From the NCBI GenBank assembly GCA_015272215.1, contig JACYMD010000093.1:1-64000 (forward strand): a stretch of 64,000 bases of DNA, written 5' to 3'. The stretch's first letter is position 1; each line of letters begins with the position of its first letter. A program made the position numbers and the translations under genes. Below are positions 1 to 64,000 of this stretch, one piece after another. Below the pieces are notes generated by a model. That model did no database searches, was not told the origin of the DNA, and saw only the letters and a program-made list of their open reading frames with translations. Source of the DNA: Rivularia sp. T60_A2020_040. GTDB taxonomy: Bacteria; Cyanobacteriota; Cyanobacteriia; Cyanobacteriales; Nostocaceae.

Positions 1-142
1 TAGATGCTTATTAAATTGGCACTTTAATTGTTAGTTTAGCATAATAAGTACTGAAGAACCATTAAACTTAATATTTGGCATACAAGTCATCACTAATTCA
101 CCTAAATTAATTTAATAACATCTATCAAAAGGTAGATGATTT

Positions 143-1426
143 TTATTTGATTAACAGGTAATATAATTGTCCGTTACTAACTGTAACTCCAGCGCGATCG
201 CCAGCAATTTTGCCAGTGCCTAAGAAGTAATCGACTCGACCTGCACCTTTGATGGCACCTCCCGCATCTTGGTCTAAAACATAACGGCTAACGGTTCGGT
301 GTTGCAGTTCATCACTGTCTGTTGCAAAGGGGAAATGACCGCGTATTAAGGCTAATGCTCCAGGAGGCATTAAAGATTTATCTGTAGCAATTGAACGTTC
401 TGCACTTAAACTTACTGAGATAGAACCTTGTGCTGGTTCACCTTTATTTTCTTGGAAAAACACAAAACTGGGATCGCGAGGAAGGTAAACATCTAACTTT
501 TTGGGGTACTTTTCAAAGTATTCTAAGATTGTCGGCATGGTAACACCGCTTGATGGTAATTCACCATCGTCAATTAAAGCAGCTCCAATGCTTTTGTAAT
601 TATGAGCGATATTTCCCGCATAACCGACGGTTGTTTGAGTACCATCGAGCAATCGCAATTTAGCAGAACCTTGGATATGAATCATGTAAGCTTCGAGACG
701 GGATTTAAACCAAAATAACTCCAATCCTGTTAATTTTCCTTTTTCACCTTGTAAACCATCAGCACCTTCTAAATCCACACGTGTAGGATGTGGTTTTTCC
801 CAATCTTTTAAATCTGGAGGTAAAGCATAAATGGGATAGCGATATTCTGCTGTTTGTTTTCTACTTGCGATATAAAGCGGTTCAAAATAAGCAGTAAATA
901 ATACTGTTCCTTTTTGATCTTTTCCTATTGATTGATAAAAAACAAATTCTTTGGCAACAGCTTGATTTAATTCTGCTGCGGATTTAGATTTTAACACTAA
1001 TTGACGAAACCGAATTAAACTTTTGATAACTCGTTCTCTATTAATTTCAGGTATGGGATATTTTTGATAAGCATTTTCAGCCGCAGAAGTTTTTAAATAC
1101 CTTAAACTATTATCTAGGGAACTTAAAAGAACTTTTTTATCTAAAGTTTGATCATTTTCTCCCCATATTTGCTGATCAAAACAAGAAGTATCACCTTCAC
1201 AACAAGGAAAAGGTGCTTTTTTGATTGCAATTAGTGGTGGTACTGTTGCTGTTGCTGTTGAAGTCGATTTATCTAGCTTTACAGGAGAAAATACTGGTAA
1301 TTGCCATCTTTTTAATTGACACTGTACTGGACTAAGTAATAAATGACCTAAAGGCTGTAAAGTAATTAATAACACAGCTACAGGTAAGGCGATCGCAATT
1401 ATGGTTCCTAACTTTTTCATTGGCAA
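143..1426 (-). CDS. mltA: Membrane-bound lytic murein transglycosylase A (MltA)
   Basis: This 427-residue protein matches the MltA family, which cleaves the glycan strands of peptidoglycan and leaves 1,6-anhydromuramic ends in the periplasm. A hydrophobic N-terminal segment at residues 7-32 can act as a signal or anchor. The central MltA barrel includes the stretch with FTAYFEPLY and IHIQGSAKLRL. A C-terminal 3D domain carries the DQDAGGAIKG and RVDYFLG motifs that hold the catalytic aspartate in this family. Length and domain order are normal for a cyanobacterial MltA. It is transcribed alone, leftwards; the next gene, pxcA, is 300 bp away. I am confident of the family. Confidence 0.92.
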   Translation of the reverse strand: MPMKKLGTIIAIALPVAVLLITLQPLGHLLLSPVQCQLKRWQLPVFSPVKLDKSTSTATATVPPLIAIKKAPFPCCEGDTSCFDQQIWGENDQTLDKKVLLSSLDNSLRYLKTSAAENAYQKYPIPEINRERVIKSLIRFRQLVLKSKSAAELNQAVAKEFVFYQSIGKDQKGTVLFTAYFEPLYIASRKQTAEYRYPIYALPPDLKDWEKPHPTRVDLEGADGLQGEKGKLTGLELFWFKSRLEAYMIHIQGSAKLRLLDGTQTTVGYAGNIAHNYKSIGAALIDDGELPSSGVTMPTILEYFEKYPKKLDVYLPRDPSFVFFQENKGEPAQGSISVSLSAERSIATDKSLMPPGALALIRGHFPFATDSDELQHRTVSRYVLDQDAGGAIKGAGRVDYFLGTGKIAGDRAGVTVSNGQLYYLLIK

Positions 1427-1727
1427 TTATCAATGATGCGACTTTTTGAATATTTTGTCAGGATGGTTGTTTAAGTCTATCCCACAAGAATATATCCGAT
1501 CAACAGGCAAATTGCTATCAGCACTGATTTTTTAGATACTTAATTCTTTTTTGATTCTATAGTTAACAACTTATATATAAATACGATTTAAAAATGACTT
1601 TTTATGCAGCAACTAATATTTATTGTTACATTATTTAATACTTATACTCCATCACTTACCACGGATTTCACTGATTTCACGGATTTTATCACCCATTACC
1701 AATTACCAATTACCCATTCCCAATCCT
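1427..1727. other. Intergenic gap mltA-pxcA with heptamer repeats
   Basis: I see no credible gene here. From about 1684 to 1734 there is a run of near-heptamers of the type ACCAATT/ACCCATT, a short tandemly repeated repetitive sequence common in Nostocales. It reaches into the last codons of pxcA. Confidence 0.6.
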
Positions 1728-3074
1728 CTATTCATTCATATTACGATAAGTGGCGACAGCAGAAGGAGAAATGCGGTTGAGATAACGGAAAATCCAGTAT
1801 TTAAAGATAGTATCTAGAATTACGGGGAATGTTGCAATAAAGAGGAAAATAAATTCGTGATTAGCAGGTAAACCCCAATGACGAGATATACCTTCTAGAA
1901 TCACTTCCCAACCGTGAGGGGAGTGAAATCCGACAAATATATCTGTAAATAGAATAATAATAAATGCCTTAGCACTGTCACTTAAACCATATACTATATA
2001 ATCAAAAAATTCTTTTAAAACGGCTATTTCTCGCTTACTAATCATCAAAAACCAGATGAATGCAAACACAGAAATAATATCCGCAAAAACATTTTTAATT
2101 GCATTCCCGCTGATTACCTGATATTTTTCGGCAATCTCCAATGCTTTGTTTTTTACTTGTTCTTCTATCTCTTCTTCCATCTCTTGGGGAGAAAGTAGAG
2201 GTGTACTATTAATTAAAGTTTGAAATTTAATTTTTTCTTCAAATCTTTGTAATTCTAATAGTGCTTCTTCTTCCATTTCATAATTAATAAATAATTGAGA
2301 TTGTTCGCGGCTTCTAAAATGATTGATAATTGGACTAACTAAAATTGCTTTTGATATTTGATGCGTTAAAATAGGGATAATAATTAATAATAATAAAAAT
2401 CTCACCGAGATAATTGTTCTTCTTTGAGAAGTGCGGAATTTATCCACAACATCCTGTTCGGCATTTGGATCTAATTCAACTTGTAAACGATTAAATGTAT
2501 TGAAAATTGAACGCGGTAATACCCCTGTGGCATTAACTTTACCTTTGGGTTGATTGTTTGATTTATTTTTTACTAAATCCGCTTTTCTGGTTTGAACTAT
2601 TTCTGATTCAATTTTTGGTATAATTGTGTCATATTGAGTTGAAGATCGAATCACTGCATCTTGAGTAAAAGTTTGTTGTAAAATTGGTGTCGTATATTTA
2701 CCAACTATTTGATCGATCAATCTTAACTTTTCTAAAACCAATTCAGAATTAGGATGTTCAACATTAAATTTATTTGCAGCCTTTAAATTTGATTCATTCA
2801 GTAAATAATGACTTGCTTTAAACTCCGTCAACCTCATCCGTACAATTCTTAAAAGTTGTTTGAGGTCAGATTCAAAATAATCCATTACACTGGTACTATA
2901 GGTAACAGAATTGATATCTATTTTTTGACCATTAAAATGTTCATCTTCTATAACCTTAATTTGTAATGCTGCTTTATAAGCTTCATCTAAAGAACGTTCC
3001 TGGGTTCGTAAGTACCACTGGTAAGCTTTTACTAAATACGAATAAATCTTTTGACTAACGGAAAAGTTTTTCAT
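1728..3074 (-). CDS. pxcA: Proton extrusion protein PxcA (CemA family)
   Basis: This 448-residue protein belongs to the PxcA/CemA family, which is needed for light-induced proton extrusion across the cytoplasmic membrane of cyanobacteria and has a relative in the chloroplast envelope. The N-terminal half is hydrophilic (SVSQKIYSYLVKAYQWYLRTQERSLDEAY is typical). It is followed by a membrane segment near residues 222-245 and three or four more in the C-terminal third. The conserved FVGFHSPHGWE and FKYWIFRYLNRISP stretches near the C-terminus are family hallmarks. Length agrees with cyanobacterial PxcA. It diverges from the helicase-like gene at 3163 over an 88-bp gap that must hold both promoters. 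Confidence 0.93.
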   Translation of the reverse strand: MKNFSVSQKIYSYLVKAYQWYLRTQERSLDEAYKAALQIKVIEDEHFNGQKIDINSVTYSTSVMDYFESDLKQLLRIVRMRLTEFKASHYLLNESNLKAANKFNVEHPNSELVLEKLRLIDQIVGKYTTPILQQTFTQDAVIRSSTQYDTIIPKIESEIVQTRKADLVKNKSNNQPKGKVNATGVLPRSIFNTFNRLQVELDPNAEQDVVDKFRTSQRRTIISVRFLLLLIIIPILTHQISKAILVSPIINHFRSREQSQLFINYEMEEEALLELQRFEEKIKFQTLINSTPLLSPQEMEEEIEEQVKNKALEIAEKYQVISGNAIKNVFADIISVFAFIWFLMISKREIAVLKEFFDYIVYGLSDSAKAFIIILFTDIFVGFHSPHGWEVILEGISRHWGLPANHEFIFLFIATFPVILDTIFKYWIFRYLNRISPSAVATYRNMNE

Positions 3075-3162
3075 TTTAAATAGTCATCTCTATCTTTTTA
3101 GTAGTTTTTAAACTTACATTCACGCTGTTGGATATCTTAACAAAATCATCGGGAGACGGTTT

Positions 3163-5367
3163 GTGTTAAATCATTCTCTTTGGATTGAAGGTTCTAGTCG
3201 TAGTGGTAAGACTGAACGTTTGGTAGAGCAATTTTGTATTTGGGTAAATGAACGCGATGAGAACAAACAACTATTTTATACTAGTAATCCAATTAAAAAA
3301 AATAGTTTTAGCATACCAAAAAGCCTGTACCTGCAACATCACGAACTAGGAGTTTTAGTGTTTGCTGCCAATGGGGATAATCGCCGAGAGCTAGCAGATA
3401 AAATTGTTACCGCTACCTGGGGTAAATATCCGGTGATAGCGAAAACACCGTTAGGTTTTTTTCAAGATGAAGTGATTTTGTTTTGGCCTCTTTTGATCGA
3501 ATCTTTAAAATTAAAAGCCCAATTTCCGGTAAGATTACGTCCAGAAACTGAACAGGAACTAGCAACTAAGTTATGGCATTCTCGATTGAATGAAAAAATT
3601 TTGCGTAGTATTGGGATGAATGAGTCTCGTTTAGTACGCCGTATTCTTGACTTAATGCAATTAGCAGCCTTAAGTGGAACACCATGTGAAAATATTCCCC
3701 ACATTTTAACAACAGTAATATCAACACAAGATAATTTTACTAAGTTAGAACCAGATATGATTGGTTCTTTATTATTAGATTGGCGTAAGTGGTGTTTGGA
3801 TAAAGGCTTTTTAACTTACGGAATTATTACGGAGCTTTACGCTCAAAATTTATTATCAGATCATAATTATCTTTCCCGACTCAAAAAACGCTATCAAGCA
3901 GTTTTAGCGGATGATATACAGGATTATCCCGCTTTGATGCGTCGTTTATTCGAGTTGATTATTGCTGATGGTGTGGGAGCCTTTAGTTATAATCCCGATG
4001 GTATAGTGCGTTTAGGATTAGGAGCAGATCCAAATTATATGTCTGGGTTAGCAGAACATTGTCACAGAGAAATTTTGACTCAACCACCGATGTTATCCTT
4101 ATCCGATTTGCTCTTGAATTCAATGACGCAATTGATCACAGAACCAATGACGCTTTTGAGTTTACCTTTATCGGTACAGTCAATTCAAACAACTTCCCGC
4201 GCTTCATTATTACAAGAAACCGCAGAAACAATCATTAAAACAGTCGAATCCGGGATAGTACAACCAAAAGAAATCGCCATCATTGCTCCCGGTTTAGATG
4301 CTATCGCACGTTATTCTTTGATCGAAAAGTTTAATAAAGCCGGGATTGCGGTGAATTCGCTGCAAGATCAACGTCCTTTAATTAGTTCACCTTTGATTCG
4401 TGCTTTACTAACCTTATTAACCTTAGTTTATCCGGGTTTAGGACGTTTGGTTGATAGAGATGCCATCGCCTCCATGTTAGTAGTACTCAGTCGCAAACCG
4501 AATAACCATCAATTTATTGATCCCGTAAGAGCTGGATTAATCGCAGACTACTGCTTTGAACCCCATCCCGACAATCCCAATTTACTAAATATCGATTCCT
4601 TTGAAAGATGGGATAGATTGGGTTACGCTGCGACAACCGCTTATGGAAAAATATTAAACTGGTTAGAGCAACAGCGCTCGAACTACCAAAAGCGTTTAAT
4701 TCCGACTCCAGTCTCCTTTTTATATAGCGCCATAGAATACTTTATATCTGACGTTGGTTATTCCAATTACGAACAACTAGCGATTTTGCGGCAATTACTA
4801 GAAACCGCTCAACATTACTGGGAAATTGATACTAGATTAAATCAATATTCTTCTACTAGGAAATCTTTACAAGATGAGCAGCTAACAGAAGCAGTAGAAA
4901 AACCAGATAAAACTAAAACCACAACCATCGCCGAATTTATCGAGTTATTACGACAGGGAACCATTACTGCAAGTCCTTATCCCATACGTCGTATCGGAAG
5001 CCTAGAGAATGCCGTTACATTAGCGACAATATTTCAATATCGTTCCTTACGTCATTCCCATCCCTGGCATTTTTGGTTAGATGCAGGTTCACCATTATGG
5101 ACAAAAGGAGGAGCAGCAACCTTATTTGGTTCCATGTTCTTTTTACAAGATAGATTTGCTCAACCTTGGACTGCTGAAGATGAAAAATCAGCCGAAGACC
5201 AGCGATTGCAAAGGATTATAGCAGATTTACTTGCTCGCGTATCCGATAAAATTTATTTATGTCACAGCGAGTTAGCAGTAAACGGACAAGAACAACTTGG
5301 TTCATTGTTACCCTTAGTGAATGCTTGTGTGGGAATCGAATCACAATTAATCAATACACAATTATGA
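3163..5367 (+). CDS. UvrD/AddB-like SF1 helicase-related protein
   Basis: This 734-residue protein begins at a GTG preceded by a GGGAGA ribosome binding site. It carries a Walker A motif, GSSRSGKT, at residues 10-17. A Walker B/motif II-like LADDIQD at residues 248-254 resembles the DExQD of UvrD-type superfamily 1 helicases. An AANGDNRREL segment near residues 68-77 sits where motif Ia would be. The C-terminal half (around IAIIAPGLDAIARYSLIEKFNKAGIAV) looks like the second RecA-like domain. I infer an ATP-dependent DNA helicase or exonuclease-subunit-like role in repair. No RecB-type nuclease motif was seen at the C-terminus. The exact function is unknown. Confidence 0.6.
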   Translation: MLNHSLWIEGSSRSGKTERLVEQFCIWVNERDENKQLFYTSNPIKKNSFSIPKSLYLQHHELGVLVFAANGDNRRELADKIVTATWGKYPVIAKTPLGFFQDEVILFWPLLIESLKLKAQFPVRLRPETEQELATKLWHSRLNEKILRSIGMNESRLVRRILDLMQLAALSGTPCENIPHILTTVISTQDNFTKLEPDMIGSLLLDWRKWCLDKGFLTYGIITELYAQNLLSDHNYLSRLKKRYQAVLADDIQDYPALMRRLFELIIADGVGAFSYNPDGIVRLGLGADPNYMSGLAEHCHREILTQPPMLSLSDLLLNSMTQLITEPMTLLSLPLSVQSIQTTSRASLLQETAETIIKTVESGIVQPKEIAIIAPGLDAIARYSLIEKFNKAGIAVNSLQDQRPLISSPLIRALLTLLTLVYPGLGRLVDRDAIASMLVVLSRKPNNHQFIDPVRAGLIADYCFEPHPDNPNLLNIDSFERWDRLGYAATTAYGKILNWLEQQRSNYQKRLIPTPVSFLYSAIEYFISDVGYSNYEQLAILRQLLETAQHYWEIDTRLNQYSSTRKSLQDEQLTEAVEKPDKTKTTTIAEFIELLRQGTITASPYPIRRIGSLENAVTLATIFQYRSLRHSHPWHFWLDAGSPLWTKGGAATLFGSMFFLQDRFAQPWTAEDEKSAEDQRLQRIIADLLARVSDKIYLCHSELAVNGQEQLGSLLPLVNACVGIESQLINTQL

Positions 5368-5586
5368 CTCAAAAATGATTAAGTTTTATATACTCACGAG
5401 TTTCTCAAGTTTTCTTGTTATTTTAAAAGTAGATAGAAAGCAGATAAATTGTAAATAAACTCTAAATAAACGGTAAATAAATATTCCTTTCTATCGAACT
5501 AAAAAATGTAGAAAAAATCCTACATCAACATCAATCTTTTAATTGATATAGCTAGGAATTAACTTAGTTTATATCGGGAGGATAAT

Positions 5587-6096
5587 ATGAAAGTTATTAA
5601 TTTAGCAATTAGCCTATTTGCTGCAACCTCCGTTATACTTTCCGGCGGAATTGCTGCTGCTCAAACAGGTATGGATGGTAGTTATATCGGTGCTGGGATT
5701 GCAGCAGGTGCTACCAGCGGTGGGCAAGGAAACGATGACGCTTTGTTCGGTGGAAACGTTCAAGGGCGTTATGCAATTCCTCAAACACCAGTTTCCGCTA
5801 GAGGTGCGATTCTATTTGGTGGTGATGCTACGGCAATTATGCCAATGCTAACTATCGATTCGCCAATTGCCGATAATACTAACCTTTACTTTGGTGCTGG
5901 TTATTCCTGGATTACAAACGAAGGTGATAACACCCCTCTGGGCAACAGAAATGCCGCTGTAATTACTCTTGGTGCAGAATCTGAAGTTAGCGATCGCCTG
6001 ATCGTTTATGGTGATGCAAAATGGGGTATTGATGCCTATGAAAATAGCTCTGCTGATGCTGTTAGCTTCCAAACAGGAGTTGGTTATCGATTCTAA
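5587..6096 (+). CDS. Secreted beta-barrel-like protein
   Basis: This 169-residue protein has a clear signal peptide (KVINLAISLFAATSVILSGG, cleavage likely after AAAQ near residue 26). The mature part is rich in Gly, Ala and alternating hydrophobic residues and ends in GVGYRF. A terminal aromatic residue after such strands is typical of outer-membrane beta-barrels. I infer a small eight-stranded outer-membrane or periplasmic protein. A strong GGGAGGA ribosome binding site lies 7 bp before the ATG. It stands alone between the helicase-like gene and the pyruvate-kinase-like gene. I do not recognise a specific family. Confidence 0.6.
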   Translation: MKVINLAISLFAATSVILSGGIAAAQTGMDGSYIGAGIAAGATSGGQGNDDALFGGNVQGRYAIPQTPVSARGAILFGGDATAIMPMLTIDSPIADNTNLYFGAGYSWITNEGDNTPLGNRNAAVITLGAESEVSDRLIVYGDAKWGIDAYENSSADAVSFQTGVGYRF

Positions 6097-6116
6097 ATGA
6101 TGATTTGATTTGACGT

Positions 6117-6147
6117 TGTTTGAGACGTAGCACTGCTACGTCTCTAC
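6117..6147. repeat. Small interspersed palindrome (ACGTAGC/GCTACGT type)
   Basis: The sequence GAGACGTAGCACTGCTACGTC is a hairpin with 9-bp arms. Related palindromes with variable loops occur at about 37410-37440 and 61460-61492, each followed by TCTCTACAA. It could act as a transcription end for the preceding gene, but its dispersion marks it as an interspersed repeat. Confidence 0.65.
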
Positions 6148-6280
6148 AAAATGTAAATAAATATCAGAGCGTATCAAGATATCAACATGACCTCACAAGT
6201 TTCTCAAATTTCTTCCGTATAAATAAAAATAATTCAAATAATTAAAGCAATTAAACAAGTATTTATTGGGAGATAGTGTT

Positions 6281-7846
6281 ATGTTGAGCCTTGAAAATCC
6301 TGGGATTAAAACTCAATCTAGAGATTTAGATGACCCTCAAGTGTTGCTTGCGACTCTTCAAGACATTCGACAATCAGTATATCAGGAAGGGCAACAAATC
6401 TTTTCCCAATGGAAACCCTATATTCAACGAGATTCTTTGATAAAAAGTGCTGAAAATCTAGCATATTATCTAGCTTTACGTCATCATGATTTACGTACCT
6501 TGCAAGCAGCTTTAATACCTTGGGGATTGTCATCTCTCGGTAGAATAGAAGCAAGAGTACTACCCAACTTAGACGCAGTAATTTCTACTTTAGGTGCTAT
6601 TTGCCAAGTAGAGCCGAATTCAGTTCCCAATCCTCCTTCGATAAATTCTTTTTTAGAAGGAGAGTATCTTCTTAGACATAATACAGAAGAAGTTTTAGGT
6701 CAAATAAATAACCAGCGATGGGTAAGAATCATGGCGACATTACCGTCAACCACCGCCAATAATTACAAAAATATTCAAGATTTGCTACATAAAGGTACCA
6801 ACTGCGTGCGAATTAACTGCGCTCACGATTCACCAGAAACCTGGGAAGCGATGATTGCTTATGTTCGCCGAGCCGAAGCCCAAACTGGACAGCGTTGTAA
6901 AATTATGATGGATTTGGCTGGATCAAAACCTCGGATTAAGCGTATCATTGCCCCTTGTGGTTATAAACACATATTTCCGGGAGATTCTTTACTTTTACGA
7001 CGTGAATTACCCGACTTAGAGTTGCCTAATTCGTTAACCCCTGGATTTTGGCAAGCAACTTGTACTATTCCATCCATCATTGATAGATTAGAAAGAGGAG
7101 CCAATGTTTGGATTGATGATGGACGCATTGGTGGTTATGTTGAATGTTTAATACCAGAAGGAGTAGTGTTAAAAATTACTCATGCGAGGGACAAAGGAGA
7201 AAAAATTTCTGCGGATAAAGGATTGAATTTTCCAGATTCTTCACTGAATTTAAGTCCACTTACGGAAAAAGATAAACAGGATTTGGACTTTATTGTTGCT
7301 CATGCGGATATCATCGGATACTCATTTGTGCAAGAAGTCGCAGACATCGAACTTTTACAACAAGAGTTAGAAGCTCGTCGGGATCAACTTTCCCATCATC
7401 AAATTGCATTAGTAGCAAAAATTGAAACTCCGCAAGCGATAAAAAATCTTCCCGAATTAATCGTTCGTGCTGCGGGTAAACAACCTTTTGGTGTAATGAT
7501 TGCTCGTGGTGATTTAGCTGTAGAAATTGGTTATCAGCGGTTAGTGGAAATGCAAGAGGAAATACTCTGGCTATGTGAAGCCGCCCATGTTCCAGTAATT
7601 TGGGCTACACAAGTCCTCGAACAATTCGTCAAAAAAGGAGTTCCGAATCGCGCTGAAATGACTGATGCAGCAATGGCTGAAAGAGCGGAATGCGTAATGT
7701 TAAATAAAGGACGTTATCAAGCGCAAGCTGTCAGTATATTAGATAATGTGCTTAAAAGAATGCAGGAACATCAATCGAAAAAAACATCTCAATTACGTGC
7801 TTTGCATTCGTGGAAATTTGACGGAATAACTACTAACAGACTTTGA
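6281..7846 (+). CDS. Pyruvate kinase-like protein
   Basis: I place the start at ATG 6281, which has GGGAG 9 bp upstream, rather than at an upstream TTG. That gives 521 residues. After an unusual N-terminal extension of about 145 residues comes the pyruvate kinase barrel: RIMATLPST, CVRINCAHDSPETW (binding of phosphoenolpyruvate/ATP in the family), MMDLAGSKPRI, LVAKIETPQAI, GVMIARGDLAVEIG (the MARGDLGVE signature) and MTDAAMAERAECVMLNKG. The B-domain equivalent lies between. The sequence stops right after the barrel, so the C-terminal allosteric domain of ordinary pyruvate kinases is missing. Catalysis of phosphoenolpyruvate to pyruvate is plausible, but regulation must differ. It could be a paralogue of a standard pyk elsewhere. 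Confidence 0.75.
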   Translation: MLSLENPGIKTQSRDLDDPQVLLATLQDIRQSVYQEGQQIFSQWKPYIQRDSLIKSAENLAYYLALRHHDLRTLQAALIPWGLSSLGRIEARVLPNLDAVISTLGAICQVEPNSVPNPPSINSFLEGEYLLRHNTEEVLGQINNQRWVRIMATLPSTTANNYKNIQDLLHKGTNCVRINCAHDSPETWEAMIAYVRRAEAQTGQRCKIMMDLAGSKPRIKRIIAPCGYKHIFPGDSLLLRRELPDLELPNSLTPGFWQATCTIPSIIDRLERGANVWIDDGRIGGYVECLIPEGVVLKITHARDKGEKISADKGLNFPDSSLNLSPLTEKDKQDLDFIVAHADIIGYSFVQEVADIELLQQELEARRDQLSHHQIALVAKIETPQAIKNLPELIVRAAGKQPFGVMIARGDLAVEIGYQRLVEMQEEILWLCEAAHVPVIWATQVLEQFVKKGVPNRAEMTDAAMAERAECVMLNKGRYQAQAVSILDNVLKRMQEHQSKKTSQLRALHSWKFDGITTNRL

Positions 7847-8230
7847 AGCCAGGGAATAGGGAATAGGGAATAGGGAATAGGGAATAGGTTTTTCAAATGT
7901 GTAATTAGTTATGTCAAGTTACTTACTCCTATCCCGCTCGAAAATTACCTATTTCTATGAAACCTCTTTCCTCTGCGTTCTCTGCGTCTCTGCGGTTTTT
8001 TTTTCGGTAATCTTTTAACGGGAAGGAAGTAATTAATTATTAATTATTAATTTGCTTTCGGAACACTCACAACTTCCTCAAATTATTCTTATATAACAAA
8101 AACAGAGGGTTAGGAGGTGATTTAATTTTAGTGAAACAACGATTAACAAGTCGGGTTTTTGACTTAAATATTTGTAATATAAAACAACCTTCATAAAAAC
8201 CCGACAAATCACCTTCCCCAAACAAAGATA
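7847..8230. repeat. Repeat-filled gap: GGGAATA heptamers and interspersed repeat
   Basis: No gene is visible. Five direct copies of GGGAATA occupy about 7853-7888. A 69-bp element at 7963-8031 (CCTCTTTCCTCTGCG to GGGAAGGAAGTA) is an interspersed repeat. A copy about 87 percent identical lies inside glyS at 21074-21143. A long-loop inverted repeat, GTCGGGTTTTT at 8150-8160 paired with 8195-8205, sits before the CBS-CP12 gene and might form a leader or terminator hairpin. Confidence 0.75.
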
Positions 8231-8248
8231 ATGCCACGGAGGTGGATT

Positions 8249-8875
8249 ATGTTGAGAGCAGCAGATATTATGACTACAGATGTTGCAACTATTCGCAGTT
8301 CCGCAACTGTGGCAGAAGCAGTTAAATTAATGCAATCAAGAGCATGGCACGCATTAATTGTAGAACGCCGTCATGACCAAGATGCCTACGGTATTATTAC
8401 TGAAGCAGATATAGTTTACAAAGTAATTGCTTTTGGTAAAGACCCTAGCAAAGTGCGGGTGTATGAAATAATGAGTAAACCCTGTATAGTAGTCAATCCT
8501 GATTTGGGTGTGGAATATGTAGCGCGGTTGTTTGCCCAATATCGCTTACTCCGCGCACCCGTGATTCAAGGAGAACTGATGGGTATAATTTCACTCGCCG
8601 ATATCGTTAATGAAAGTAAATTTCTGGAGCTACCTAGGGTAGTAGTATTAGAACAAGAACTTCAAGATGCAATTAGAAAAGCTCGTGTTGCTTGTAGTGA
8701 AACTTCTCCTCGTTCGGAAGAATGTGCCGCTGCTTGGGATATTGTCGATGAACTACAAGCTGAGTTAGCCCATCAAGAAGCCAAAAAAATTCCTAAAACA
8801 GCTTTTGAAGAATATTGCGAAGAGTTCCCAGAAGCTATGCAAGGACAGATGTACGATGATTGGTGCAGTGGTTAA
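8249..8875 (+). CDS. CBS domain-CP12 fusion protein
   Basis: ATG 8249 is preferred over ATG 8231 because GGAGG lies 6 bp before it and the protein then starts MLRAADIM. The 208-residue product has two CBS domains (about residues 2-60 and 70-128; IITEADIVYKV and GIISLADIVNES are typical ends), which bind adenine nucleotides. They are followed by a CP12 domain from about residue 135, with ARVACSETSPRSEECAAAWD and DELQAELAHQ. CP12 binds GAPDH and phosphoribulokinase to switch off the Calvin cycle. CBS-CP12 fusions are known in cyanobacteria. The C-terminal CP12 cysteine pair is altered: YCEEFPEAMQGQMYDDWC lacks the usual CxxxxxxxC spacing and has its second cysteine near the end. Confidence 0.88.
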   Translation: MLRAADIMTTDVATIRSSATVAEAVKLMQSRAWHALIVERRHDQDAYGIITEADIVYKVIAFGKDPSKVRVYEIMSKPCIVVNPDLGVEYVARLFAQYRLLRAPVIQGELMGIISLADIVNESKFLELPRVVVLEQELQDAIRKARVACSETSPRSEECAAAWDIVDELQAELAHQEAKKIPKTAFEEYCEEFPEAMQGQMYDDWCSG

Positions 8876-8878
8876 TCA

Positions 8879-8937
8879 GTTAAGAGTTAGGAGTTAGGAG
8901 TTAGAAGTGAGGAGTTAGGAGTTAAGAGTTAGTAAGT
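8879..8937. repeat. AGTTAGG-type heptamer repeats
   Basis: Several direct copies of GTTAGGA/GTTAAGA-like heptamers follow the CBS-CP12 stop codon. The same motif family recurs near 37370-37405 and 61440-61520. Confidence 0.7.
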
Positions 8938-9063
8938 TTAAAGAAACCGGGTTTCTGGCTTCATAGGTAAGTTCTGGAGTTACGAGTTAATAATTTTACA
9001 TCTTCCGTCCTCTTCCCTTTAGACTTTATAGAAATTCAAACAGCTATAAATCAGGAATCAGCC

Positions 9064-9948
9064 ATGAAGTATTTGAGAAAAAACTGGTTATATTTGGTAT
9101 TAATCTCAATTTTGAGTGCTATTTTATTTTCAACAATGGCTTTGGCACAAGCTGATATCAATATTAACAACGATAATATTATCCGAGTCGGCGGTGATGT
9201 CAGAGTGACGAAGAATACAACTGTGGAAAATGCCCACGCTATAGGGGGAGATGTAACTATTGAAGAAGGTGCAAGAGTCAGACAAACAGCGATCGCCATT
9301 GGTGGGGATGTAATTTTACAGAAAAATGCCCGTGTTGATGGTGATGCTTATGCAGTGGGAGGTGAGGTGATTACTGAAGAGGGGGCTAATATTGTTGGTT
9401 CCTCCAGTACACTCAGCGGATGGGGAGTTTATGGTACTAAGAGAAGAGGAATTAATAGCTTTGTAGTCCGGTATTTTTTTGGTAGTGCTTTTCATATTTT
9501 TAAAATCATTTTAGGCGCTATTTTCGGTGTTTTAATTATTAAGTGGCGACCTAATTTTTTACCCAATTTAGCAACTATCTTAAATCAATATCCTCTACAA
9601 AGTGGGTTATGGGGTTTGGGTGGTTTGCTCGTCATAATTGTATCAATAATTTTGCTAGCAATTACCTTAATTGGAATTCCATTATTACCTTTAATTGGTT
9701 TGATGACTTATGTTGCAGTAATACTTGGAACTCTCGGTGTAGCACTATGGTTAGGAGAAAAAACTATCAAACAAAGAGAGAAATCACCTGTAGAAAAATT
9801 TCTGATGGGAATGTTAATTTTAGGTTTAATTGGTTTAATTCCATTATTAGGTGGCTTAATGATGTCGGTAGTAAATATTTTTGGTTTGGGTGCATTACTG
9901 TTTTACTTATTAGATAATCGTCGTGAAAAAAACGTGCTGGATAATTGA
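9064..9948 (+). CDS. Membrane protein with polymer-forming (bactofilin-like) repeats
   Basis: This 294-residue protein has a signal peptide or first membrane segment at residues 8-29 ending ALAQA. Residues 38-115 contain repeating short beta-turn units (GGDVRV, GGDVTIEEGARV, GGDVILQKNARVDGDAYAVGGEV), as in the right-handed beta-helix of polymer-forming bactofilin-type domains. The C-terminal half holds four or five hydrophobic helices (around residues 140-165, 178-205, 208-225 and 247-280). The arrangement places the beta-helix outside the cytoplasmic membrane. Function is unknown; an envelope-associated structural role is an inference. It may share a promoter region with nothing upstream, because the CBS-CP12 gene is 188 bp away. 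Confidence 0.65.
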   Translation: MKYLRKNWLYLVLISILSAILFSTMALAQADININNDNIIRVGGDVRVTKNTTVENAHAIGGDVTIEEGARVRQTAIAIGGDVILQKNARVDGDAYAVGGEVITEEGANIVGSSSTLSGWGVYGTKRRGINSFVVRYFFGSAFHIFKIILGAIFGVLIIKWRPNFLPNLATILNQYPLQSGLWGLGGLLVIIVSIILLAITLIGIPLLPLIGLMTYVAVILGTLGVALWLGEKTIKQREKSPVEKFLMGMLILGLIGLIPLLGGLMMSVVNIFGLGALLFYLLDNRREKNVLDN

Positions 9949-10082
9949 TTATCAAATTGTCATAAATATCTGATAAATATCTGATAGATATCTAATAACT
10001 ATGCTCAATAAAGCATAAAAATATCACAGTTTATTCACATTTTTGGTTTATTTTAACAATTAGGATATTGTGAAAAATAAAC

Positions 10083-10913
10083 ATGATTTTAATAATTTTA
10101 TTAGTTATTACTGCATTAATTGCTTTGTCATTAATCGCTCTTGATCTTAATTTTTTAACAGAGCGTAAGCAAGTAAATAAAATTTGGCATTCTTTAGAAA
10201 CAAGTCCAAGCAATACTATTTTTACCACCGAAATGGTTGCACAATTGCCGCAACCAGTACAGCGTTACTTTCTTCATGCAATTGAACCGGGGACGACTTT
10301 AGCTAAATCTGTAAAATTGAAAATGAATGGTAATTTTAGGTTATCAGCAAATAAACCTTGGCTACCCATGAAAGCCGAACAAATTATCAGCGCATTCAAA
10401 GGATTTGTTTGGCAAGCCAATATTGGTAGCGGTTTAATTAAATTTATCGGTGGTGATTATTATTTTCATAATTTTGGTCAAATATGGTTTTCTATATGGG
10501 GAATTATCCCAGTTGTAAATGCCCATAATCAAGATATCACTCGTTCTAGTATAGGTAGACTCGCGGGAGAATCTTTCTGGCTACCTTCAGCTTTATTGCC
10601 ACAAAATAGTGTAAGTTGGCAGGCAATTAATGATAATACTATCGAAGCAAATATGAAAATTGATGGCGAGCCTGTTACTTTAACATTTTTTATAGACTCA
10701 AACGGTAAACTATTAAAAATGTCGGTACTACGTTGGGGAGACAAAACTGAAGATGGTAGCCATACTTATATTCCCTTTGGTGGAGAAGTCTTAGAAGAAC
10801 GCACATTTGGAGGATTTACAATTCCTTCTCAAATAAATGCAGGTTGGTGGTTTGGTACAGACAAATACTTTGATTTTTTTCGCGCAAATATTGAACGAGC
10901 GGAATTCTTTTAA
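10083..10913 (+). CDS. DUF6544-like membrane-anchored protein
   Basis: This 276-residue protein starts with a hydrophobic helix (residues 1-22). A globular part follows with phrases such as QLPQPVQRYFLHAIEPGT, VKLKMNGNFRL, WLPMKAEQ and FGGFTIPSQINAGWWFGTDKYFDFFRANI. These match the widespread uncharacterised family usually labelled DUF6544. No catalytic residues can be named. The product probably sits on the membrane with its domain facing one side. A hairpin 110 bp downstream may end its transcript. Confidence 0.6.
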   Translation: MILIILLVITALIALSLIALDLNFLTERKQVNKIWHSLETSPSNTIFTTEMVAQLPQPVQRYFLHAIEPGTTLAKSVKLKMNGNFRLSANKPWLPMKAEQIISAFKGFVWQANIGSGLIKFIGGDYYFHNFGQIWFSIWGIIPVVNAHNQDITRSSIGRLAGESFWLPSALLPQNSVSWQAINDNTIEANMKIDGEPVTLTFFIDSNGKLLKMSVLRWGDKTEDGSHTYIPFGGEVLEERTFGGFTIPSQINAGWWFGTDKYFDFFRANIERAEFF

Positions 10914-11024
10914 ATTTTAACCATCTTTCACATCGTCAGAATTTAAGTTTAAAAATGGGGTTTTTAGAAAGTTTATCAGGTATTGCAGATATTTTTTGTT
11001 TTACTTATTTTATTTATTTTAAAA

Positions 11025-11072
11025 GCCCGACTTCTGGGGATTTTTTGGTTGAGAAGTAGGGTTTTGTTTTTC
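11025..11072 (+). terminator. Possible intrinsic terminator after the DUF6544-like gene
   Basis: CCCGACTTCT pairs imperfectly with GAGAAGTAGGG around a loop of about 14 nt, and TTTTGTTTTT follows. The position, downstream of a plus-strand gene, fits a terminator. Confidence 0.5.
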
Positions 11073-11296
11073 ATTTATTTTAATTTATAAGTGTGTTACA
11101 GATACTTGTTTGAAAACCCGACTTCTGTAGTTAATGTTGAAATATAGCTTTTTTAATTTCCTAATTTTTGATGTTTTATTTATTAAAATATTAAGTAAGT
11201 CGGGACAAACTTTCCCCAACTACATAACACACAGGGTAAACTGGTTCAAAAATCTTATTCCCCCAACCCTATTCCCTATTCCTTTTAAAGGAAATC

Positions 11297-11599
11297 TTAG
11301 AGAAAACTCATTACCACAAAATAAAACACAATTAAAACAAACATTATATAATTTCCCCAAGGTTTTTGGACATTTTCTTCCTCTAATAATTCAGGGTGAA
11401 AATTATTTTTATGAGAAATTTTTGGAGAAGAAGTTTTTGAACTTTTTGGTTGCTCTGTTTCTAAAGAAGGAAAATTTTGTTTAATTTGTCCAACTTCTTG
11501 GTCTATTTCTATTAATTGTTTTCGTAAATCTTGAATTTCATTCTTAATTGTTTGTAATTTATATAGTTCAGCCGCTGAATACTTAGGTTGTGTTTTCAT
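11297..11599 (-). CDS. Small coiled-coil protein with C-terminal membrane anchor
   Basis: This 100-residue protein has a well-placed AGGAG 8 bp before its ATG, which supports a real gene. Residues 10-45 are charged and heptad-like (LYKLQTIKNEIQDLRKQL), suggesting a coiled coil. A Ser/Pro/Lys linker follows. The last 18 residues (YIMFVLIVFYFVVMSFL) form a tail anchor. I do not recognise a family. It lies downstream of argJ on the same strand but across a perfect palindrome, so it is probably separate. An overlapping plus-strand frame is a shadow. Confidence 0.6.
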   Translation of the reverse strand: MKTQPKYSAAELYKLQTIKNEIQDLRKQLIEIDQEVGQIKQNFPSLETEQPKSSKTSSPKISHKNNFHPELLEEENVQKPWGNYIMFVLIVFYFVVMSFL

Positions 11600-11766
11600 T
11601 TTGATACTCCTAAAATATTTTCAAGTGAAAATTATTAACTAGATATAGAATTTGAGTGAGTTTTAGTGTGAAAGTAGTTTTCCAGAAGCAGATGATTTTA
11701 AGAGTAACAATTAAGTTTGAGGAACTTGTGAGGAAATACAAAATTTATATCCTGGTAAACATTTGT

Positions 11767-11816
11767 AAGCTAAAAAGCGTTTAATTTGTATATTCAAATT
11801 AAACGCTTTTTAGCTT
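11767..11816. repeat. Perfect inverted repeat with 22-bp arms
   Basis: The two arms, 11767-11788 and 11795-11816, are exact reverse complements around a 6-nt loop. The outer end AAGCTAAAAAGCG and inner TTTAATTTG also occur at the end of a repeat at 29380-29476 and, in part, at 18845-18931. It therefore looks like a MITE-type element reduced to its termini. It lies 40 bp beyond the argJ stop codon and may also fold in the mRNA, but no U-tract follows. Confidence 0.8.
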
Positions 11817-11855
11817 ATCTCAACTACAAACATTTAAAACTAATGACATGAACTT

Positions 11856-13169
11856 CTAAGTTGTATACTCCGCATTAATCTTCACGTAATCGTAACTCAA
11901 ATCGCATCCCCAAGCTTTACCTGCACCCGAACCATTGCCAACACTCACGTCAATTATTACCGGATTATCTATCCTTTGCGTATTTACCGTATCTCGAACA
12001 ACAGTTAAATCATTACTATTACTAGTCGCGACAAAATCTGGAGGTAAAGAAGATTCCGCTGCTGTTTGTTTCAAATATGCACTCGCTGCTTTTCGATCAA
12101 ATTCCAGGGGTTGTCCTTTTTCCATTAATAAAAAATCCCCCATTTTAATTCTTAAATCACTTTGCTCAAATGGTACACCTGCACGTCCAGCAGCAGCAGC
12201 AATTCTTCCCCAATTTGGATCGCGTCCAAAGATTGCAGACTTGACTAACGATGAACCAGCAATGGTTTTAGCTATTTTCAACGCTGATTTTTGATCCGAT
12301 GCACCGCTGACTTGCACTTCTATTAAACAAGTTGCACCTTCACCGTCGCGAGCGATGGCCTTTGCTAAATGTTGACAAACTGCGGTTAACATTGCTTCTA
12401 ATTTCTCAGCTTCTGCACTCATTTCGGTTATCGCTGGGGTACGAGATTGTCCGTTAGCTAAAGCAATTAAACTATCATTAGTACTAGTATCCCCATCAAC
12501 GGTAATTGCATTAAAACTCTTATCAGCAGCGCGACTCAACATTTCTTGCCATAATCCAGGAGAAACCGCAGCATCGCAAGTCACAAACGCCAACATTGTC
12601 GCCATATTCGGATGAATCATTCCCGAACCTTTGGCAATTCCGCCGACTCGCACTGGTCTATCATGTATAGTTGTTTCTAAGGCAATGGATTTAGTTACTA
12701 AATCTGTAGTAATTATCGCCTTTGCGGCTGCATCGGAACCAGTTTCCGAAAGTGCTTCTACTAACTTGGGTATACCTGTTTTCAAAGCATCCATCTTAAT
12801 TCTTTGCCCAATCACCCCAGTTGAAGCCAGCAACACCGACTTTGAAGAAATATTCAGCGCTTGCCCCAAAATCATCGCACTTTCGAGCGCATCCAACCAA
12901 CCTTGATTACCCGTAGAAGCGTTAGCCTGTCCCGCATTACACAGAATCGCACGAGCGCTGTGTGCCGCAAGCAACCGCTGACGACAATAATCTACACAAG
13001 CCGCAGTCACCTGAGAAATTGTGAACACACCTGCGGCTATCGCCTCTACATCTGAAACAATCAATGCTAAATCTGGCGCACCTGAAGGTTTCAGCCCTGC
13101 GGCGATTCCAGTTGCTTTATATCCCTTCGGTGCTGTAACACCACCACTTATTTCCCGCCACTCACTCAT
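11856..13169 (-). CDS. argJ: Bifunctional glutamate N-acetyltransferase/ornithine acetyltransferase
   Basis: This 437-residue protein is ArgJ, which transfers the acetyl group from N-acetylornithine to glutamate in the cyclic arginine pathway and may also use acetyl-CoA. The precursor self-cleaves before the nucleophilic threonine in the motif KGSGMIHPNMATMLAF. The NWGRIAAAAGRAGV and GSGAGKAWGCDLSYDYV stretches are typical of the beta chain. The start has GGGGAAG upstream (on the minus strand). The gene stands alone, with the small-RNA-like array upstream of it. Confidence 0.96.
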   Translation of the reverse strand: MSEWREISGGVTAPKGYKATGIAAGLKPSGAPDLALIVSDVEAIAAGVFTISQVTAACVDYCRQRLLAAHSARAILCNAGQANASTGNQGWLDALESAMILGQALNISSKSVLLASTGVIGQRIKMDALKTGIPKLVEALSETGSDAAAKAIITTDLVTKSIALETTIHDRPVRVGGIAKGSGMIHPNMATMLAFVTCDAAVSPGLWQEMLSRAADKSFNAITVDGDTSTNDSLIALANGQSRTPAITEMSAEAEKLEAMLTAVCQHLAKAIARDGEGATCLIEVQVSGASDQKSALKIAKTIAGSSLVKSAIFGRDPNWGRIAAAAGRAGVPFEQSDLRIKMGDFLLMEKGQPLEFDRKAASAYLKQTAAESSLPPDFVATSNSNDLTVVRDTVNTQRIDNPVIIDVSVGNGSGAGKAWGCDLSYDYVKINAEYTT

Positions 13170-13272
13170 TACTCTTCCCCTACATTTTGATCACCGCAAT
13201 CAGAGGGGATTATATCAATATATTAGTCAACACTTAATGGTAACTTATTAGTTATTAATGGTTAGGAGTTAG

Positions 13273-13303
13273 TTGACAGTTGACAGTTGACAGTTGACAG
13301 TTG
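13273..13303. repeat. TTGACAG heptamer repeats
   Basis: Four to five direct copies of TTGACAG lie upstream of argJ. The same heptamer occurs at 31096-31196 and at the end of phnL (38211-38252). Confidence 0.8.
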
Positions 13304-13352
13304 CCTCTTACCTCTTGCCTCTGACCTTTAACCTAATTCCGTATAAATACTC

Positions 13353-13448
13353 AAAAAAAAGAGAGAGCCACTTGGTAGCTCTCCGGATCATCAGGGTGCA
13401 TCTACTTAACATAGTATATCATTAATTGCCCAGGGGGTGATACCCCTT
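13353..13448 (-). ncRNA. Small-RNA-like unit 1 of a tandem array
   Basis: Read on the minus strand, the unit begins with a dyad (AGGGG at 13432-13436 against CCCCT at 13443-13447) centred on the -35 position. A -10 hexamer TATACT follows (13418 down to 13413). The predicted transcript starts near 13406 and contains the core AGATGCACCCTGATG. It ends in a stem with arms GAGAGC and GCTCTC (13363-13383) followed by a T-rich tail. Predicted RNA length is 45-55 nt. This unit is farthest downstream, nearest argJ. Similarity in layout to NsiR1 arrays of heterocystous cyanobacteria is an inference. Confidence 0.7.
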
Positions 13449-13523
13449 AGTTAAGTTTTGATTAAGTTTTCGTAAATAATTTGTTTGCGCTTCAGTATTA
13501 TTATCTATAAGTAGGAAAAAAGC

Positions 13524-13619
13524 AAAAAAAAGAGAGAGCCACTTGGTAGCTCTCCGGATCATCAGGGTGCATCTACTTAACATAGTATATCATTAGTTGT
13601 CCAGGGGGTGATACCCCTT
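13524..13619 (-). ncRNA. Small-RNA-like unit 2 of a tandem array
   Basis: This is a near-identical copy of unit 1, shifted by 171 bp, with the same dyad, TATACT box, AGATGCACCCTGATG core, terminator stem and T-tract on the minus strand. The spacer between units 1 and 2 is also conserved, which indicates recent tandem duplication. Confidence 0.7.
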
Positions 13620-13694
13620 ATCTAAATTTTGATTAAGTTTTCGTAAATAATTTGTTTGCACTTCAGTATTATTATCTAGAAGCAGGAAAAAGGC

Positions 13695-13788
13695 AAAAAA
13701 AAGAGAGCCACTTGGTAGCTCTCCGGATCATCAGGGTGCATCTACTTAACATAGTATATCATTAGTTGTCCAGGGGGTGACACCCCTT
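13695..13788 (-). ncRNA. Small-RNA-like unit 3 of a tandem array
   Basis: This third copy is shifted by 169 bp from unit 2 and has small changes: GTGTCAC in the dyad loop and a shorter AG run next to the A-tract. The -10 box, RNA core and terminator stem are unchanged. Confidence 0.7.
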
Positions 13789-13842
13789 ATTTAAATTTTT
13801 GTGAACTTTTTACGAAGAAATGGGGATTAAATATAAAAAAAT

Positions 13843-13936
13843 AAAAAAGAGAGCCAGTTATATATAGCTCTCTAAACATCAGGGTGCATCTGATTATCAC
13901 ATAATACCATTTATGACATGAGGGATTGTACCCCTT
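13843..13936 (-). ncRNA. Small-RNA-like unit 4 (diverged)
   Basis: This copy differs most but keeps every functional part. On the minus strand there is an AGGG/CCCT dyad, a TATTAT -10 box, the core AGATGCACCCTGATG and a terminator with arms AGAGAGC and GCTCTCT. The terminator loop has been replaced (TATATATAACTG), and a T-rich tail follows. Retention of the stem with a changed loop argues for selection on the RNA. Confidence 0.65.
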
Positions 13937-14012
13937 TGCAAAATTGTTTGATCTAAATTATTTTTTAATAATTAATTTGATTGCGATCGCGTAGTGTAAG
14001 GGAAGTTATTTC

Positions 14013-14211
14013 ATATCTTGCACCATCAAAACTCCTAACTCAAAATAATTACTGATTGTTTGACTTCATTCTTACCCGCCTGGGACTGCAAGTCCCAGTC
14101 TAATAGCAGAAGTCCATTAAAATGGACTAAAATATTATATTTTTATTTTAGTAATATTTTTATTTATATTTTTGATTATCTAGTTAATTATGCGTAGGGT
14201 GCAAGATGTGA
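14013..14211. mobile_element. MITE-like element, copy A (inside the small-RNA array)
   Basis: The element is about 199 bp with terminal inverted repeats: ATATCTTGCACC at the left and GGTGCAAGATGTGA at the right. Two internal hairpins are present, GGGACTGCAAGTCCC (about 14082-14096) and AGTCCATTAAAATGGACT (14111-14128). It has no coding capacity. Copy B at 16361-16558 is nearly identical; more diverged copies lie at 28119-28258 and 35365-35500. It separates small-RNA-like units 4 and 5. Confidence 0.8.
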
Positions 14212-14248
14212 GTTATGGCGCTATTATCCCGATGCAGTATAAATTTCC

Positions 14249-14343
14249 AAAAAAAAAGAGAGCCACTTGGCAGCTCTCCAGATCATCAGGGTGCATCTAC
14301 TTAACATAATATAGCATTTTACGGCTGAGGGGCGACACCCCTT
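14249..14343 (-). ncRNA. Small-RNA-like unit 5 of a tandem array
   Basis: This is the copy farthest upstream on the minus strand. It keeps a dyad (AGGGGTGTCGCCCCT), a TATATT -10 box, the AGATGCACCCTGATG core and a terminator stem. Its terminator has a compatible change in the upper stem (CTGCCAAGTGG instead of CTACCAAGTGG), with a nine-T tail. Confidence 0.7.
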
Positions 14344-14518
14344 TTGTGATATTTTTTGTAAAGATTTTGTAAATAAAAATTTGTCTCAATTAAGTGAAAA
14401 TGCGGGGGTGTGATTTGTTGAATCAGGTTTTGATGAGTTTAAAAGTATATATACTTAAAATGCGATTTTACTCAAGTCTGGAAAAAACATGGAGACGCTG
14501 CACGGAATCATGTAAAAA

Positions 14519-14579
14519 TAAGTAGTGCAAGCGTCTCGCTTGCTATTTCCCAAAGGTAGGCTTTTCGGCCCACACTACT
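14519..14579. repeat. Interspersed AGTAGTG...CACTACT repeat
   Basis: The stretch is bounded by AGTAGTG and CACTACT and contains the perfect hairpin GCAAGCGTCTCGCTTGC. A related partial copy begins at 52087. It lies just beyond the gatB stop codon. Confidence 0.6.
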
Positions 14580-14629
14580 TGTTCAATTTATTTTTACACG
14601 AATACCTGCAACATCTCTAGAGCAATTGC

Positions 14630-16114
14630 TTATTCAAGCAAAGCTTGGAGTTTTTGATCTACCAACTCATTGGTTAATTTAGGATCTGCGCGTTTTCCAG
14701 TCTTTTTGAGAACTTGTCCGACGAAGAAACCTTTAACGTTGGTTTTACCGCTGCGATATTTTTCGACTTCTTTGGGGTTTCCAGCGATAGCTTCATCGAT
14801 GAGAGGTTCGAGTACTGATGGATCGGTAATTAGCTTTTCACCAGCAAAAATATCTTTAGCAGAGCTACCTTCAAGTAACTCTGGTAATTTCTCTTTGGCT
14901 TTAGCATTACTAATCTCACCTTTGTCAATTAGCTTAGCAACTTCAGCTAAATTACTTGGTGTCAATTTGATATCAGAAATATTCAGTTTTTGTTTGTTGA
15001 GATAAGCAGCAATATCACCCATAATCCAGTTTGCCGCAGTTTTGGAATTTGCTCCCTTCTCCACAGTAGCTTCAAAATACTCCGCTGTAGCACGCTCTTC
15101 AGTTAAGACTCTAGCATCGTATGCAGAAAGTCCCAACTCGGTTTCATAATAATGGCGTTTTTTTGCGGGTAACTCTGGTAATTCGCTTGCCCACTTGTTT
15201 AATTGCTCTTGTGTTACCTCAATGGGAGTTAAATCGGGTTCAGGAAAATAACGATAATCGCTAGAACCTTCCTTAATTCTCATGCTAATGGTACGTTGAG
15301 AACCTTCTTCCCAAAGACGAGTTTCTTGAACAATTTTTTCACCAGATTCAACCGCTGCAATTTGACGTTCAATTTCGTATTCAATGGCTCTTTGAATCGC
15401 ATTGAACGAGTTCATATTCTTAATTTCGACTTTTGTGCCAAATTCCTTTCGTCCCACTGGACGCACGGAAATATTCACATCACAACGCAGCGAACCTTCT
15501 TGCATATTACCATCGCTGACACCGAGATAGCGGACAATTCGGCGTAACTCTTGAGCGTATTCGGCAGCTTCTTGTCCAGAACGGATATCGGGTTCGGAAA
15601 CGATTTCAATTAACGGTATACCGGCTCGATTATAGTCTACCAGAGAATAGCTCGAACCAGAAAGGCGATCGCTACCGGCATGAACCAATTTACCAGCATC
15701 TTCTTCCATATGCAGCCGAGTAATACCAATCCTTTTGCGAATTGGATTACCATCTTGATCAACTAACTCAATTTCGATAAAACCGTGTTCGGCAATGGGT
15801 AAATCGTATTGAGAAATTTGGTAATTTTTGGGTAAATCGGGATAAAAATATTGTTTGCGATCGAACTTGCTGTATTTAGCGATTTGACAATTAAGAGCCA
15901 AACCTGCTTTTACAGCGTATTCTAATACTTTTTCATTGAGTACCGGCAAAACTCCAGGTAAACCCATACAAACCGGGTCGATGTTAGTATTAGGTTCAGC
16001 ACCGAATTTTGTAGAGCTATCGGAGAAAATCTTAGTTAAGGTTGCCAGTTGACAATGGGTTTCTAGACCAATTATCGCTTCGTAATCAGTTTTTACAGTT
16101 GTAGCAGCAGTCAT
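14630..16114 (-). CDS. gatB: Asp-tRNA(Asn)/Glu-tRNA(Gln) amidotransferase subunit B
   Basis: This 494-residue protein is GatB, the subunit that recognises misacylated tRNA and activates the carboxylate with ATP so that GatA-derived ammonia can amidate it. The N-terminal signature IGLETHCQL, the GLPGVLPVLN motif and LPDLPKNYQISQYDLPI-type stretches are all present, as is the cradle motif LHMEEDAGK. The C-terminal YqeY-like tail (GFFVGQVLKKTGKRADPKL) is complete. Length is normal. The gene stands alone; the small-RNA array follows it on the same strand. Confidence 0.96.
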   Translation of the reverse strand: MTAATTVKTDYEAIIGLETHCQLATLTKIFSDSSTKFGAEPNTNIDPVCMGLPGVLPVLNEKVLEYAVKAGLALNCQIAKYSKFDRKQYFYPDLPKNYQISQYDLPIAEHGFIEIELVDQDGNPIRKRIGITRLHMEEDAGKLVHAGSDRLSGSSYSLVDYNRAGIPLIEIVSEPDIRSGQEAAEYAQELRRIVRYLGVSDGNMQEGSLRCDVNISVRPVGRKEFGTKVEIKNMNSFNAIQRAIEYEIERQIAAVESGEKIVQETRLWEEGSQRTISMRIKEGSSDYRYFPEPDLTPIEVTQEQLNKWASELPELPAKKRHYYETELGLSAYDARVLTEERATAEYFEATVEKGANSKTAANWIMGDIAAYLNKQKLNISDIKLTPSNLAEVAKLIDKGEISNAKAKEKLPELLEGSSAKDIFAGEKLITDPSVLEPLIDEAIAGNPKEVEKYRSGKTNVKGFFVGQVLKKTGKRADPKLTNELVDQKLQALLE

Positions 16115-16274
16115 AAAATTTAAAAATTCGGACTTAATCTTATAGTCTTTAGGTATTGTAGCTGTTTTGAGTCGATAACCGATGGATGTTAACCCTGGTT
16201 ATTATGGTGAGAATTCCGTCCTAGTACGGATTTGTATGTTTTAATTCTTGTTTAATTCTTGTAGGATGAAAAGC

Positions 16275-16342
16275 ATAAAGCTTTTGTGGGATGGGCATCC
16301 CGGAGCGTCCGAATCTGCTTTATAAAGATGAAATATACTGTA
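16275..16342. repeat. Interspersed ATAAAGCTTTTGTGG repeat, copy 1
   Basis: The copy runs from ATAAAGCTTTTGTGG to GAAATATACTGTA with an internal GGATGGGCATCC hairpin. It matches 18773-18840 over nearly its whole length. Confidence 0.75.
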
Positions 16343-16360
16343 TATCTTCGCTTTAATTGA

Positions 16361-16558
16361 TATCTTGCACCATCAAAACTCCTAACTCAAAATAATTACT
16401 GATTGTTTTCCTGTCGTTCTTACCCGCCTGGGACTGCAAGTCCCAGTCTGATAGCAGAAGTCCATTAAAATGGACTAAAATATTACATTTTTATTTTAGT
16501 AATATTTTTATTTCTATTTTTTATTATGTAGTTAATTATGCGTAGGGTGCAAGATGTG
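16361..16558. mobile_element. MITE-like element, copy B
   Basis: This copy is almost identical to the one at 14013-14211, including the terminal inverted repeats (TATCTTGCACC and GGTGCAAGATGTGA) and both internal hairpins. The high identity suggests recent movement or gene conversion. Confidence 0.8.
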
Positions 16559-16797
16559 AGTTAAGCAAACAATTATTTTATTTTATCAATTATTACCTTC
16601 AGATTTGAAATTATACACTAATGGTAGATGTATGAGTAATTTGATTGATGCTATTTAAAATATAGCTATTACTTCGCATAAATAAAAAAATAAAAAAATA
16701 CCCGAAAAACACCTTTAAAATATTATTGCATTATGAATTGTAGCTGGTAAAAAGAATCGGATAAATTATTCATCGCTATAAAAGAGAAAAAGTCTAA

Positions 16798-17865
16798 ATG
16801 TCAATATTATTAATTATTTTAGGAATATTAATTCTAACTGTTGTCACTATCGATGTATTGGTAACTACCTTAACTGTGGGAGGAGGAGGACCAATTACTA
16901 GTAGAATTTCTAGTGGAATATGGTGGATAGTTTTACAAATTCATCAGAGAAAATCTAACCACCGATTATTATCAATTACAGGTTTAGTACTATTAAGCGG
17001 GATAGCCTTACTTTGGTATATTTTAACTTGGATTGGTTGGACATTGATATTTAGTGCTGAAAATTCTGCTGTTGTGAATGCATCTTCTAAAATACCAGCA
17101 GATACTTGGGAACGGATTTATTTTGTTGGTTATACAATATCTACTTTGGGAATGGGAGACTATCAAGCTCAAGGAAGAATTTGGCAAATAGCAACGGCAA
17201 TTGCATCAACAAGTGGTTTTTTCTTAGTAACTTTGAGCATTGCTTACTTGTTACCAATTGTTTCAGCAGCTTCTGAAAAACGCGCTGTTGCGATTTATGT
17301 AGCTTCACTAGGAGGAACAGCAGACGAAATTTTAATTAGGGCTTGGAATGGTCATAATTTTGGAGGTTTATCTCAACATTTGAGTTCTCTTACACCTACT
17401 TTAACTCAGCAAGGAGAGAAACATTTAGCATACCCAATTCTACATTATTTCCACAGTGTAGAAAGAGCTAGGTCTTTAGCTTTGAGTGTAATTGCATTAG
17501 ATGAAGCTTTAACTTTACTGCAATATGCAATTCCAGATAAATATCAACCAGAACCGGCTGTTTTAGGTTCTGTTAGAAGAGCTAGTGCAGCTTTTTTGAA
17601 AACTCTTAAATCAGCTTATTTAGAACCAGCGACCTATAATCCTCAACTCCCTTCTTTAGAATTACTGCGAAATAAAGGTATTCCTACTGTTAGCGATCAA
17701 GAATTTTTTACAAGAATCAAGATGATTACAAAACGTAGAAGATTGCTTTTAGCATTAGCAGAAAATGATGGTTGGAATTGGGATGCTATTGCTTCTAGTA
17801 TTACTACTAATAGAGCTAGTAATTTAGATGATGAAACAATGATTGATGAGGTAAAGTTACATTAA
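16798..17865 (+). CDS. Two-TM potassium channel-like protein
   Basis: This 355-residue membrane protein has an N-terminal helix (residues 1-25), a second helix (about 58-88) and an ion-channel pore region, YFVGYTISTLGMGDYQ (about residues 109-124). A further helix (about 130-160) is followed by a cytoplasmic C-terminal domain of about 195 residues. The pore matches the ion_trans_2 layout, but the usual selectivity filter TVGYGD reads TLGMGD, so ion selectivity may be altered. The C-terminal domain shows no RCK nucleotide motif I can see. The next gene, a YetF-like protein, starts 48 bp later and may be co-transcribed. Confidence 0.65.
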   Translation: MSILLIILGILILTVVTIDVLVTTLTVGGGGPITSRISSGIWWIVLQIHQRKSNHRLLSITGLVLLSGIALLWYILTWIGWTLIFSAENSAVVNASSKIPADTWERIYFVGYTISTLGMGDYQAQGRIWQIATAIASTSGFFLVTLSIAYLLPIVSAASEKRAVAIYVASLGGTADEILIRAWNGHNFGGLSQHLSSLTPTLTQQGEKHLAYPILHYFHSVERARSLALSVIALDEALTLLQYAIPDKYQPEPAVLGSVRRASAAFLKTLKSAYLEPATYNPQLPSLELLRNKGIPTVSDQEFFTRIKMITKRRRLLLALAENDGWNWDAIASSITTNRASNLDDETMIDEVKLH

Positions 17866-17913
17866 TTAGGTTAAAAGTTAGAGGTTAAACAAAGATTAAA
17901 AGATTGATAATTT

Positions 17914-18486
17914 ATGTTGGAATTAATGGGAAATGGACTTAATTATGCTTTGGGATTGGATGCTAAAGAAATCAATTTATGGCAGATGGGATTGAGAGCA
18001 GCGGTGATTTATGTCGCTGGATGGATGATGGTTAGAATAGTCGGAGACCGGCGTTTTATTGGTAAATATGCTGCTTTTGATGTTGTTTTAAGTATTATTT
18101 TTGGCTCTACTTTAAGTCGTACTATTAATGGTTCTGCTCCTTTTTTCCCAACCATAGGCGCTGGTTTTGTATTAGTTGGAATGCATTGGGTATTTGGTGG
18201 AATTTCTTTTCATTTCCCAGCTTTAGAAAATTTAATTAAAGGTTCCTCTCGCGTTTTAATTCGGGATGGTGAAATTAATTATAAAGCAATGCAAAAGAGT
18301 CATATTACTGAAAAAGATTTAAACTCTTCTTTGCGTTCTCAAGCCAAACTTACCGAACCTTCACAAGTTGAAATTGCACGTTTAGAAAGTAGCGGTGATA
18401 TTAGCATTTTACCTAAAGAAAATCTTCCGCAGGTAATTGAAGTTTCTGTGGATAAAGGGATTAAAACTATTAGGATAGAGGTGTAG
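17914..18486 (+). CDS. YetF-like (DUF421) membrane protein
   Basis: This 190-residue protein has three N-terminal hydrophobic helices (around residues 26-45, 57-72 and 80-100). A cytoplasmic domain follows, containing SSRVLIRDGEINYKAMQKSHITEKDLNSSLRSQ, which is the DUF421/YetF core. It ends in a short beta-rich segment. Members of this family are membrane proteins of poorly known function, some linked to spore or envelope physiology in Bacillus. It follows the channel-like gene closely on the same strand, so the two may form an operon. Confidence 0.75.
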   Translation: MLELMGNGLNYALGLDAKEINLWQMGLRAAVIYVAGWMMVRIVGDRRFIGKYAAFDVVLSIIFGSTLSRTINGSAPFFPTIGAGFVLVGMHWVFGGISFHFPALENLIKGSSRVLIRDGEINYKAMQKSHITEKDLNSSLRSQAKLTEPSQVEIARLESSGDISILPKENLPQVIEVSVDKGIKTIRIEV

Positions 18487-18556
18487 TTAATCATCATGAA
18501 TGATGCTATACCTAAGAGTAGCCTAAACGTAATCAATATTAATAGTGGATTTACCC

Positions 18557-18729
18557 ATGCAAATAAAAATTCGGACTCTACAAGAAGTTGAAATTCCTGA
18601 AACCGATAAAATTTTTAGATTAGCATTTGGTACCTTTATTGGATAGTTGGGATGATTCCGCAATTGGTAGAGCTAGCTTTCACTCAAGGTACTCGCAGGA
18701 TGTTGAAAAGTTTGCGCGAGCAATTATAA
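18557..18729 (+). pseudogene. Remnant of a GNAT acetyltransferase and adjacent fragment
   Basis: The ATG at 18557 opens a 29-codon frame reading MQIKIRTLQEVEIPET and then DKIFRLAFGTFIG before a stop at 18644. This resembles the first beta-alpha unit of a GNAT acetyltransferase that should continue for over 100 residues. Immediately after, in another frame, WDDSAIGRASFHSRYSQDV can be read; I cannot place it in a family. I infer a truncated gene joined to a second remnant. Confidence 0.5.
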
Positions 18730-18772
18730 AATCTGTTTATATTTATCGCCAAAAGATTTACAGTATTATATT

Positions 18773-18840
18773 ATAAAGCTTTTGTGGAATGGGCATCCCT
18801 GCTCGTCGGAATCTGCTTCATAAAAATGAAATATACTGTA
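18773..18840. repeat. Interspersed ATAAAGCTTTTGTGG repeat, copy 2
   Basis: This is the second copy of the repeat at 16275-16342, with the hairpin arms slightly changed (GGAATGGGCATCCC) and the same AAATATACTGTA end. Confidence 0.75.
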
Positions 18841-18844
18841 ATCA

Positions 18845-18931
18845 GTTGTCGCGCATTTAATTTGTATTTTTCTAGCGGGCAGGATGCCCGCACTACAAGA
18901 TTTTAATAAAATTTAAATATACAAATTAATT
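18845..18931. repeat. MITE-like repeat with GCGGGCAGGATGCCCGC hairpin, copy 1
   Basis: The copy runs from GTTGTCGCGCATTTAATTTG through a central hairpin to AAATATACAAATTAA. It matches 29380-29476, whose right end extends further to AAACGCTTTTTAGCTT, the terminus also found in the palindrome at 11767-11816. Confidence 0.75.
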
Positions 18932-18962
18932 AAAGGTTTTTTTAACTTAATATACCAAAAAA

Positions 18963-18991
18963 CCCAGTTTTTACAAAAAACTGGGCTGATA
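18963..18991 (-). terminator. Intrinsic terminator of murD
   Basis: CCCAGTTTTT (18963-18972) pairs with AAAAACTGGG (18976-18985). On the minus strand the stem is followed by TTTTTTGG. It lies 28 bp beyond the murD stop codon. Confidence 0.85.
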
Positions 18992-19012
18992 AATCCTCAA
19001 AAATTACCTAAT

Positions 19013-20410
19013 TTATAATTCCAAACACCACTTACGAAAATCATCACCGCGTACTTCAAAGTTGGCATATTGGTCAAAGCTGGCACAAGCTGGCGACAGT
19101 AAAACTACAGTTGCATCATGCTGCTTTGCTAATTTCAACCCATGAGTAACAGCTTTTTGCATTGTTCCGACATCTTCGTAGTTGGAATATCCTTCTTCTT
19201 GCAAACGTTTGGCAAACATCGGTGCGGCATCCCCGATTAATAATACTGCTGCGGCTTTCTCTTTGATTTTATTTATCCAAGGTTTATCTTCACCTTCTTT
19301 TGCAGCACCTCCAGCAATCAAAATTACCGGACTTTTAACCGATGCTAAACCGACTTCAGCAGCGTCGTAATTGGTTGCTTTACTATCATTAATAAAGTCA
19401 ATTCCTTCGTAAGTCCGAATGTGTTCTAAACGATGGGGTACTCCAGCAAATTCACTGATAGCTTGATGAATGGCTTGCTTTTCAATTCCCGCTAATCTCG
19501 CTGCTGCAATTGACAACAACAGGTTTTGTAAATTGTGTTCTCCCACCATTCGTAAAGCGGAAATTGGCATGATTTTTTGGTCTTCTTGCAAAGATGCGAT
19601 GTGTTGCGTCTCTACAACCCAACCATCTTGAATATAAAAACCTTTACCACCAATTAATCTATCTTTACCTTTAACGCTCGTCCAATAAGCATCTTGCCAA
19701 TCGGTTTCACCCATCTTTCTTAAGTATGGATCATCACCGTTGAAAATTTGCATTTGAGAACTACGTAATAATTGCGCTTTAATATTGTAGTAGTTTTCTA
19801 CAGTTTTATGACGCGCTAAATGGTCTGGGGTTAAAGTCGTCCAAATACCGATTTTGGGAGAAATTGAACTGGAAGATTCTATTTGGTAACTGCTAAGTTC
19901 GGCAATTATCCAATCTAGAGGAGCGGAGGAAGTTTGTTGTTTGTCTGGTTGTCTTTCCTTGAGCGCAATTTCACAAGCTGCATGACCAATATTACCGCAG
20001 GTAGGAGCGTGAAAACCCGCAGTTTGAAATATTGCGCCTATTAAGGATGTCACAGTAGTTTTACCGTTGGTGCCGGTAACTGCTACCCAGGGGATGGAAC
20101 GTAAATTGCGCCATGCAAATTCCATTTCCCCGATAGTGTCAATTCCTTTTTCCCGTGCTTTGATTAATACTGGAATATCCCAAGGTACACCGGGACTAAC
20201 TACGATTAATTTCGGTAATTCGGTATCGTTGAGTTCCAGGGAATACCCTAATTTAACTGTAATTCCCTCGACAGCAAGTTCTTGTTGTTGTTGGAGGAGG
20301 TTAGGGGAGGTATTAGTATCACCAATTTCCACCTCCCAACCTTCTCGATTCAACAATCTCGCCGCAGCAACACCGGACTTTCCCAATCCTATGACATGAG
20401 CTTTAGGCAT
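19013..20410 (-). CDS. murD: UDP-N-acetylmuramoylalanine--D-glutamate ligase
   Basis: This 465-residue protein is MurD, the cytoplasmic ligase that adds D-glutamate to UDP-MurNAc-L-Ala in peptidoglycan synthesis. It has the N-terminal Rossmann motif VIGLGKSGVAAARLL and the ATP loop GTNGKTTVTSL. Mur ligase motifs TLTPDHLARH, GVPHRLEH and INDSKATN and the C-terminal SPACASFDQYANFEVRGDDF are all present. Length is typical. A clear intrinsic terminator follows. It lies downstream of glyS on the same strand with an 83-bp gap. Confidence 0.97.
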   Translation of the reverse strand: MPKAHVIGLGKSGVAAARLLNREGWEVEIGDTNTSPNLLQQQQELAVEGITVKLGYSLELNDTELPKLIVVSPGVPWDIPVLIKAREKGIDTIGEMEFAWRNLRSIPWVAVTGTNGKTTVTSLIGAIFQTAGFHAPTCGNIGHAACEIALKERQPDKQQTSSAPLDWIIAELSSYQIESSSSISPKIGIWTTLTPDHLARHKTVENYYNIKAQLLRSSQMQIFNGDDPYLRKMGETDWQDAYWTSVKGKDRLIGGKGFYIQDGWVVETQHIASLQEDQKIMPISALRMVGEHNLQNLLLSIAAARLAGIEKQAIHQAISEFAGVPHRLEHIRTYEGIDFINDSKATNYDAAEVGLASVKSPVILIAGGAAKEGEDKPWINKIKEKAAAVLLIGDAAPMFAKRLQEEGYSNYEDVGTMQKAVTHGLKLAKQHDATVVLLSPACASFDQYANFEVRGDDFRKWCLEL

Positions 20411-20493
20411 AGACTGTAAGCAGAAATCCCTGGTTAAGCAACTTTATAGTAACGTTTATTGGCATAATTTACACCATGTTTTGTTGATTTTTA

Positions 20494-22689
20494 CTACAGA
20501 TTTTTTACAATTGCCCCAAAATCAGCTAACACACGAGCGTGGTTACGAAGTAATCCTAGTAAATACAGACGATTTCGTTTAATATCCGGATTGTCATCCA
20601 TTACTAACACGCTTTCTGCCCCGTCGAAGAAACTGCTGACAGTAGGTGCTATTTCTGTTAATCCTGCTATCAGTTGTTGGTAGTTACGAGTACGTTGTGC
20701 AGCTTGGGTTTGCGGTACTAGATTCAGGAGTGCATGATAAAATGATTCCTCGGATGATTTTTGAAATAACTCTTTTTGGACTAAGTTGCCCGGATCGAGT
20801 TGTTGAGTATCTAAATCACCTTGTGCCGCTAACCTAGTAGAACGATTAACAGTTTCATAAATTTTATCTAAATCGCCATTCTTGCGAATTTCTTGTAAAA
20901 ACAAAGCGCGATCGCGAACATCTAACAAATCCTGTAATGCTCGCTCTGTATACTCTGGGTCATTTTCTCCCAATACAGCATTAACTAAATCGTAGTCAAT
21001 ATCTTTCTCATCTTGTAATAACGTGCGAATCCGCTGTAAAAAGAAGTCTTCTAAAATGACCAATCTCTCTTTACCTCTTTCCTTTGTGTTCTCCGCGTCT
21101 CTGCGGTTTTTATTCCGGTAATCTTCTACCGGGAAAGGAGTATCTTCGTTTACTGTTTCTGCAAGTAGCTGCTGTAAATTAATCGATAAATCGCCATCCC
21201 AAGTAATATTAACAATAGCAGTTGCGGCTCTCCGTAAAGCGAAAGGATCGGAGGAACCTGTAGGAATCATTCCCAAGCCGAAAATACTTACTAAAGTATC
21301 AATTCTATCGGCTAAAGCCACAACTCGACCTGTTAAACTTTGCGGTAAAATATCATCAGCATTTCGAGGTAAATAATGCTCAAAAATTGCATCAGCTACA
21401 ACAGGTGGTTCTTGACTTTTCAAAGCGTATTTTTGACCCATAATTCCTTGCAATTCCGGGAATTCATACACCATGGAACTAACTAAATCGGCTTTACATA
21501 ATAAAGCTGCTCTTTGAACATATTCCTGTTGCTGGAAATCTAAATTTAATTGTTTGGAAATTTTATCCGCAACAGTACAAATTCGAGTAACTTTTTGTCG
21601 TAAAGAACCTAAATCTTCTTGAAAAGTTACCGTTTCCAACTGCGGTAAAAAGCTTTCCAAAGATTGCTTAATATCCTTATCGTAGAAATATCTACCGTCA
21701 GATAAACGAGCGCGAATTACCCTTTCATTACCTTTAGCAATAATATCTGATTTTTCTGGATCGCCATTAGAAACCGTAATAAAATAAGGTAATAATTCCT
21801 GACTATTTTCGCTTTTAAACACCGGAAAATACTTTTGGTGAGAAACCATTACTGTCGTAATTACTTCCGGGGGTAACTGCAAAAATTCCGGTTCAAAATT
21901 ACCGACAACTGCCGTTGAATATTCGACTAAATTGGTTACTTCCTCCAATAAATCTGGGTAAATTTGAGCATAACCATTTAACTTTTGCGCTGCATTTTCT
22001 ACTTGTTGAGTAATTCTATTAACTCGCACTTCCACATCTGCAACTACACAAGCAGAATTCAAAGTATCAAGATAATCAGTAGCTTGAGTTATAGTTATAT
22101 CATCCGGATGTAATACGCGATGTCCTCTAGAAATATTACCGCTTTTAACAACTTGCGAATTATTATCAATTTCAATCGGTAAAATATTATCATCCAACAA
22201 AGCCACCAACCAACGAATCGGACGAGAAAATTTTAAATCCCCGTCACTCCAACGCATCAAGCGCTTACCTTCTAACTTAAAAATCCAATCGGGAATAATT
22301 TCTGTAAGAATATCAGCAGTAGTGCGTCCGGCAATACTTTTCTTTACAAAAACAAAATCACCTTTATCAGTGGGACGAACTTCCAAAGCCGAAACATCCA
22401 CACCTTGCTTATTCGCAAAACCTTCAGCAGCCTTAGTTATTGTACCATCCTTAAAAGCAGCTTTTGCAGGAGGTCCCTTGATTTCTTCTTCCCTATCGGC
22501 TTGTTTTTGGGGTAAACCCTTGATTAACACAGCCAACCTGCGGGGAGTACCGTAGACTTCTACCGTATCATAGTCAAGGAAATTTTCTTGTAGAGATAAG
22601 GGAATTCGTTGTTTCCATTGAGTTAAAGCACTACTTAAAAAGCTTGCAGGTAATTCTTCCGTTCCGACTTCCAATAAAAAATTAGCCAT
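20494..22689 (-). CDS. glyS: Glycyl-tRNA synthetase beta subunit (with in-frame repeat insertion)
   Basis: This 731-residue protein is GlyS, the beta subunit of the tetrameric glycyl-tRNA synthetase, which binds tRNA and works with GlyQ. The N-terminus [15 protein letters not shown], the RGHR motif and the central HD-like and anticodon-binding regions ([30 protein letters not shown]) are intact. Residues of about 516-539 (around [16 protein letters not shown]) are encoded by an interspersed repeat that also occurs in a non-coding gap at 7963-8031. The frame stays open, so the gene is probably functional with a surface insertion. glyQ is not in this window. Confidence 0.95.
21074..21143. repeat. 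Interspersed repeat inside glyS
   Basis: This 70-bp stretch aligns without gaps to the intergenic repeat at 7963-8031 with about nine mismatches. It is read through in the glyS frame on the minus strand. Confidence 0.8.
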
Positions 22690-23001
22690 AGTACACAGTC
22701 AAGTATGAATTATCTAAAGATGAAGGGGGAATATCCTTCAGTTTAATTTCATCAGTGTACCGTGGGTTTTGGTTTGGTTGTTGGGATAGGTTCGTTTAAT
22801 TTATTGGGTGGGGGTGTTTGTCTACTAATTTAACGGGTACGGTACTGAAACTTCGTGAAGTGCTTGGTGTTATGGCGATCGCCTGCAATCATGTAGTAAT
22901 TAAGGTGAATATACAGAGTACAGAGTACTTAAGTCTATTGTAAGATTAGTTTTAAGATTAAATCTAATTCAAACAATCGGTTATTCGTCGGTAAATTTTA
23001 T
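22690..23001. other. Divergent gap glyS / glycosyltransferase
   Basis: No gene is visible. A small direct repeat of ACAGAGT lies near 22915-22928, and one GCGATCGC site near 22876. The gap must hold promoters for both flanking genes. Confidence 0.5.
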
Positions 23002-23913
23002 ATGCTCAAGACTAGTAATGAAAAAAGTCTTTGTTATACGACTTTAGCTATTGGATATGAATACAATAAATATGCAAAACTATTAGCAAAAGATATTGCG
23101 AAGCTATCTCCAAATATTCCGATAGTGATTCTTACAGATAGACCACAACTTTTCTCTAAGGATTTACACGTAACTGCTATTAAACACAATGTTCAATCTG
23201 TAGGTATATTCCATGACAAGCTTTGTTGTATAGAAAAATGTTTTGAAAACTATGATTGTTCTATCTTCATTGATGCTGATTGTCGATTGCTGGAAAATAT
23301 GGCAATGTCTAGAAATTGGAAACCCGGTTTAACAGCAAAGACGCATTGGAATTTAGAAAAACATATTAGTCCAAAGGGTGTTTTATTGCCAAAAAAAGAG
23401 TTAACACGGGAACTAGTTTATGAGATTGCTAAACAGCTGCAAATTTCTGTACAAGAGTGTAAATTTGTATATGAAGCAATTTTTACTATTCGTAAAGATA
23501 ATGGCAAAGAAAAAGAATTTTTCCAAATTTGGAAGCAGATTCGGGATTACTTTGAGTCGAATGGAATTTTCGATGGAGAAGGTGTAGCAATGGGTTTAGC
23601 TGCATATAAAACATCTCTGGAAGTATACCACTACAATTCCGGTTATCCTGAAGATGGAATTGATTATAATATTAAAGATGTTTATAAAGACAAACTTTTT
23701 TATAAGTTGCTTATTCACAATGATACTGATGACTTGAGTGATGTTTTGTGTAAGCAAGTCTTAGACTTTGATAACCAAAGAAAACAAATTTCAAAGTTAC
23801 CTTTTTGGCGTAAGGTAATTAAAAAAATATCTAATCCTATCCTGAAAAATGTACGTTTTATAACCCTCAAAATCAAAAATTTTCATCGAACCAATTCTTC
23901 TGACTTTATCTAA
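23002..23913 (+). CDS. Putative glycosyltransferase (GT-A-like), paralogue 1
   Basis: This 303-residue protein starts with a Rossmann-like segment (YTTLAIGYEYNKYAKLLAKDI), continues with IPIVILTDRPQLF, and has a DAD motif in CSIFIDADCRLL near residue 93. DxD motifs of this kind bind the metal and nucleotide sugar in GT-A glycosyltransferases. The gene at 25029 encodes a clear paralogue with DSD at the same place. Together with the pyruvyltransferase-like gene between them, I infer a small surface-glycan module. Substrates cannot be told. The C-terminal 40 residues are basic and partly hydrophobic. Confidence 0.6.
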   Translation: MLKTSNEKSLCYTTLAIGYEYNKYAKLLAKDIAKLSPNIPIVILTDRPQLFSKDLHVTAIKHNVQSVGIFHDKLCCIEKCFENYDCSIFIDADCRLLENMAMSRNWKPGLTAKTHWNLEKHISPKGVLLPKKELTRELVYEIAKQLQISVQECKFVYEAIFTIRKDNGKEKEFFQIWKQIRDYFESNGIFDGEGVAMGLAAYKTSLEVYHYNSGYPEDGIDYNIKDVYKDKLFYKLLIHNDTDDLSDVLCKQVLDFDNQRKQISKLPFWRKVIKKISNPILKNVRFITLKIKNFHRTNSSDFI

Positions 23914-24050
23914 GTTTACATAACCTAAAATATGGTGAATATAGGTAAAATTTATATTGGTTAAAAGGATACTATTTAATAGTTACTATGTATCCTGATG
24001 ATTACTCTTTTAAAAATAGTAAAAAAATAATGATGGAGATGTAAAAAGTA

Positions 24051-24932
24051 ATGAAACTATGTTATCACAAATTAATCGATGGACTGAGAAACTTTGGAGA
24101 CGATCTTAATCCTTGGATATGGGACAAACTAATTCCAGGAGTTCTAGATCATGATGAAAGTGTAGCTTTTGTTGGCATTGGTAGCTTAATTAATGATGGA
24201 TTATCGTGGCGGACTCGTCATGCTAGTAAAAGAGTTATTTTTGGTACGGGTGTAGGTTACGGAAAGGGTGAAATAAAACTTGATGAATCCTACAAAATTT
24301 ATTGCTTGCGAGGTTCCCTTTCTGCAAAAGCCTTGGGAGTAACAGAGGATTTGGGAATTACAGATGGAGCTGTTTTAATTCGCAGAGTTTATAAAAATAC
24401 GGCTAAAAAAATCCATCGTTTTTCTTATATGCCTCATTATGAACTTGCAGGTAAAGGATGGGAACTTGCTTGTAAAGAATTGGGTTTTGGTTATATCGAT
24501 CCAAGATGGACTGTAGAAAAAGTTTTATCATCTATAAGCCAAACAGAAGTTTTGCTAACTGAAGCTATGCATGGTGCAATTGTTGCTGATGCACTTCGAG
24601 TTAGGTGGGTACCAATTGTCACAAATTCAACTATTCTTGCTTTTAAATGGCAAGATTGGTGTTCATCAATTGGTGTTGAATACAAGCCTAATTATATTGA
24701 GAGATTGCACCACCCAAGAGAGAAACAAGATATTTTGACTCCAGTTCGTTCTGTAAGAGATAAAATCCGGCGAAATAAAGTTAGTAAAGCCTTAAAGCAG
24801 GTTGCCATGAATCAACCAACATTTTTAAGTAAAGACTCATGCATTGAAACTTTGACTGTGCAACTTGAAGAAAGACTTCATCTGTTCCAACAAGATGTTA
24901 AGAATGGATTATTTGAATCATCAATCTGTTAA
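24051..24932 (+). CDS. Polysaccharide pyruvyltransferase-like protein
   Basis: This 293-residue protein matches the polysaccharide pyruvyl transferase family, whose members transfer pyruvate from phosphoenolpyruvate to a sugar, forming a ketal. Typical features are the N-terminal NFGDDLNPWIWDKL, FVGIGSLINDG, IFGTGVGYG, YCLRGSLSAKALG and the late TEAMHGAIVADALRV, which holds the conserved histidine. It lies between two paralogous glycosyltransferase-like genes, all on the plus strand with 100-140 bp gaps. I infer modification of an exopolysaccharide or envelope glycan. Confidence 0.8.
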   Translation: MKLCYHKLIDGLRNFGDDLNPWIWDKLIPGVLDHDESVAFVGIGSLINDGLSWRTRHASKRVIFGTGVGYGKGEIKLDESYKIYCLRGSLSAKALGVTEDLGITDGAVLIRRVYKNTAKKIHRFSYMPHYELAGKGWELACKELGFGYIDPRWTVEKVLSSISQTEVLLTEAMHGAIVADALRVRWVPIVTNSTILAFKWQDWCSSIGVEYKPNYIERLHHPREKQDILTPVRSVRDKIRRNKVSKALKQVAMNQPTFLSKDSCIETLTVQLEERLHLFQQDVKNGLFESSIC

Positions 24933-25028
24933 TTCCAAATTATTCAGAGATAATTTTCGGTAATTATATTATATAGAATTGAGCTATTCGTAGTTTGTGG
25001 AACTTATATTTTAATCGGGTAGGTAGCT

Positions 25029-25868
25029 ATGGTAAAAGATTTTTGTTTTGGAACTTTGGCAGTAGGTAAAAGGTATCGTACCCATGCGCTAATGCTTGCA
25101 AAAGATATTCAAGAACAAGCGCCTAATGTTTCGTTTGTAGTTTTAACAGATCAACCTGCTGACTTTGTAGAATTTAAAAATGTCATTCCTATTAAGCATC
25201 GACTTCAAAGTGTAAAAGGTTATCATGATAAACGCTTTGTAATTGAGAAGTCATTTGAAAGCTTCGACACGTGTATTTTCTTAGACTCTGATGTGCGAAT
25301 CATTGGTTCGGTACCAGAGGATATGAAGTGGCTTCCTGGAATTACTGCAAGGACTGGATGCAATATTATAAAGCATAATATAGGGACAAAGCGGAGTCTA
25401 GAGTTCGCAACAATAGAGCAGGTGGCACAGAAATTAGATATAAACCTTCAGGAAACAAAATGGTTTCACGAGTTCATGTTTGTTGTGACAAAACAAGCTG
25501 GTGCTGAAAAGGTTTTTTTAAAACTTTGGCAGAACATTTCAACATATTTTGAAATGCAAGGAATTTATGGGGGAGAAGGTAATGTGATGGGATTAGCTGC
25601 GGCAAAAGCAGGTTTAAACATCAGGTTTGATTCTGAAGATAGATTTCCATTTTTCAAGGATAATATAGAGCAAATCAGAATCAAGATGGGACAATCAAAT
25701 CTGGCAGATAAACAAATTTATTTCCAAATGCATAAAGAGATTGAATTCCCAAAAGTTCCAATTTTCTTAAAAATTACTGATAAAATAACTCGACAATTTG
25801 TATTATTTTATCGATTGTTAAAACTCAGGTATTTCAAGCACAATTCTGACCTGATAGAGTTGCGATAA
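25029..25868 (+). CDS. Putative glycosyltransferase (GT-A-like), paralogue 2
   Basis: This 279-residue protein aligns along its length with the product of the gene at 23002. It shares FGTLAVGKRYRTHALMLAKDI, VSFVVLTDQPADF, the HRLQSVKGYHDKR block and a DSD motif in CIFLDSDVRII. A further shared block near residues 180-200, GGEGNVMGLAAAKAGL, corresponds to DGEGVAMGLAAYKTSL in the paralogue. It presumably uses a nucleotide sugar in the same glycan pathway as its neighbours. Specificity is unknown. Confidence 0.6.
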   Translation: MVKDFCFGTLAVGKRYRTHALMLAKDIQEQAPNVSFVVLTDQPADFVEFKNVIPIKHRLQSVKGYHDKRFVIEKSFESFDTCIFLDSDVRIIGSVPEDMKWLPGITARTGCNIIKHNIGTKRSLEFATIEQVAQKLDINLQETKWFHEFMFVVTKQAGAEKVFLKLWQNISTYFEMQGIYGGEGNVMGLAAAKAGLNIRFDSEDRFPFFKDNIEQIRIKMGQSNLADKQIYFQMHKEIEFPKVPIFLKITDKITRQFVLFYRLLKLRYFKHNSDLIELR

Positions 25869-25881
25869 AATTTATGTTTTC

Positions 25882-26079
25882 CTAACTCTTAACTTCATTC
25901 TCATTCCCGTTATCATTCCCGTTATGATTCCCGTTATGATTCCCATTATTGTTACCGTTATGATTTAAATTATTACTGAAATTGACATTGACATAAATAT
26001 TGATACTAATTAAGCTACCGTTTTTACCGCTAAATAGATAGCCTAAGATTAGTCCTAAAATTAAAGATAATAAAATCAT
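25882..26079 (-). CDS. Small membrane protein with Asn-Gly repeats
   Basis: This 65-residue protein has one hydrophobic N-terminal helix (ILLSLILGLILGYLFSG). A hydrophilic tail follows, made of NGNHNGNHNGNDNGNEN repeats encoded by tandem 12-bp units near 25905-25960. A gene this short with a repeat could be spurious, but the helix-plus-tail layout is coherent and the frame is open only in this reading. I do not recognise it. Confidence 0.45.
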   Translation of the reverse strand: MILLSLILGLILGYLFSGKNGSLISINIYVNVNFSNNLNHNGNNNGNHNGNHNGNDNGNENEVKS

Positions 26080-26204
26080 ATTATCTCGTTCACAGGTTGA
26101 AAAGTTTCAAAAATACAGCTATTACACAAGTGAAGTTTATTTTATTAATTAATTGAGTAATAAACTGTCCAATACAATCCAACCTGTAAATTATTTTTGA
26201 ATTA

Positions 26205-26246
26205 CCTATTACCAATTACCCATTACCCATTACCAGTTACCAATTA
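26205..26246. repeat. ACCAATT/ACCCATT heptamer repeats
   Basis: Six near-heptamers lie at the 3' end of the pentapeptide-repeat gene. The same type occurs at 1684-1734, 39505-39545 and 58430-58492. Confidence 0.75.
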
Positions 26247-27572
26247 CCTTCCTAATTTATTCTCAATGCCTTCACAACCACCGGGAATGGTTTTTCGGCT
26301 GTTTTCACCGCACCAATTGCAACAATAATGACGATTGGCTTGAGACATTCGCTTGACGTTGGTAAAATCAGCGTTTTCTATTACTGCACCAGTACGCTCC
26401 CCCGTTTGATAATTAGGTGGATGCAAACGGCTACGGGGTGATGCTGTTTGTAAAGAACCATAAAATAATTGAGTTCCATTGAAGTCAGCACTAGATAAAT
26501 TCGCTTCATATAAAATGGTGCGGCAAAGATTAGCTTTCACTAAGTCGCAATGACTTAAATTAACCCGTACTAAATTGGCTTCACTCAAATCTGTCCACCG
26601 CAAATCTGTACCGGAAAGTTTCGCACCGGCAAGCATTACACCCAAGTCTATCACCCGCACTCCCGTAACTAAATCTTCTGCATAACCTCCGCTACCGTCA
26701 AGAATCGCTCTACCTAAATGTCCGTCTCGTTTTAGTGGTGTGAGCAATTTGGAACGAGATAAAAAGCGGAGAATTTTGGCTTTACCAACTGCGTCAACGC
26801 TGCTCAAAATTGCTGCTGTACGCCCTTCTGCAAGCAGTCTTTCTTGAGGCCAATCTTCCAAAAATCCTTGTTGATCTAATACTAAATCGGAAATGCCTTG
26901 AAAATATGTGTCAATTGTCTGCTGTTGAGTAATATTATTTTGCTGAATTGTTAGCAAGTTTTGCTGAATTGTTAAATCTTTGGAAATGATATACTGTCGC
27001 CAAGCAATATAAACCGCGATGACAGCGATGAGAATTTGTCCTAAAGCGCCAAACCACTCTGCTAAAGTTCCCGAAACATCCCAGTCAATTTTGCCGGGAA
27101 TAAATTTGAATAAGCCAGCAACTGCGACGATTATACCCAAAAAACCAATAATCAATGCTCGCTGTTGGGGTGTCAACAAGTCGGTGACTACGTTTTTCAA
27201 CCAGGGAAATAGTATTATTACGGATAAAGATAAAGTGACTGCTGTTCCGGTAATTCCTACTATTGGAAGATTTATGGCTATTCCTACAACCGTGACAATA
27301 GTTGAGAATAAAGTAATTAATAATGCTCGTGTCTTCACCGTCAGTGTGGTAGAAGTACTGCTAGAAAATGAGGAACGAGCTTGTTGTAAGGCTGCCATAT
27401 TTTCTTGAGACTGCACCGAAGCTATAGCCGAGTTTAGTAGTTGAGTGTTAAGCCCGTTGGATAACTCGGTTGTATCACCTGCACCTTCAAATTCATCTGG
27501 TTGCCATTTGTCTTCAGATGGGGGTTGCAGATTCGGAGGTTGCGATGAGTGGGAGTTAGATTCAATTGACAT
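26244..27572 (-). CDS. Pentapeptide-repeat membrane protein
   Basis: This 442-residue protein has a polar, Ser/Gln-rich N-terminal 80 residues and four hydrophobic helices (about residues 83-105, 108-128, 138-155 and 172-192). A short Gln-rich coiled segment follows, then pentapeptide repeats from about residue 310 (AKLSGTDLRWTDLSEANLVRVNLSHCDLVKANLCRTILYEANLSSADFNG is too regular to miss). The last 35 residues contain a CCNWC motif and further cysteines, possibly a metal site. The repeat folds as a right-handed beta-helix. The cellular role is unknown; such proteins are abundant in cyanobacteria. Confidence 0.8.
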   Translation of the reverse strand: MSIESNSHSSQPPNLQPPSEDKWQPDEFEGAGDTTELSNGLNTQLLNSAIASVQSQENMAALQQARSSFSSSTSTTLTVKTRALLITLFSTIVTVVGIAINLPIVGITGTAVTLSLSVIILFPWLKNVVTDLLTPQQRALIIGFLGIIVAVAGLFKFIPGKIDWDVSGTLAEWFGALGQILIAVIAVYIAWRQYIISKDLTIQQNLLTIQQNNITQQQTIDTYFQGISDLVLDQQGFLEDWPQERLLAEGRTAAILSSVDAVGKAKILRFLSRSKLLTPLKRDGHLGRAILDGSGGYAEDLVTGVRVIDLGVMLAGAKLSGTDLRWTDLSEANLVRVNLSHCDLVKANLCRTILYEANLSSADFNGTQLFYGSLQTASPRSRLHPPNYQTGERTGAVIENADFTNVKRMSQANRHYCCNWCGENSRKTIPGGCEGIENKLGR

Positions 27573-28570
27573 GATTATATTTTGGCATCAGCAGTTATAG
27601 GTTGAACATTGGGAATTATTTCCCCCAGGGTGAGCTTAGCGCAATCACAAAGGTACTATTTTTTACATTTATATCAAATTCTTTTTTCAATATTTAGACT
27701 TTGATATTTTTTTGTTCGGTGGTAATCCAATTTACTTATTGCTAGTTAAAATATTTTTTTACATATTGTATGGTCTAAGTTCAGCTTTTTTAGTTCATGA
27801 TAAATGTATAATTTTTAGCTATTAACACTATATTTAGACAAACTTTAACTTACTTTAATGAATGAGTTAAATGAGTTAGTTATATGTAGATAAAATTACT
27901 TTTACAGAATTATTAATTATTTAAATTATACGCTCAAATAGTTTGTTAGTTACATATTTTAAATCGAGATATTTAAATCGAGATACTTTACTTTCTATCG
28001 CCTATATAGAGAAGATTTTAGCGGGGGTGAAGTCCAGAAATACCCCACCCGCTTGCCAAGGTTGGGGAGGGGTGTACTTCATTTACTTGCAAACTGCTGT
28101 ATATAATTACATAACCTATATCTTGCACAGAGCCGCATAATTAGTCCATTTTAATGGACTTCTGCTATCAGACTGGGACTTGCAGTCCCAGGCGGGTAAA
28201 AACGTAGTCAAACAATTAGTAATTATTTTAACGATAGGTTTCTATGGTGCAAGATATGAAATACGCAATTTATTGTTGAAAGCAGCCGGATTAAATGTAA
28301 GCTCGTATTGTATATAAATTAAATAAATTAATAAATTAATAAATTAATAAATTAATTCAAAAAAATGTTTTGCTGAGATATTGGTTGGTTTATTACATGG
28401 TATGTCGTAGAGCAAATCAAAAATATTTAATGAATGGCAAGCAAGTATTATACTACTAAATAGATGAAATTCTAAATATATTCAATAAAATAATAAATAA
28501 AAAAACATGGATACTTGTTAAATAGAATAAAAAGCTGTATTCTAAATAGTATGATTTCTATGGATGCGAT
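27573..28570. other. One-kilobase gene-poor region with a MITE-like copy
   Basis: I see no credible gene. An inverted copy of the MITE-like family lies at 28119-28258. A hairpin-prone GC-rich patch at about 28045-28075 has TACCCCACC against GGGGAGGGGTGTA. A tandem array of AATAAATTA-type 9-mers occupies about 28316-28356. The rest is AT-rich. Confidence 0.6.
28119..28258. mobile_element. MITE-like element, copy C (inverted, shorter)
   Basis: Termini TATCTTGCAC and GGTGCAAGATATGA flank the same two hairpins as copies A and B, in the opposite orientation. One arm differs from A and B but matches copy D at 35365 (CATAGAAACCTAT), so C and D form a subfamily. Confidence 0.75.
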
Positions 28571-29314
28571 ATGGCATTTTGGAGCAGTTTTGTTGCCTAT
28601 TTTTTAACTACTTCTTTGATTTTTGGTTGTAGTGATCGGGCAGAATTAACAAGACAGGGCAGCAAAAGAGTAGTGCAAGAAACCAATGTTGCCCAATTGC
28701 TGATACAAGCCTCTGAAATAAAGGAAGCTGAAGACTTGTTTATTCAAGGTTCGGAATTATTAGAAGCGAATCGTTACGAAGACGCGATCGCAATTTACAA
28801 TCGGGTGATTGCAACTACACCCAATAACGCAGAAGCTTGGATTAACAGGGGAAATGCCTTATTTTCTTTACAGCGATACGGACAAGCGTTAGATTCTTAT
28901 GATAGGGCGATCGCGATTCAGCCAGACAAACATGAAGCATGGTACAACCGGGGGAACACTCTATCGGCGATGCAGCTACATCAAGAAGCGATAACATCTT
29001 ATGACAAAGCCATTGCCATCGAACCCAAAAAATACGAAGCTTGGATTAATCGAGGTATTGCCCTGACAAAATTGCAGCGATATTCCCAAGCTTTAGCATC
29101 TTACGATAAAGCCATTGCCATCGAACCCAATAAGCATCAAGCTTATTATAACAAAGCTTGTACTTATGCTTTGCAAAAAGATACTACAGCAGCAATTAGC
29201 AATCTACAAAAAGCAATGAAACTTGTTCCAGGTAAGTACGAAAAACTAGCGAAAACTGATCCAGATTTTGCTAGAGTACGCAACACTGAGCAGTTTCGAG
29301 ATTTACTTAATTAG
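28571..29314 (+). CDS. TPR-repeat putative lipoprotein
   Basis: This 247-residue protein has an N-terminal hydrophobic segment ending SLIFGCSD near residue 20, which may be a lipobox with the acylated cysteine. At least four tetratricopeptide repeats follow from about residue 55 (AEAWINRGNALFSLQRYGQALDSYDRAIAIQP is one unit; three others follow closely). TPRs make a superhelical protein-binding surface. No partner can be inferred from neighbours. It stands alone between two repeat-rich gaps. Confidence 0.8.
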   Translation: MAFWSSFVAYFLTTSLIFGCSDRAELTRQGSKRVVQETNVAQLLIQASEIKEAEDLFIQGSELLEANRYEDAIAIYNRVIATTPNNAEAWINRGNALFSLQRYGQALDSYDRAIAIQPDKHEAWYNRGNTLSAMQLHQEAITSYDKAIAIEPKKYEAWINRGIALTKLQRYSQALASYDKAIAIEPNKHQAYYNKACTYALQKDTTAAISNLQKAMKLVPGKYEKLAKTDPDFARVRNTEQFRDLLN

Positions 29315-29639
29315 GGAATTGGGGTTTGAGGGAGATGGAGGGACTTTCGGGATAGATAAATCTTAACTCCGGTGGTAAGTTGTCGCGGATTTAATTTGTA
29401 TTTTTCTAGCGGGCAGGATGCCCGCACAACAAGACTTTAATGAAATTTAAATATACAAATTAAACGCTTTTTAGCTTACTAACTTCGGTGGTACTAACTC
29501 TTTGTTCTTTTTTTTTTGAATAGAATAATTGTGTATAAAATAAAAATAAAATATTATTTGAGTCTTTAAATTAGGGATAGAAAGTTACTTGTGAAACTTA
29601 GTATGATAAGTTACAATAATATAATTTATCTAAATAACT
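29315..29639. other. Gap with MITE-like repeat copy 2
   Basis: The region 29380-29476 carries the repeat with central hairpin GCGGGCAGGATGCCCGC and right end AAACGCTTTTTAGCTT. Nothing else is seen except a T-run near 29504-29517. Confidence 0.7.
29380..29476. repeat. MITE-like repeat with GCGGGCAGGATGCCCGC hairpin, copy 2
   Basis: The copy matches 18845-18931 nearly throughout. Its right terminus is shared with the perfect palindrome at 11767-11816, which links the three loci. Confidence 0.75.
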
Positions 29640-30212
29640 ATGTATTCTCAAGCAAAATTCATAGATTCAAGTATCGATGAATATCTGCAATTTGATTTAG
29701 AAAGTATAGTACGTCACGAATATATTGCAGGGCAAGTTTATCCCGTACTTAAGGATTCTCATAACTTAAAAATTATTGCTGAGAATCTATTTGCAAGATT
29801 GCGTACTCAGTTGTACGGTACTGATTGTCAGGTTTTTACATCTGATATGAAAATAAGAATTGAACCAATAAATGCTTTTTACTATCCAGAAGTATCAGTT
29901 GTTCGTGATTCTGAAGATAGAGAATTATATTTCAAAACTTGTCCTTGTTTGATTGCAGAAGTTATTTCACCAATTACAGAACGTATAGATCGTAACGAAA
30001 AATTATTTAATTATCGTAAATTACCAAGTTTACAAGAATATATGTTAGTGCATCAATCAGAAATGAAAGTAGAACTTTATCGAAAATTTTATCAAAATAA
30101 CTGGTTTATGCAAATTATTACTCAAGACAATATTTTACAATTACAATCGGTTGATGTTGAAATTACAATGGCAGAAATTTACGAAGATGTAGAATTTGGG
30201 CAAGATAATTAA
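29640..30212 (+). CDS. Uma2 family endonuclease-like protein
   Basis: This 190-residue protein matches the Uma2 (DUF820) family of restriction-endonuclease-fold proteins, which are very numerous in cyanobacteria. Expected landmarks are present: the N-terminal YEYI-like RHEYIAGQVYPV, the acidic position in YYPEVSVVRD (usually YPDV), and LIAEVISPITERIDRNEKLFNYRKLPSLQEYMLV, with the second acidic residue and the conserved tail. The substrate is unknown for most members. It is followed 10 bp later by the sugar-nucleotide reductase gene. Confidence 0.85.
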   Translation: MYSQAKFIDSSIDEYLQFDLESIVRHEYIAGQVYPVLKDSHNLKIIAENLFARLRTQLYGTDCQVFTSDMKIRIEPINAFYYPEVSVVRDSEDRELYFKTCPCLIAEVISPITERIDRNEKLFNYRKLPSLQEYMLVHQSEMKVELYRKFYQNNWFMQIITQDNILQLQSVDVEITMAEIYEDVEFGQDN

Positions 30213-30222
30213 TAATTAACCA

Positions 30223-31092
30223 ATGAAAAAACTTTTAATTACTGGTGCAAGTGGGTTTCTGGGATGGCATTTATGTCAATTAGCAAATATGGAATGGGAT
30301 GTTTACGGGACATATTTTTCTCATAGCTTAGAAATTCCGGGGATTAAATTGGTAAAAGTTGATTTAACTAATTTCGCAGAAGTTAAAAGAGTATTTCAAG
30401 AAATACAGCCAGCAGCGGTTATTCATACTGCTGCACAATCTCAACCGAATTATTGTCAAATTCATCCCGAAGAATCGTTGTTAATTAACGTTACAGCATC
30501 TTTGAATATTGCGGGATTATGTGCAGATAATTCCATTCCTTACGTATTCACTTCAACAGATTTAGTGTTTGATGGTTTGAAGGGTTTTTATCAGGAAACA
30601 GACAGTGTAAATCCGGTAAATATTTACGGAGAACACAAAGTTATGGCGGAAATGGGGATATTAGAACGTTATCCTCAAGCTACAATTTGTCGAATGCCTT
30701 TAATGTTTGGGAATGCAACTCCTACAGCTTCTAGTTTTTTACAATCATTTATGAAAATGCTTCAAGAAGGGAAAGAATTAAAGTTGTTTGTAGATGAATT
30801 CCGCACTCCGGTAAATGGTAAAACAGCAGCTAAAGGATTATTACTAGCGGTAGAGAAAGTTCAAGGAATTATTCATTTAGGAGGAAAAGAAAGAGTTTCA
30901 CGTTATGATTTTGGTCGCTTATTAGTAGAAACATTTCAAATTTACGCAGCCAAAATTAAAGCTAGTAAACAACAAGATGTTAAAATGGCAGCACCTAGAC
31001 CACAGGATGTTTCTTTAGACAGTTCCAAAGCTTTTAAATTGGGTTATGCACCGTTAACTTTACGAGAACAGCTATTAGAGCTCAAAGGTTAA
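30223..31092 (+). CDS. RmlD-like SDR family sugar-nucleotide reductase
   Basis: This 289-residue protein is an extended short-chain dehydrogenase. It has the nucleotide loop GASGFLG at residues 8-14, the VIHTAAQSQPNYCQ block, TSTDLVFDG and the catalytic YxxxK in IYGEHK. The sequence resembles dTDP-4-dehydrorhamnose reductase (RmlD) more than epimerases. NAD(P)H-dependent reduction of a 4-keto sugar nucleotide is the likely reaction. It is not next to other rml genes, so the precise substrate is open. It ends in a dense heptamer repeat tract. Confidence 0.75.
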   Translation: MKKLLITGASGFLGWHLCQLANMEWDVYGTYFSHSLEIPGIKLVKVDLTNFAEVKRVFQEIQPAAVIHTAAQSQPNYCQIHPEESLLINVTASLNIAGLCADNSIPYVFTSTDLVFDGLKGFYQETDSVNPVNIYGEHKVMAEMGILERYPQATICRMPLMFGNATPTASSFLQSFMKMLQEGKELKLFVDEFRTPVNGKTAAKGLLLAVEKVQGIIHLGGKERVSRYDFGRLLVETFQIYAAKIKASKQQDVKMAAPRPQDVSLDSSKAFKLGYAPLTLREQLLELKG

Positions 31093-31095
31093 AGG

Positions 31096-31196
31096 TCAAC
31101 TGTCCACTGTCAACTGTCCACTGTCAACTGTCCACTGTCAACTGTCAACTGTCCACTGTCAACTGTCAACTGTCCACTGTCCACTGTCAACTGTCA
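31096..31196. repeat. Dense TTGACAG/TGGACAG heptamer tract, running into phnF
   Basis: About fourteen heptamers alternate CAACTGT and CCACTGT. The tract extends into the last codons of phnF on the minus strand and supplies its stop codon. Confidence 0.85.
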
Positions 31197-31921
31197 TTCT
31201 CAAAATCCAACTGCACTTTATCTCCGCGAAATCGGGTTACACCGTATTCGATTATATCTCCTGATTGGTTGAGGTTTACGGATTCTACTAATAAGATTGG
31301 TTGGTTAAGAGCTACTTGCAGTAATCTAGCATCTTGGGGCTGAATTAAACGGGCGGAAACGCTGGTACTGCGACGGATATGATCACAATTGTACAGATGC
31401 TGCATTAATTTGGATATTGATTTGATTTCTTGCAATAATTCAATGTTTTTTGGCGCTAACAAGTCTGGAAATAACTTGAGGGGAAAATAACTTGTAGCAA
31501 CAACAATTGGCTCGGAGTCTGCAAAACCAAGACGTTCTATTAAGGCTACTGGTTCACCTTGGTTTAATTGTAAATTTTCTGCTAATGAAGTATCGGCAGT
31601 TACTTCTATTGTGCGTATTAGTTCGTAGTTGCCTTGACGACCTTGAGCTTTTAATGCTTGGTTGTAGCGTACTCTTTTACCGATAGGATAGCGAATTGTT
31701 TTCTCTGCTACAAACATACCCCGTCCTCGATCAACTCTTAACAATCCTTCAATTTTTAATAAAGCAATTGCTTGTCTAATAGTATGGCGATTTACGGCAA
31801 ATTGTTGGGAAAATTGAGCTTCTGAGGGCAATTTTTCGCCTTTTTTGTAGATTCCCTCATTAATACTTTCTCTGATTTGGGCTGCTATCTGAATATATAT
31901 GGGCAAGGTTTCGCGCTTCAT
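31187..31921 (-). CDS. phnF: GntR/HutC-family phosphonate regulator PhnF
   Basis: This 244-residue protein has an N-terminal winged helix of the GntR type (PIYIQIAAQIRESINEG, EAQFSQQFAVNRHTIRQAIALLKIEGLLRV, residues 8-70) and a UTRA effector-binding domain from about residue 90, which marks the HutC subfamily. Divergent position from the C-P lyase genes identifies it as PhnF, the usual repressor of phosphonate use. A matching operator lies in the gap. The last codons and stop lie in a heptamer repeat, so the C-terminal tail may have been altered by repeat expansion. Confidence 0.88.
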   Translation of the reverse strand: MKRETLPIYIQIAAQIRESINEGIYKKGEKLPSEAQFSQQFAVNRHTIRQAIALLKIEGLLRVDRGRGMFVAEKTIRYPIGKRVRYNQALKAQGRQGNYELIRTIEVTADTSLAENLQLNQGEPVALIERLGFADSEPIVVATSYFPLKLFPDLLAPKNIELLQEIKSISKLMQHLYNCDHIRRSTSVSARLIQPQDARLLQVALNQPILLVESVNLNQSGDIIEYGVTRFRGDKVQLDFENDS

Positions 31922-32355
31922 AATTTAGTCATTATTTAGCCATAAATTCTTGTTGTCAAATCGTCGTAATTAAGTTAACATATCTGTGATTGTCTAGATG
32001 TCTAGACAAGTGACCGATATTTGAAAATACATATTACATTAGGGTGTTTCAGTCGATTTTGTAATTAATATTAGTTTTGGTTCAATTTTTGTATTTTCGT
32101 AATCTCTGTTAATTGAAAACAAGTCTAAGTAAAATTAGTTTTGTTGATTTTCAACAGTCGCGATATATGAAATTTAAGCATACTAATTAACTAAATTAAA
32201 TTACAAATCATTTGTAGTAAGTTTATTTTTTTTGCTTTATTTCTAGTTCTCCTATTTTTGATATCCGGCAATAAGAGTTGATATTTTGGTTTCTGAACTA
32301 TTAAATCCTGATTAAATCATTAATTATAGGGATTTGATACATATTTTTCTCATTT
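31922..32355. other. Divergent control region phnF-phnG
   Basis: The 434-bp gap is AT-rich and holds the PhnF-type operator at 31991-32008, near phnF. No other gene is seen. The phnG promoter cannot be fixed by eye. Confidence 0.6.
31991..32008. promoter_or_regulatory. Putative PhnF operator
   Basis: TGTCTAGATGTCTAGACA contains the perfect palindrome TGTCTAGACA and an overlapping half-copy. HutC-type GntR regulators bind GT-N-TAGAC-type palindromes, and the site lies between phnF and phnG, 70 bp before the phnF start. Confidence 0.7.
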
Positions 32356-32814
32356 ATGGTATCCCAAACACAAAGACAAGCCTGTATGGCGACTTTAGCA
32401 AAAGCTGAGTTAAAGCAACTGGAGGAATTAGTTGAGCAGTTAGGCTTGTTACCGGAATATAGCTTTTTGCGATCGCCAGAAATTGGCAGCGCAATGGTTA
32501 GGGGTAGCATCAGTGGTAGTGGTAGTGATTTTAACTTAGGTGAAATTACTATAACTCGCTGTGTCGTGCAGATACAAACAGGAGATGAAGAGTGCATTGC
32601 AGGATTTGGATATGTAAAAGGGCGATCGCGTCGTCATGCAGAACTAGCTGCGGTATGCGATGGACTGTTGCAATGTCCTTCCTGGTACGAACGAGTTGAG
32701 GTTGAAGTGATACAGCCACTGAATGCAACAAGACAGCATACTCATGAATTAGAACAGCGTCAAACATCTGCGACAAAGGTAGATTTTTTTACTCTTATTA
32801 GGGGAGAAAATTAA
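32356..32814 (+). CDS. phnG: Phosphonate C-P lyase subunit PhnG
   Basis: This 152-residue protein matches PhnG, part of the PhnGHIJ core that cleaves the carbon-phosphorus bond after attaching phosphonate to ATP. Typical motifs are the N-terminal RQACMATLAKAE, MVRGSISGSGSDFNLGE, TITRCVVQI and GRSRRHAELAAVCDGLLQ. Its stop codon overlaps the phnH start by one base (TAATG), which indicates coupling. It heads the operon that follows the PhnF operator. Confidence 0.95.
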   Translation: MVSQTQRQACMATLAKAELKQLEELVEQLGLLPEYSFLRSPEIGSAMVRGSISGSGSDFNLGEITITRCVVQIQTGDEECIAGFGYVKGRSRRHAELAAVCDGLLQCPSWYERVEVEVIQPLNATRQHTHELEQRQTSATKVDFFTLIRGEN

Positions 32815-33398
32815 TGACAATTACGCAGTTACCAGGATTAAAAAACCCAGTGCATGATGCCCAGGATACATTTCGATCTTTACTTGCAGCGATGGCGCAA
32901 CCCGGAAAACTTTTTGAGATAGAAGTTATAAAAAATAGTTTTTTACAAGTTAAGGCAGCTTATGCAGCAACTTGTTTAACGTTATTAGATTTAGAAACTC
33001 AGGTGTGGTTGCAACCGGGATTTAGCAACGAATTTAAAGCTTGGTTAATGTTTCATTGTGGTTGTAACTTTGTCAGTCAGCCGAATTTAGCTAATTTCGC
33101 GCTGATTAATGATGTAGAGACAATACCGGAACTCTCAAACTTTAATTTGGGTACAGCAGAACGCCCCGAAACCTCAACAACGCTGTTAATACCAGTTGAG
33201 AGTTGGGAACGAGGACAATCTGTAGAGTTAATTGGACCGGGAATTTTAGCAAATCAGCAAATTTCGCCGAAATTACCGGCTCGTTTTTGGGATTGTTGGA
33301 AAGCAAATCATCAAGCTTATCCTCAAGGAATTGATGTATTTTTATTTACTGAGAATCAGGTGATGGGATTACCCAGAACGGTTAATTTTCATCTCTAA
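32814..33398 (+). CDS. phnH: Phosphonate C-P lyase subunit PhnH
   Basis: This 194-residue protein matches PhnH, the structural subunit of the C-P lyase core. It has the N-terminal GLKNPVHDAQDTFRSLLAAMAQPG block, TCLTLLDLETQVWL, and LIPVESWERGQSVELIGPGI near residue 130. It starts inside the phnG stop codon with GGGGAGA upstream. Length is normal. Confidence 0.94.
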   Translation: MTITQLPGLKNPVHDAQDTFRSLLAAMAQPGKLFEIEVIKNSFLQVKAAYAATCLTLLDLETQVWLQPGFSNEFKAWLMFHCGCNFVSQPNLANFALINDVETIPELSNFNLGTAERPETSTTLLIPVESWERGQSVELIGPGILANQQISPKLPARFWDCWKANHQAYPQGIDVFLFTENQVMGLPRTVNFHL

Positions 33399-33543
33399 CT
33401 ATATGTTTAACTATATTTTTCGTAAACAAACCCGGTTTTTTTTGACTTATCAATAATGGTGCATTTGGTTGGTAATTACGAATTAAGTAAGACAGCGCTC
33501 GCTGAGAAATGTTGTTAACCTTGTCCAAACCAGGAATCTACCT

Positions 33544-33936
33544 ATGACTCTCAATATTAGAACCGCTAACCTTGAAGACGTACCCCTGCTGATCGAATTA
33601 TGTGCAGGAATGGATGGTGAGTCTCCCTTACCAAATGTTTTAGCAGAAGAGATTTTCGCCGCGATTGTCAAAATACCTAACTATCACATTTATATTGTTT
33701 ACGAAAATCATCAGCCTGTAGGTACATTTAGTCTGCTTCACGTACCAAAAATGATGCAGGAAGAATATCATAAATATGCAGTATTAGATGCGGTAACCGT
33801 GACTCACAAACTTCGCGATCGCGGTATTGCTCAACAAATGATTCAAGCTGCAATGCAACTGAGTCAAGAAGCTGGATGTTATAAATTAATGTTGTCTTCT
33901 AATTTAAAAAAAGAACGTACTTATCAATATGTATAG
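33544..33936 (+). CDS. GNAT acetyltransferase in the phn cluster, C-terminally truncated
   Basis: This 130-residue protein is a GNAT acetyltransferase: the N-terminal IRTANLEDVPLLIELC, central FSLLHVPKM, and acetyl-CoA loop LRDRGIAQQMI are clear. It ends at KKERTYQYV, just where such proteins continue with the last strand pair (FYESLGF and on), so about 20 residues appear to be missing. In other phn clusters a GNAT enzyme (PhnO) acetylates aminophosphonates; that role is possible by position. The truncation may reduce activity. Confidence 0.65.
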   Translation: MTLNIRTANLEDVPLLIELCAGMDGESPLPNVLAEEIFAAIVKIPNYHIYIVYENHQPVGTFSLLHVPKMMQEEYHKYAVLDAVTVTHKLRDRGIAQQMIQAAMQLSQEAGCYKLMLSSNLKKERTYQYV

Positions 33937-34060
33937 AGATGGAAGGGGACAAGGGAACAAGGAAGGGGATGGGGAGAAATTAACTGATAACTGATAACTG
34001 ATAACTGTCAACTGTCAACTAACTCCTAACTATTTGGGAATTAAAAACTGGAGCAAATTT
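33937..34060. repeat. Heptamer repeats between the GNAT gene and phnI
   Basis: Direct copies of GATAACT and CAACTGT-type units occupy about 33980-34030. Confidence 0.7.
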
Positions 34061-35317
34061 ATGCCTTATGTTGCTGTCAAGGGGGGTGAAAAAGCAATTG
34101 AAAATGCTGAAGCACTGCTTAAATTTTTGCGTCGTGGTGATACTAATATGCAAGAATTGAGTTTAGAGCAAATTCAACAGCAGTTGGCTTTGGCAGTTAA
34201 TCGGGTGATGACAGAAGGTAGCTTGTATGACGAAGAACTTGCAGCCCTGGCGATTAAACAATCTTGGGGAGATTTAGTAGAAGCAATATTTTTATTACGA
34301 GCATATCGTACTACTCTTCCTCGGTTATATTACAGCCAACCGATAGATACTGAAAAAATGCGGGTTCGACGGCGGATTAGTGCTATTTTCAAAGATGTAC
34401 CCGGAGGACAATGTTTAGGACCAACTTTTGATTATGTCCATCGTTTACTAGATTTTAAATTAATGGCAGAAGGGGAGGTTCCAACTGCACCGTTAGGAGA
34501 AATTAATTCTGAATCGATATCCAGAGTTATTGATACTTTGAATCAAGAAGGATTGATTGAGGATGGGGAGATTAAAGGACAAGGGGATAATCAATTAGTG
34601 ATTCCCCAATTCCCAATTCCCAATTCCCAATTCCCAATTCCCAATTCTTCGGTACCTTACGACATTACTCGTGAACCGCTGACTTTTCCGGCTTCTCGTG
34701 ATGCACGATTGCAAAATTTGGCTCGTGCTGATGAGGGTTTTTTGCTGTCTTTGGCTTATTCTACTCAGCGGGGTTATGGAAGAAATCATCCTTTTGCTGG
34801 AGAGATTCGCATGGGGGAAGTCGAGGTGGTAATTTGTCCTCCGGAATTGGGTTTTGATGTGGTAATAGGAGAAATTACTGTTACTGAGGTGCAGATGGTA
34901 AATCAGTTTAAGGGCAGCAAGGATATTCCGGCGCAGTTTACTTGTGGTTATGGATTAACTTTTGGGTATAACGAACGCAAAGCAATGTCGATGGCTCTTG
35001 TAGATAGAGCGATGCGGGCTTCTGAGTTGGATGAAACGGTAGAAAGTCCGGCTCAAGATATAGAATTTGTGATGTCTCACTCTGACAATGTTGAGGCTCA
35101 AGGTTTTGTACAACATTTAAAATTACCGCATTATATCGATTTTCAAGCAGAATTGAATCTGGTGCGAAAAATGCGTCAGGATGCATCGAAGAATAAACAA
35201 GATAAAGATATTATGGATAAATTGTCTGAAAAAGATTCTGTTTGTCAAGAGTCTCAGGTTACAAAAAACATGGATATTTCGGAAAATGTTTTATCGAATA
35301 TCGAATCAGCAAAATGA
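34061..35317 (+). CDS. phnI: Phosphonate C-P lyase subunit PhnI (with in-frame heptamer insertion)
   Basis: ATG 34061 is chosen because it follows GGAG and gives the conserved start MPYVAVKGGEKAI. An upstream TTG would add nine residues. The 418-residue protein is PhnI, the nucleosidase subunit that replaces adenine with the phosphonate on ATP. Landmarks include RRRISAIFKDVPGGQCLGPT and DEGFLLSLAYSTQRGYGRNHPF. Between them, six perfect CCCAATT heptamers (34605-34646) are translated as QFPIPNSQFPIPNS inside a normally short linker. Forty-two bases keep the frame. The C-terminal 40 residues are hydrophilic and poorly conserved. Confidence 0.94.
   Translation: MPYVAVKGGEKAIENAEALLKFLRRGDTNMQELSLEQIQQQLALAVNRVMTEGSLYDEELAALAIKQSWGDLVEAIFLLRAYRTTLPRLYYSQPIDTEKMRVRRRISAIFKDVPGGQCLGPTFDYVHRLLDFKLMAEGEVPTAPLGEINSESISRVIDTLNQEGLIEDGEIKGQGDNQLVIPQFPIPNSQFPIPNSSVPYDITREPLTFPASRDARLQNLARADEGFLLSLAYSTQRGYGRNHPFAGEIRMGEVEVVICPPELGFDVVIGEITVTEVQMVNQFKGSKDIPAQFTCGYGLTFGYNERKAMSMALVDRAMRASELDETVESPAQDIEFVMSHSDNVEAQGFVQHLKLPHYIDFQAELNLVRKMRQDASKNKQDKDIMDKLSEKDSVCQESQVTKNMDISENVLSNIESAK
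34605..34646 (+). repeat. Six CCCAATT heptamers inside phnI
   Basis: Exactly six tandem copies are present. Seven bases times six gives 42, which preserves the reading frame. Confidence 0.95.
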
Positions 35318-35575
35318 TTTCAGGTTTAAATTATATTACTCGATCAAAAAAATAATATAGATACATATTGCAGCATAGAAACCTATTGTTAAAATAATTA
35401 CTAATTGTTTGATTTTGTTTTTTACCCACCTGGAACTGCAAGTCCCAGTCTGATAGCAGAAGTCCATTAAAATGGACTAAAAATATTACAGCTTTAGGTT
35501 AGTTATATTTTTATTTATATTTTTTATACTCCGAACTACTAACTCCTAACTCTTAATTCCTAACTCTTATAATGT
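35318..35575. mobile_element. phnI-phnJ gap with degraded MITE-like copy D
   Basis: From about 35365 to 35500 the sequence matches copy C (CATAGAAACCTAT, TGGAACTGCAAGTCCCA, AGTCCATTAAAATGGACT). The left end is mutated (TATTGCAGC) and no right inverted repeat remains. AACTCCT/TAACTCT heptamers follow to the phnJ start. Confidence 0.7.
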
Positions 35576-36466
35576 ATGGCAGATTATCAACAAAAATCAG
35601 ATTGTGAAAGTGGTTTTAATTTTGCTTATTTAGATGAGCAAACTAAACGTTCAATTCGTTGTGCTTTACTGAAAGCTGTTGCAATTCCGGGACATCAAAT
35701 TCCTTTTTCTTCTCGTGAAATGCCGATGTCTTACGGTTGGGGAACAGGTGGAATACAAATTACGGCTTCGATAATTGGTAAAAAAGATATATTAAAAGTA
35801 ATCGATCAAGGTGCAGATAATACTACTAATGCGGTTAATATTCGCCGATTTTTCAAGAAAGTTTGCGGGATAGAAACAACCGAGAAAACTAGTAATGCAA
35901 CTCTCATTCAAACTCGTCATCGCATTCCTGAGACTCCATTAAAAGAAGGACAAATTATCGTTTATCAAGTACCGACTCCCGAACCTTTACGCTGGTTAGA
36001 AGCTTCAGAAGTTGAAACTTGTAAAATGCACGCTTTAGAAGATTACGGTTCGATGTACGTCAAGCTTTACGAAGACATCACTAATTACGGACATATATCA
36101 ACTTCTTATGACTATCCGGTAATGGTACATAATCGTTATTTAACGAGTCCGAGTCCGATTCCTCGTTTTGATAATCCTAAAATGCATATGAATCCGGCAC
36201 TTCAATTATTTGGTGCAGGAAGAGAAAAGCGTATTTATGCAATTCCTCCCTATACAAAGGTTAAAAGTCTGGATTTTGAAGATTATCCTTTTGCAGTTGA
36301 AAAATGGGATAGAGCTTGTGAATTTTGCGGTTCAAAAGAAAGTTATTTAGATGAAGTATTAATTGACAATGAAGGTGGAAGAATGTGGATATGTTCTGAT
36401 ACAGATTATTGTAATCAGCACAGAATTTTGGAAAATGGGAAAACAAAGAAAGATATTAACTTCTAA
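35576..36466 (+). CDS. phnJ: C-P lyase subunit PhnJ (radical SAM)
   Basis: This 296-residue protein is PhnJ, which performs the radical S-adenosylmethionine cleavage of the C-P bond. The cluster cysteines C248, C251 and C273 lie in CEFCGSKESY and MWICSDTDYC. C279 corresponds to the thiyl-forming cysteine of the E. coli enzyme. The MPMSYGWGTGGIQ block and the HISTSYDYPVMVHNRYL stretch are typical. The N-terminus FNFAYLDEQTKRSIRCALLKAVAIPGHQIPF is intact. All key residues are present, so it should be active. Confidence 0.97.
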   Translation: MADYQQKSDCESGFNFAYLDEQTKRSIRCALLKAVAIPGHQIPFSSREMPMSYGWGTGGIQITASIIGKKDILKVIDQGADNTTNAVNIRRFFKKVCGIETTEKTSNATLIQTRHRIPETPLKEGQIIVYQVPTPEPLRWLEASEVETCKMHALEDYGSMYVKLYEDITNYGHISTSYDYPVMVHNRYLTSPSPIPRFDNPKMHMNPALQLFGAGREKRIYAIPPYTKVKSLDFEDYPFAVEKWDRACEFCGSKESYLDEVLIDNEGGRMWICSDTDYCNQHRILENGKTKKDINF

Positions 36467-36537
36467 CTTGAACTTCAACAACCAACCACTATTAACTAAC
36501 TACTATCAGTTAACTACTAACCACTATCACGTAATTA

Positions 36538-37308
36538 ATGAAACCTCTTTTAAAAGTCAATCAACTTAATAAATATTACGGTAATATTCAAGCTTGCAAT
36601 GATATTTCTTTTGAACTTTTTCCCAGTCAAGTATTGGGAATTGTTGGGGAATCTGGTTCCGGTAAGTCTACTTTATTAAGTGCAATTGCTGGTAATTTAC
36701 CGATTGATCATGGTGATGTTACTTATATTAATGGTAGCGATAATCATTTAGAAATTTTCCGTATTTCCGAGGCTAAACGCCGCGCTTTGATGCGAACGGA
36801 ATGGGGTTTTGTACGGCAAAATCCCCGCGATGGCTTGCGGATGAATGTGAGTGCGGGAGCGAATATCGGCGAGCGTTTACTGGATGTTGGGATGCGGCAT
36901 TACGGTAACATTCGTGAAGAAGCAGCGCGATGGTTACAGGAAGTTGAAATTGATCCGGTGCGGATAGATGATTTACCTACGACTTTTTCGGGAGGAATGC
37001 AGCAGAGGTTGCAATTAGCTCGTGTGTTAGTTTCGCGACCTCGGTTAATTTTGATGGACGAACCCACCGGAGGTTTAGACGTATCAGTGCAAGCAAAGCT
37101 GTTGGACTTGTTGCGATCGCTAGTTCGTTCTTTTGGTTTGAGCGTAATTTTAGTAACTCATGATATCGGTGTTATCCGTTTATTAGCCCATCGTTTATTA
37201 GTAATGCAAAAAGGACGAGTTGTGGAATCCGGTTTAACCGATCAGGTACTTGATGATCCACAGCATCCTTATACGCAGCTTTTAGTTAGTGCAGCGTTAA
37301 CACCGTAG
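36538..37308 (+). CDS. phnK: C-P lyase ABC protein PhnK
   Basis: This 256-residue ABC ATPase has Walker A GESGSGKST, signature FSGGMQQRLQLARVL, Walker B LILMDEPTGGLD and the H-loop VTHDIG. PhnK binds the PhnGHIJ core rather than a membrane permease. The insertion WGFVRQNPRDGLRMNVSAGANIGERL is typical of PhnK. It is followed by a repeat-filled gap of 167 bp before phnL. Confidence 0.95.
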   Translation: MKPLLKVNQLNKYYGNIQACNDISFELFPSQVLGIVGESGSGKSTLLSAIAGNLPIDHGDVTYINGSDNHLEIFRISEAKRRALMRTEWGFVRQNPRDGLRMNVSAGANIGERLLDVGMRHYGNIREEAARWLQEVEIDPVRIDDLPTTFSGGMQQRLQLARVLVSRPRLILMDEPTGGLDVSVQAKLLDLLRSLVRSFGLSVILVTHDIGVIRLLAHRLLVMQKGRVVESGLTDQVLDDPQHPYTQLLVSAALTP

Positions 37309-37475
37309 TTTAAGGTTAAATACAGGTCAAAGGTTAAAGGTTAAAGGTTAAAGGTTAAAAATTCATAACTCCTAACTCATAACTCCTAACTCCTAACTCC
37401 TAACTCCGGTACAGACGTAACGCCCGGCTACGTCTCTACAAAAAACTCCGGTGGTACTAACTCTTAACTCCTATT
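37309..37475. repeat. Heptamer tracts and palindrome between phnK and phnL
   Basis: AAAGGTT units (about 37325-37362) are followed by TAACTCC units (about 37368-37408). An ACGTAACGCCCGGCTACGT palindrome and TCTCTACAA follow. No gene is present. Confidence 0.8.
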
Positions 37476-38219
37476 ATGATGACACAAAATTTAGTATCAA
37501 CTAACAATCAAAAACCAACAACTAACATTTCTTCTAATGTAGTTTTGCAGGCAGAAAATATCTGTAAAAGCTTTACTCTTCACAATCAAGGTGGAATTAA
37601 TTTTCCGGTTATTGAAGATATCTCGTTTAACTTAAAAGCGGGTGAATGTGTTGCTTTAGCTGGTGAATCTGGGACGGGTAAATCAACTTTTATGCGCTGT
37701 CTATATGCTAATTATCGAGTTAATAGTGGTAATATTTGGGTGAAGCATGAAGGGGAATGGGTTAATTTGTGTCAGCTTAAATCTTATGAATTAATAACAG
37801 TACGTCAGAAAACTCTTGGATATGTTAGTCAATTTTTAAGAGTAATTCCTAGGGTTCCGGCTATTGATGTGGCTATTGAACCTTTGTTAGAATTGGGAGT
37901 AGATAAAAAAGTTGCTTACAAAAAAATATGTGAATTATTTACTCGGTTGAATTTACCTCAACATCTTTGGAATCTTTCTCCAACAACTTTTTCTGGAGGT
38001 GAAAAGCAGCGGGTTAATATTGCTCGCGCACTTGCGGTAAATTATCCAATTTTATTATTAGATGAACCAACTTCGGCGTTAGATTTTAGTAATAGTCAAG
38101 TGGTTATTGAACTTTTGCAAGAACGTAAAAAAGATGGTTGTGCAATGGTGGGAATTTTTCATGACGAAGAAGTTCGTTCCCAACTTTGCGATCGTGAGTT
38201 AAAAGTTAAAGACAGTTGA
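37476..38219 (+). CDS. phnL: C-P lyase ABC-like protein PhnL
   Basis: This 247-residue ABC ATPase has Walker A GESGTGKST, signature FSGGEKQRVNIARAL and Walker B ILLLDEPTSALD, and a QFLRVIPRVPAIDVAIEPLL block typical of PhnL. It acts with PhnK in the C-P lyase complex. The product ends in KDS because the last codons and stop lie in a GACAGTTGACAG heptamer, the same feature seen at the end of phnF. Confidence 0.94.
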   Translation: MMTQNLVSTNNQKPTTNISSNVVLQAENICKSFTLHNQGGINFPVIEDISFNLKAGECVALAGESGTGKSTFMRCLYANYRVNSGNIWVKHEGEWVNLCQLKSYELITVRQKTLGYVSQFLRVIPRVPAIDVAIEPLLELGVDKKVAYKKICELFTRLNLPQHLWNLSPTTFSGGEKQRVNIARALAVNYPILLLDEPTSALDFSNSQVVIELLQERKKDGCAMVGIFHDEEVRSQLCDRELKVKDS

Positions 38220-38340
38220 CAGTGGACAGATGACAGTTGACAGTTGACAGTTGTTAATTACAAACCTTTGACCTTTGACCTTTAAACTTTAACCTTACAA
38301 TATCCGATATAGAATCCAAAATCTAAAATCTAAAATCTAA
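38212..38340. repeat. Heptamer tracts between phnL and phnM
   Basis: TTGACAG units (38212-38252), ACCTTTG units (38268-38284) and AAAATCT/AAAATCC units (38310-38350) fill the gap. Confidence 0.75.
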
Positions 38341-38356
38341 AATCCAAAATTATCTG

Positions 38357-39490
38357 ATGGAACAAATTTACACTAATTATCGGCTGCAACTCCCAAATGA
38401 AGAGCTTTTGGGAACGCTTATTGTAAAAAACGGTATGATTCGTGATATTCAACCGGGAATTTCCTCACAAGGAAACGATGGTGGGGGAGATTATTTAATA
38501 CCGGGATTGATTGAATTACATACTGATAATCTAGAAAAGTGTATGTCTCCTCGTCCGGGTATTAAGTGGCCTCTGGAAGCGGCTGCGGTGTATCATGATA
38601 GGGATTTAGCAAGTGCTGGAGTAACTACTGTATGTGATGCTATCGCCCTTGGTGATGCTGCTGCTGGTTCACCTCGCTTGACTGAATTTTCACCCATGAT
38701 TGATGTGATTTGTCAAGGGCAAGCAACGGGACGTTTTTGTGTTGAACATTTGCTGCATCTGCGTTGTGAATTATCTTTTGAAAAAGTTTATGAAGTGACG
38801 GAAAGATATGCTGATCATCCTTTGCTATCACTTATTTCTTTAATGGATCATACACCCGGTCAGCGTCAGTTTGTGCGGATTGAGAAGTTTAAGGAATATT
38901 ACATGGGTAAGCATGGAATAACTTCAGCACAAATGGAAGAATTTATCAAGTTGCGTCAGATAGAACAGCAAAAATATGCACCGAAAAACCGTAAAGCATT
39001 GGTTGCTTTGAGTCATGCTAAAGGTATAACTCTTGCAACTCACGATGATGCAACCATCGAACACGTACAGGAAGCGATTGCAAATAAAGCTGTAATTGCA
39101 GAGTTTCCTACGACTTTGGAAGCGGCAAAGGCTTCTCATGATGCCGGTTTACAGGTTTTAATGGGTGCGCCAAATTTGGTTTTGGGTGGTTCTCATTCGG
39201 GTAATGTGTCTGCAATGAAATTGATTTTACAAAATTTAGTAGACGTGATTTCTTCTGATTACGTACCTCAAAGTTTGCTGCAATCAATCTTTATTATTGC
39301 TAATAAAACTAGTAAACCTATTTATGAAACCATGCGTTTAGTTAATAGCAATCCTGCAAAAGCAATTGATTTATTTCATGATAGGGGTAGTTTAGAAATT
39401 GGTAAACGCGCCGATTTTATTACAGTTCATGATGATGGAATAGTACCACGTTTGACTTCAACTGTTTGTCAGGGAAAAAGAGTAGCATAA
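38357..39490 (+). CDS. phnM: Alpha-D-ribose 1-methylphosphonate 5-triphosphate diphosphatase
   Basis: This 377-residue protein is PhnM, an amidohydrolase-fold enzyme that removes diphosphate from the ribosyl phosphonate triphosphate intermediate before PhnJ acts. The metal ligands in LIPGLIELHTDNLEKCM and the later THDDATIEHVQEAI are present, as is the MSPRPGIKWP motif. It is the last gene of the cluster. phnC, phnD, phnE, phnN and phnP are not in the window, so uptake and final steps must be encoded elsewhere. Confidence 0.96.
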   Translation: MEQIYTNYRLQLPNEELLGTLIVKNGMIRDIQPGISSQGNDGGGDYLIPGLIELHTDNLEKCMSPRPGIKWPLEAAAVYHDRDLASAGVTTVCDAIALGDAAAGSPRLTEFSPMIDVICQGQATGRFCVEHLLHLRCELSFEKVYEVTERYADHPLLSLISLMDHTPGQRQFVRIEKFKEYYMGKHGITSAQMEEFIKLRQIEQQKYAPKNRKALVALSHAKGITLATHDDATIEHVQEAIANKAVIAEFPTTLEAAKASHDAGLQVLMGAPNLVLGGSHSGNVSAMKLILQNLVDVISSDYVPQSLLQSIFIIANKTSKPIYETMRLVNSNPAKAIDLFHDRGSLEIGKRADFITVHDDGIVPRLTSTVCQGKRVA

Positions 39491-39534
39491 TAAAGGTTAA
39501 AGGTTATTACCAATTACCCATTACCAATTACCAA

Positions 39535-40098
39535 TTACCCATTACCAATTTCGTCAAGAATCCGTTCCAATTCCAAAGTCATAAAATTAACATTATTTTG
39601 CTTATAAATCTCTAACAATTCTCCATAAAACCATAATTTATCTTCTTTAGTACCATTAAAATAATCCCATAATTTATCTCCTTGATTCCTATACCCTATC
39701 AAGAGACTTCTAGCATTGTGTAATTTATCTGCGAGAGATACTAATTTTACAGAATCCGAAGCATTACGGATGTTTTCAATATATTTAATTTTGCGTTCTT
39801 TCCACGGTGGTTTTGGTGTGATATCCGATTCCGTACAGCCATCGACAATTTCGACAATCGTTTCACCAAATTGTTGGCGGATTTGTTCACGAATTACTTT
39901 ACCTCCTTGATCTTCTACTGCATCATGAAGTAATCCTGCTATGGCTTGATCTTCGGTACCTCCGGCTTCTAATATTAAGGCTGAAACCGCAAGTAAATGA
40001 GAAATATAAGGAATTTGATCTACTTTTCGGGTTTGATTAGAGTGTAATTGGGTAGCGTAAACTAAGGCTTGTTCAAATTTTTTGGTTAATTTAGTCAT
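39535..40098 (-). CDS. HD-domain (RelA/SpoT hydrolase-like) phosphohydrolase
   Basis: This 187-residue protein is a stand-alone HD domain. It has YISHLLAVSALILEAGGTEDQAIAGLLHDAVEDQGG (the HD pair in LLHDAVED) and VKLVSLADKLHNA, which match the (p)ppGpp hydrolase half of RelA/SpoT proteins. It may hydrolyse a nucleotide alarmone or another nucleotide. Its start codon overlaps the end of the upstream WYL-domain gene by 8 bp, so the two are translationally coupled. This suggests a nucleotide-linked role next to a CRISPR regulator, but that is inference. Confidence 0.8.
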   Translation of the reverse strand: MTKLTKKFEQALVYATQLHSNQTRKVDQIPYISHLLAVSALILEAGGTEDQAIAGLLHDAVEDQGGKVIREQIRQQFGETIVEIVDGCTESDITPKPPWKERKIKYIENIRNASDSVKLVSLADKLHNARSLLIGYRNQGDKLWDYFNGTKEDKLWFYGELLEIYKQNNVNFMTLELERILDEIGNG

Positions 40099-41494
40099 TT
40101 GTCAAAATAGTTCCAATATGAGAATACAACTTGGCTTCATTGTCAACTTCCTGCGCCATTTCCTGTCTGAGTTCTAAAGGAAGTAAAACTTCGCACTTCG
40201 GCCGCCACGCTCGCAGACGCATAATTACGTTGTTATCGCGTTCTGTTTTATCTTTGTATCGAATAAATGCTTTGTAGTAAGCATCTTTTGGGGAAAGATT
40301 TAAGAGCGTTTCTAAAAGTAGTTTTTGCTCTTGGGATTGCTTCATTTGTTGTCGAATTAAACCTTGTACTTGCTGGTAACTGATTTCTTTAAAAGTATCG
40401 TGTCTTTCCGTACCTTTAACGTAGCTTTGGGCAAAATCTCGGTCAAATCGCAAAAGCATTAATTGTGAAGGTAAATAAAAATCAAATCCCCAAGCTTCTG
40501 ACATTTTTAAGGTGATTTCCGAAGGATTGGGTAAAGTTTTTTGATGATAATGCTGTTGTAATTGCTGTGGTATCGCGGGATTTTTCCATTCTAAAAGTGT
40601 TATTTCTTGAACACGGTCAAGTCTGAAGTTATACCAATGATGATTATGATTGGGGCTATCTCCAAAAGCACACAGATAAACTGCTCTTTGTACATAGTAA
40701 ATGCATATTGGGTAAACGATGCAATCAACAGTATCTGCAATTTTGGCACTAGAATATATGAGTTTAATTGGTGGTATTGGTGTTTTTGACCACAATTCCT
40801 TTAATTCCCATTGCCAGTTTTCCACCAAATCGATGGTACTTTTGGGAATTACATAATCAAGATGAACAAAAAACCTTTGTATCCCATTGATTTGTTGAGA
40901 ATGGTTTTGCGCGATCGCAACTAAATCTTCGTGGAGAAAGTTGAGTTCGGAAGCACCAAATTTAAGTCCATTTGCTTCATCTTTGATGCTTCGAGGACGT
41001 AAAGGATACTCGCGGACTCGGTAATATTGATTATTTTTATAAATCAGCCATCCCAACTTTTCTAAAGTTTGCAAATCTCCTTGTAGGGAACGACGAGTTA
41101 CAGCGAATAAATTCGCTTGTAAGAGTTGATTTAACTTTGATTTATGAATATCTGCGTGAGAAATTAGAGACTTTTTCCACTCAAGTTCTACAATTCCGGT
41201 TTCAGAATTAAATAACCAATCTGCGGTAGTTTTGGTACAGGGACAATTCACATCATCGTGTTTAGGAACCTCTTCCCCTTTAGTATGACTATAAGTAAAA
41301 AATAAATCTCGCCATTGTGCATATGTAAATCCCTCTTCTAAGTCTAAAGGTAATCGTTTTGTGGGTTCACCATATAAAGTATGCAACCACACCCACAAAC
41401 GAATTGGACGCAGTAAATTTTGTTTTAGAGAACCCCGTGCAAACCATTGTAGTAGTTCCACTTGCGGAACATCCCGAAATACTTCTTCAACCAC
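40091..41494 (-). CDS. WYL-domain CRISPR-associated regulator (TIGR03985-like)
   Basis: This 467-residue protein resembles the cyanobacterial TIGR03985 CRISPR-associated family, with its N-terminal VELLQWFARGSLKQNLLRPIRLWVWLHTLYGE block. A helix-turn-helix-like middle follows (LLQANLFAVTRRSLQGDLQTLEKLGWL, residues of about 129-155), then a WYL-type ligand-binding region (CIYYVQRAVYLCAFGDSPNHNHHWYNFRLDRVQEI). WYL proteins bind nucleic acids or nucleotides and often regulate CRISPR operons. It diverges from the type III operon at 43219 across one intervening gene, and is co-transcribed with the HD protein. Confidence 0.75.
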   Translation of the reverse strand: MVEEVFRDVPQVELLQWFARGSLKQNLLRPIRLWVWLHTLYGEPTKRLPLDLEEGFTYAQWRDLFFTYSHTKGEEVPKHDDVNCPCTKTTADWLFNSETGIVELEWKKSLISHADIHKSKLNQLLQANLFAVTRRSLQGDLQTLEKLGWLIYKNNQYYRVREYPLRPRSIKDEANGLKFGASELNFLHEDLVAIAQNHSQQINGIQRFFVHLDYVIPKSTIDLVENWQWELKELWSKTPIPPIKLIYSSAKIADTVDCIVYPICIYYVQRAVYLCAFGDSPNHNHHWYNFRLDRVQEITLLEWKNPAIPQQLQQHYHQKTLPNPSEITLKMSEAWGFDFYLPSQLMLLRFDRDFAQSYVKGTERHDTFKEISYQQVQGLIRQQMKQSQEQKLLLETLLNLSPKDAYYKAFIRYKDKTERDNNVIMRLRAWRPKCEVLLPLELRQEMAQEVDNEAKLYSHIGTILTND

Positions 41495-42016
41495 TTTTCA
41501 AACCTTAAGTTGTGATAACTCTAGATTAATCGAAGTTGGAAGCATTGTCTTCCAAATTTGATGAACGGGGGTAATATCTTGTCTGCGGAGATTTCTCTGT
41601 GCTGTAGCAATCTTCTTAAAAATTCCTGTCTCAAAGCTGAAGTCGTCTCAAGACGGTTGACAACTTGAAAAATAGGTAAACCTACAATTTAGTCCTCTTG
41701 TAAAGAACTTTTCTTATTAGACAGAGATTTCTCCTTTTTGGGGTAATTTCCGCGACCAAGAAAAGCATTAAATCAGTATTTATTTGCAAAAAAAACGGGT
41801 TTTTATTTTTGAAGAGAGTATATACAAAAACTTTAAATTTACGTAAGTTAAATAAATAGGACTTACGCAAAACCCAACAGAAGTAGTGGTAATTTGCTAT
41901 TAGACCGGGAATTGCATTCCCGCTTAAAGAGTCTTGTTGTCACCAGGGAGCGAGACGCTCCCACGACTAAATTGTTTTATCTTTCAAGGTTGACTGATTT
42001 TTTCAATAAGTATGTT
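41495..42016. other. Gap with interspersed hairpin repeats
   Basis: No gene is convincing. A likely MITE end, AGGACTTACGCAAAACCC, starts near 41859. The hairpins GGGAATTGCATTCCC (about 41908-41922) and GGGAGCGAGACGCTCCC (about 41946-41962) follow. Confidence 0.55.
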
Positions 42017-42958
42017 CTATGAAGTAAATCGCGTTAACAAATCCTCTCGTGATAAACTGGGTAATTGCAAAAGAAAAGCTGCATATTCTTGGCTACTTAA
42101 ACTGATGATTGGTGGAATAATCCCAGCTAACTGCGGATCAACCTCACCAAAGCGTGCTAAAAATAAGTTTTCCAGTAATTGTTGTCGTTCTTGCTCAATA
42201 CCTCGCTCAATACCTCGCTCAATACCTCGCTTGAGACCCCGCTCCATTGCTCGACGCTCGGTTTGTTCCTCCCACTCTAAATAAGCTTGTGATAAATTCA
42301 TGATGACCTCTCTATCTTCTAAATCCATTTCTCTAGCTACTTCTATGCTAATCTTCCAACTGTAAAGAAGCTTTAAAATTTTGCTACGTTTGCTGTCTTC
42401 TGTTGGTAGAGCAATTACTTCCTCTACTGCTTGTTTTTGGATTAAACCTTTACCTAACAATCTCAACCACAGTGTATCTGGGGTGGGAATTAATCGGTCG
42501 ATGACGATAATGCGAGTCAGAAGTATTTTCCCTAAGAAATAAATACCTTTTCCCCAAGTTTCATCCTCTGTGACATTTAAATCCTGTAATACCCGATTTG
42601 AACAAGAAGTTGTAATAATCCACAATCGGGGAAGTTGCTCCTCGGAAATTTTATCTTCCTCTCGCTTCGCTTCCCGTTGAGTTTCGGCTTCTAAATGGTA
42701 CAACTTATACAAACAACTACGGATTTCTCGGTTTGTCGGTTGTTTGCGGTATGGTTCGAGTAAACAGGGAGTCTGTGCTATTCGATTTAGTATTCCTAAA
42801 TCTTGTTGGACTGTTTCCAGAGGTGTTGATGGAATGAACCAAATATCAACAAATTTTGCTTCTCCTGGTATTTCATAGTTAATTCTCACCTGACCTAGAG
42901 GTGAAAGAAATTCTTCAAAAAATTGCTTAGAAAATTGGTCAAAAGGATTTCTAGCCAT
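42017..42958 (-). CDS. Rpn/DUF4351-like nuclease-fold protein
   Basis: This 313-residue protein starts MARNPFDQFSKQFFEEFLSPLG and continues with EAKFVDIWFIP, as in the cyanobacterial Rpn/PD-(D/E)xK transposase-like families whose C-termini carry DUF4351. The C-terminal region has a charged helix with RGIERGIERGIEQ repeats, encoded by tandem 12-bp units near 42195-42232, then LFLARFGEVDPQLAGIIPPIISLSSQEYAAFLLQLPSL. Rpn proteins are recombination-promoting nucleases. It sits between the WYL gene and the type III operon, but such genes are scattered in these genomes, so linkage may be chance. Confidence 0.65.
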   Translation of the reverse strand: MARNPFDQFSKQFFEEFLSPLGQVRINYEIPGEAKFVDIWFIPSTPLETVQQDLGILNRIAQTPCLLEPYRKQPTNREIRSCLYKLYHLEAETQREAKREEDKISEEQLPRLWIITTSCSNRVLQDLNVTEDETWGKGIYFLGKILLTRIIVIDRLIPTPDTLWLRLLGKGLIQKQAVEEVIALPTEDSKRSKILKLLYSWKISIEVAREMDLEDREVIMNLSQAYLEWEEQTERRAMERGLKRGIERGIERGIEQERQQLLENLFLARFGEVDPQLAGIIPPIISLSSQEYAAFLLQLPSLSREDLLTRFTS

Positions 42959-43218
42959 TTATTCACTTGGTAGATGCTGGCAACAAATATCCTTCAATTA
43001 TTTAGCAGATAGAACATTTAAACTAGTTTGTTTCACAAATCTTGAACTAAACATGGTTTTGCTAGGAAATGGTGTCAAATAACAATGAGATACGCTTGCT
43101 TCCATACCCACTGAGTGGCTTTTACCACGTCAAATATACAATATTTGGAAGTATCTTCTTCCAGCGTAGTTTATGATATAACCATCAATTAACAAGCAAT
43201 CCGAAATCTAAAGTTGAA
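42959..43218. other. Divergent gap upstream of the type III CRISPR operon
   Basis: The gap is 260 bp and holds the promoter of the csx3-led operon. A TTATGATATAA at 43171-43181 could serve as a -10 region. I found no CRISPR repeat here. Confidence 0.4.
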
Positions 43219-43524
43219 ATGGCTACTTACAATATTGAGTTAGAAGAAGATACTTTAAAAATTAGTTTTGGCGAATCTGCATCCAACGACCAGATTGTCA
43301 AGGATGCAGCAGCAAGATTGGAAGAAATGGCTGTGGGTGGGGAATTGCGGGGGGGGAAATTGCTGAAAATTACTGGTCCTACATCTATTCCGGTAGCTTT
43401 TGTTTTAGCACATAGACTTTGCCATCTTTACGGTGCGATCGCAGTTTGTGATCCAAAATTGGGTAAATTTGTGATTTGTGTCACTCACAACCCTGAGTAT
43501 AATCTGGGAGACTTAATAGATTAA
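43219..43524 (+). CDS. csx3: CRISPR-associated ring nuclease Csx3 (Crn3)
   Basis: This 101-residue protein is a stand-alone Csx3. Csx3 (Crn3) degrades cyclic oligoadenylate made by Cas10, thereby turning off type III signalling. The family pattern is plain: LKISFGESASNDQIVKDAAARL, GGKLLKITGPTSIPVAFVLAHRLCHLYGAIAVCDPKLGKFVI and YNLGDLID. Histidines at 65 and 69 lie in the block that holds the active-site histidine in the studied archaeal Csx3; DPKLG follows with the conserved aspartate. It heads the operon. A second Csx3 fused to a P-loop domain follows. Confidence 0.9.
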   Translation: MATYNIELEEDTLKISFGESASNDQIVKDAAARLEEMAVGGELRGGKLLKITGPTSIPVAFVLAHRLCHLYGAIAVCDPKLGKFVICVTHNPEYNLGDLID

Positions 43525-43579
43525 TTGAGAATTTTTAGATTTTAAATTTAGATTTGAGATTTTGCTGTATTAGCTGCCA

Positions 43580-44506
43580 ATGAGTAATATGAGTACCTAT
43601 GATATCAAGCTTGACGGTGATGTTTTACAAGTTGGGTTTGGGGGAACCCTAGCGACAGGTGACAAAATAGTCAAAGATGTGGTGTTACGGTTGGATGAAA
43701 TGATTATATCTGGGGAGATACAGGGGGGTGAGTTAATCAAAATCAACGGACGTGCATCGGTATTAGTGAGTCAAGTTTTGGGATATAAATTGGGGAAGAT
43801 ATATGATGCTATAGCTTTTTTTGACCCCAAAATAGGCGATAAGGGTTTAGATAGATATGTAATTACTGTTAGCAATAATTGTAAATATCAAATCGGCGAT
43901 GTTTTAGATATTAGTAGAAAAGAACATCGAACTAATATTAAAGTTGCCATTTGCGGGTTTGCAAATACCGGAAAAACTTGCTTTCGAGAAGGATTAAAAC
44001 AAGCATTATTACAAATACCCAACGCACCAAAATTCTATGTTGTTTCGGGATGTCCCGATGGTGATGGTTCATGGTTTTCAGAAACCGCAAAACGTGATGT
44101 AGACTTAGCCAAAAAATTAAAATCTGAATATAAAGCGGGATTTAGCGAAGAATTTGCTGACTTTAAAGCCAAGGAATTTAGAAATATCGAAGAACCGATA
44201 TTTGTATTTGATGTTGGAGGAAAAATATCTCCAGAAAATCGCATAATTATGGCAGAAGCGACTCATGCGATAATTTTAGCCAAAGAAGATAGTGAAATAG
44301 CAATTTGGGAAAACTTTTGTAAAGATTTGGGTTTGGAAGTATTAGCAATTATTAAGAGTGATTATCATGGTACAGAAGATTTTATTGAGTCAGAAGCGCC
44401 GATTTTAACTGGTAGGGTTCATTATTTAGAGCGTGGAGTTAATGCAAGTAAGAGGGAAGTTGTGAAGGTTTTGGCGAGAATTTTGGTAAGTAAGGTGAGG
44501 GGGTAA
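43580..44506 (+). CDS. Csx3 fused to a P-loop NTPase domain
   Basis: This 308-residue protein (possibly starting at ATG 43589, which aligns with the csx3 start) has an N-terminal Csx3 domain (residues 4-110) and a C-terminal P-loop domain. Walker A GFANTGKT is at residues 126-133, and DVGG (residues 211-214) may serve as Walker B or as a GTPase DxxG motif. Csx3 fusions to AAA-like domains are known in cyanobacteria. Here the Csx3 half has GYKLGKIYDAIAF where the neighbour has AHRLCHLYGAIAV, so both histidines are lost and it may only bind cyclic oligoadenylate. The stop is 3 bp before cas10. Confidence 0.85.
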   Translation: MSNMSTYDIKLDGDVLQVGFGGTLATGDKIVKDVVLRLDEMIISGEIQGGELIKINGRASVLVSQVLGYKLGKIYDAIAFFDPKIGDKGLDRYVITVSNNCKYQIGDVLDISRKEHRTNIKVAICGFANTGKTCFREGLKQALLQIPNAPKFYVVSGCPDGDGSWFSETAKRDVDLAKKLKSEYKAGFSEEFADFKAKEFRNIEEPIFVFDVGGKISPENRIIMAEATHAIILAKEDSEIAIWENFCKDLGLEVLAIIKSDYHGTEDFIESEAPILTGRVHYLERGVNASKREVVKVLARILVSKVRG

Positions 44507-44509
44507 ATT

Positions 44510-46843
44510 ATGGTGGAGAAAATGGATTCGATATCAATTGGTATTGCTTGGTGTTTGGCTTGGGGAGAGAAGAAGAAACCCAAGTATGATTTAGATATTT
44601 TGCGTAAGATGCGGGAAGTATTACTGAATGGAGGAGATATTCCCCAGGAATTATCTGACATTGTAGATGCTGTTAGGGAATTAGATAAATTAGAGTTTCC
44701 AGATACACTTGCAAAATTAAAGGATTTAACAGAAAAGCACCCTTTGTTATGGAATTCACGCATCGGTTTAGTTTATGGTGGTGTTACGAAAGTTAAGCAA
44801 TACGTGTTTGAAGAATCGAAATTACCAGATATTCGTGGTGCTTCGGCTTTACTTGATAAAATTAATTTAATTGATTTACCTGCCTTTTTTGGTGAATATA
44901 AAAACGTACTAAATTCCAGTTCAAAATCTAATTCCAAATCAATTACAAAATCTGTATCTATATCCCAATGGTTACAGGAAAACTTCCATAGTTTAGAATC
45001 AGCTTTAATCCCAGAATTAATTATATATTCTACGGGTGGAAATATATTAGCTTTTTGTCCAGCAGCTTTTGTTGACGATTTAGCTAATGCCATAGAGAAA
45101 CGCTATACCCATGAAACATTAACAGCTAACTCTTGTGCAGTAGGTGCAAAATTTAAACCCTTAGAAATACGCTTTGGCTTATTACATAATAAAATAGAGA
45201 AAACTTTTTGGCTTGAGCATTATCATCAAAATTTGAATCATCCACTTATAGATGCTTACTTTACAAAATCTGATGTAAGTGATTCATTACAAACGTTTCA
45301 AGAACGTAAAAGCTTTAATGAATTAGTTGGTAAATTAGCATCTTTATTTAACAAGCGACGTAGTGGAAATGAATTTCTAAATCGTCACAGTCGCTGTTAT
45401 CCACCAATTTTTGAAACCCACCCCTATTTAAGAAGGGATGCAGGTGATTATCGCTCAACTGTAATGCAAGCAAAAGGACTTCCCAATCAACCTTGGTTTT
45501 CGGAAACTTCTGCACGTAAACGTATTGTTGGACAAATATCTAAACGGGATGATACTTCTCAAGATTGGTACAATCAAGCTGGTTTTGCTTGGAAACCTGA
45601 TGAAGTGGATTTTTACATTCCTAGTTGGGTAGAAAAATTTGAGGTTTTTTTAAATGATAATCAAGAGTTAAAAGATAAATATTATAACCCTTGTAAATAT
45701 CCAGAAGAAGCACGTTCATTAATCGAAATTGGTAACGCGAGTAAACCTAATGGTTTTGTCGCTTATATATATGCTGATGGCAATAATATGGGTGGCTATA
45801 TTCAGAAAATTCAAACACCACAAAAATATCAAGAATTCAGTCATGATATTTTTACAGCTACAGAACAATCAGTTTATCAAGCATTAGCAAAACACTTAGA
45901 ACCCCATCTGTTGAATAATATCAAAGATGTAGATAAACTCAAGCGTAATGGTAAATGGATTCATCCTTTTGAAATTTTAACTATTGGTGGGGATGATGTG
46001 ATGTTGATTGTTCCCGCAGATAAAGCCTTAGCGATCGCGAAAACCATTGGAGAGGAATTTGAAAAAATACTCTTAAAGAAACATGAATATAAATTAGAAG
46101 AAAAATATAATCCTCGTGTTGTACATCGATATCAAGAAGCAACCCAGTCAATTAGCAATAATCAATGTAAATTAAGTATGTCAACGGGTGTGTTGATTAC
46201 AGCCGATAATACACCTATATATTATGCTGAAAAACTCACTAATCAGTTGCTAAAATCGGCAAAAAAACGAGCTAAAGACCTGAAAAAGTTGAATTATTAT
46301 GGCGGAACAGTTGATTTTCTAGTGATGAAATCCGTGACAATGATTTCTTCTGATATTAATGAGTTTCGCAGCAATGGTTTGACAAAACTTAGTACTAAAA
46401 ACCAAAAATTAAAGTTATACGCAGCACCCTATACTCTACAGGAAATTGATGGGCTGTTAGCAACAGCAAAGGCTTTAAAAGATGCGGAATTTCCCAAATC
46501 ACAAATTTATCAAATTCGTAGTTTATTGGAAAGGGGTAAACAGACAGCTATCTTGAATTATCGCTATTTTCGAGTCAGATTAAGCGATAAAAAAGCGCAA
46601 AAATTACTACAAGATAAATTTGAATCAGCATGGTGTAAACCGAAAAATCCTGATAATCATGGCAATCTTGCACCTTGGATGTCTTTAGAAGAAACTCAAG
46701 AAGATACAACAGAAAATGAAGATAAAAAGAAGATAACTTACGAAACTATTTGGCGAGAATTAGTTGATTTATATCCGTTTATTCCCAAAAATAACAGCAA
46801 ATCCAATCCTTCACAATCAGAAGAGGGGGTATTGCAATCATGA
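44510..46843 (+). CDS. cas10: Type III CRISPR large subunit Cas10 (HD-less, cyclase motif intact)
   Basis: This 777-residue protein is Cas10, the large subunit of a type III effector. The Palm-like domains are visible: IIYSTGGNILAF (about residues 171-182), YADGNNMGGYI (residues 421-431) and the cyclase motif GGDDVMLI (493-500), which makes cyclic oligoadenylates from ATP. The N-terminus (residues 1-95) lacks the HD nuclease motif seen in many Cas10 proteins. The KVKQYVFEESKLPDIRGASALLDKIN block is typical. The ATG at 44510 has GAGGGGG upstream. It overlaps the next gene by 4 bp. I infer signalling rather than direct DNA cleavage by this subunit. Confidence 0.93.
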   Translation: MVEKMDSISIGIAWCLAWGEKKKPKYDLDILRKMREVLLNGGDIPQELSDIVDAVRELDKLEFPDTLAKLKDLTEKHPLLWNSRIGLVYGGVTKVKQYVFEESKLPDIRGASALLDKINLIDLPAFFGEYKNVLNSSSKSNSKSITKSVSISQWLQENFHSLESALIPELIIYSTGGNILAFCPAAFVDDLANAIEKRYTHETLTANSCAVGAKFKPLEIRFGLLHNKIEKTFWLEHYHQNLNHPLIDAYFTKSDVSDSLQTFQERKSFNELVGKLASLFNKRRSGNEFLNRHSRCYPPIFETHPYLRRDAGDYRSTVMQAKGLPNQPWFSETSARKRIVGQISKRDDTSQDWYNQAGFAWKPDEVDFYIPSWVEKFEVFLNDNQELKDKYYNPCKYPEEARSLIEIGNASKPNGFVAYIYADGNNMGGYIQKIQTPQKYQEFSHDIFTATEQSVYQALAKHLEPHLLNNIKDVDKLKRNGKWIHPFEILTIGGDDVMLIVPADKALAIAKTIGEEFEKILLKKHEYKLEEKYNPRVVHRYQEATQSISNNQCKLSMSTGVLITADNTPIYYAEKLTNQLLKSAKKRAKDLKKLNYYGGTVDFLVMKSVTMISSDINEFRSNGLTKLSTKNQKLKLYAAPYTLQEIDGLLATAKALKDAEFPKSQIYQIRSLLERGKQTAILNYRYFRVRLSDKKAQKLLQDKFESAWCKPKNPDNHGNLAPWMSLEETQEDTTENEDKKKITYETIWRELVDLYPFIPKNNSKSNPSQSEEGVLQS

Positions 46844-47553
46844 TTAATTTAGCAAACTTACCCAAAAATCAAATCACAACCATTCAACTGACAGCAATCA
46901 TTGATACAGCTTTGTGTGTTGGTGCTGGTGGTTCGAGTGGTTCCCTCGCAGACAAACCGATTATTCGCAATGCACAAGGACAATTGTTAATACCTGCTTC
47001 CCAACTCAAAGGAAGATTGCGTCATGAATGCGAAAAAATAGCCAGGGGTTTAGGATGGGAGATTTTTGCATCACCAAAAGCGGAAACTCTTTGTCCATCA
47101 GAAGCAGAAGTTAGTCATCAATTTCGGAATGCTTACAAAGTCGATGGTTATAGAGGTTATCACTGTCTAATTTCCCGGATATTTGGTAATCCCATACTTC
47201 CCTCTCGAATTATAGTTGATGATTTAATTTGTCCCATTGACAAAGAAAGTTTACCAGAGGTGATACGCCCTGGGGTAACAATTAATCGTCGTCGTTTAAC
47301 CGCAGAAGAAAATAAATTATTTTTTCTAGAAACATCCCCAGCAAATAATCAATTGGAATTTACTGGAAGTATTCATTTATTACCAGATTGTCCATCTTAT
47401 GCTAGAGCTTTAATTTTAGCAGGTTTGCGACATATTCATGCCCTTGGAGGTAGTAAATCTGCTGGTTTAGGGTGGTTAAGTTGGCAAAATTTAGAAACAC
47501 TACCAGAAGATGATGCAGCTTGGGAAATGTTATTACCACAGGTGGAATCATGA
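46840..47553 (+). CDS. Cas7/Csm3-like RAMP protein 1
   Basis: This 237-residue RAMP protein has TIQLTAIIDTALCVGAGGSSG, then DKPIIRNAQGQLLIPASQLKGRLRHECE, and the glycine-rich GGSKSAGLGWL near the C-terminus. These are Csm3-type Cas7 features. The aspartate at residue 38 aligns with the catalytic Asp33 of Streptococcus thermophilus Csm3, so target-RNA cleavage is plausible. The ATGA overlaps tie it to cas10 before and csx10 after. Confidence 0.85.
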   Translation: MINLANLPKNQITTIQLTAIIDTALCVGAGGSSGSLADKPIIRNAQGQLLIPASQLKGRLRHECEKIARGLGWEIFASPKAETLCPSEAEVSHQFRNAYKVDGYRGYHCLISRIFGNPILPSRIIVDDLICPIDKESLPEVIRPGVTINRRRLTAEENKLFFLETSPANNQLEFTGSIHLLPDCPSYARALILAGLRHIHALGGSKSAGLGWLSWQNLETLPEDDAAWEMLLPQVES

Positions 47554-48923
47554 AGCAGATTAAATTAAAAATTACAGCCCTATCACCATTAGCAATAGCA
47601 GCGAAAAAACCAGGTTCAGTCAGTGAAGCAGAAGACCATATTCCCGGTAGTGTGATTAGAGGTGCGATTGCATCTCATATTTTACAACTTTCTCATCAAC
47701 AAATACCAGGTATTGCGACAGAAAATTTAGCAAGTAACGGTGGTGAATTTACAGCTTTATTTTTAGGCGATCATCCCGCGATTTTTCACAATGCTTATCC
47801 AGCAGTAGCAAAAATTGTCGATGAGTCAAATCATTGCAAAACTAAACCTGACTTAATTTCTCAAATTGTCGATGATCCGATTATGGTTTTACCAGCAACA
47901 GCGGTAAGTTCTAAAACTAAATCTGGTTTTAAATCTCCAGGAAATGGTGTTTTTGACACTTTAATTGACCGTTTTTGTGCAGAAGCTTATGATTATCCCT
48001 TTGATCCAAGTGACTCCAAATCTCTCCAAGAAAAAACCGATGCAAGGGTAGAACCCTATAGTGGTTTTTATAGCAAAAATAATAACAGTAACATCAAATA
48101 TCAATATCGCAGTCATTCTGTTAGTAAGCGCTTTTTAACAAGGGTGGGAATCAATCGTCAACGGGCTACATCTGAAGATGATATACTTTACAGTATTGAA
48201 GTGTTAAATGAATCATTTGCTATTAATCAGCAAGGAAAAAATTGGCAACCTGTTGTTTATCGTAGTTCCATACTTATCAACAATGATAGTTTAGCTGAAT
48301 CCTTAGCAAACTTTATTAATCAGAATTCCCAAATATTTCGTTTAGGTGGTGCAACTTCCAGAGGTTTAGGAAAGGTAAAAATCGAAGCTGATCTTGAAGA
48401 TGCTTTTAAGGATATTGAAGCAAGAATCAAAGAATTTAATCAAAAGCTTCAAGAACGTTGGTTATTATGGTCAGTATTTGGAGAAGCCGAAAAAAATCTT
48501 TTAGATAATCGTGTATACTTTACAATCGATTTACAAGCTGATGCTATTTTGAAAGAAAATTGGCGCAAAACTACAGTTATTTCCGCTAAAATGCTATGTG
48601 AATATGTCGGTTTAGATGAAAGATTTGCAAATCTCAAAAATCGAGTCGAACAAGATAATTTCCTCAAATTAGAAGTAGCATATAGCACTTATAACTATCG
48701 TTCCGGATGGAACTCAGCTTGGGGATTAATGAAAGATATGGAATTAGTGACAAATAGAGGAGGTGTGTATTTATTTAGTACAAGTAAAGATAATCAGCAA
48801 TTATGGATTGATCAACTTCAAGAATTAGAACTTCAAGGAATCGGAGAAAGAACCTCAGAAGGTTTCGGTCAAATGCAAATTTGTCAAGAATTTCATTGTG
48901 TATTTAGAGAGAGTGCTAAATGA
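47550..48923 (+). CDS. csx10: Csx10-like RAMP protein (Cas5-type)
   Basis: The start at ATG 47550 is chosen because it overlaps the previous stop as ATGA and gives the expected MKQIKLKITALSPLAIAAKK. An upstream start would add ten unconserved residues. The 457-residue protein has two RAMP halves: IPGSVIRGAIASHIL with GGATSRGLGKVKIEAD, and NYRSGWNSAWGLMKDM with GERTSEGFGQM. This layout matches Csx10, the Cas5-like subunit diagnostic of type III-D. Its role is to bind the crRNA 5' handle, by family inference. It ends in an ATGA overlap with the small-subunit gene. Confidence 0.8.
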   Translation: MKQIKLKITALSPLAIAAKKPGSVSEAEDHIPGSVIRGAIASHILQLSHQQIPGIATENLASNGGEFTALFLGDHPAIFHNAYPAVAKIVDESNHCKTKPDLISQIVDDPIMVLPATAVSSKTKSGFKSPGNGVFDTLIDRFCAEAYDYPFDPSDSKSLQEKTDARVEPYSGFYSKNNNSNIKYQYRSHSVSKRFLTRVGINRQRATSEDDILYSIEVLNESFAINQQGKNWQPVVYRSSILINNDSLAESLANFINQNSQIFRLGGATSRGLGKVKIEADLEDAFKDIEARIKEFNQKLQERWLLWSVFGEAEKNLLDNRVYFTIDLQADAILKENWRKTTVISAKMLCEYVGLDERFANLKNRVEQDNFLKLEVAYSTYNYRSGWNSAWGLMKDMELVTNRGGVYLFSTSKDNQQLWIDQLQELELQGIGERTSEGFGQMQICQEFHCVFRESAK

Positions 48924-49330
48924 GTGAACCTTTACTACAACAAAAACAACTACAAGTTCAAAAAGGAATTCTTCAAGCGGAAGATGATTTAGTCATCTGG
49001 ATTCAGAATGCTTTAGATCAAACCAATTATGGAGACTTAGAAGAATCGCAATTTCGCAACTTAGTTCGGGTTGCTGATACAACAGAAAGCGCAGAAGTTA
49101 TCAAAAATTTTATCCGTTATCAAGTTGGAAGGGATAAAAAATGGGGAAAAGGAAACGGTTCTTTAGCAGAAAGAATAGTCCAAGATATTGATGGAAATTT
49201 AAAGATAAATGCTCAGGCGATCGCAGAGTGTTGTCAAACAGTTTTTAAGCCGATTTGGTTAGAATTAATTCGTCGATATTTAGGTTATGGTGCGCGGTAT
49301 TTGAAGTATAAAAGGGATGGTGTAGTATAG
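48920..49330 (+). CDS. Probable type III small subunit (Cas11-like)
   Basis: This 136-residue, mostly helical protein lies where small subunits (Csm2/Cmr5, Cas11) are encoded, directly after csx10 with a 4-bp overlap. It contains ESAEVIKNFIRYQVGRDKKWGKGNGSLAERIVQDID, an Arg/Lys-rich helical stretch suited to crRNA-target contact. I do not recognise a precise family, so the assignment rests on size, helical nature and position. Confidence 0.65.
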   Translation: MSEPLLQQKQLQVQKGILQAEDDLVIWIQNALDQTNYGDLEESQFRNLVRVADTTESAEVIKNFIRYQVGRDKKWGKGNGSLAERIVQDIDGNLKINAQAIAECCQTVFKPIWLELIRRYLGYGARYLKYKRDGVV

Positions 49331-49400
49331 GATAAAAATATGACCGAAAGCATTGGAAAAACCTTGATAATAGTTGTTATTTAGAATGAGAAATTAGTTA

Positions 49401-50552
49401 ATGAGAAATACACTTATCTGTACAGTTGGTACAAGTCTTTTTGGCAACTTTAAATCTAGTCAAGAAGAAGAGTTAAAGCAAGCTTTTACAGAAAAAAACT
49501 GGCAAAAACTTACTTTATTACTTTTAGATAAACCGAACACAGAGCGTATCTGTGGAGCAGAAATTAATTCCATTGCCAGAATATATGAAAAAGGGTTTTT
49601 ATCATCTTTGGAGAAGTTAGTATTTCTACTTTCAGATACAGATGACGGCAAAGCGACTGGAGACATTTTAAAAATGTATTATGCAAATAGTCGTAATCCC
49701 ATCAACTTTAAAAAAGTAGAATGTCGCGTACTCAAAGGTTTACGAGATGACGATGTGAAAGCATTTAAGCAAGAAGGATTGAAAAATCTAGTTCGCGAAA
49801 TTAGTACTGAAACTAGAAATTTTTCTTCTGAAGCAATAGCAATCAATGCGACAGGTGGTTATAAGGCTCAAATCTCCTTTGCAGGAATGATTGGACAAGC
49901 GTTAGGTATTCCTGTTTACTATTTATTTGAGAGATTTTCAGAAGTAATCGAGCTACCACCACAACCAGTAGCTCTTGACCTGGTTTTTTGGTTAAATAAC
50001 TATCCTTTATTCGAGTTTTTAGAAACCGAACAAACTGCTATAAAAGCTGAAATTCAAGAAATTATTGCTGAAACAATGTCCGATAAAGAGATAAAAAATC
50101 TTTGGAATGGAGACTATATAAAATCTCTCATAGATGAAGAAGTTATGGATAACGTCACTTATATTAGTCTTTCAGCAATGGGGGTTTTATTTAATGAGCG
50201 ATCGCGTTTAGAATTTGCCAAACAAGAAACCACATTACTCTCATTAATTCCCCAAGATAATACAATACCAGAAAAAAAAGAAATAAATCTTAGGGATGAC
50301 CACGGCAAAGATAAATTGCAAAATTTTGCCGAAAAAATTTGTAATTCTCCTTATGTAAAAAAGGTCGTCAATTCTTTACCATTTAACCCTAAAGCAACTA
50401 ATCAAATTCGTCGTACTAAAGCAAACGGAATTGTCGAGTTTGTTTTAACTTGGACAGATGCAGGTTTAGGATTATGTATTGAAACAACGGGTAGAAATAT
50501 AGCTGAAACAAATACGATTGCTTTGCATTTAAAAGAAAACTACTCAAAATAA
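49401..50552 (+). CDS. CARF-domain effector with RelE-like C-terminus (Cami1-like)
   Basis: This 383-residue protein starts with a CARF fold (residues 1-185): TLICTVGTSLFGNF at the start, and AIAINATGGYKAQISFAGMIGQALGIPVYYLFE, the cyclic-oligoadenylate site. A helical linker spans about 190-275. Residues 296-383 (GKDKLQNFAEKICNSPYVKKVVNSLPFNP, TTGRNIAETNTIALHL) resemble a RelE-type toxin, as in the CARF-RelE ribonuclease Cami1. No HEPN RxxxxH motif is seen, so it is not an ordinary Csm6/Csx1. I infer a cOA-activated ribosome-dependent or mRNA ribonuclease. The RelE call is by pattern and needs structural support. Confidence 0.7.
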   Translation: MRNTLICTVGTSLFGNFKSSQEEELKQAFTEKNWQKLTLLLLDKPNTERICGAEINSIARIYEKGFLSSLEKLVFLLSDTDDGKATGDILKMYYANSRNPINFKKVECRVLKGLRDDDVKAFKQEGLKNLVREISTETRNFSSEAIAINATGGYKAQISFAGMIGQALGIPVYYLFERFSEVIELPPQPVALDLVFWLNNYPLFEFLETEQTAIKAEIQEIIAETMSDKEIKNLWNGDYIKSLIDEEVMDNVTYISLSAMGVLFNERSRLEFAKQETTLLSLIPQDNTIPEKKEINLRDDHGKDKLQNFAEKICNSPYVKKVVNSLPFNPKATNQIRRTKANGIVEFVLTWTDAGLGLCIETTGRNIAETNTIALHLKENYSK

Positions 50553-50563
50553 AAAATCAAACC

Positions 50564-51442
50564 ATGTTCGACACATTTAAAAACCGCTTAGAACTAACAG
50601 CAACCCTGACAACCGTAACCGCATTACGAATTAGTGCAGGACGTTCCAGCGAACCCATCGGTTCCGATTTACCAGTGATTAAAGACGCATTGGGCAATCC
50701 CTTAATACCCGGTTCTAGCTTTAAAGGAGCATTGCGATCGCGTTTAGAAAGTTTCCTCCGTGGTATTGTTGGTAATAATCGTAAATTAGTCGCAAATCCT
50801 GCTATTGAAGAGGAATGGTCACTGACATCGAAAGAATTATCAACATTTAAAGAAGGGATTCAAAACTTAAAATCGGAAGAAAAAGAAGAAAGGTTACATC
50901 AATACATTGTCAAAAACACAGATTTAATTTCTTCTCTATTTGGTTCTCCTTGGATAGCGAGCAAATTCCAAGTACGCGACTTAACAGTAAAACCAAATAC
51001 TTGGTTTGGACAATATCAAGAACGTGACGGTGTATCCATTAACAGAGATACTGAAACCGCAGCAGATGGAAAACTTTACGACTTCCAAATAGTACCCGCA
51101 GCAACTCAATTTGAATTTAAAGCCATAGTCGAAAATGCAGAAGAATGGGAATTAGGTTTATTGATGATTGGTTTGCATCAATTTGAAACCGAACAAATTC
51201 CCCTTGGTGGTGGGCGCTCTCGTGGTTTAGGTGTTGTTAAATTAAAATTGGAAGATATGCTGTGGTTTGATTATCCCGCAGATAGACCAGATTTATTACT
51301 TGATTATCTTAAGAAAATGGTGATGGGTGATAAAACTGCTTATGAAGATGCGGGGGAATTTAAAGACCATTGGGTACAGCAATTAATTGATAAACTGACA
51401 ATTAATAAATCAAATAAAAATACCAGTGAGATAAAGGGGTAA
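50564..51442 (+). CDS. Cas7/Csm3-like RAMP protein 2
   Basis: This 292-residue protein is a classic Csm3: LTATLTTVTALRISAGRSSEPIGSDLPVIKD, then PLIPGSSFKGALRSRLES, SLFGSPWIASKFQVRDL, RDGVSINRDTETAADGKLYDF and GGGRSRGLGVVKLKLEDM. Asp35 aligns with the catalytic aspartate of Csm3. It lies 11 bp after the CARF gene and 1 bp before the next one, so it is inside the operon. Confidence 0.9.
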   Translation: MFDTFKNRLELTATLTTVTALRISAGRSSEPIGSDLPVIKDALGNPLIPGSSFKGALRSRLESFLRGIVGNNRKLVANPAIEEEWSLTSKELSTFKEGIQNLKSEEKEERLHQYIVKNTDLISSLFGSPWIASKFQVRDLTVKPNTWFGQYQERDGVSINRDTETAADGKLYDFQIVPAATQFEFKAIVENAEEWELGLLMIGLHQFETEQIPLGGGRSRGLGVVKLKLEDMLWFDYPADRPDLLLDYLKKMVMGDKTAYEDAGEFKDHWVQQLIDKLTINKSNKNTSEIKG

Positions 51443-51443
51443 T

Positions 51444-52064
51444 ATGGCTTTTAGTAATTTCAAAATTATCGGCGAAGTTCTCAAAGAATATCAAGTTACT
51501 TACACTGAAGCAAATTTTATCGCTGAAACTCCTTTTAATGTATCCGATTACTTTCGAGAAGATTTAGAGATAGTAATGCGGGAGGGAGTTGTTAACAATT
51601 CGGAGTTTGCTATTTGTGAAAATTTAATTTACCCAGTTCTCAAAGAAGTCTGGAAACTTTATAACAAGAAATTTACCTTATGGAGTCACCAATCTTTAAA
51701 TTGTGATGAAAAGCTTTCGGGCTATCCGGAATATATTTTAGCAAGACGCTCTCCATTAGGAAAAGTTGTTTTCGATCAACCTTATTTTATTTTAGTTGAA
51801 GCCAAGCAAGATGATTTTGAAGGTGGTTGGGCGCAATGTCTCGCGGAAATGATAGCTGCACAAAGGTTAAATGCAGAACATTCTATTGTCATATTTGGTA
51901 TTTCTTCTAATGGCAATACTTGGCAATTTGGAAAATTAGAAGATAACAAGTTTACTAGAAATATTACTCCTTATACAATTTACGAATTAGACAAACTTTT
52001 TGCAGTTGTAAATTTTATATTTCAGCAATGCGAACAACAGTTAGATAATTTAGTCGCTGCTTAA
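51444..52064 (+). CDS. PD-(D/E)xK-like nuclease-fold protein
   Basis: This 206-residue protein starts 1 bp after the csm3-like stop and has AAAGGGG upstream. It has the pattern of a restriction-endonuclease-like domain: Glu59 in ENLIYPVLKEVW, an acidic residue in SGYPEYILARR (residues 92-102, usually SGxPDY), and VEAK (118-121) followed by GGWAQCLAEMIAAQ. Such proteins are common in cyanobacteria as uncharacterised conserved genes. Its place inside a type III operon suggests an accessory nuclease or a passenger gene. No CARF or other sensor domain is seen on it. Confidence 0.6.
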   Translation: MAFSNFKIIGEVLKEYQVTYTEANFIAETPFNVSDYFREDLEIVMREGVVNNSEFAICENLIYPVLKEVWKLYNKKFTLWSHQSLNCDEKLSGYPEYILARRSPLGKVVFDQPYFILVEAKQDDFEGGWAQCLAEMIAAQRLNAEHSIVIFGISSNGNTWQFGKLEDNKFTRNITPYTIYELDKLFAVVNFIFQQCEQQLDNLVAA

Positions 52065-52159
52065 TATTCAAAACTAAATGATAATTAGTAGTGCGTTGGC
52101 GTAGCCTGCCCGGAGGGCATACATCTTGCTCGCTATTTACAAAAAAGTAAATCTTAACC
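52065..52159. repeat. Interspersed GCGTAGCCTGCCCGGAGGGC hairpin
   Basis: The gap between two cas operon genes contains AGTAGTGCGTTGGCGTAGCC and GCCCGGAGGGC, resembling the repeat at 14519-14579. It breaks the otherwise tight gene packing. Confidence 0.6.
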
Positions 52160-53140
52160 ATGCATAAACGACTTGTTAATCATTGCACTATTAATTTCAG
52201 TATTATTCCCGATGGACCAATTTTAATTAAATCGGGAAAAGAAGGTGCTGACCCCACGAACCCAGATATGGAATTTGTGAGAACATTTCACAAAGGGGGA
52301 TGGTCGATATATCTACCAGGAAGCAGTCTTAAAGGAGCAATTCGCGCTCATGCAGAAAGGATTGTTAGGACTATTGGAGGTGAGACAATTCCTCGTGATA
52401 ATAATACTAATAAAATTTGGGCAAATGACCCTTTAAATGATAAATATAGTTATTTGAAGAATCCTCAAGGAAAGGATTTACCACCTCACGAAATTTATCA
52501 AAAATCTTCTTTTACTGACCAAATGTTTGGTAATACTGCTATTGCAAGTCGGGTGAGAATTGAAGATGCACATCCAGTTGATGTTAAACAATTACATATT
52601 GAAGAACGAAATGGTGTCGCAATTGATAGGGTATTTGGTTCGGTTGCAGTAGGACCATTTAATTATCAAGTATGTACTGCGGGAGACTTTCAAACTAAAA
52701 TTCATTTGAAGAATTTTACCTTAGCACAATTGGGTTTAATCGGTTTAGTATTGCGTGATTTAAATGATGGTTGGTTTGGTTTAGGTTTTGCTAAATCTCG
52801 CGGTTTGGGAACAGTAAAAATTAAATATAATTCTGCCATAGTTCAATATCCAGGATGTGTAATCAATGAAGAAAATAAGCAAATTCAACTTTTAGGAAGT
52901 GATAATCAATGGAACTGGAATTACTTATTAGGAGTCGGAGAATTTTTATCAGAAGAAGAAGCTAATAAATATGGTTTTCAAAAACCAGATAAACAAGATT
53001 CTCCGGTACGTGCAGAATCGATGGATTTAGGTTTTGGTGTGCAAATGAAATGGCAAGGGAATACGGAAGCAGGTGCAAAAGATTTATTTATGCGTGCAGT
53101 TCGTTCTTGGGGTGAGCTTTTAGGGTGTACAACATCATGA
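52160..53140 (+). CDS. Cas7-like RAMP protein 3
   Basis: This 326-residue protein has NFSIIPDGPILIKSGKEGADPTNPDMEFV, then YLPGSSLKGAIRAHAERIV, QMFGNTAIASRVRIEDAH, GVAIDRVFGSVAVGPFNYQV and GFAKSRGLGTVKIKYN, all RAMP hallmarks. Asp36 lies at the position of the catalytic aspartate. The C-terminal third is variable. The stop codon overlaps the start of csx19 by ATGA. It probably forms part of the Cas7 backbone. Confidence 0.85.
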   Translation: MHKRLVNHCTINFSIIPDGPILIKSGKEGADPTNPDMEFVRTFHKGGWSIYLPGSSLKGAIRAHAERIVRTIGGETIPRDNNTNKIWANDPLNDKYSYLKNPQGKDLPPHEIYQKSSFTDQMFGNTAIASRVRIEDAHPVDVKQLHIEERNGVAIDRVFGSVAVGPFNYQVCTAGDFQTKIHLKNFTLAQLGLIGLVLRDLNDGWFGLGFAKSRGLGTVKIKYNSAIVQYPGCVINEENKQIQLLGSDNQWNWNYLLGVGEFLSEEEANKYGFQKPDKQDSPVRAESMDLGFGVQMKWQGNTEAGAKDLFMRAVRSWGELLGCTTS

Positions 53141-53592
53141 CACAAGGATATGTATATCATCGGCAATTTGTCACAGTAGAAGATATTAATAACATAATTG
53201 ATGCTGTTCATAAAACCTGTAATCTATCAGAAAATTATTATTTTTTACGCTACTACCATAAAGTTAGTGGAATTTGTGCGGAATTACCTGAAGAACGAGG
53301 GGAAATCGAAGGACAAATGTTTAATGGGATTTGTGAGTTGCGGTGGAAGAAATATCAGGCTGGATATGAGGCTTTAATTCTTAGCAAAAACCAAGTTGAA
53401 ATTGCAGGTTTTGATGCTTTAAGTGGGGAATGGAAAATTTGCGATCGCAATGCATTTTGGCATGATATAAACGAAACAAAATTTCCCAAAGGTTTTATTT
53501 TTCCAGAACAGCAACCTGAAATTAAACAACGATATTTTCAAGACTCAACAACAGCAACCGTTCACTTTGTCGCACTAACTGTGAAAAACTAA
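53137..53592 (+). CDS. csx19: Csx19 family protein
   Basis: ATG 53137, overlapping the upstream stop as ATGA, is preferred over a GTG four codons earlier. The 151-residue protein has the Csx19-like block GEIEGQMFNGICELRWKKYQAGYEALILS and an N-terminal YVYHRQF. Csx19 is typical of type III-D loci, where it is part of the effector complex. Its position between two RAMP genes agrees. Biochemical function is not established. Confidence 0.7.
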   Translation: MTQGYVYHRQFVTVEDINNIIDAVHKTCNLSENYYFLRYYHKVSGICAELPEERGEIEGQMFNGICELRWKKYQAGYEALILSKNQVEIAGFDALSGEWKICDRNAFWHDINETKFPKGFIFPEQQPEIKQRYFQDSTTATVHFVALTVKN

Positions 53593-53631
53593 ATTCAATC
53601 CAAAATCAAAAATTTAAAATCCAAAATATCG

Positions 53632-54720
53632 ATGACTCAAACACCAAAACCAAAACTCAAAAAACCAGCATCTCCCCAACCTTCATCCCGCGATAATTTA
53701 GTAGCAAATAATTATAGTAAACCATATCAATTCGTCTCTTTCCCGCGTGAACGTCCCAATTTAGGAAAACCTGCTGGTCATGATAAATTTGATAAAAATC
53801 GTTTACATGGCACCTTGTTTTTACGATTACACGTTCAAACCCCCTTGCACGTTTCTACAGGTATTGTCGCTCCTGGTAGTGATGTAGAAAGTCGTGTAGC
53901 TTTGATTAAAACTATGACTCAAGGAACAGAAAAACAGCTTTTAATTCAAGGTAGTTCTTTAAAAGGTTGTATTCGCTCTGTCTACGAAGCAATTACTAGA
54001 AGTTGTCTTTGTAAAACAAAAGCGGATATTCAAAGAATTCCAGATGGATATAAAGAGTGTAAAATTAATATCAAAAGAAATAGGATTTTCGTTTGCGATG
54101 CTTGCCGAATATTTGGAGCTTTAGATTGGCAAGGTTTAATAGAATTTAACGATGCAAAATGTGAAAGTATTGGTTTCAATACTGGATTTATGCCATCCTT
54201 ACATCGTCCCCATCCTGAAGTCAGAAATATCTATTTAAACTCAGAAGGAGAAGTCAAAGGACGTAAATTTTACTATCATACAATTAGTGCTATTGATAAA
54301 GGACAAAATCAAGGAATAGCAGTTCAACAAGCTACCAAAGCTTATACATTTACCACCCAATTACAATTTAAAAATCTTAAACCTGAAGAATTAGGAACAT
54401 TACTTGTTGTGCTTGGACAAGATAGTAAATATCCCATTGCGTTAAAAATTGGTGGTGGTAAACCCATCGGAATGGGAACGATGACAGTAGAAATCACCCA
54501 AGCAAAGGTTTTACAAAACATTCAAGACTGGAAACAACGCTACTGTAAATATACCCCCAAAAACGATAATTTACTCGCGGCAGAAACTTTAAAACTATTC
54601 ATCCAAACCCAAATCCAAACAGCCCATTCTTCTCAATTAATTCAATCCGAACAACTGCAACAACTAACACAAATTTTACGTTATCCAACAGATAGAGAAC
54701 CACCAGAAGGAAAGTATTAA
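53632..54720 (+). CDS. Cas7-like RAMP protein 4 with cysteine cluster
   Basis: This 362-residue protein has a basic, Pro-rich N-terminal extension (residues 1-58), then the RAMP core: LFLRLHVQTPLHVSTG, LLIQGSSLKGCIRSVYEA and GGGKPIGMGTMTVEI. The catalytic-aspartate position appears to be Arg88 (in ESRVALIK), so it is unlikely to cut RNA. Cysteines 125, 127, 143, 155 and 158 (CLC, C, CDAC) could bind zinc. The stop codon directly abuts the next ATG. It may cap the complex, like Csm5 or Cmr1/Cmr6. Confidence 0.82.
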   Translation: MTQTPKPKLKKPASPQPSSRDNLVANNYSKPYQFVSFPRERPNLGKPAGHDKFDKNRLHGTLFLRLHVQTPLHVSTGIVAPGSDVESRVALIKTMTQGTEKQLLIQGSSLKGCIRSVYEAITRSCLCKTKADIQRIPDGYKECKINIKRNRIFVCDACRIFGALDWQGLIEFNDAKCESIGFNTGFMPSLHRPHPEVRNIYLNSEGEVKGRKFYYHTISAIDKGQNQGIAVQQATKAYTFTTQLQFKNLKPEELGTLLVVLGQDSKYPIALKIGGGKPIGMGTMTVEITQAKVLQNIQDWKQRYCKYTPKNDNLLAAETLKLFIQTQIQTAHSSQLIQSEQLQQLTQILRYPTDREPPEGKY

Positions 54721-55353
54721 ATGTTAACTCAAGCCGAATCCTTAACAGAAACCGAATCTCAAATTGCCCATAAATTAGCAATCATTTTAGTAAAAGAAGA
54801 TACCGACGTTAACGAATTAGGAAAAATAATTTCCTATCTACGAAGTATTGTTCACCAAGCCGATGCGGGAACGAGATTTTTTAAATACCTCAAAACCCTG
54901 GTTTCCAATGGTAAACAAATCGGACACAGTGATAAAACCCCAGGATATTATCGTAATATCGATCGCGCTTGTAGTAAATACTTACAAAACCAACAAAATA
55001 ATCCCCATTTCTTACTAAAAATATTGGGATGGGCAATGCGCTTAATGCGTTATTACAAAGTTAGCCCCGTAGAAGAAATAACAGTAACAGAAATACCCGA
55101 ATCGCTTTCCCAACGTCAAGCGGAAATAGCTAAGGTTTTAGAGTCACAAAAGTTTCAAATCGATCAAGTTTTAGATGCCAAGGTGTTGGGAATTAAGGGA
55201 AATAAAGTGACTTATGAGATATTGGAGACGATTAAATTGACGGAGAAGGAACCGAAAAAGGCTGCATCTCTATCGGAAGGGCAAACTACAAAGGTAAAAA
55301 TCGTTGCGCTTAAGGATGATGGAAGTATCAAAAGTGTGAAGTGCGTTGATTAA
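54721..55353 (+). CDS. Unrecognised protein closing the type III operon
   Basis: This 210-residue protein starts at the base after the RAMP 4 stop codon, so it is part of the operon. Residues 10-125 are mainly helical and charged (ISYLRSIVHQADAGTRFFKYLKTLV, NIDRACSKYL). Residues 150-210 form a beta-rich, Lys-rich tail (VLDAKVLGIKGNKVTYEIL, TTKVKIVALKDDGSIKSVK) that resembles a small OB-like or S1-like nucleic-acid-binding unit. No family is recognised. It could be a second small subunit or an RNA-binding accessory of the effector. Confidence 0.55.
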   Translation: MLTQAESLTETESQIAHKLAIILVKEDTDVNELGKIISYLRSIVHQADAGTRFFKYLKTLVSNGKQIGHSDKTPGYYRNIDRACSKYLQNQQNNPHFLLKILGWAMRLMRYYKVSPVEEITVTEIPESLSQRQAEIAKVLESQKFQIDQVLDAKVLGIKGNKVTYEILETIKLTEKEPKKAASLSEGQTTKVKIVALKDDGSIKSVKCVD

Positions 55354-55681
55354 ATAATTCAATTCCAGTATCTATTTTGTATAACATTCCTAAAAAAGTC
55401 TAGTTATAAAAAAATTACCTCATGACTTTCTTAAAGATTATGTTTATAACCAATTAAAAAGCTTTAGACAATCCTGCTTGTTTCAAAACATCATTAGCAG
55501 TATGACGCGACTTTATAGAGCCATCTACAACAAATCTATGCTCTGTAATTGTTGCATAATTTGACGGCATTTATGTTCATAGCATTCATCTGTTACTTTA
55601 ATCGATTCCGAAGTATTTCTTTACAACTCAAAATCCGGGGAGACTTTGCAAAACACCCAGTCTCTACATTAATTGACGATA
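55354..55681. other. Gap between the CRISPR operon and dnaE-N
   Basis: The gap holds one possible small minus-strand gene (55454-55570). No CRISPR repeats, cas1 or cas2 are seen. Confidence 0.5.
55454..55570 (-). CDS. Possible 38-residue small protein or gene remnant
   Basis: On the minus strand, ATG at 55570 opens MPSNYATITEHRFVVDGSI and continues KSRHTANDVLKQAGLSKAF to a TAA. The sequence reads like real protein: balanced composition and an amphipathic C-terminal helix. No strong ribosome binding site is visible. It may be a conserved small protein or the remains of a larger gene. Confidence 0.35.
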   Translation of the reverse strand: MPSNYATITEHRFVVDGSIKSRHTANDVLKQAGLSKAF

Positions 55682-58309
55682 TCAAACATCCTCCACCTGC
55701 TTCAACTCTAACCCCCGTTCAAAAATTTCATCAATAGCCAACATTTGTCCATCAATTGTCATAAATTTATGGTCTTTAGTAGCCTTAATTATCGAACCAT
55801 CTTCTAATTGATATTCAAAGACTTCTTGTAATCCCCGATTGTGCCATTGTGCTATCGGTTGACTATAAATATTACCATTATCATCAACGCTGAAAACTGA
55901 ACATTCGATTCTTTCTTCAACTATTTTACCTATCGGCATCAAACCATATTCTACAGTTAAAATTTCAGTGTCGTAGCTCAAACAATATTCAGCAAATTTA
56001 ATCATTTGGTCAAATAATGCTTCAGCAACTTGTTTATTAACTCCATTTTTTGCCGAACCATCAATGAAAATTTCACGATGTTTTTGCATTTCGGAAACTT
56101 TCTTTTTACCCATGGCACGACGTAGCAAATCGGCTTGTCCGAGGGAATAACCAGCCATGTCTTGAGCAATTTTCATAATTTGCTCTTGGTAAACCATAAT
56201 TCCATAGGTTTCATCAAGAATTGGTTCTAAAATATTAGCTTCGTATTCAATTTTTTCTCTACCATGTTTTCTATCAATAAAGTGAGGAATTAATCCCGCA
56301 TCTAATGGTCCTGGTCGATAAAGCGCTAAAATTGAGGAAATATCTTCTATATTTGAAGGTTTCAAATCTCTGACAATTTGTCGCATTCCCGAAGATTCTA
56401 ATTGAAATATTCCTTCTAATTCTCCCGCTTCTAATAATTCATAAGTCTTTTTGACATCGTGAGGAAATTTCGCTGTTTCTCCACCTTTAGCGAATATTTT
56501 TTGTGCTTTTCTTTCCTGAGAAGTTATATCGTAAGGGTCTATTCTATATCCACTCTGCTTTTCTATTAAATCAATAGTTTTGTCAATCATGGTGAGGTTT
56601 CTTAAACCCAAAAAATCCATTTTTAATAAACCCATTGATTCCAAATCTTCCATGTAATATTGAGTAATTACAGAACCATCATTATTCCTTTGTAACGGCA
56701 CAATTTCATCTAAAGGTTCCGCAGAAATTACCACACCCGCAGCATGAACCCCGAAGGTTTTGTTAGTTCCTTCAATGCGTATTGCCATATCTATCCAATG
56801 TTTCACCGCTGGATCATTATCGTATCTTTCTTTAAATTCCGGTTCGGGAGTATCATCAGCAATCATTTTCTGCAATTTAGCAGGTTTACCCCTAGCTACG
56901 GGAATCAATTTCGCCATTTTATCGGCTTCCCCGTAAGGAATATCTAACACCCTGGCAACATCTTTTAACACCGCTTTAGAAGTTAATCGGTTAAAAGTAA
57001 TAATTTGAGCAACCTTATCTTCTCCATATTGACGAGTTACATAATCAATAACTTTATCGCGGCTTTCTATACAGAAATCCGTATCAATATCAGGCATGGA
57101 TTTTCTTTCTGGGTTCAAGAAACGCTCGAATAATAATCCATGATGTACGGGGTCAATGTTAGTAATTCCCATAGCATATGCTACCAAAGAACCCGCCGCA
57201 GAACCTCTTCCTGGTCCCACAGGGATTTTATTGTCACGAGCAAATTTAATATAGTCCCACACAACTAAAAAGTATGTAGAAAATCCCATTCTCTGAATCA
57301 TTTCTAATTCATATTCCAGCCTTTCTTTATAAGTATTATCTATTTCACTGCGGGATTTACGATTTAACTTTTGTAAAAGTCCCAACCATGTTACTTCTTC
57401 TACATAAGTATCGGCACTATGACCTGATGGTATAGGAAAATGAGGAATTCTAGGAGAACCTAAAATATCATAAGGTTCGATTTTTTCGGCAACTTCTACT
57501 GTATTTGTCACAGCTTCTTCTATGATATCTTCTGGTAAATGGTCGCGGAATAATTGCTTCATTTCTTCAGCAGATTTTAAATATTCCGTACCGCTGTAAC
57601 GCATTCTTTTATCTTCAAAAATCTTCTTCCCAGTTTGAATGCACAGCAACGCATCGTGAGCTTCTACATCGTTACAAGAAATATAATGAGAGTCATTTGT
57701 AGCAATAATTTTTATTCCTAATTCTCGCGCAATTTTGACTATTTCAACATTTACAACTCGGTCTTCTTGAGAACCATGGTCTTGAATTTCTAAATAATAA
57801 TCATCACCAAATATATCTTGATACCATTTTGCTACTCTTCGTGCTATATCTGGTCTTCCACTGAGAATCGCTTGCGGTACTTCTCCACCCAAACAAGCGC
57901 TGGTAACAATTAAATCTTCGTGATACTTTTCTAACAAGTCTTTATTTATACAAGGACGCGAAAAAATTCCTTTTCCCTGTATACCTTCTAAATGAGATAT
58001 TGTAGTTAATTTAGTTAAGTGTTTATAACCGCGATTGTTCTTCGCCAAAACAACCTGATGATAGCGGGGACGGCGTTCCTGTTTGGTGATATCCCCATTA
58101 ATTATATACATTTCATTACCGATAATCGGCTGAAAATTCTTACTACGACATATTTTGATTAACTCTACCGCACCATACATCACTCCGTGGTCAGTCAGCG
58201 CGATCGCTTTCATTCCCAATTCAATGGCACGATCAATCAAGGCAGGCAACTGAGACGCACCATCTAGCAAGCTATAGTCGCTATGAATGTGTAAAGGTAC
58301 AAAGGACAT
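55682..58309 (-). CDS. dnaE-N: DNA polymerase III alpha subunit, N-terminal part with split intein N-half
   Basis: I take ATG 58309 ([17 protein letters not shown]) as the start; an upstream TTG would add six residues. The protein is the N-terminal fragment of the replicative polymerase: the PHP domain, then the C-family palm with [26 protein letters not shown] and [19 protein letters not shown]. The extein ends at KFAEY, and the next residue, Cys776, starts a 100-residue split intein N-half ([33 protein letters not shown]). A separate dnaE-C gene elsewhere should supply the other half for protein trans-splicing, as is usual in cyanobacteria. Confidence 0.97.
55685..55984 (-). other. DnaE split intein, N-terminal half coding segment
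   Basis: This segment codes 100 residues beginning with the nucleophilic cysteine after extein AEY. Block A is [10 protein letters not shown], and block B has TKDHKF with the conserved histidine. It closely resembles the Nostoc DnaE intein N-half. Confidence 0.96.
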
Positions 58310-58679
58310 CGCTTCCAATTTCTCCAAGACCGCAGGTGTTATCCAGAGTAACGCACGAATGTAATCTAGACTATATTTTATTCGCGGTCAATATATTAAA
58401 TTTCTTATTCGTGTTTCAATTTTGACTCATTGATAATGGGTAATTGGTAATTGGGAATGGGTAATCGGGAATTGGGAATGGGTAATTGATCGGGAGTTAC
58501 ATCTTTTTTAAGATAAGTATATTTTCGTTATATTAAGCTTAATATAATACTTTGCGATTGCAAAGAGAATGTATTAATAGTTGTATTTATTTTGAGTGAT
58601 TTACTTAAAAACATCAAATTAAGCTTAAAATTAATCAATAATAAAGCAATAAAAAAGAATTATTTTTACCCGATGCGTA

Positions 58680-58710
58680 CAAAAAAACCTCATCCCAAGG
58701 ACGAGGTAAT
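58680..58710 (-). terminator. Strong intrinsic terminator on the minus strand
   Basis: ACCTCATCC (58687-58695) pairs with GGACGAGGT (58699-58707) with one mismatch around CAA. On the minus strand TTTTTTT follows. No established gene lies directly upstream, so it suggests a small gene or RNA between 58710 and about 59060. Confidence 0.75.
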
Positions 58711-58858
58711 TGGTTAAGGCTACCAGTAAAATTAAATTGTCGGAAACCCAGAAGAAAAAATTAGCCCGTTCAAATAAAAGTTTGTTAATTCGTAACTCAT
58801 AAAAGTTTCCCAAACCACTCCGCAAATCGTTGATTCGAGATCAAATAATCTATCAACC

Positions 58859-59044
58859 CTATCCACCACTAGAAGATTGTCCCTTAGCATCGCATTCTCT
58901 ACCCCAACACCGTTCCAAAAGCTCAATTCTATAGACATAAGCAAAGGTATGGGGATTTAATATAAGTTTCTCACTAAACAAGGGCTGATTGAGATAGTGC
59001 CACAAAGGAAATTTTAGTTTGTTTTTGTTTTTTTCTGGATACAT
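58859..59044 (-). CDS. Possible small protein of 61 residues
   Basis: Starting at MYPEKNKNKLKFPLWHYL, this frame gives a 61-residue product with a plausible composition and two cysteines near the end (RCWGREC). A frame four codons longer would use TTG. There is no clear ribosome binding site. The terminator at 58680-58710 lies downstream on the same strand, which supports transcription. I do not recognise it. Confidence 0.35.
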   Translation of the reverse strand: MYPEKNKNKLKFPLWHYLNQPLFSEKLILNPHTFAYVYRIELLERCWGRECDAKGQSSSGG

Positions 59045-59445
59045 AACAAGAGCCAATAATTTAAACCGTTGTCACAGTCACAAGCATTTTATTGAAGATG
59101 CCACTACTGTTTTAATAGTTAAACCTTACACAATCTGTATACAGTTGACCTGCGAACAATTGCTGAAACAGAGAAAGCATTAATTCCCCACTCGCACGAC
59201 TTTCATTTATAGCAAAAATTCGATTATTTTGCTGATGTCATAAATCATCCAAATGTATATTGAGGTACTTTTTTATATTTTGTAAAACATTTGTCAAACA
59301 AAATTTTTACAAAACACGGTCAACACTTCATACAGTGTATAGGGTATTATTATCCGGATGAATTTATTAAACCTGACTTGGATAAACAAAACTTATTCAT
59401 GTAAAGCCAAAAACCGGGTTTATGCAGCCTCAGTTCTCATAAAAA

Positions 59446-59475
59446 TACCTTCTCCACGAGTTTGGAGAAGGTTAG
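59446..59475 (-). terminator. Possible terminator of the flv1-like gene
   Basis: ACCTTCTCC (59448-59456) pairs with GGAGAAGGT (59464-59472); on the minus strand ATTTTTATG follows. It lies about 80 bp beyond the flavodiiron stop codon. Confidence 0.6.
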
Positions 59476-59552
59476 GTTAAGCTCTGTTAAAAGTTAACAG
59501 TTATCAGCAATGGGACGAGGATATGTCTTATTGATCAGATAATTCTTCGTTA

Positions 59553-61262
59553 TTAATAATGATTTCCTGCTTTACGACGGTGAATCGCAGTCACTGTATC
59601 CGGTTGCAGCAATTTACCATTATCAACTGTTGCATAAATTACCCAGTGGTCGCCGCATTCCATGCGTTTACTTGCAGAACATTCTAAATAGGCTGTAGCG
59701 TCGGTGAGGATGATACCACCATTATCTGCTGATGCTGTAGGAAAGTTGTTAAAACGGTCTTCACCCGGAGCAAAAGATTTACGGAAGTGCTTCACATAAT
59801 CTTGTTGATTGCCTTCACCGATAATATTTAAAACAAACTTACTTCCAGGATACAACAGGTTTTCCACTGCTCTATCCTTGGCGATCGCCAAGCTAATTCC
59901 TGGTGGATCAAAAGTGGCTTGCGAAACCCAGGAACCAAGCATTCCAGTGGTGACTTCTCCAAGTTTCGCTGTAAGTACACAAACAGAACCAACGATACGT
60001 CCCACGGCTTGTTCCATTGGAGTTGCAGCGGGTTGGGTTAAACGTAATTTGCGGGCTTTTCTCAAGGTTTGAGCGAAATCAGTTGCTGTTTCTTCGCATT
60101 CCTTGAGGGTTTTATCGGATGGTTTAAATCTAGCTTTAAAGGTGTCGAAACCAAATTTAAATCCTGCATCCCTTAGCTTACCTTCAATTAAATCAAATGC
60201 TTCACCACTCCAACCATAGGAACCAAATACACCAGCAAGTTTACCTATATCACCAACTGTAAGTACAATACCCAAAGCAGTGTGAATCGGAGTCGGTGCA
60301 TTACCACCAATGGTGGGTGAACCGATGATAAAACCATCTGATTTTTCAATAGCAGCAAGAATTTCATCTGGTTGAGCAAATTCGCAGTTAATCGACTCTA
60401 CAGCTACTCCACCTTTAGTTAAACCCAAACCGAATGCTTGAGCCAAAGTAGAAGTATTACCGTATGCTGAGGCGTAAAGTAAGGCAACGGTAACTTCCCG
60501 CTCGGTTTGAGAAACACTCCACTGTTGATAAGCTTTGTTGAGTTCAATTAAACCGTAACGTACTAAAGGTCCATGAACACTAGCATACATTCTTACAGGT
60601 ATATCTGAAAGTTTTTCCAGAGCCGCTTTCATGTGAGATGCATGGGGAGCCATCAAGCAGTCGTAGTAGTAGCGTTGATCTTCTTTTAAAATATCCCAGT
60701 CTTCATCAAATACCTCTTCACCGCAGACATGAGCGCCAAATAATTTATTCGAGTAGAGAATTTGGGTTTGTTGGTCATAAGTAGTAAGTCCACTTGGCCA
60801 GCGGGGACTGGGAATCGGAATAGCTTTTAAAACGTGTCCCTGTCCTAAATCCAGGGTTTCTTTACCCCGCATTTCCATCACTTTTACCTGTTCACCAACA
60901 GCAGTACGCAGATTCGCAGCAGCGGGAACCGAACAAACAAAAGTTAGCTGTGGAGCGCGTTCTAAAAGTGCTTTGAGAGTAGCGACGCGGTTGGGATTAA
61001 AATGTCCGATAATTACATAATCCAACTTTTGAAAATCCAAGACATTCTGTAATGCTTCGATATAAATTTGCGTAAAAGTTTCTGGAGGTGGATCAATAAT
61101 TGCGGTTTGATCGCCTTCAATTAAATAACAATTAGAAGTAGTTCCTTTAGCCAAAGCATATTCAATTTCAAATCGCAGCCGCGTCCAACTACGGGACCTA
61201 ATCAAGGTTGTATTGGTCGCAATCGATGCAATCTGCACGTCGCGGGGATTGGCATTTCTCAT
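59553..61262 (-). CDS. flv1: Flavodiiron protein, Flv1-type (ligand-substituted)
   Basis: This 569-residue protein has the three domains of cyanobacterial flavodiiron proteins: a metallo-beta-lactamase-like domain (residues 1-250), a flavodoxin-like domain (VALLYASAYGNTSTLAQAFG, about 258-400) and a C-terminal flavin reductase domain (VGSVCVLTAKLGEVTTGMLGSWVSQATFDPPG). The diiron ligand motif HxExDH is replaced by HFNPNR (residues 87-92), and other ligands are also changed (SPRWPS, SNKLFG), as in Flv1/Flv2. Flv1 pairs with Flv3 to reduce oxygen to water with photosynthetic electrons. It follows flv3 on the same strand after a 257-bp repeat-containing gap. Flv2 cannot be excluded. Confidence 0.88.
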   Translation of the reverse strand: MRNANPRDVQIASIATNTTLIRSRSWTRLRFEIEYALAKGTTSNCYLIEGDQTAIIDPPPETFTQIYIEALQNVLDFQKLDYVIIGHFNPNRVATLKALLERAPQLTFVCSVPAAANLRTAVGEQVKVMEMRGKETLDLGQGHVLKAIPIPSPRWPSGLTTYDQQTQILYSNKLFGAHVCGEEVFDEDWDILKEDQRYYYDCLMAPHASHMKAALEKLSDIPVRMYASVHGPLVRYGLIELNKAYQQWSVSQTEREVTVALLYASAYGNTSTLAQAFGLGLTKGGVAVESINCEFAQPDEILAAIEKSDGFIIGSPTIGGNAPTPIHTALGIVLTVGDIGKLAGVFGSYGWSGEAFDLIEGKLRDAGFKFGFDTFKARFKPSDKTLKECEETATDFAQTLRKARKLRLTQPAATPMEQAVGRIVGSVCVLTAKLGEVTTGMLGSWVSQATFDPPGISLAIAKDRAVENLLYPGSKFVLNIIGEGNQQDYVKHFRKSFAPGEDRFNNFPTASADNGGIILTDATAYLECSASKRMECGDHWVIYATVDNGKLLQPDTVTAIHRRKAGNHY

Positions 61263-61519
61263 AATATGTGTGAAAAATTAAGGATTAAGAATCAAAAGAT
61301 TAATCAAAAAAAAAAGGATGTAGATGCCTTTTTAAAAAAGGGATGGGGAGATGGGGGGATGAAACGGGCATTTCTGCCTGTTTCAACCGCTGGTTCTAAC
61401 CTATTATTGGTAATTGGTGATTGGTAATTTATTACAACCAACTGCTAACTCCTAACTCCGGTACAGACGTAGCATTGCTACGTCTCTACAATTTCTAACT
61501 CCTAACTCCTAACTCTTAA
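61263..61519. repeat. Gap flv3-flv1 with heptamers and palindrome
   Basis: AACTCCT heptamers (about 61445-61455 and 61496-61518) flank the ACGTAGCATTGCTACGT palindrome at about 61467-61483. A short A-run precedes them. Confidence 0.7.
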
Positions 61520-63238
61520 CTAATAATACGTTCCTACCTTACGGTGACGGACTGCTGTTACTCCATCGGGGTCGGAAATACGACCGTCGGATACAGTACA
61601 GTACAATAACCAGTGGTCACTGCATTCCATACTGGTCTTGACTTCGCACTCCATGTATGCTAATGCGTCTGCAAGAATAGGGCTACCGTTTTTGGCTGTA
61701 TGAGTTTTGACTCCTTCAAATCGGTCAACACCGGGAAGTAAGCGCTTAAGGAAATGCTTTTTGAGTTCTTGATAGTTTCCTTCTTCAAGAACGTTCAGCA
61801 CAAACTTATCGCCTATTTGCAATGAAGACTCAATTCCTCGGGTTTTACCAACAGCGACGGTAAATCCTAAAGGTTGTAGACTTGCTTGAGCAATCCAGGA
61901 AGCAACCATTGCACCTTTGACATCACCTTTTTTGGTGGTAACGACATAAAGTCCGTTGCTAATCCGACCTAATGCTTTTTCTAAATCGGCATCGATGGAT
62001 TTAAGATGCTTGATATTGCGTTCGCGTACAAGCAACTGTCCCATTTGATTACCAGCTTCGTCGCAGGTATTAAATGTCTCTTTGGTGGGGTCTTCTTTGA
62101 TGCGGATTGCCGGGAAACCTTCTCTGACACCATGTTCAAGGAACTTTCTCCGCAAGGTGTCAATGGGTTCGTCATCTCCACCGTAGGACTCATAAAGTCC
62201 GATGACTTGCTTATTTTTGACTACTGCTAACAGAGAACTGATCGCAGCTTGAGCCGCAACGTTAGCAGAAGGAGGCATCCCGATGATGATACCTGCTGAT
62301 CTGTTTGCTAATTCTTGGATTTCCTGGAGATCGGTGGTGGTTAAATCCAACATCTCGACTCCAACCCCGGTTTTTTGGATACCGTGACCGATTGATTGCG
62401 CTAAGCGATCGCTATATCCATATTCGGAAACGTAGTACAAACCAATAATTGTTTCAGTTTTGGCTTGTTTTTGGCTCCAACTTTGATAACACTCTGTAAG
62501 AGTATCTAAATTATGATACAGCAATGGACCGTGACCGTTAGCAATAATTTTAATTTTGCCCAACTCACCCATTCTCTTCATTGCATTCAATAAAGAGCGA
62601 GCATTCGGTCCCATCAAACAATCGTAGTAAAACTTAAAGTCAGGTTCAATCGCCTCTAAATTGACATCAAAGGTATCATCGGTGCAATAATGCATACCGA
62701 AAGCGTCACAAGTAAAGAGGGTTTGGGTTTTCTTGTCGAAACTGAAAATGGTATCGGGCCAGTGCAAATTAGGTGCGCTGACAAATTCAATTTCGTGTCC
62801 GTTACCTAAATCAACAGTGTCACCAGTCTTGACAATTCGCTTGGAAAACGGTTCATGTACCAAGTTCTCTAGAAATTGTAATGCTACTTTCGACGCTAAT
62901 ACAGTCGCTCTAGGAGCGATTTGTAAAACATCTTCCACCAAACCGCTATGATCTGGTTCAGTGTGGCTAACAATTACATAATCAATCGCCTTGGGATTAA
63001 CCAGGCTTTTGAGAGTTTCTAAATATTGTTCGCGGAACTTGGAGTGAGACGTATCAATTAAAACTGTACGCTCACCTTGAATTAGATAGGAATTGTAAGT
63101 TGTACCGTTTTGCAATCCAAACTCAATATCAAAGCGATCGCGGTCCCAATCGAGACTGCGAATCGCGGTTGTGTTAGGAGCAATTTCAACAGTTTGTATA
63201 GTAAGGCGTTTTTGAGGGTTCTCTTTGACCGCTACCAT
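61520..63238 (-). CDS. flv3: Flavodiiron protein, Flv3-type
   Basis: This 572-residue protein has the same three domains as its neighbour but keeps the diiron ligands: HTEPDH (residues 92-97), LHWPDT, TCDAFGMHY and NGHGPLL. That identifies the canonical Flv3/Flv4 type. The flavodoxin domain starts IGLYYVSEYGYSDRLAQSIG, and the flavin reductase domain includes GLYVVTTKKGDVKGAMVASWIAQ. A GGAG ribosome binding site precedes the ATG. Adjacent flv3-flv1 order resembles the heterocyst-specific flv3B-flv1B pair of Anabaena, but A or B type cannot be decided from this window. Confidence 0.9.
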   Translation of the reverse strand: MVAVKENPQKRLTIQTVEIAPNTTAIRSLDWDRDRFDIEFGLQNGTTYNSYLIQGERTVLIDTSHSKFREQYLETLKSLVNPKAIDYVIVSHTEPDHSGLVEDVLQIAPRATVLASKVALQFLENLVHEPFSKRIVKTGDTVDLGNGHEIEFVSAPNLHWPDTIFSFDKKTQTLFTCDAFGMHYCTDDTFDVNLEAIEPDFKFYYDCLMGPNARSLLNAMKRMGELGKIKIIANGHGPLLYHNLDTLTECYQSWSQKQAKTETIIGLYYVSEYGYSDRLAQSIGHGIQKTGVGVEMLDLTTTDLQEIQELANRSAGIIIGMPPSANVAAQAAISSLLAVVKNKQVIGLYESYGGDDEPIDTLRRKFLEHGVREGFPAIRIKEDPTKETFNTCDEAGNQMGQLLVRERNIKHLKSIDADLEKALGRISNGLYVVTTKKGDVKGAMVASWIAQASLQPLGFTVAVGKTRGIESSLQIGDKFVLNVLEEGNYQELKKHFLKRLLPGVDRFEGVKTHTAKNGSPILADALAYMECEVKTSMECSDHWLLYCTVSDGRISDPDGVTAVRHRKVGTYY

Positions 63239-64000
63239 TAGTCGTCTCCGAGGACAATTTTATAGTTTACTTTTCTATCTTTATTTTGCTCATAAATACT
63301 TTTGTAAAGTTGTCTAATACTTGATATTTTATCAAAAACTTTTTGTAGCAAATGTTGCTGTTTGTAAGGGTTGTAAATTACGAAAAAAAAACAAATAATT
63401 TCAACTTATTTCTTTTTTCCAAGCCGGATTGTATCAAAAATTCTCAGATAAAAAAAATTATTTTAAAAATTAAAATATAGAGAATCATTAATTTAAATTA
63501 GTTTATATCGATGATGATTTAGAGGTTACTTGAATCTATCTTGATTATTTGTTACCAACAATAAAATGTTTTTGATTTATTCTTCTTAAGAGTAATTTAT
63601 CGGCAGATTCTACTTAAGTGATAATACTGAAGACGTTGAGATAATAAAGGTTTAAAAAAGACAATAAGTCGGCTAATCCATTTATTAGATTAAGTTGTTT
63701 GATTCAACCATCTCGGTTAGATTGACTAAGTTTTTGGCAGCGACTTGACGCTATTAAAACCAGGTTTATAACAAAATCAAAGCGTAGAAGTTGAAAAAAT
63801 CAGGGTAAGGCAGCTAATTTATCGGAAATTACATACAAGAAGATTTTAATAAATATTTTAATTGAGCTTGTATTTTGAGTGTAAACATTTAAATATTTTG
63901 ACCTTGATAATGCATACAAAAAAAACACCTAATCATACTGCTAATTCATTGTTATATTTGTACTGGATGATAAATCTACCAGTCGTTTTATTCGCTACCA
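63239..64000. other. Gene-free upstream region of flv3
   Basis: The last 762 bp are AT-rich with no credible frame. They should contain the flv3 promoter. I found no clear NtcA palindrome or other site that I would defend. Confidence 0.5.

Follow-up and report, generated by a model that had tools for sequence, protein, structure and literature searches.

A window of 64,000 nucleotides from Rivularia sp. T60_A2020_040 (contig JACYMD010000093.1, positions 1 to 64,000, to which window coordinates refer) carries five tandem units on the minus strand at 13353-14343, which a preliminary description read as small-RNA genes, each with its own promoter dyad and terminator. This locus raises the question of whether the units are copies of NsiR1 that lie away from hetF or an sRNA family of their own, and which regulator acts on the dyad. 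Judging from sequence comparisons, we consider it likely that the array consists of five independent tandem genes for a HetR-controlled, seed-pairing trans-acting antisense sRNA, a sister to NsiR1 that predates heterocysts.

Anatomy of the tandem units

Matches of the exact 15-nt core AGATGCACCCTGATG together with the anatomy of the units placed all five where they had been described. In each unit an AGGGGT..CCC dyad is found 44-28 nt before the core, which bears out its claimed position near -35. The -10 boxes named earlier are present as well, in every unit in the extended form TGnTATACT, TGnTATTAT or TGnTATATT, and each unit ends with the expected GAGAGC/GCTCTC hairpin followed by a T-run. 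The length of about 95 bp given for the units holds from dyad to terminator; as a spacing it does not, since the distances between units are irregular (171, 169, 148 and 407 bp).

Unit 1 carries the HetR-type operator AGGGGTATCACCCCCTG at 13431-13447, with the 5-nt spacing of the published hetP operator, and the extended -10 element TGATATACT at 13413-13421. The -10 hexamer at 13413-13418 is consistent with the 5' end proposed near 13406, so that an sRNA of about 54 nt is predicted at 13353-13406, with the invariant core AGATGCACCCTGATG at 13389-13403 and an intrinsic terminator (hairpin and T-run) at 13353-13383; its hairpin is predicted at -14.5 kcal/mol and its 5' core is unpaired. Unit 2 has its operator at 13602-13618, the same -10 element at 13584-13592 and a predicted sRNA at 13524-13577 (core 13560-13574, terminator 13524-13554), and unit 3 has them at 13771-13787, 13753-13761 and 13695-13746, respectively (core 13729-13743, terminator 13695-13723). 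Unit 4 is a diverged copy with one arm base of the operator altered (AGGGGTACAATCCCTCA, 13919-13935), the -10 element TGGTATTAT at 13901-13909 and a predicted sRNA at 13843-13894 (core 13877-13891, terminator 13843-13872); as described, its terminator loop is longer and the stem unchanged. In unit 5 (operator AGGGGTGTCGCCCCTCA at 14326-14342, -10 element TGCTATATT at 14308-14316, predicted sRNA at 14249-14301 with core at 14284-14298 and terminator at 14249-14278) an upper-stem A-U pair is replaced by G-U, the compatible change noted before. All of these features are on the minus strand, as are the conserved neighbors gatB upstream (14630-16114) and argJ downstream (11856-13169). The position between these two genes and away from hetF was confirmed; hetF is located on contig C91.

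The predicted sRNA of each unit thus measures about 52-54 nt and consists of a mostly unpaired 5' core and an intrinsic terminator. Folding predicted a terminator hairpin for every unit and an unpaired 5' end in units 1-3, with some additional 5' pairing in units 4 and 5. An unpaired conserved seed joined to a Rho-independent terminator, the combination by which a trans-acting antisense sRNA is recognized, is found in the units of the array.

Two further repeat-like stretches lie near the array. Downstream of it, at 13271-13300, about four tandem heptamers (CTGTCAA on the minus strand) form a short tandem repeat. Just downstream of gatB, at 14549-14565, we noticed CCCAAAGGTAGGCTTTT (minus-strand reading AAAAGCCTACCTTTGGG), a stretch also present upstream of HU in a relative (L019), which looks like a small dispersed repeat.

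Conservation of the units and of their genomic position

All five occurrences of the exact 15-mer in the 6.0-Mb genome lie within the array. The GTDB family of our genome, judging from its named members the heterocystous one, is represented by 192 genomes; the exact core was found in 176 of them and the reversed pattern in none, a few of the 176 matches being HU leaders and not sRNAs. Since the 15-mer is confined to the array in its own genome and is so frequent in the family, a chance origin of the array can be excluded. The units of relatives were collected by the exact 15-mer, and core invariance among them therefore follows from the selection; one genome (G446) has a one-base core variant.

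Conservation of core and stem in related genomes had been named as a point on which the earlier reading would stand or fall, and both are conserved. In 46 copies from relatives, chosen for diversity, a standard pair is present in 87.7% of the stem cells; 2 of 500 shuffles came out equally high. Cells in which both partners of a stem pair have changed number 26, which 1 of 500 shuffles matched; they fall on four of the ten stem pairs, a spread that 91 of the 500 shuffles equal.

A scan of named genomes returned at least 115 stretches with the core, from non-heterocystous and heterocystous genera alike. The genera among the matches listed include Leptolyngbya, Phormidesmis, Nodosilinea, Limnothrix, Lyngbya, Planktothrix, Moorena and Microcystis in addition to heterocystous ones. 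The sRNA family is not limited to heterocystous cyanobacteria. For 118 loci, these stretches and three more, we searched for the neighboring genes at an E-value of 1e-10. Among the matches listed, gatB was detected in 69 loci, upstream and on the same strand every time, and argJ in 51, downstream and on the same strand every time. At 32 of the 118 loci neither gene was among the matches listed, because the copy lies elsewhere, the neighbor has diverged or it lies beyond the stretch.

A HetR-type operator at the -35 position

The HetR site of hetP has been given as GAGGGGTCTAACCCCTC with GGGnnnnnCCC as the structural requirement (PMC4192349), and a structure of HetR bound to gcgaggggtctaacccctcat has been described (PDB 4YRV, PMC4649674). 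The units carry AGGGGTnnn(A/G)CCCC, with exact GGGnnnnnCCC arms of the 17-bp hetP operator in units 1, 2, 3 and 5 and one arm base off in unit 4. Dyad and hetP operator have in common the GGGG/CCCC arms, the 5-nt spacer and often the TCA flank (CCCCTCA). Unlike the hetP operator, the dyad is centered near the -35 position of an sRNA promoter, its spacer sequence is variable and one arm base is changed in unit 4. The idea that an activator acts through the dyad is supported by this comparison, and the match in sequence and spacing points to HetR as the probable regulator.

Among the units of relatives, counted where a hairpin was recognizable and the contig end not too near, GGGN5CCC is located at -43 to -40 in 165 of 244 distinct units, and a further 68 deviate from it at one of the six arm bases. 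The 75 nt read per unit (n=244) contain exact matches to GGGN5CCC at no positions other than -44 to -39. In one Anabaena/Nostoc genus, each of the 13 genomes has one degenerate operator arm (GGGTGTTACTCC type).

The exact palindrome AGGGGTnnnRCCCC occurs nine times in the genome. Four of these sites belong to the array, one lies about 1.07 kb upstream of a gene of the HetP family and one is inside a coding frame. Exact palindromes outside the array include C34:6354 (L323), C23:21825 (L322), C53:91548 (L328) and C132:23657 (L330), located near a GGDEF-protein gene, near other genes and upstream of the HetP-family gene just mentioned. These four sites are candidate members of the HetR regulon of this genome. 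When one mismatch is allowed, the genome has 51 sites, fewer than the 115 of the reversed control, and single degenerate sites therefore mean little.

From the unit anatomy, the conservation, the synteny, the operator match and the co-occurrence with HetR described below, we infer the following mechanism. A HetR dimer would bind the GGGGTnnnRCCCC palindrome, which replaces the -35 box, and would activate from this site centered near -35, with RNA polymerase starting at the extended -10 element. Each unit would be expressed separately and end at a terminator of its own. The seed AGUAGAUGCACCCUGAUG, mostly unpaired at the 5' end of the RNA, would then pair with translation-start regions of target mRNAs and block their translation, and the tandem copies would raise the dose of the sRNA.

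Co-occurrence with HetR

The genome encodes a HetR of 299 aa (NF009718 at 599.7 bits). We searched 386 cyanobacterial genomes for the C-terminal domain of HetR (HetR_C) and for the sRNA with a family model (R1). HetR_C was detected in 79 genomes; R1 matched all 79 at E<=0.01 and 76 of them at E<=1e-7. The hairpin of R1 is out of register, with three of seven pairs right, so that it is mostly a sequence model; the units of the window are still found at E<1e-14. R1 also picks up NsiR1 copies, and a weak match therefore need not represent a gatB-type unit; the three weak matches in HetR-positive genomes (G073, G226 and G476) may be NsiR1-type units. The R1 and NsiR1 searches were run with the stricter filters of Infernal, which lose weak matches, and the R1, HetR_C and NsiR1 genome lists were matched up by hand.

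In the 307 HetR-negative genomes R1 gave 24 matches: seven Microcystis genomes (genus g67), G196, G395, G464 and, in distant genera and with E-values of 2e-4 to 0.009, 14 weak matches that are probably due to chance. NsiR1 itself scores above its cut-off in 79 of the 386 genomes, 37 of them outside the family of our genome. HetR is present in 77 of the 79, the exceptions being G395 and G464; conversely, the HetR-positive genomes G242 and G262 gave no above-cut-off NsiR1 in the 386-genome search.

We then examined promoters, taking the best unit of each genome. Outside the own family, the palindrome is present in all 30 HetR-positive genomes examined (of 37), nearly always at -42 to -40. It is absent from eight of the nine HetR-negative genomes in which a unit was read, namely the seven Microcystis genomes and G196, which lacks the operator and keeps the order gatB-sRNA-argJ. 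The ninth, the metagenome assembly G395, keeps the operator in two units. A search for full-length HetR in G395, G464, G196 and two g67 genomes found none. Since Microcystis is one lineage, these genomes amount to two independent concordant cases and one exception.

These data bear on whether the dyad might be the site of another regulator, with HetR co-occurring by shared ancestry only. HetR binding to the dyad is deduced from a sequence match, and G395 retains the dyad without HetR, as another regulator would allow. In PCC 7120, argJ was looked up under the gene number that we take it to have in that strain. Table 1 of the HetR ChIP-seq study of PCC 7120, with 26 of the 38 peaks, shows none in the vicinity of argJ (PMC4192349). 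Against this stand the match of the dyad to a 17-bp operator at a fixed position and the joint absence of dyad and HetR from two lineages, Microcystis and G196, that retain the sRNA. We therefore regard a different regulator as unlikely and keep HetR as the preferred candidate.

In the Microcystis loci (L044, L052, L064 and L262-L268) core and terminator are kept, and the promoter is quite different. Neither gatB nor argJ was found near the unit in the three named loci L044, L052 and L064.

Target search and HU leaders

Prediction of targets for the core had been proposed together with the array, and its outcome was not positive: in 1544 start regions of the own genome no clear excess of seed complementarity was observed. 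The scan covered 1.94 Mb, about a third of the genome, with the window inside the sample and the HU gene of the organism outside it. The best match was argB at -23.8 kcal/mol, which we do not claim as a target since 29 of 120 shuffled seeds did equally well or better at the top. As many matches as for the real seed were obtained with 40 of the 120 shuffled seeds at <=-20 kcal/mol and with 14 at <=-18 kcal/mol. A genome-wide search for near-complements of the core returned, beyond the sRNA copies, one single-mismatch site (C49:14080) and no clear target. With the leaders of the neighboring genes, the seed paired no better than shuffled controls in the case of argJ, and for gatB the value fell inside the range of the shuffles.

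Among the 192 family genomes, ATGNATCARGGTGCA was found at 24 sites in 23 genomes, compared to six for the reversed pattern; the own genome has no such site. Twelve of the 24 sites are located 52-54 nt upstream of the HU start (in seven genomes of genus g4, one of g30, one of g3 and three of g7). Duplexes of these HU leaders with the seed of the window are predicted at -21 to -36 kcal/mol, compared to shuffled means near -14; as the sites were collected by searching for the complement, these energies are not independent evidence. For two of the seven HU leaders examined, the real seed was surpassed by one or more of 300 shuffles, and the whole leader is conserved, not just the site complementary to the core. 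In the HU leaders L352-L358, L363, L364, L370, L372 and L373 the ATG of a small ORF (MHQGASVENLK-like) is covered by the perfect or near-perfect complement of the core. This ORF closes a short distance ahead of the HU start, except in L372, where it is frame-shifted and continues into HU. HU (hanA) is reported as essential for heterocyst differentiation in the title of a reference listed in PMC10811720.

The strong conservation of the core over many genera and the lack of a clear complementarity excess in the own-genome sample would also fit a sponge-type RNA whose core titrates an RNA-binding protein and does not pair with mRNAs. NsiR1, which has the same core, acts by base pairing, however: NsiR1.4 represses alr3234, a verified NsiR1 target, by binding over its start codon, and a two-base mutant of alr3234 that changes Tyr2 to Asp favors NsiR1.1 (PMC9045159). 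In our view this mutant is best explained by a AUGUAUCAGGGUG start that pairs with the shared core, which would assign the core a role in pairing. Together with the HU-leader complement in four genera, this makes a protein sponge improbable, and we retain pairing with mRNAs as the presumed mode of action.

Relation to NsiR1

The array had been called NsiR1-like. This stands as far as the core and the Rfam matches are concerned; by score, terminator, promoter and locus the units are not NsiR1 as defined. The NsiR1 5' core GUAGAUGCACCCUGAU is present in units 1, 2, 3 and 5, and unit 4 has UC for the first GU. A search with the Rfam model of NsiR1 (RF02399) at the gathering threshold gave no match in the array. 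With permissive settings the five units scored 34.9, 34.9, 33.8, 32.8 and 21.1 bits, compared to a cut-off of 39 bits, four of them at E-values of 7e-5 to 2e-4.

The same genome contains four above-cut-off NsiR1 copies outside the array, two of them about 0.5 kb from hetF on contig C91. All four have TCCGGA where the array has the palindrome. TCCGGA is what we take to be the DIF1 motif; the array has the HetR-type palindrome in place of a DIF1 motif, and its flanks are gatB and argJ instead of hetF. NsiR1 is further marked by expression that is specific to heterocysts and dependent on HetR. Single diverged NsiR1-like units were also observed at C52:65688 (L167) and C61:7385 (L172), on contigs other than that of hetF; the unit at C61:7385 has an altered core, GATGCACCATGATA, and no TCCGGA.

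Array and NsiR1 thus have in common the 5' core, the short format of seed plus terminator, tandem copies with their own promoters and a link to HetR, on which NsiR1 depends (PMC9045159). The array differs in its HetR-type palindrome as opposed to a TCCGGA-type element, in the GAGAGC/GCTCTC terminator, in the gatB-argJ locus and in scoring below the Rfam cut-off, and its family, unlike NsiR1, extends to Microcystis, in which HetR was not detected. The common core and the four Rfam matches could be taken as a sign of ordinary NsiR1 copies that have moved away from hetF. Scores below 39 bits, the different terminator, operator and locus, the four NsiR1 copies in the same genome with two beside hetF, and the separate conserved synteny of the array family make such a displacement quite unlikely. 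The same core combined with a different terminator, promoter and locus, next to separate NsiR1 copies, instead identifies the array as a sister family that shares the seed.

A short peptide (MHPDD...) encoded by the units from the ATG within the core is very improbable, and this reading was rejected because of its frame and stop codons. The reading frame continues into the terminator, in unit 4 it is closed after MHPDV, and in relatives it is shifted by insertions that follow the core; in addition, inspection by eye showed no ribosome-binding site.

NsiR1-type units are also found outside the own family. We read 16 stretches there with other family matches: seven contain at least one TCCGGA unit, five have the HetR-type palindrome, three have only near-forms (e.g. 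TCCTGA) and in one no core was found. The TCCGGA units are those of L300, L301, L304, L307, L311, L314 and L315. This distribution suggests that the TCCGGA promoter type also predates heterocysts.

Two sRNAs from the literature can be compared by description. RNA162 of Limnospira indica, a non-heterocystous strain with hetR, was detected by RNA-seq, measures 57 nt, is described as resembling NsiR1 and was repressed two-fold in one irradiated strain (PMC8400943); it may be another member of the array family. The sRNA 4547237r of Nostoc PCC 7120, verified by Northern blot, is with 51 nt very short like the RNA of the array; unlike the array family it is reported in heterocystous strains only, the comparison resting on its description and not on sequence or locus (PMC4734099).

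Implications for HetR and NsiR1

In the open-access literature searched, a body that leaves aside the 2010 founding paper on NsiR1 and the first papers on the hetP operator, we found no description of a gatB-linked sRNA family with a HetR operator; PMC4734099 may contain it unnamed. New here are an sRNA family with the NsiR1 seed and a HetR-type operator, as judged from its sequence match, and a separate, widely conserved locus. The NsiR1 seed now belongs to a wider family with two promoter types, the HetR palindrome and the TCCGGA type. A sister family seems to be missed by the Rfam NsiR1 model when its cut-off is applied, and studies of NsiR1 targets would do well to allow for another RNA that carries this seed and is present in the same cell.

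Many filamentous cyanobacteria that form no heterocysts possess HetR (PMC4192349, PMC3655545). The locus described here offers a concrete, conserved candidate for a HetR output, usually at the same genomic place, also in the non-heterocystous Leptolyngbya and Planktothrix, and the array family may reveal the role of HetR prior to the origin of heterocysts. More tentatively, and with the balance slightly against us, we suggest that the circuit from HetR to the sRNA is older than heterocysts, that the gatB sRNA would be a main, conserved direct output of HetR in non-heterocystous filamentous cyanobacteria, and that heterocystous lineages would later have expanded the NsiR1 branch of the seed family into a developmental regulator at hetF. 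Since both promoter types occur outside the heterocystous family of our genome, the RNA-based part of heterocyst control may have been adapted from an older circuit.
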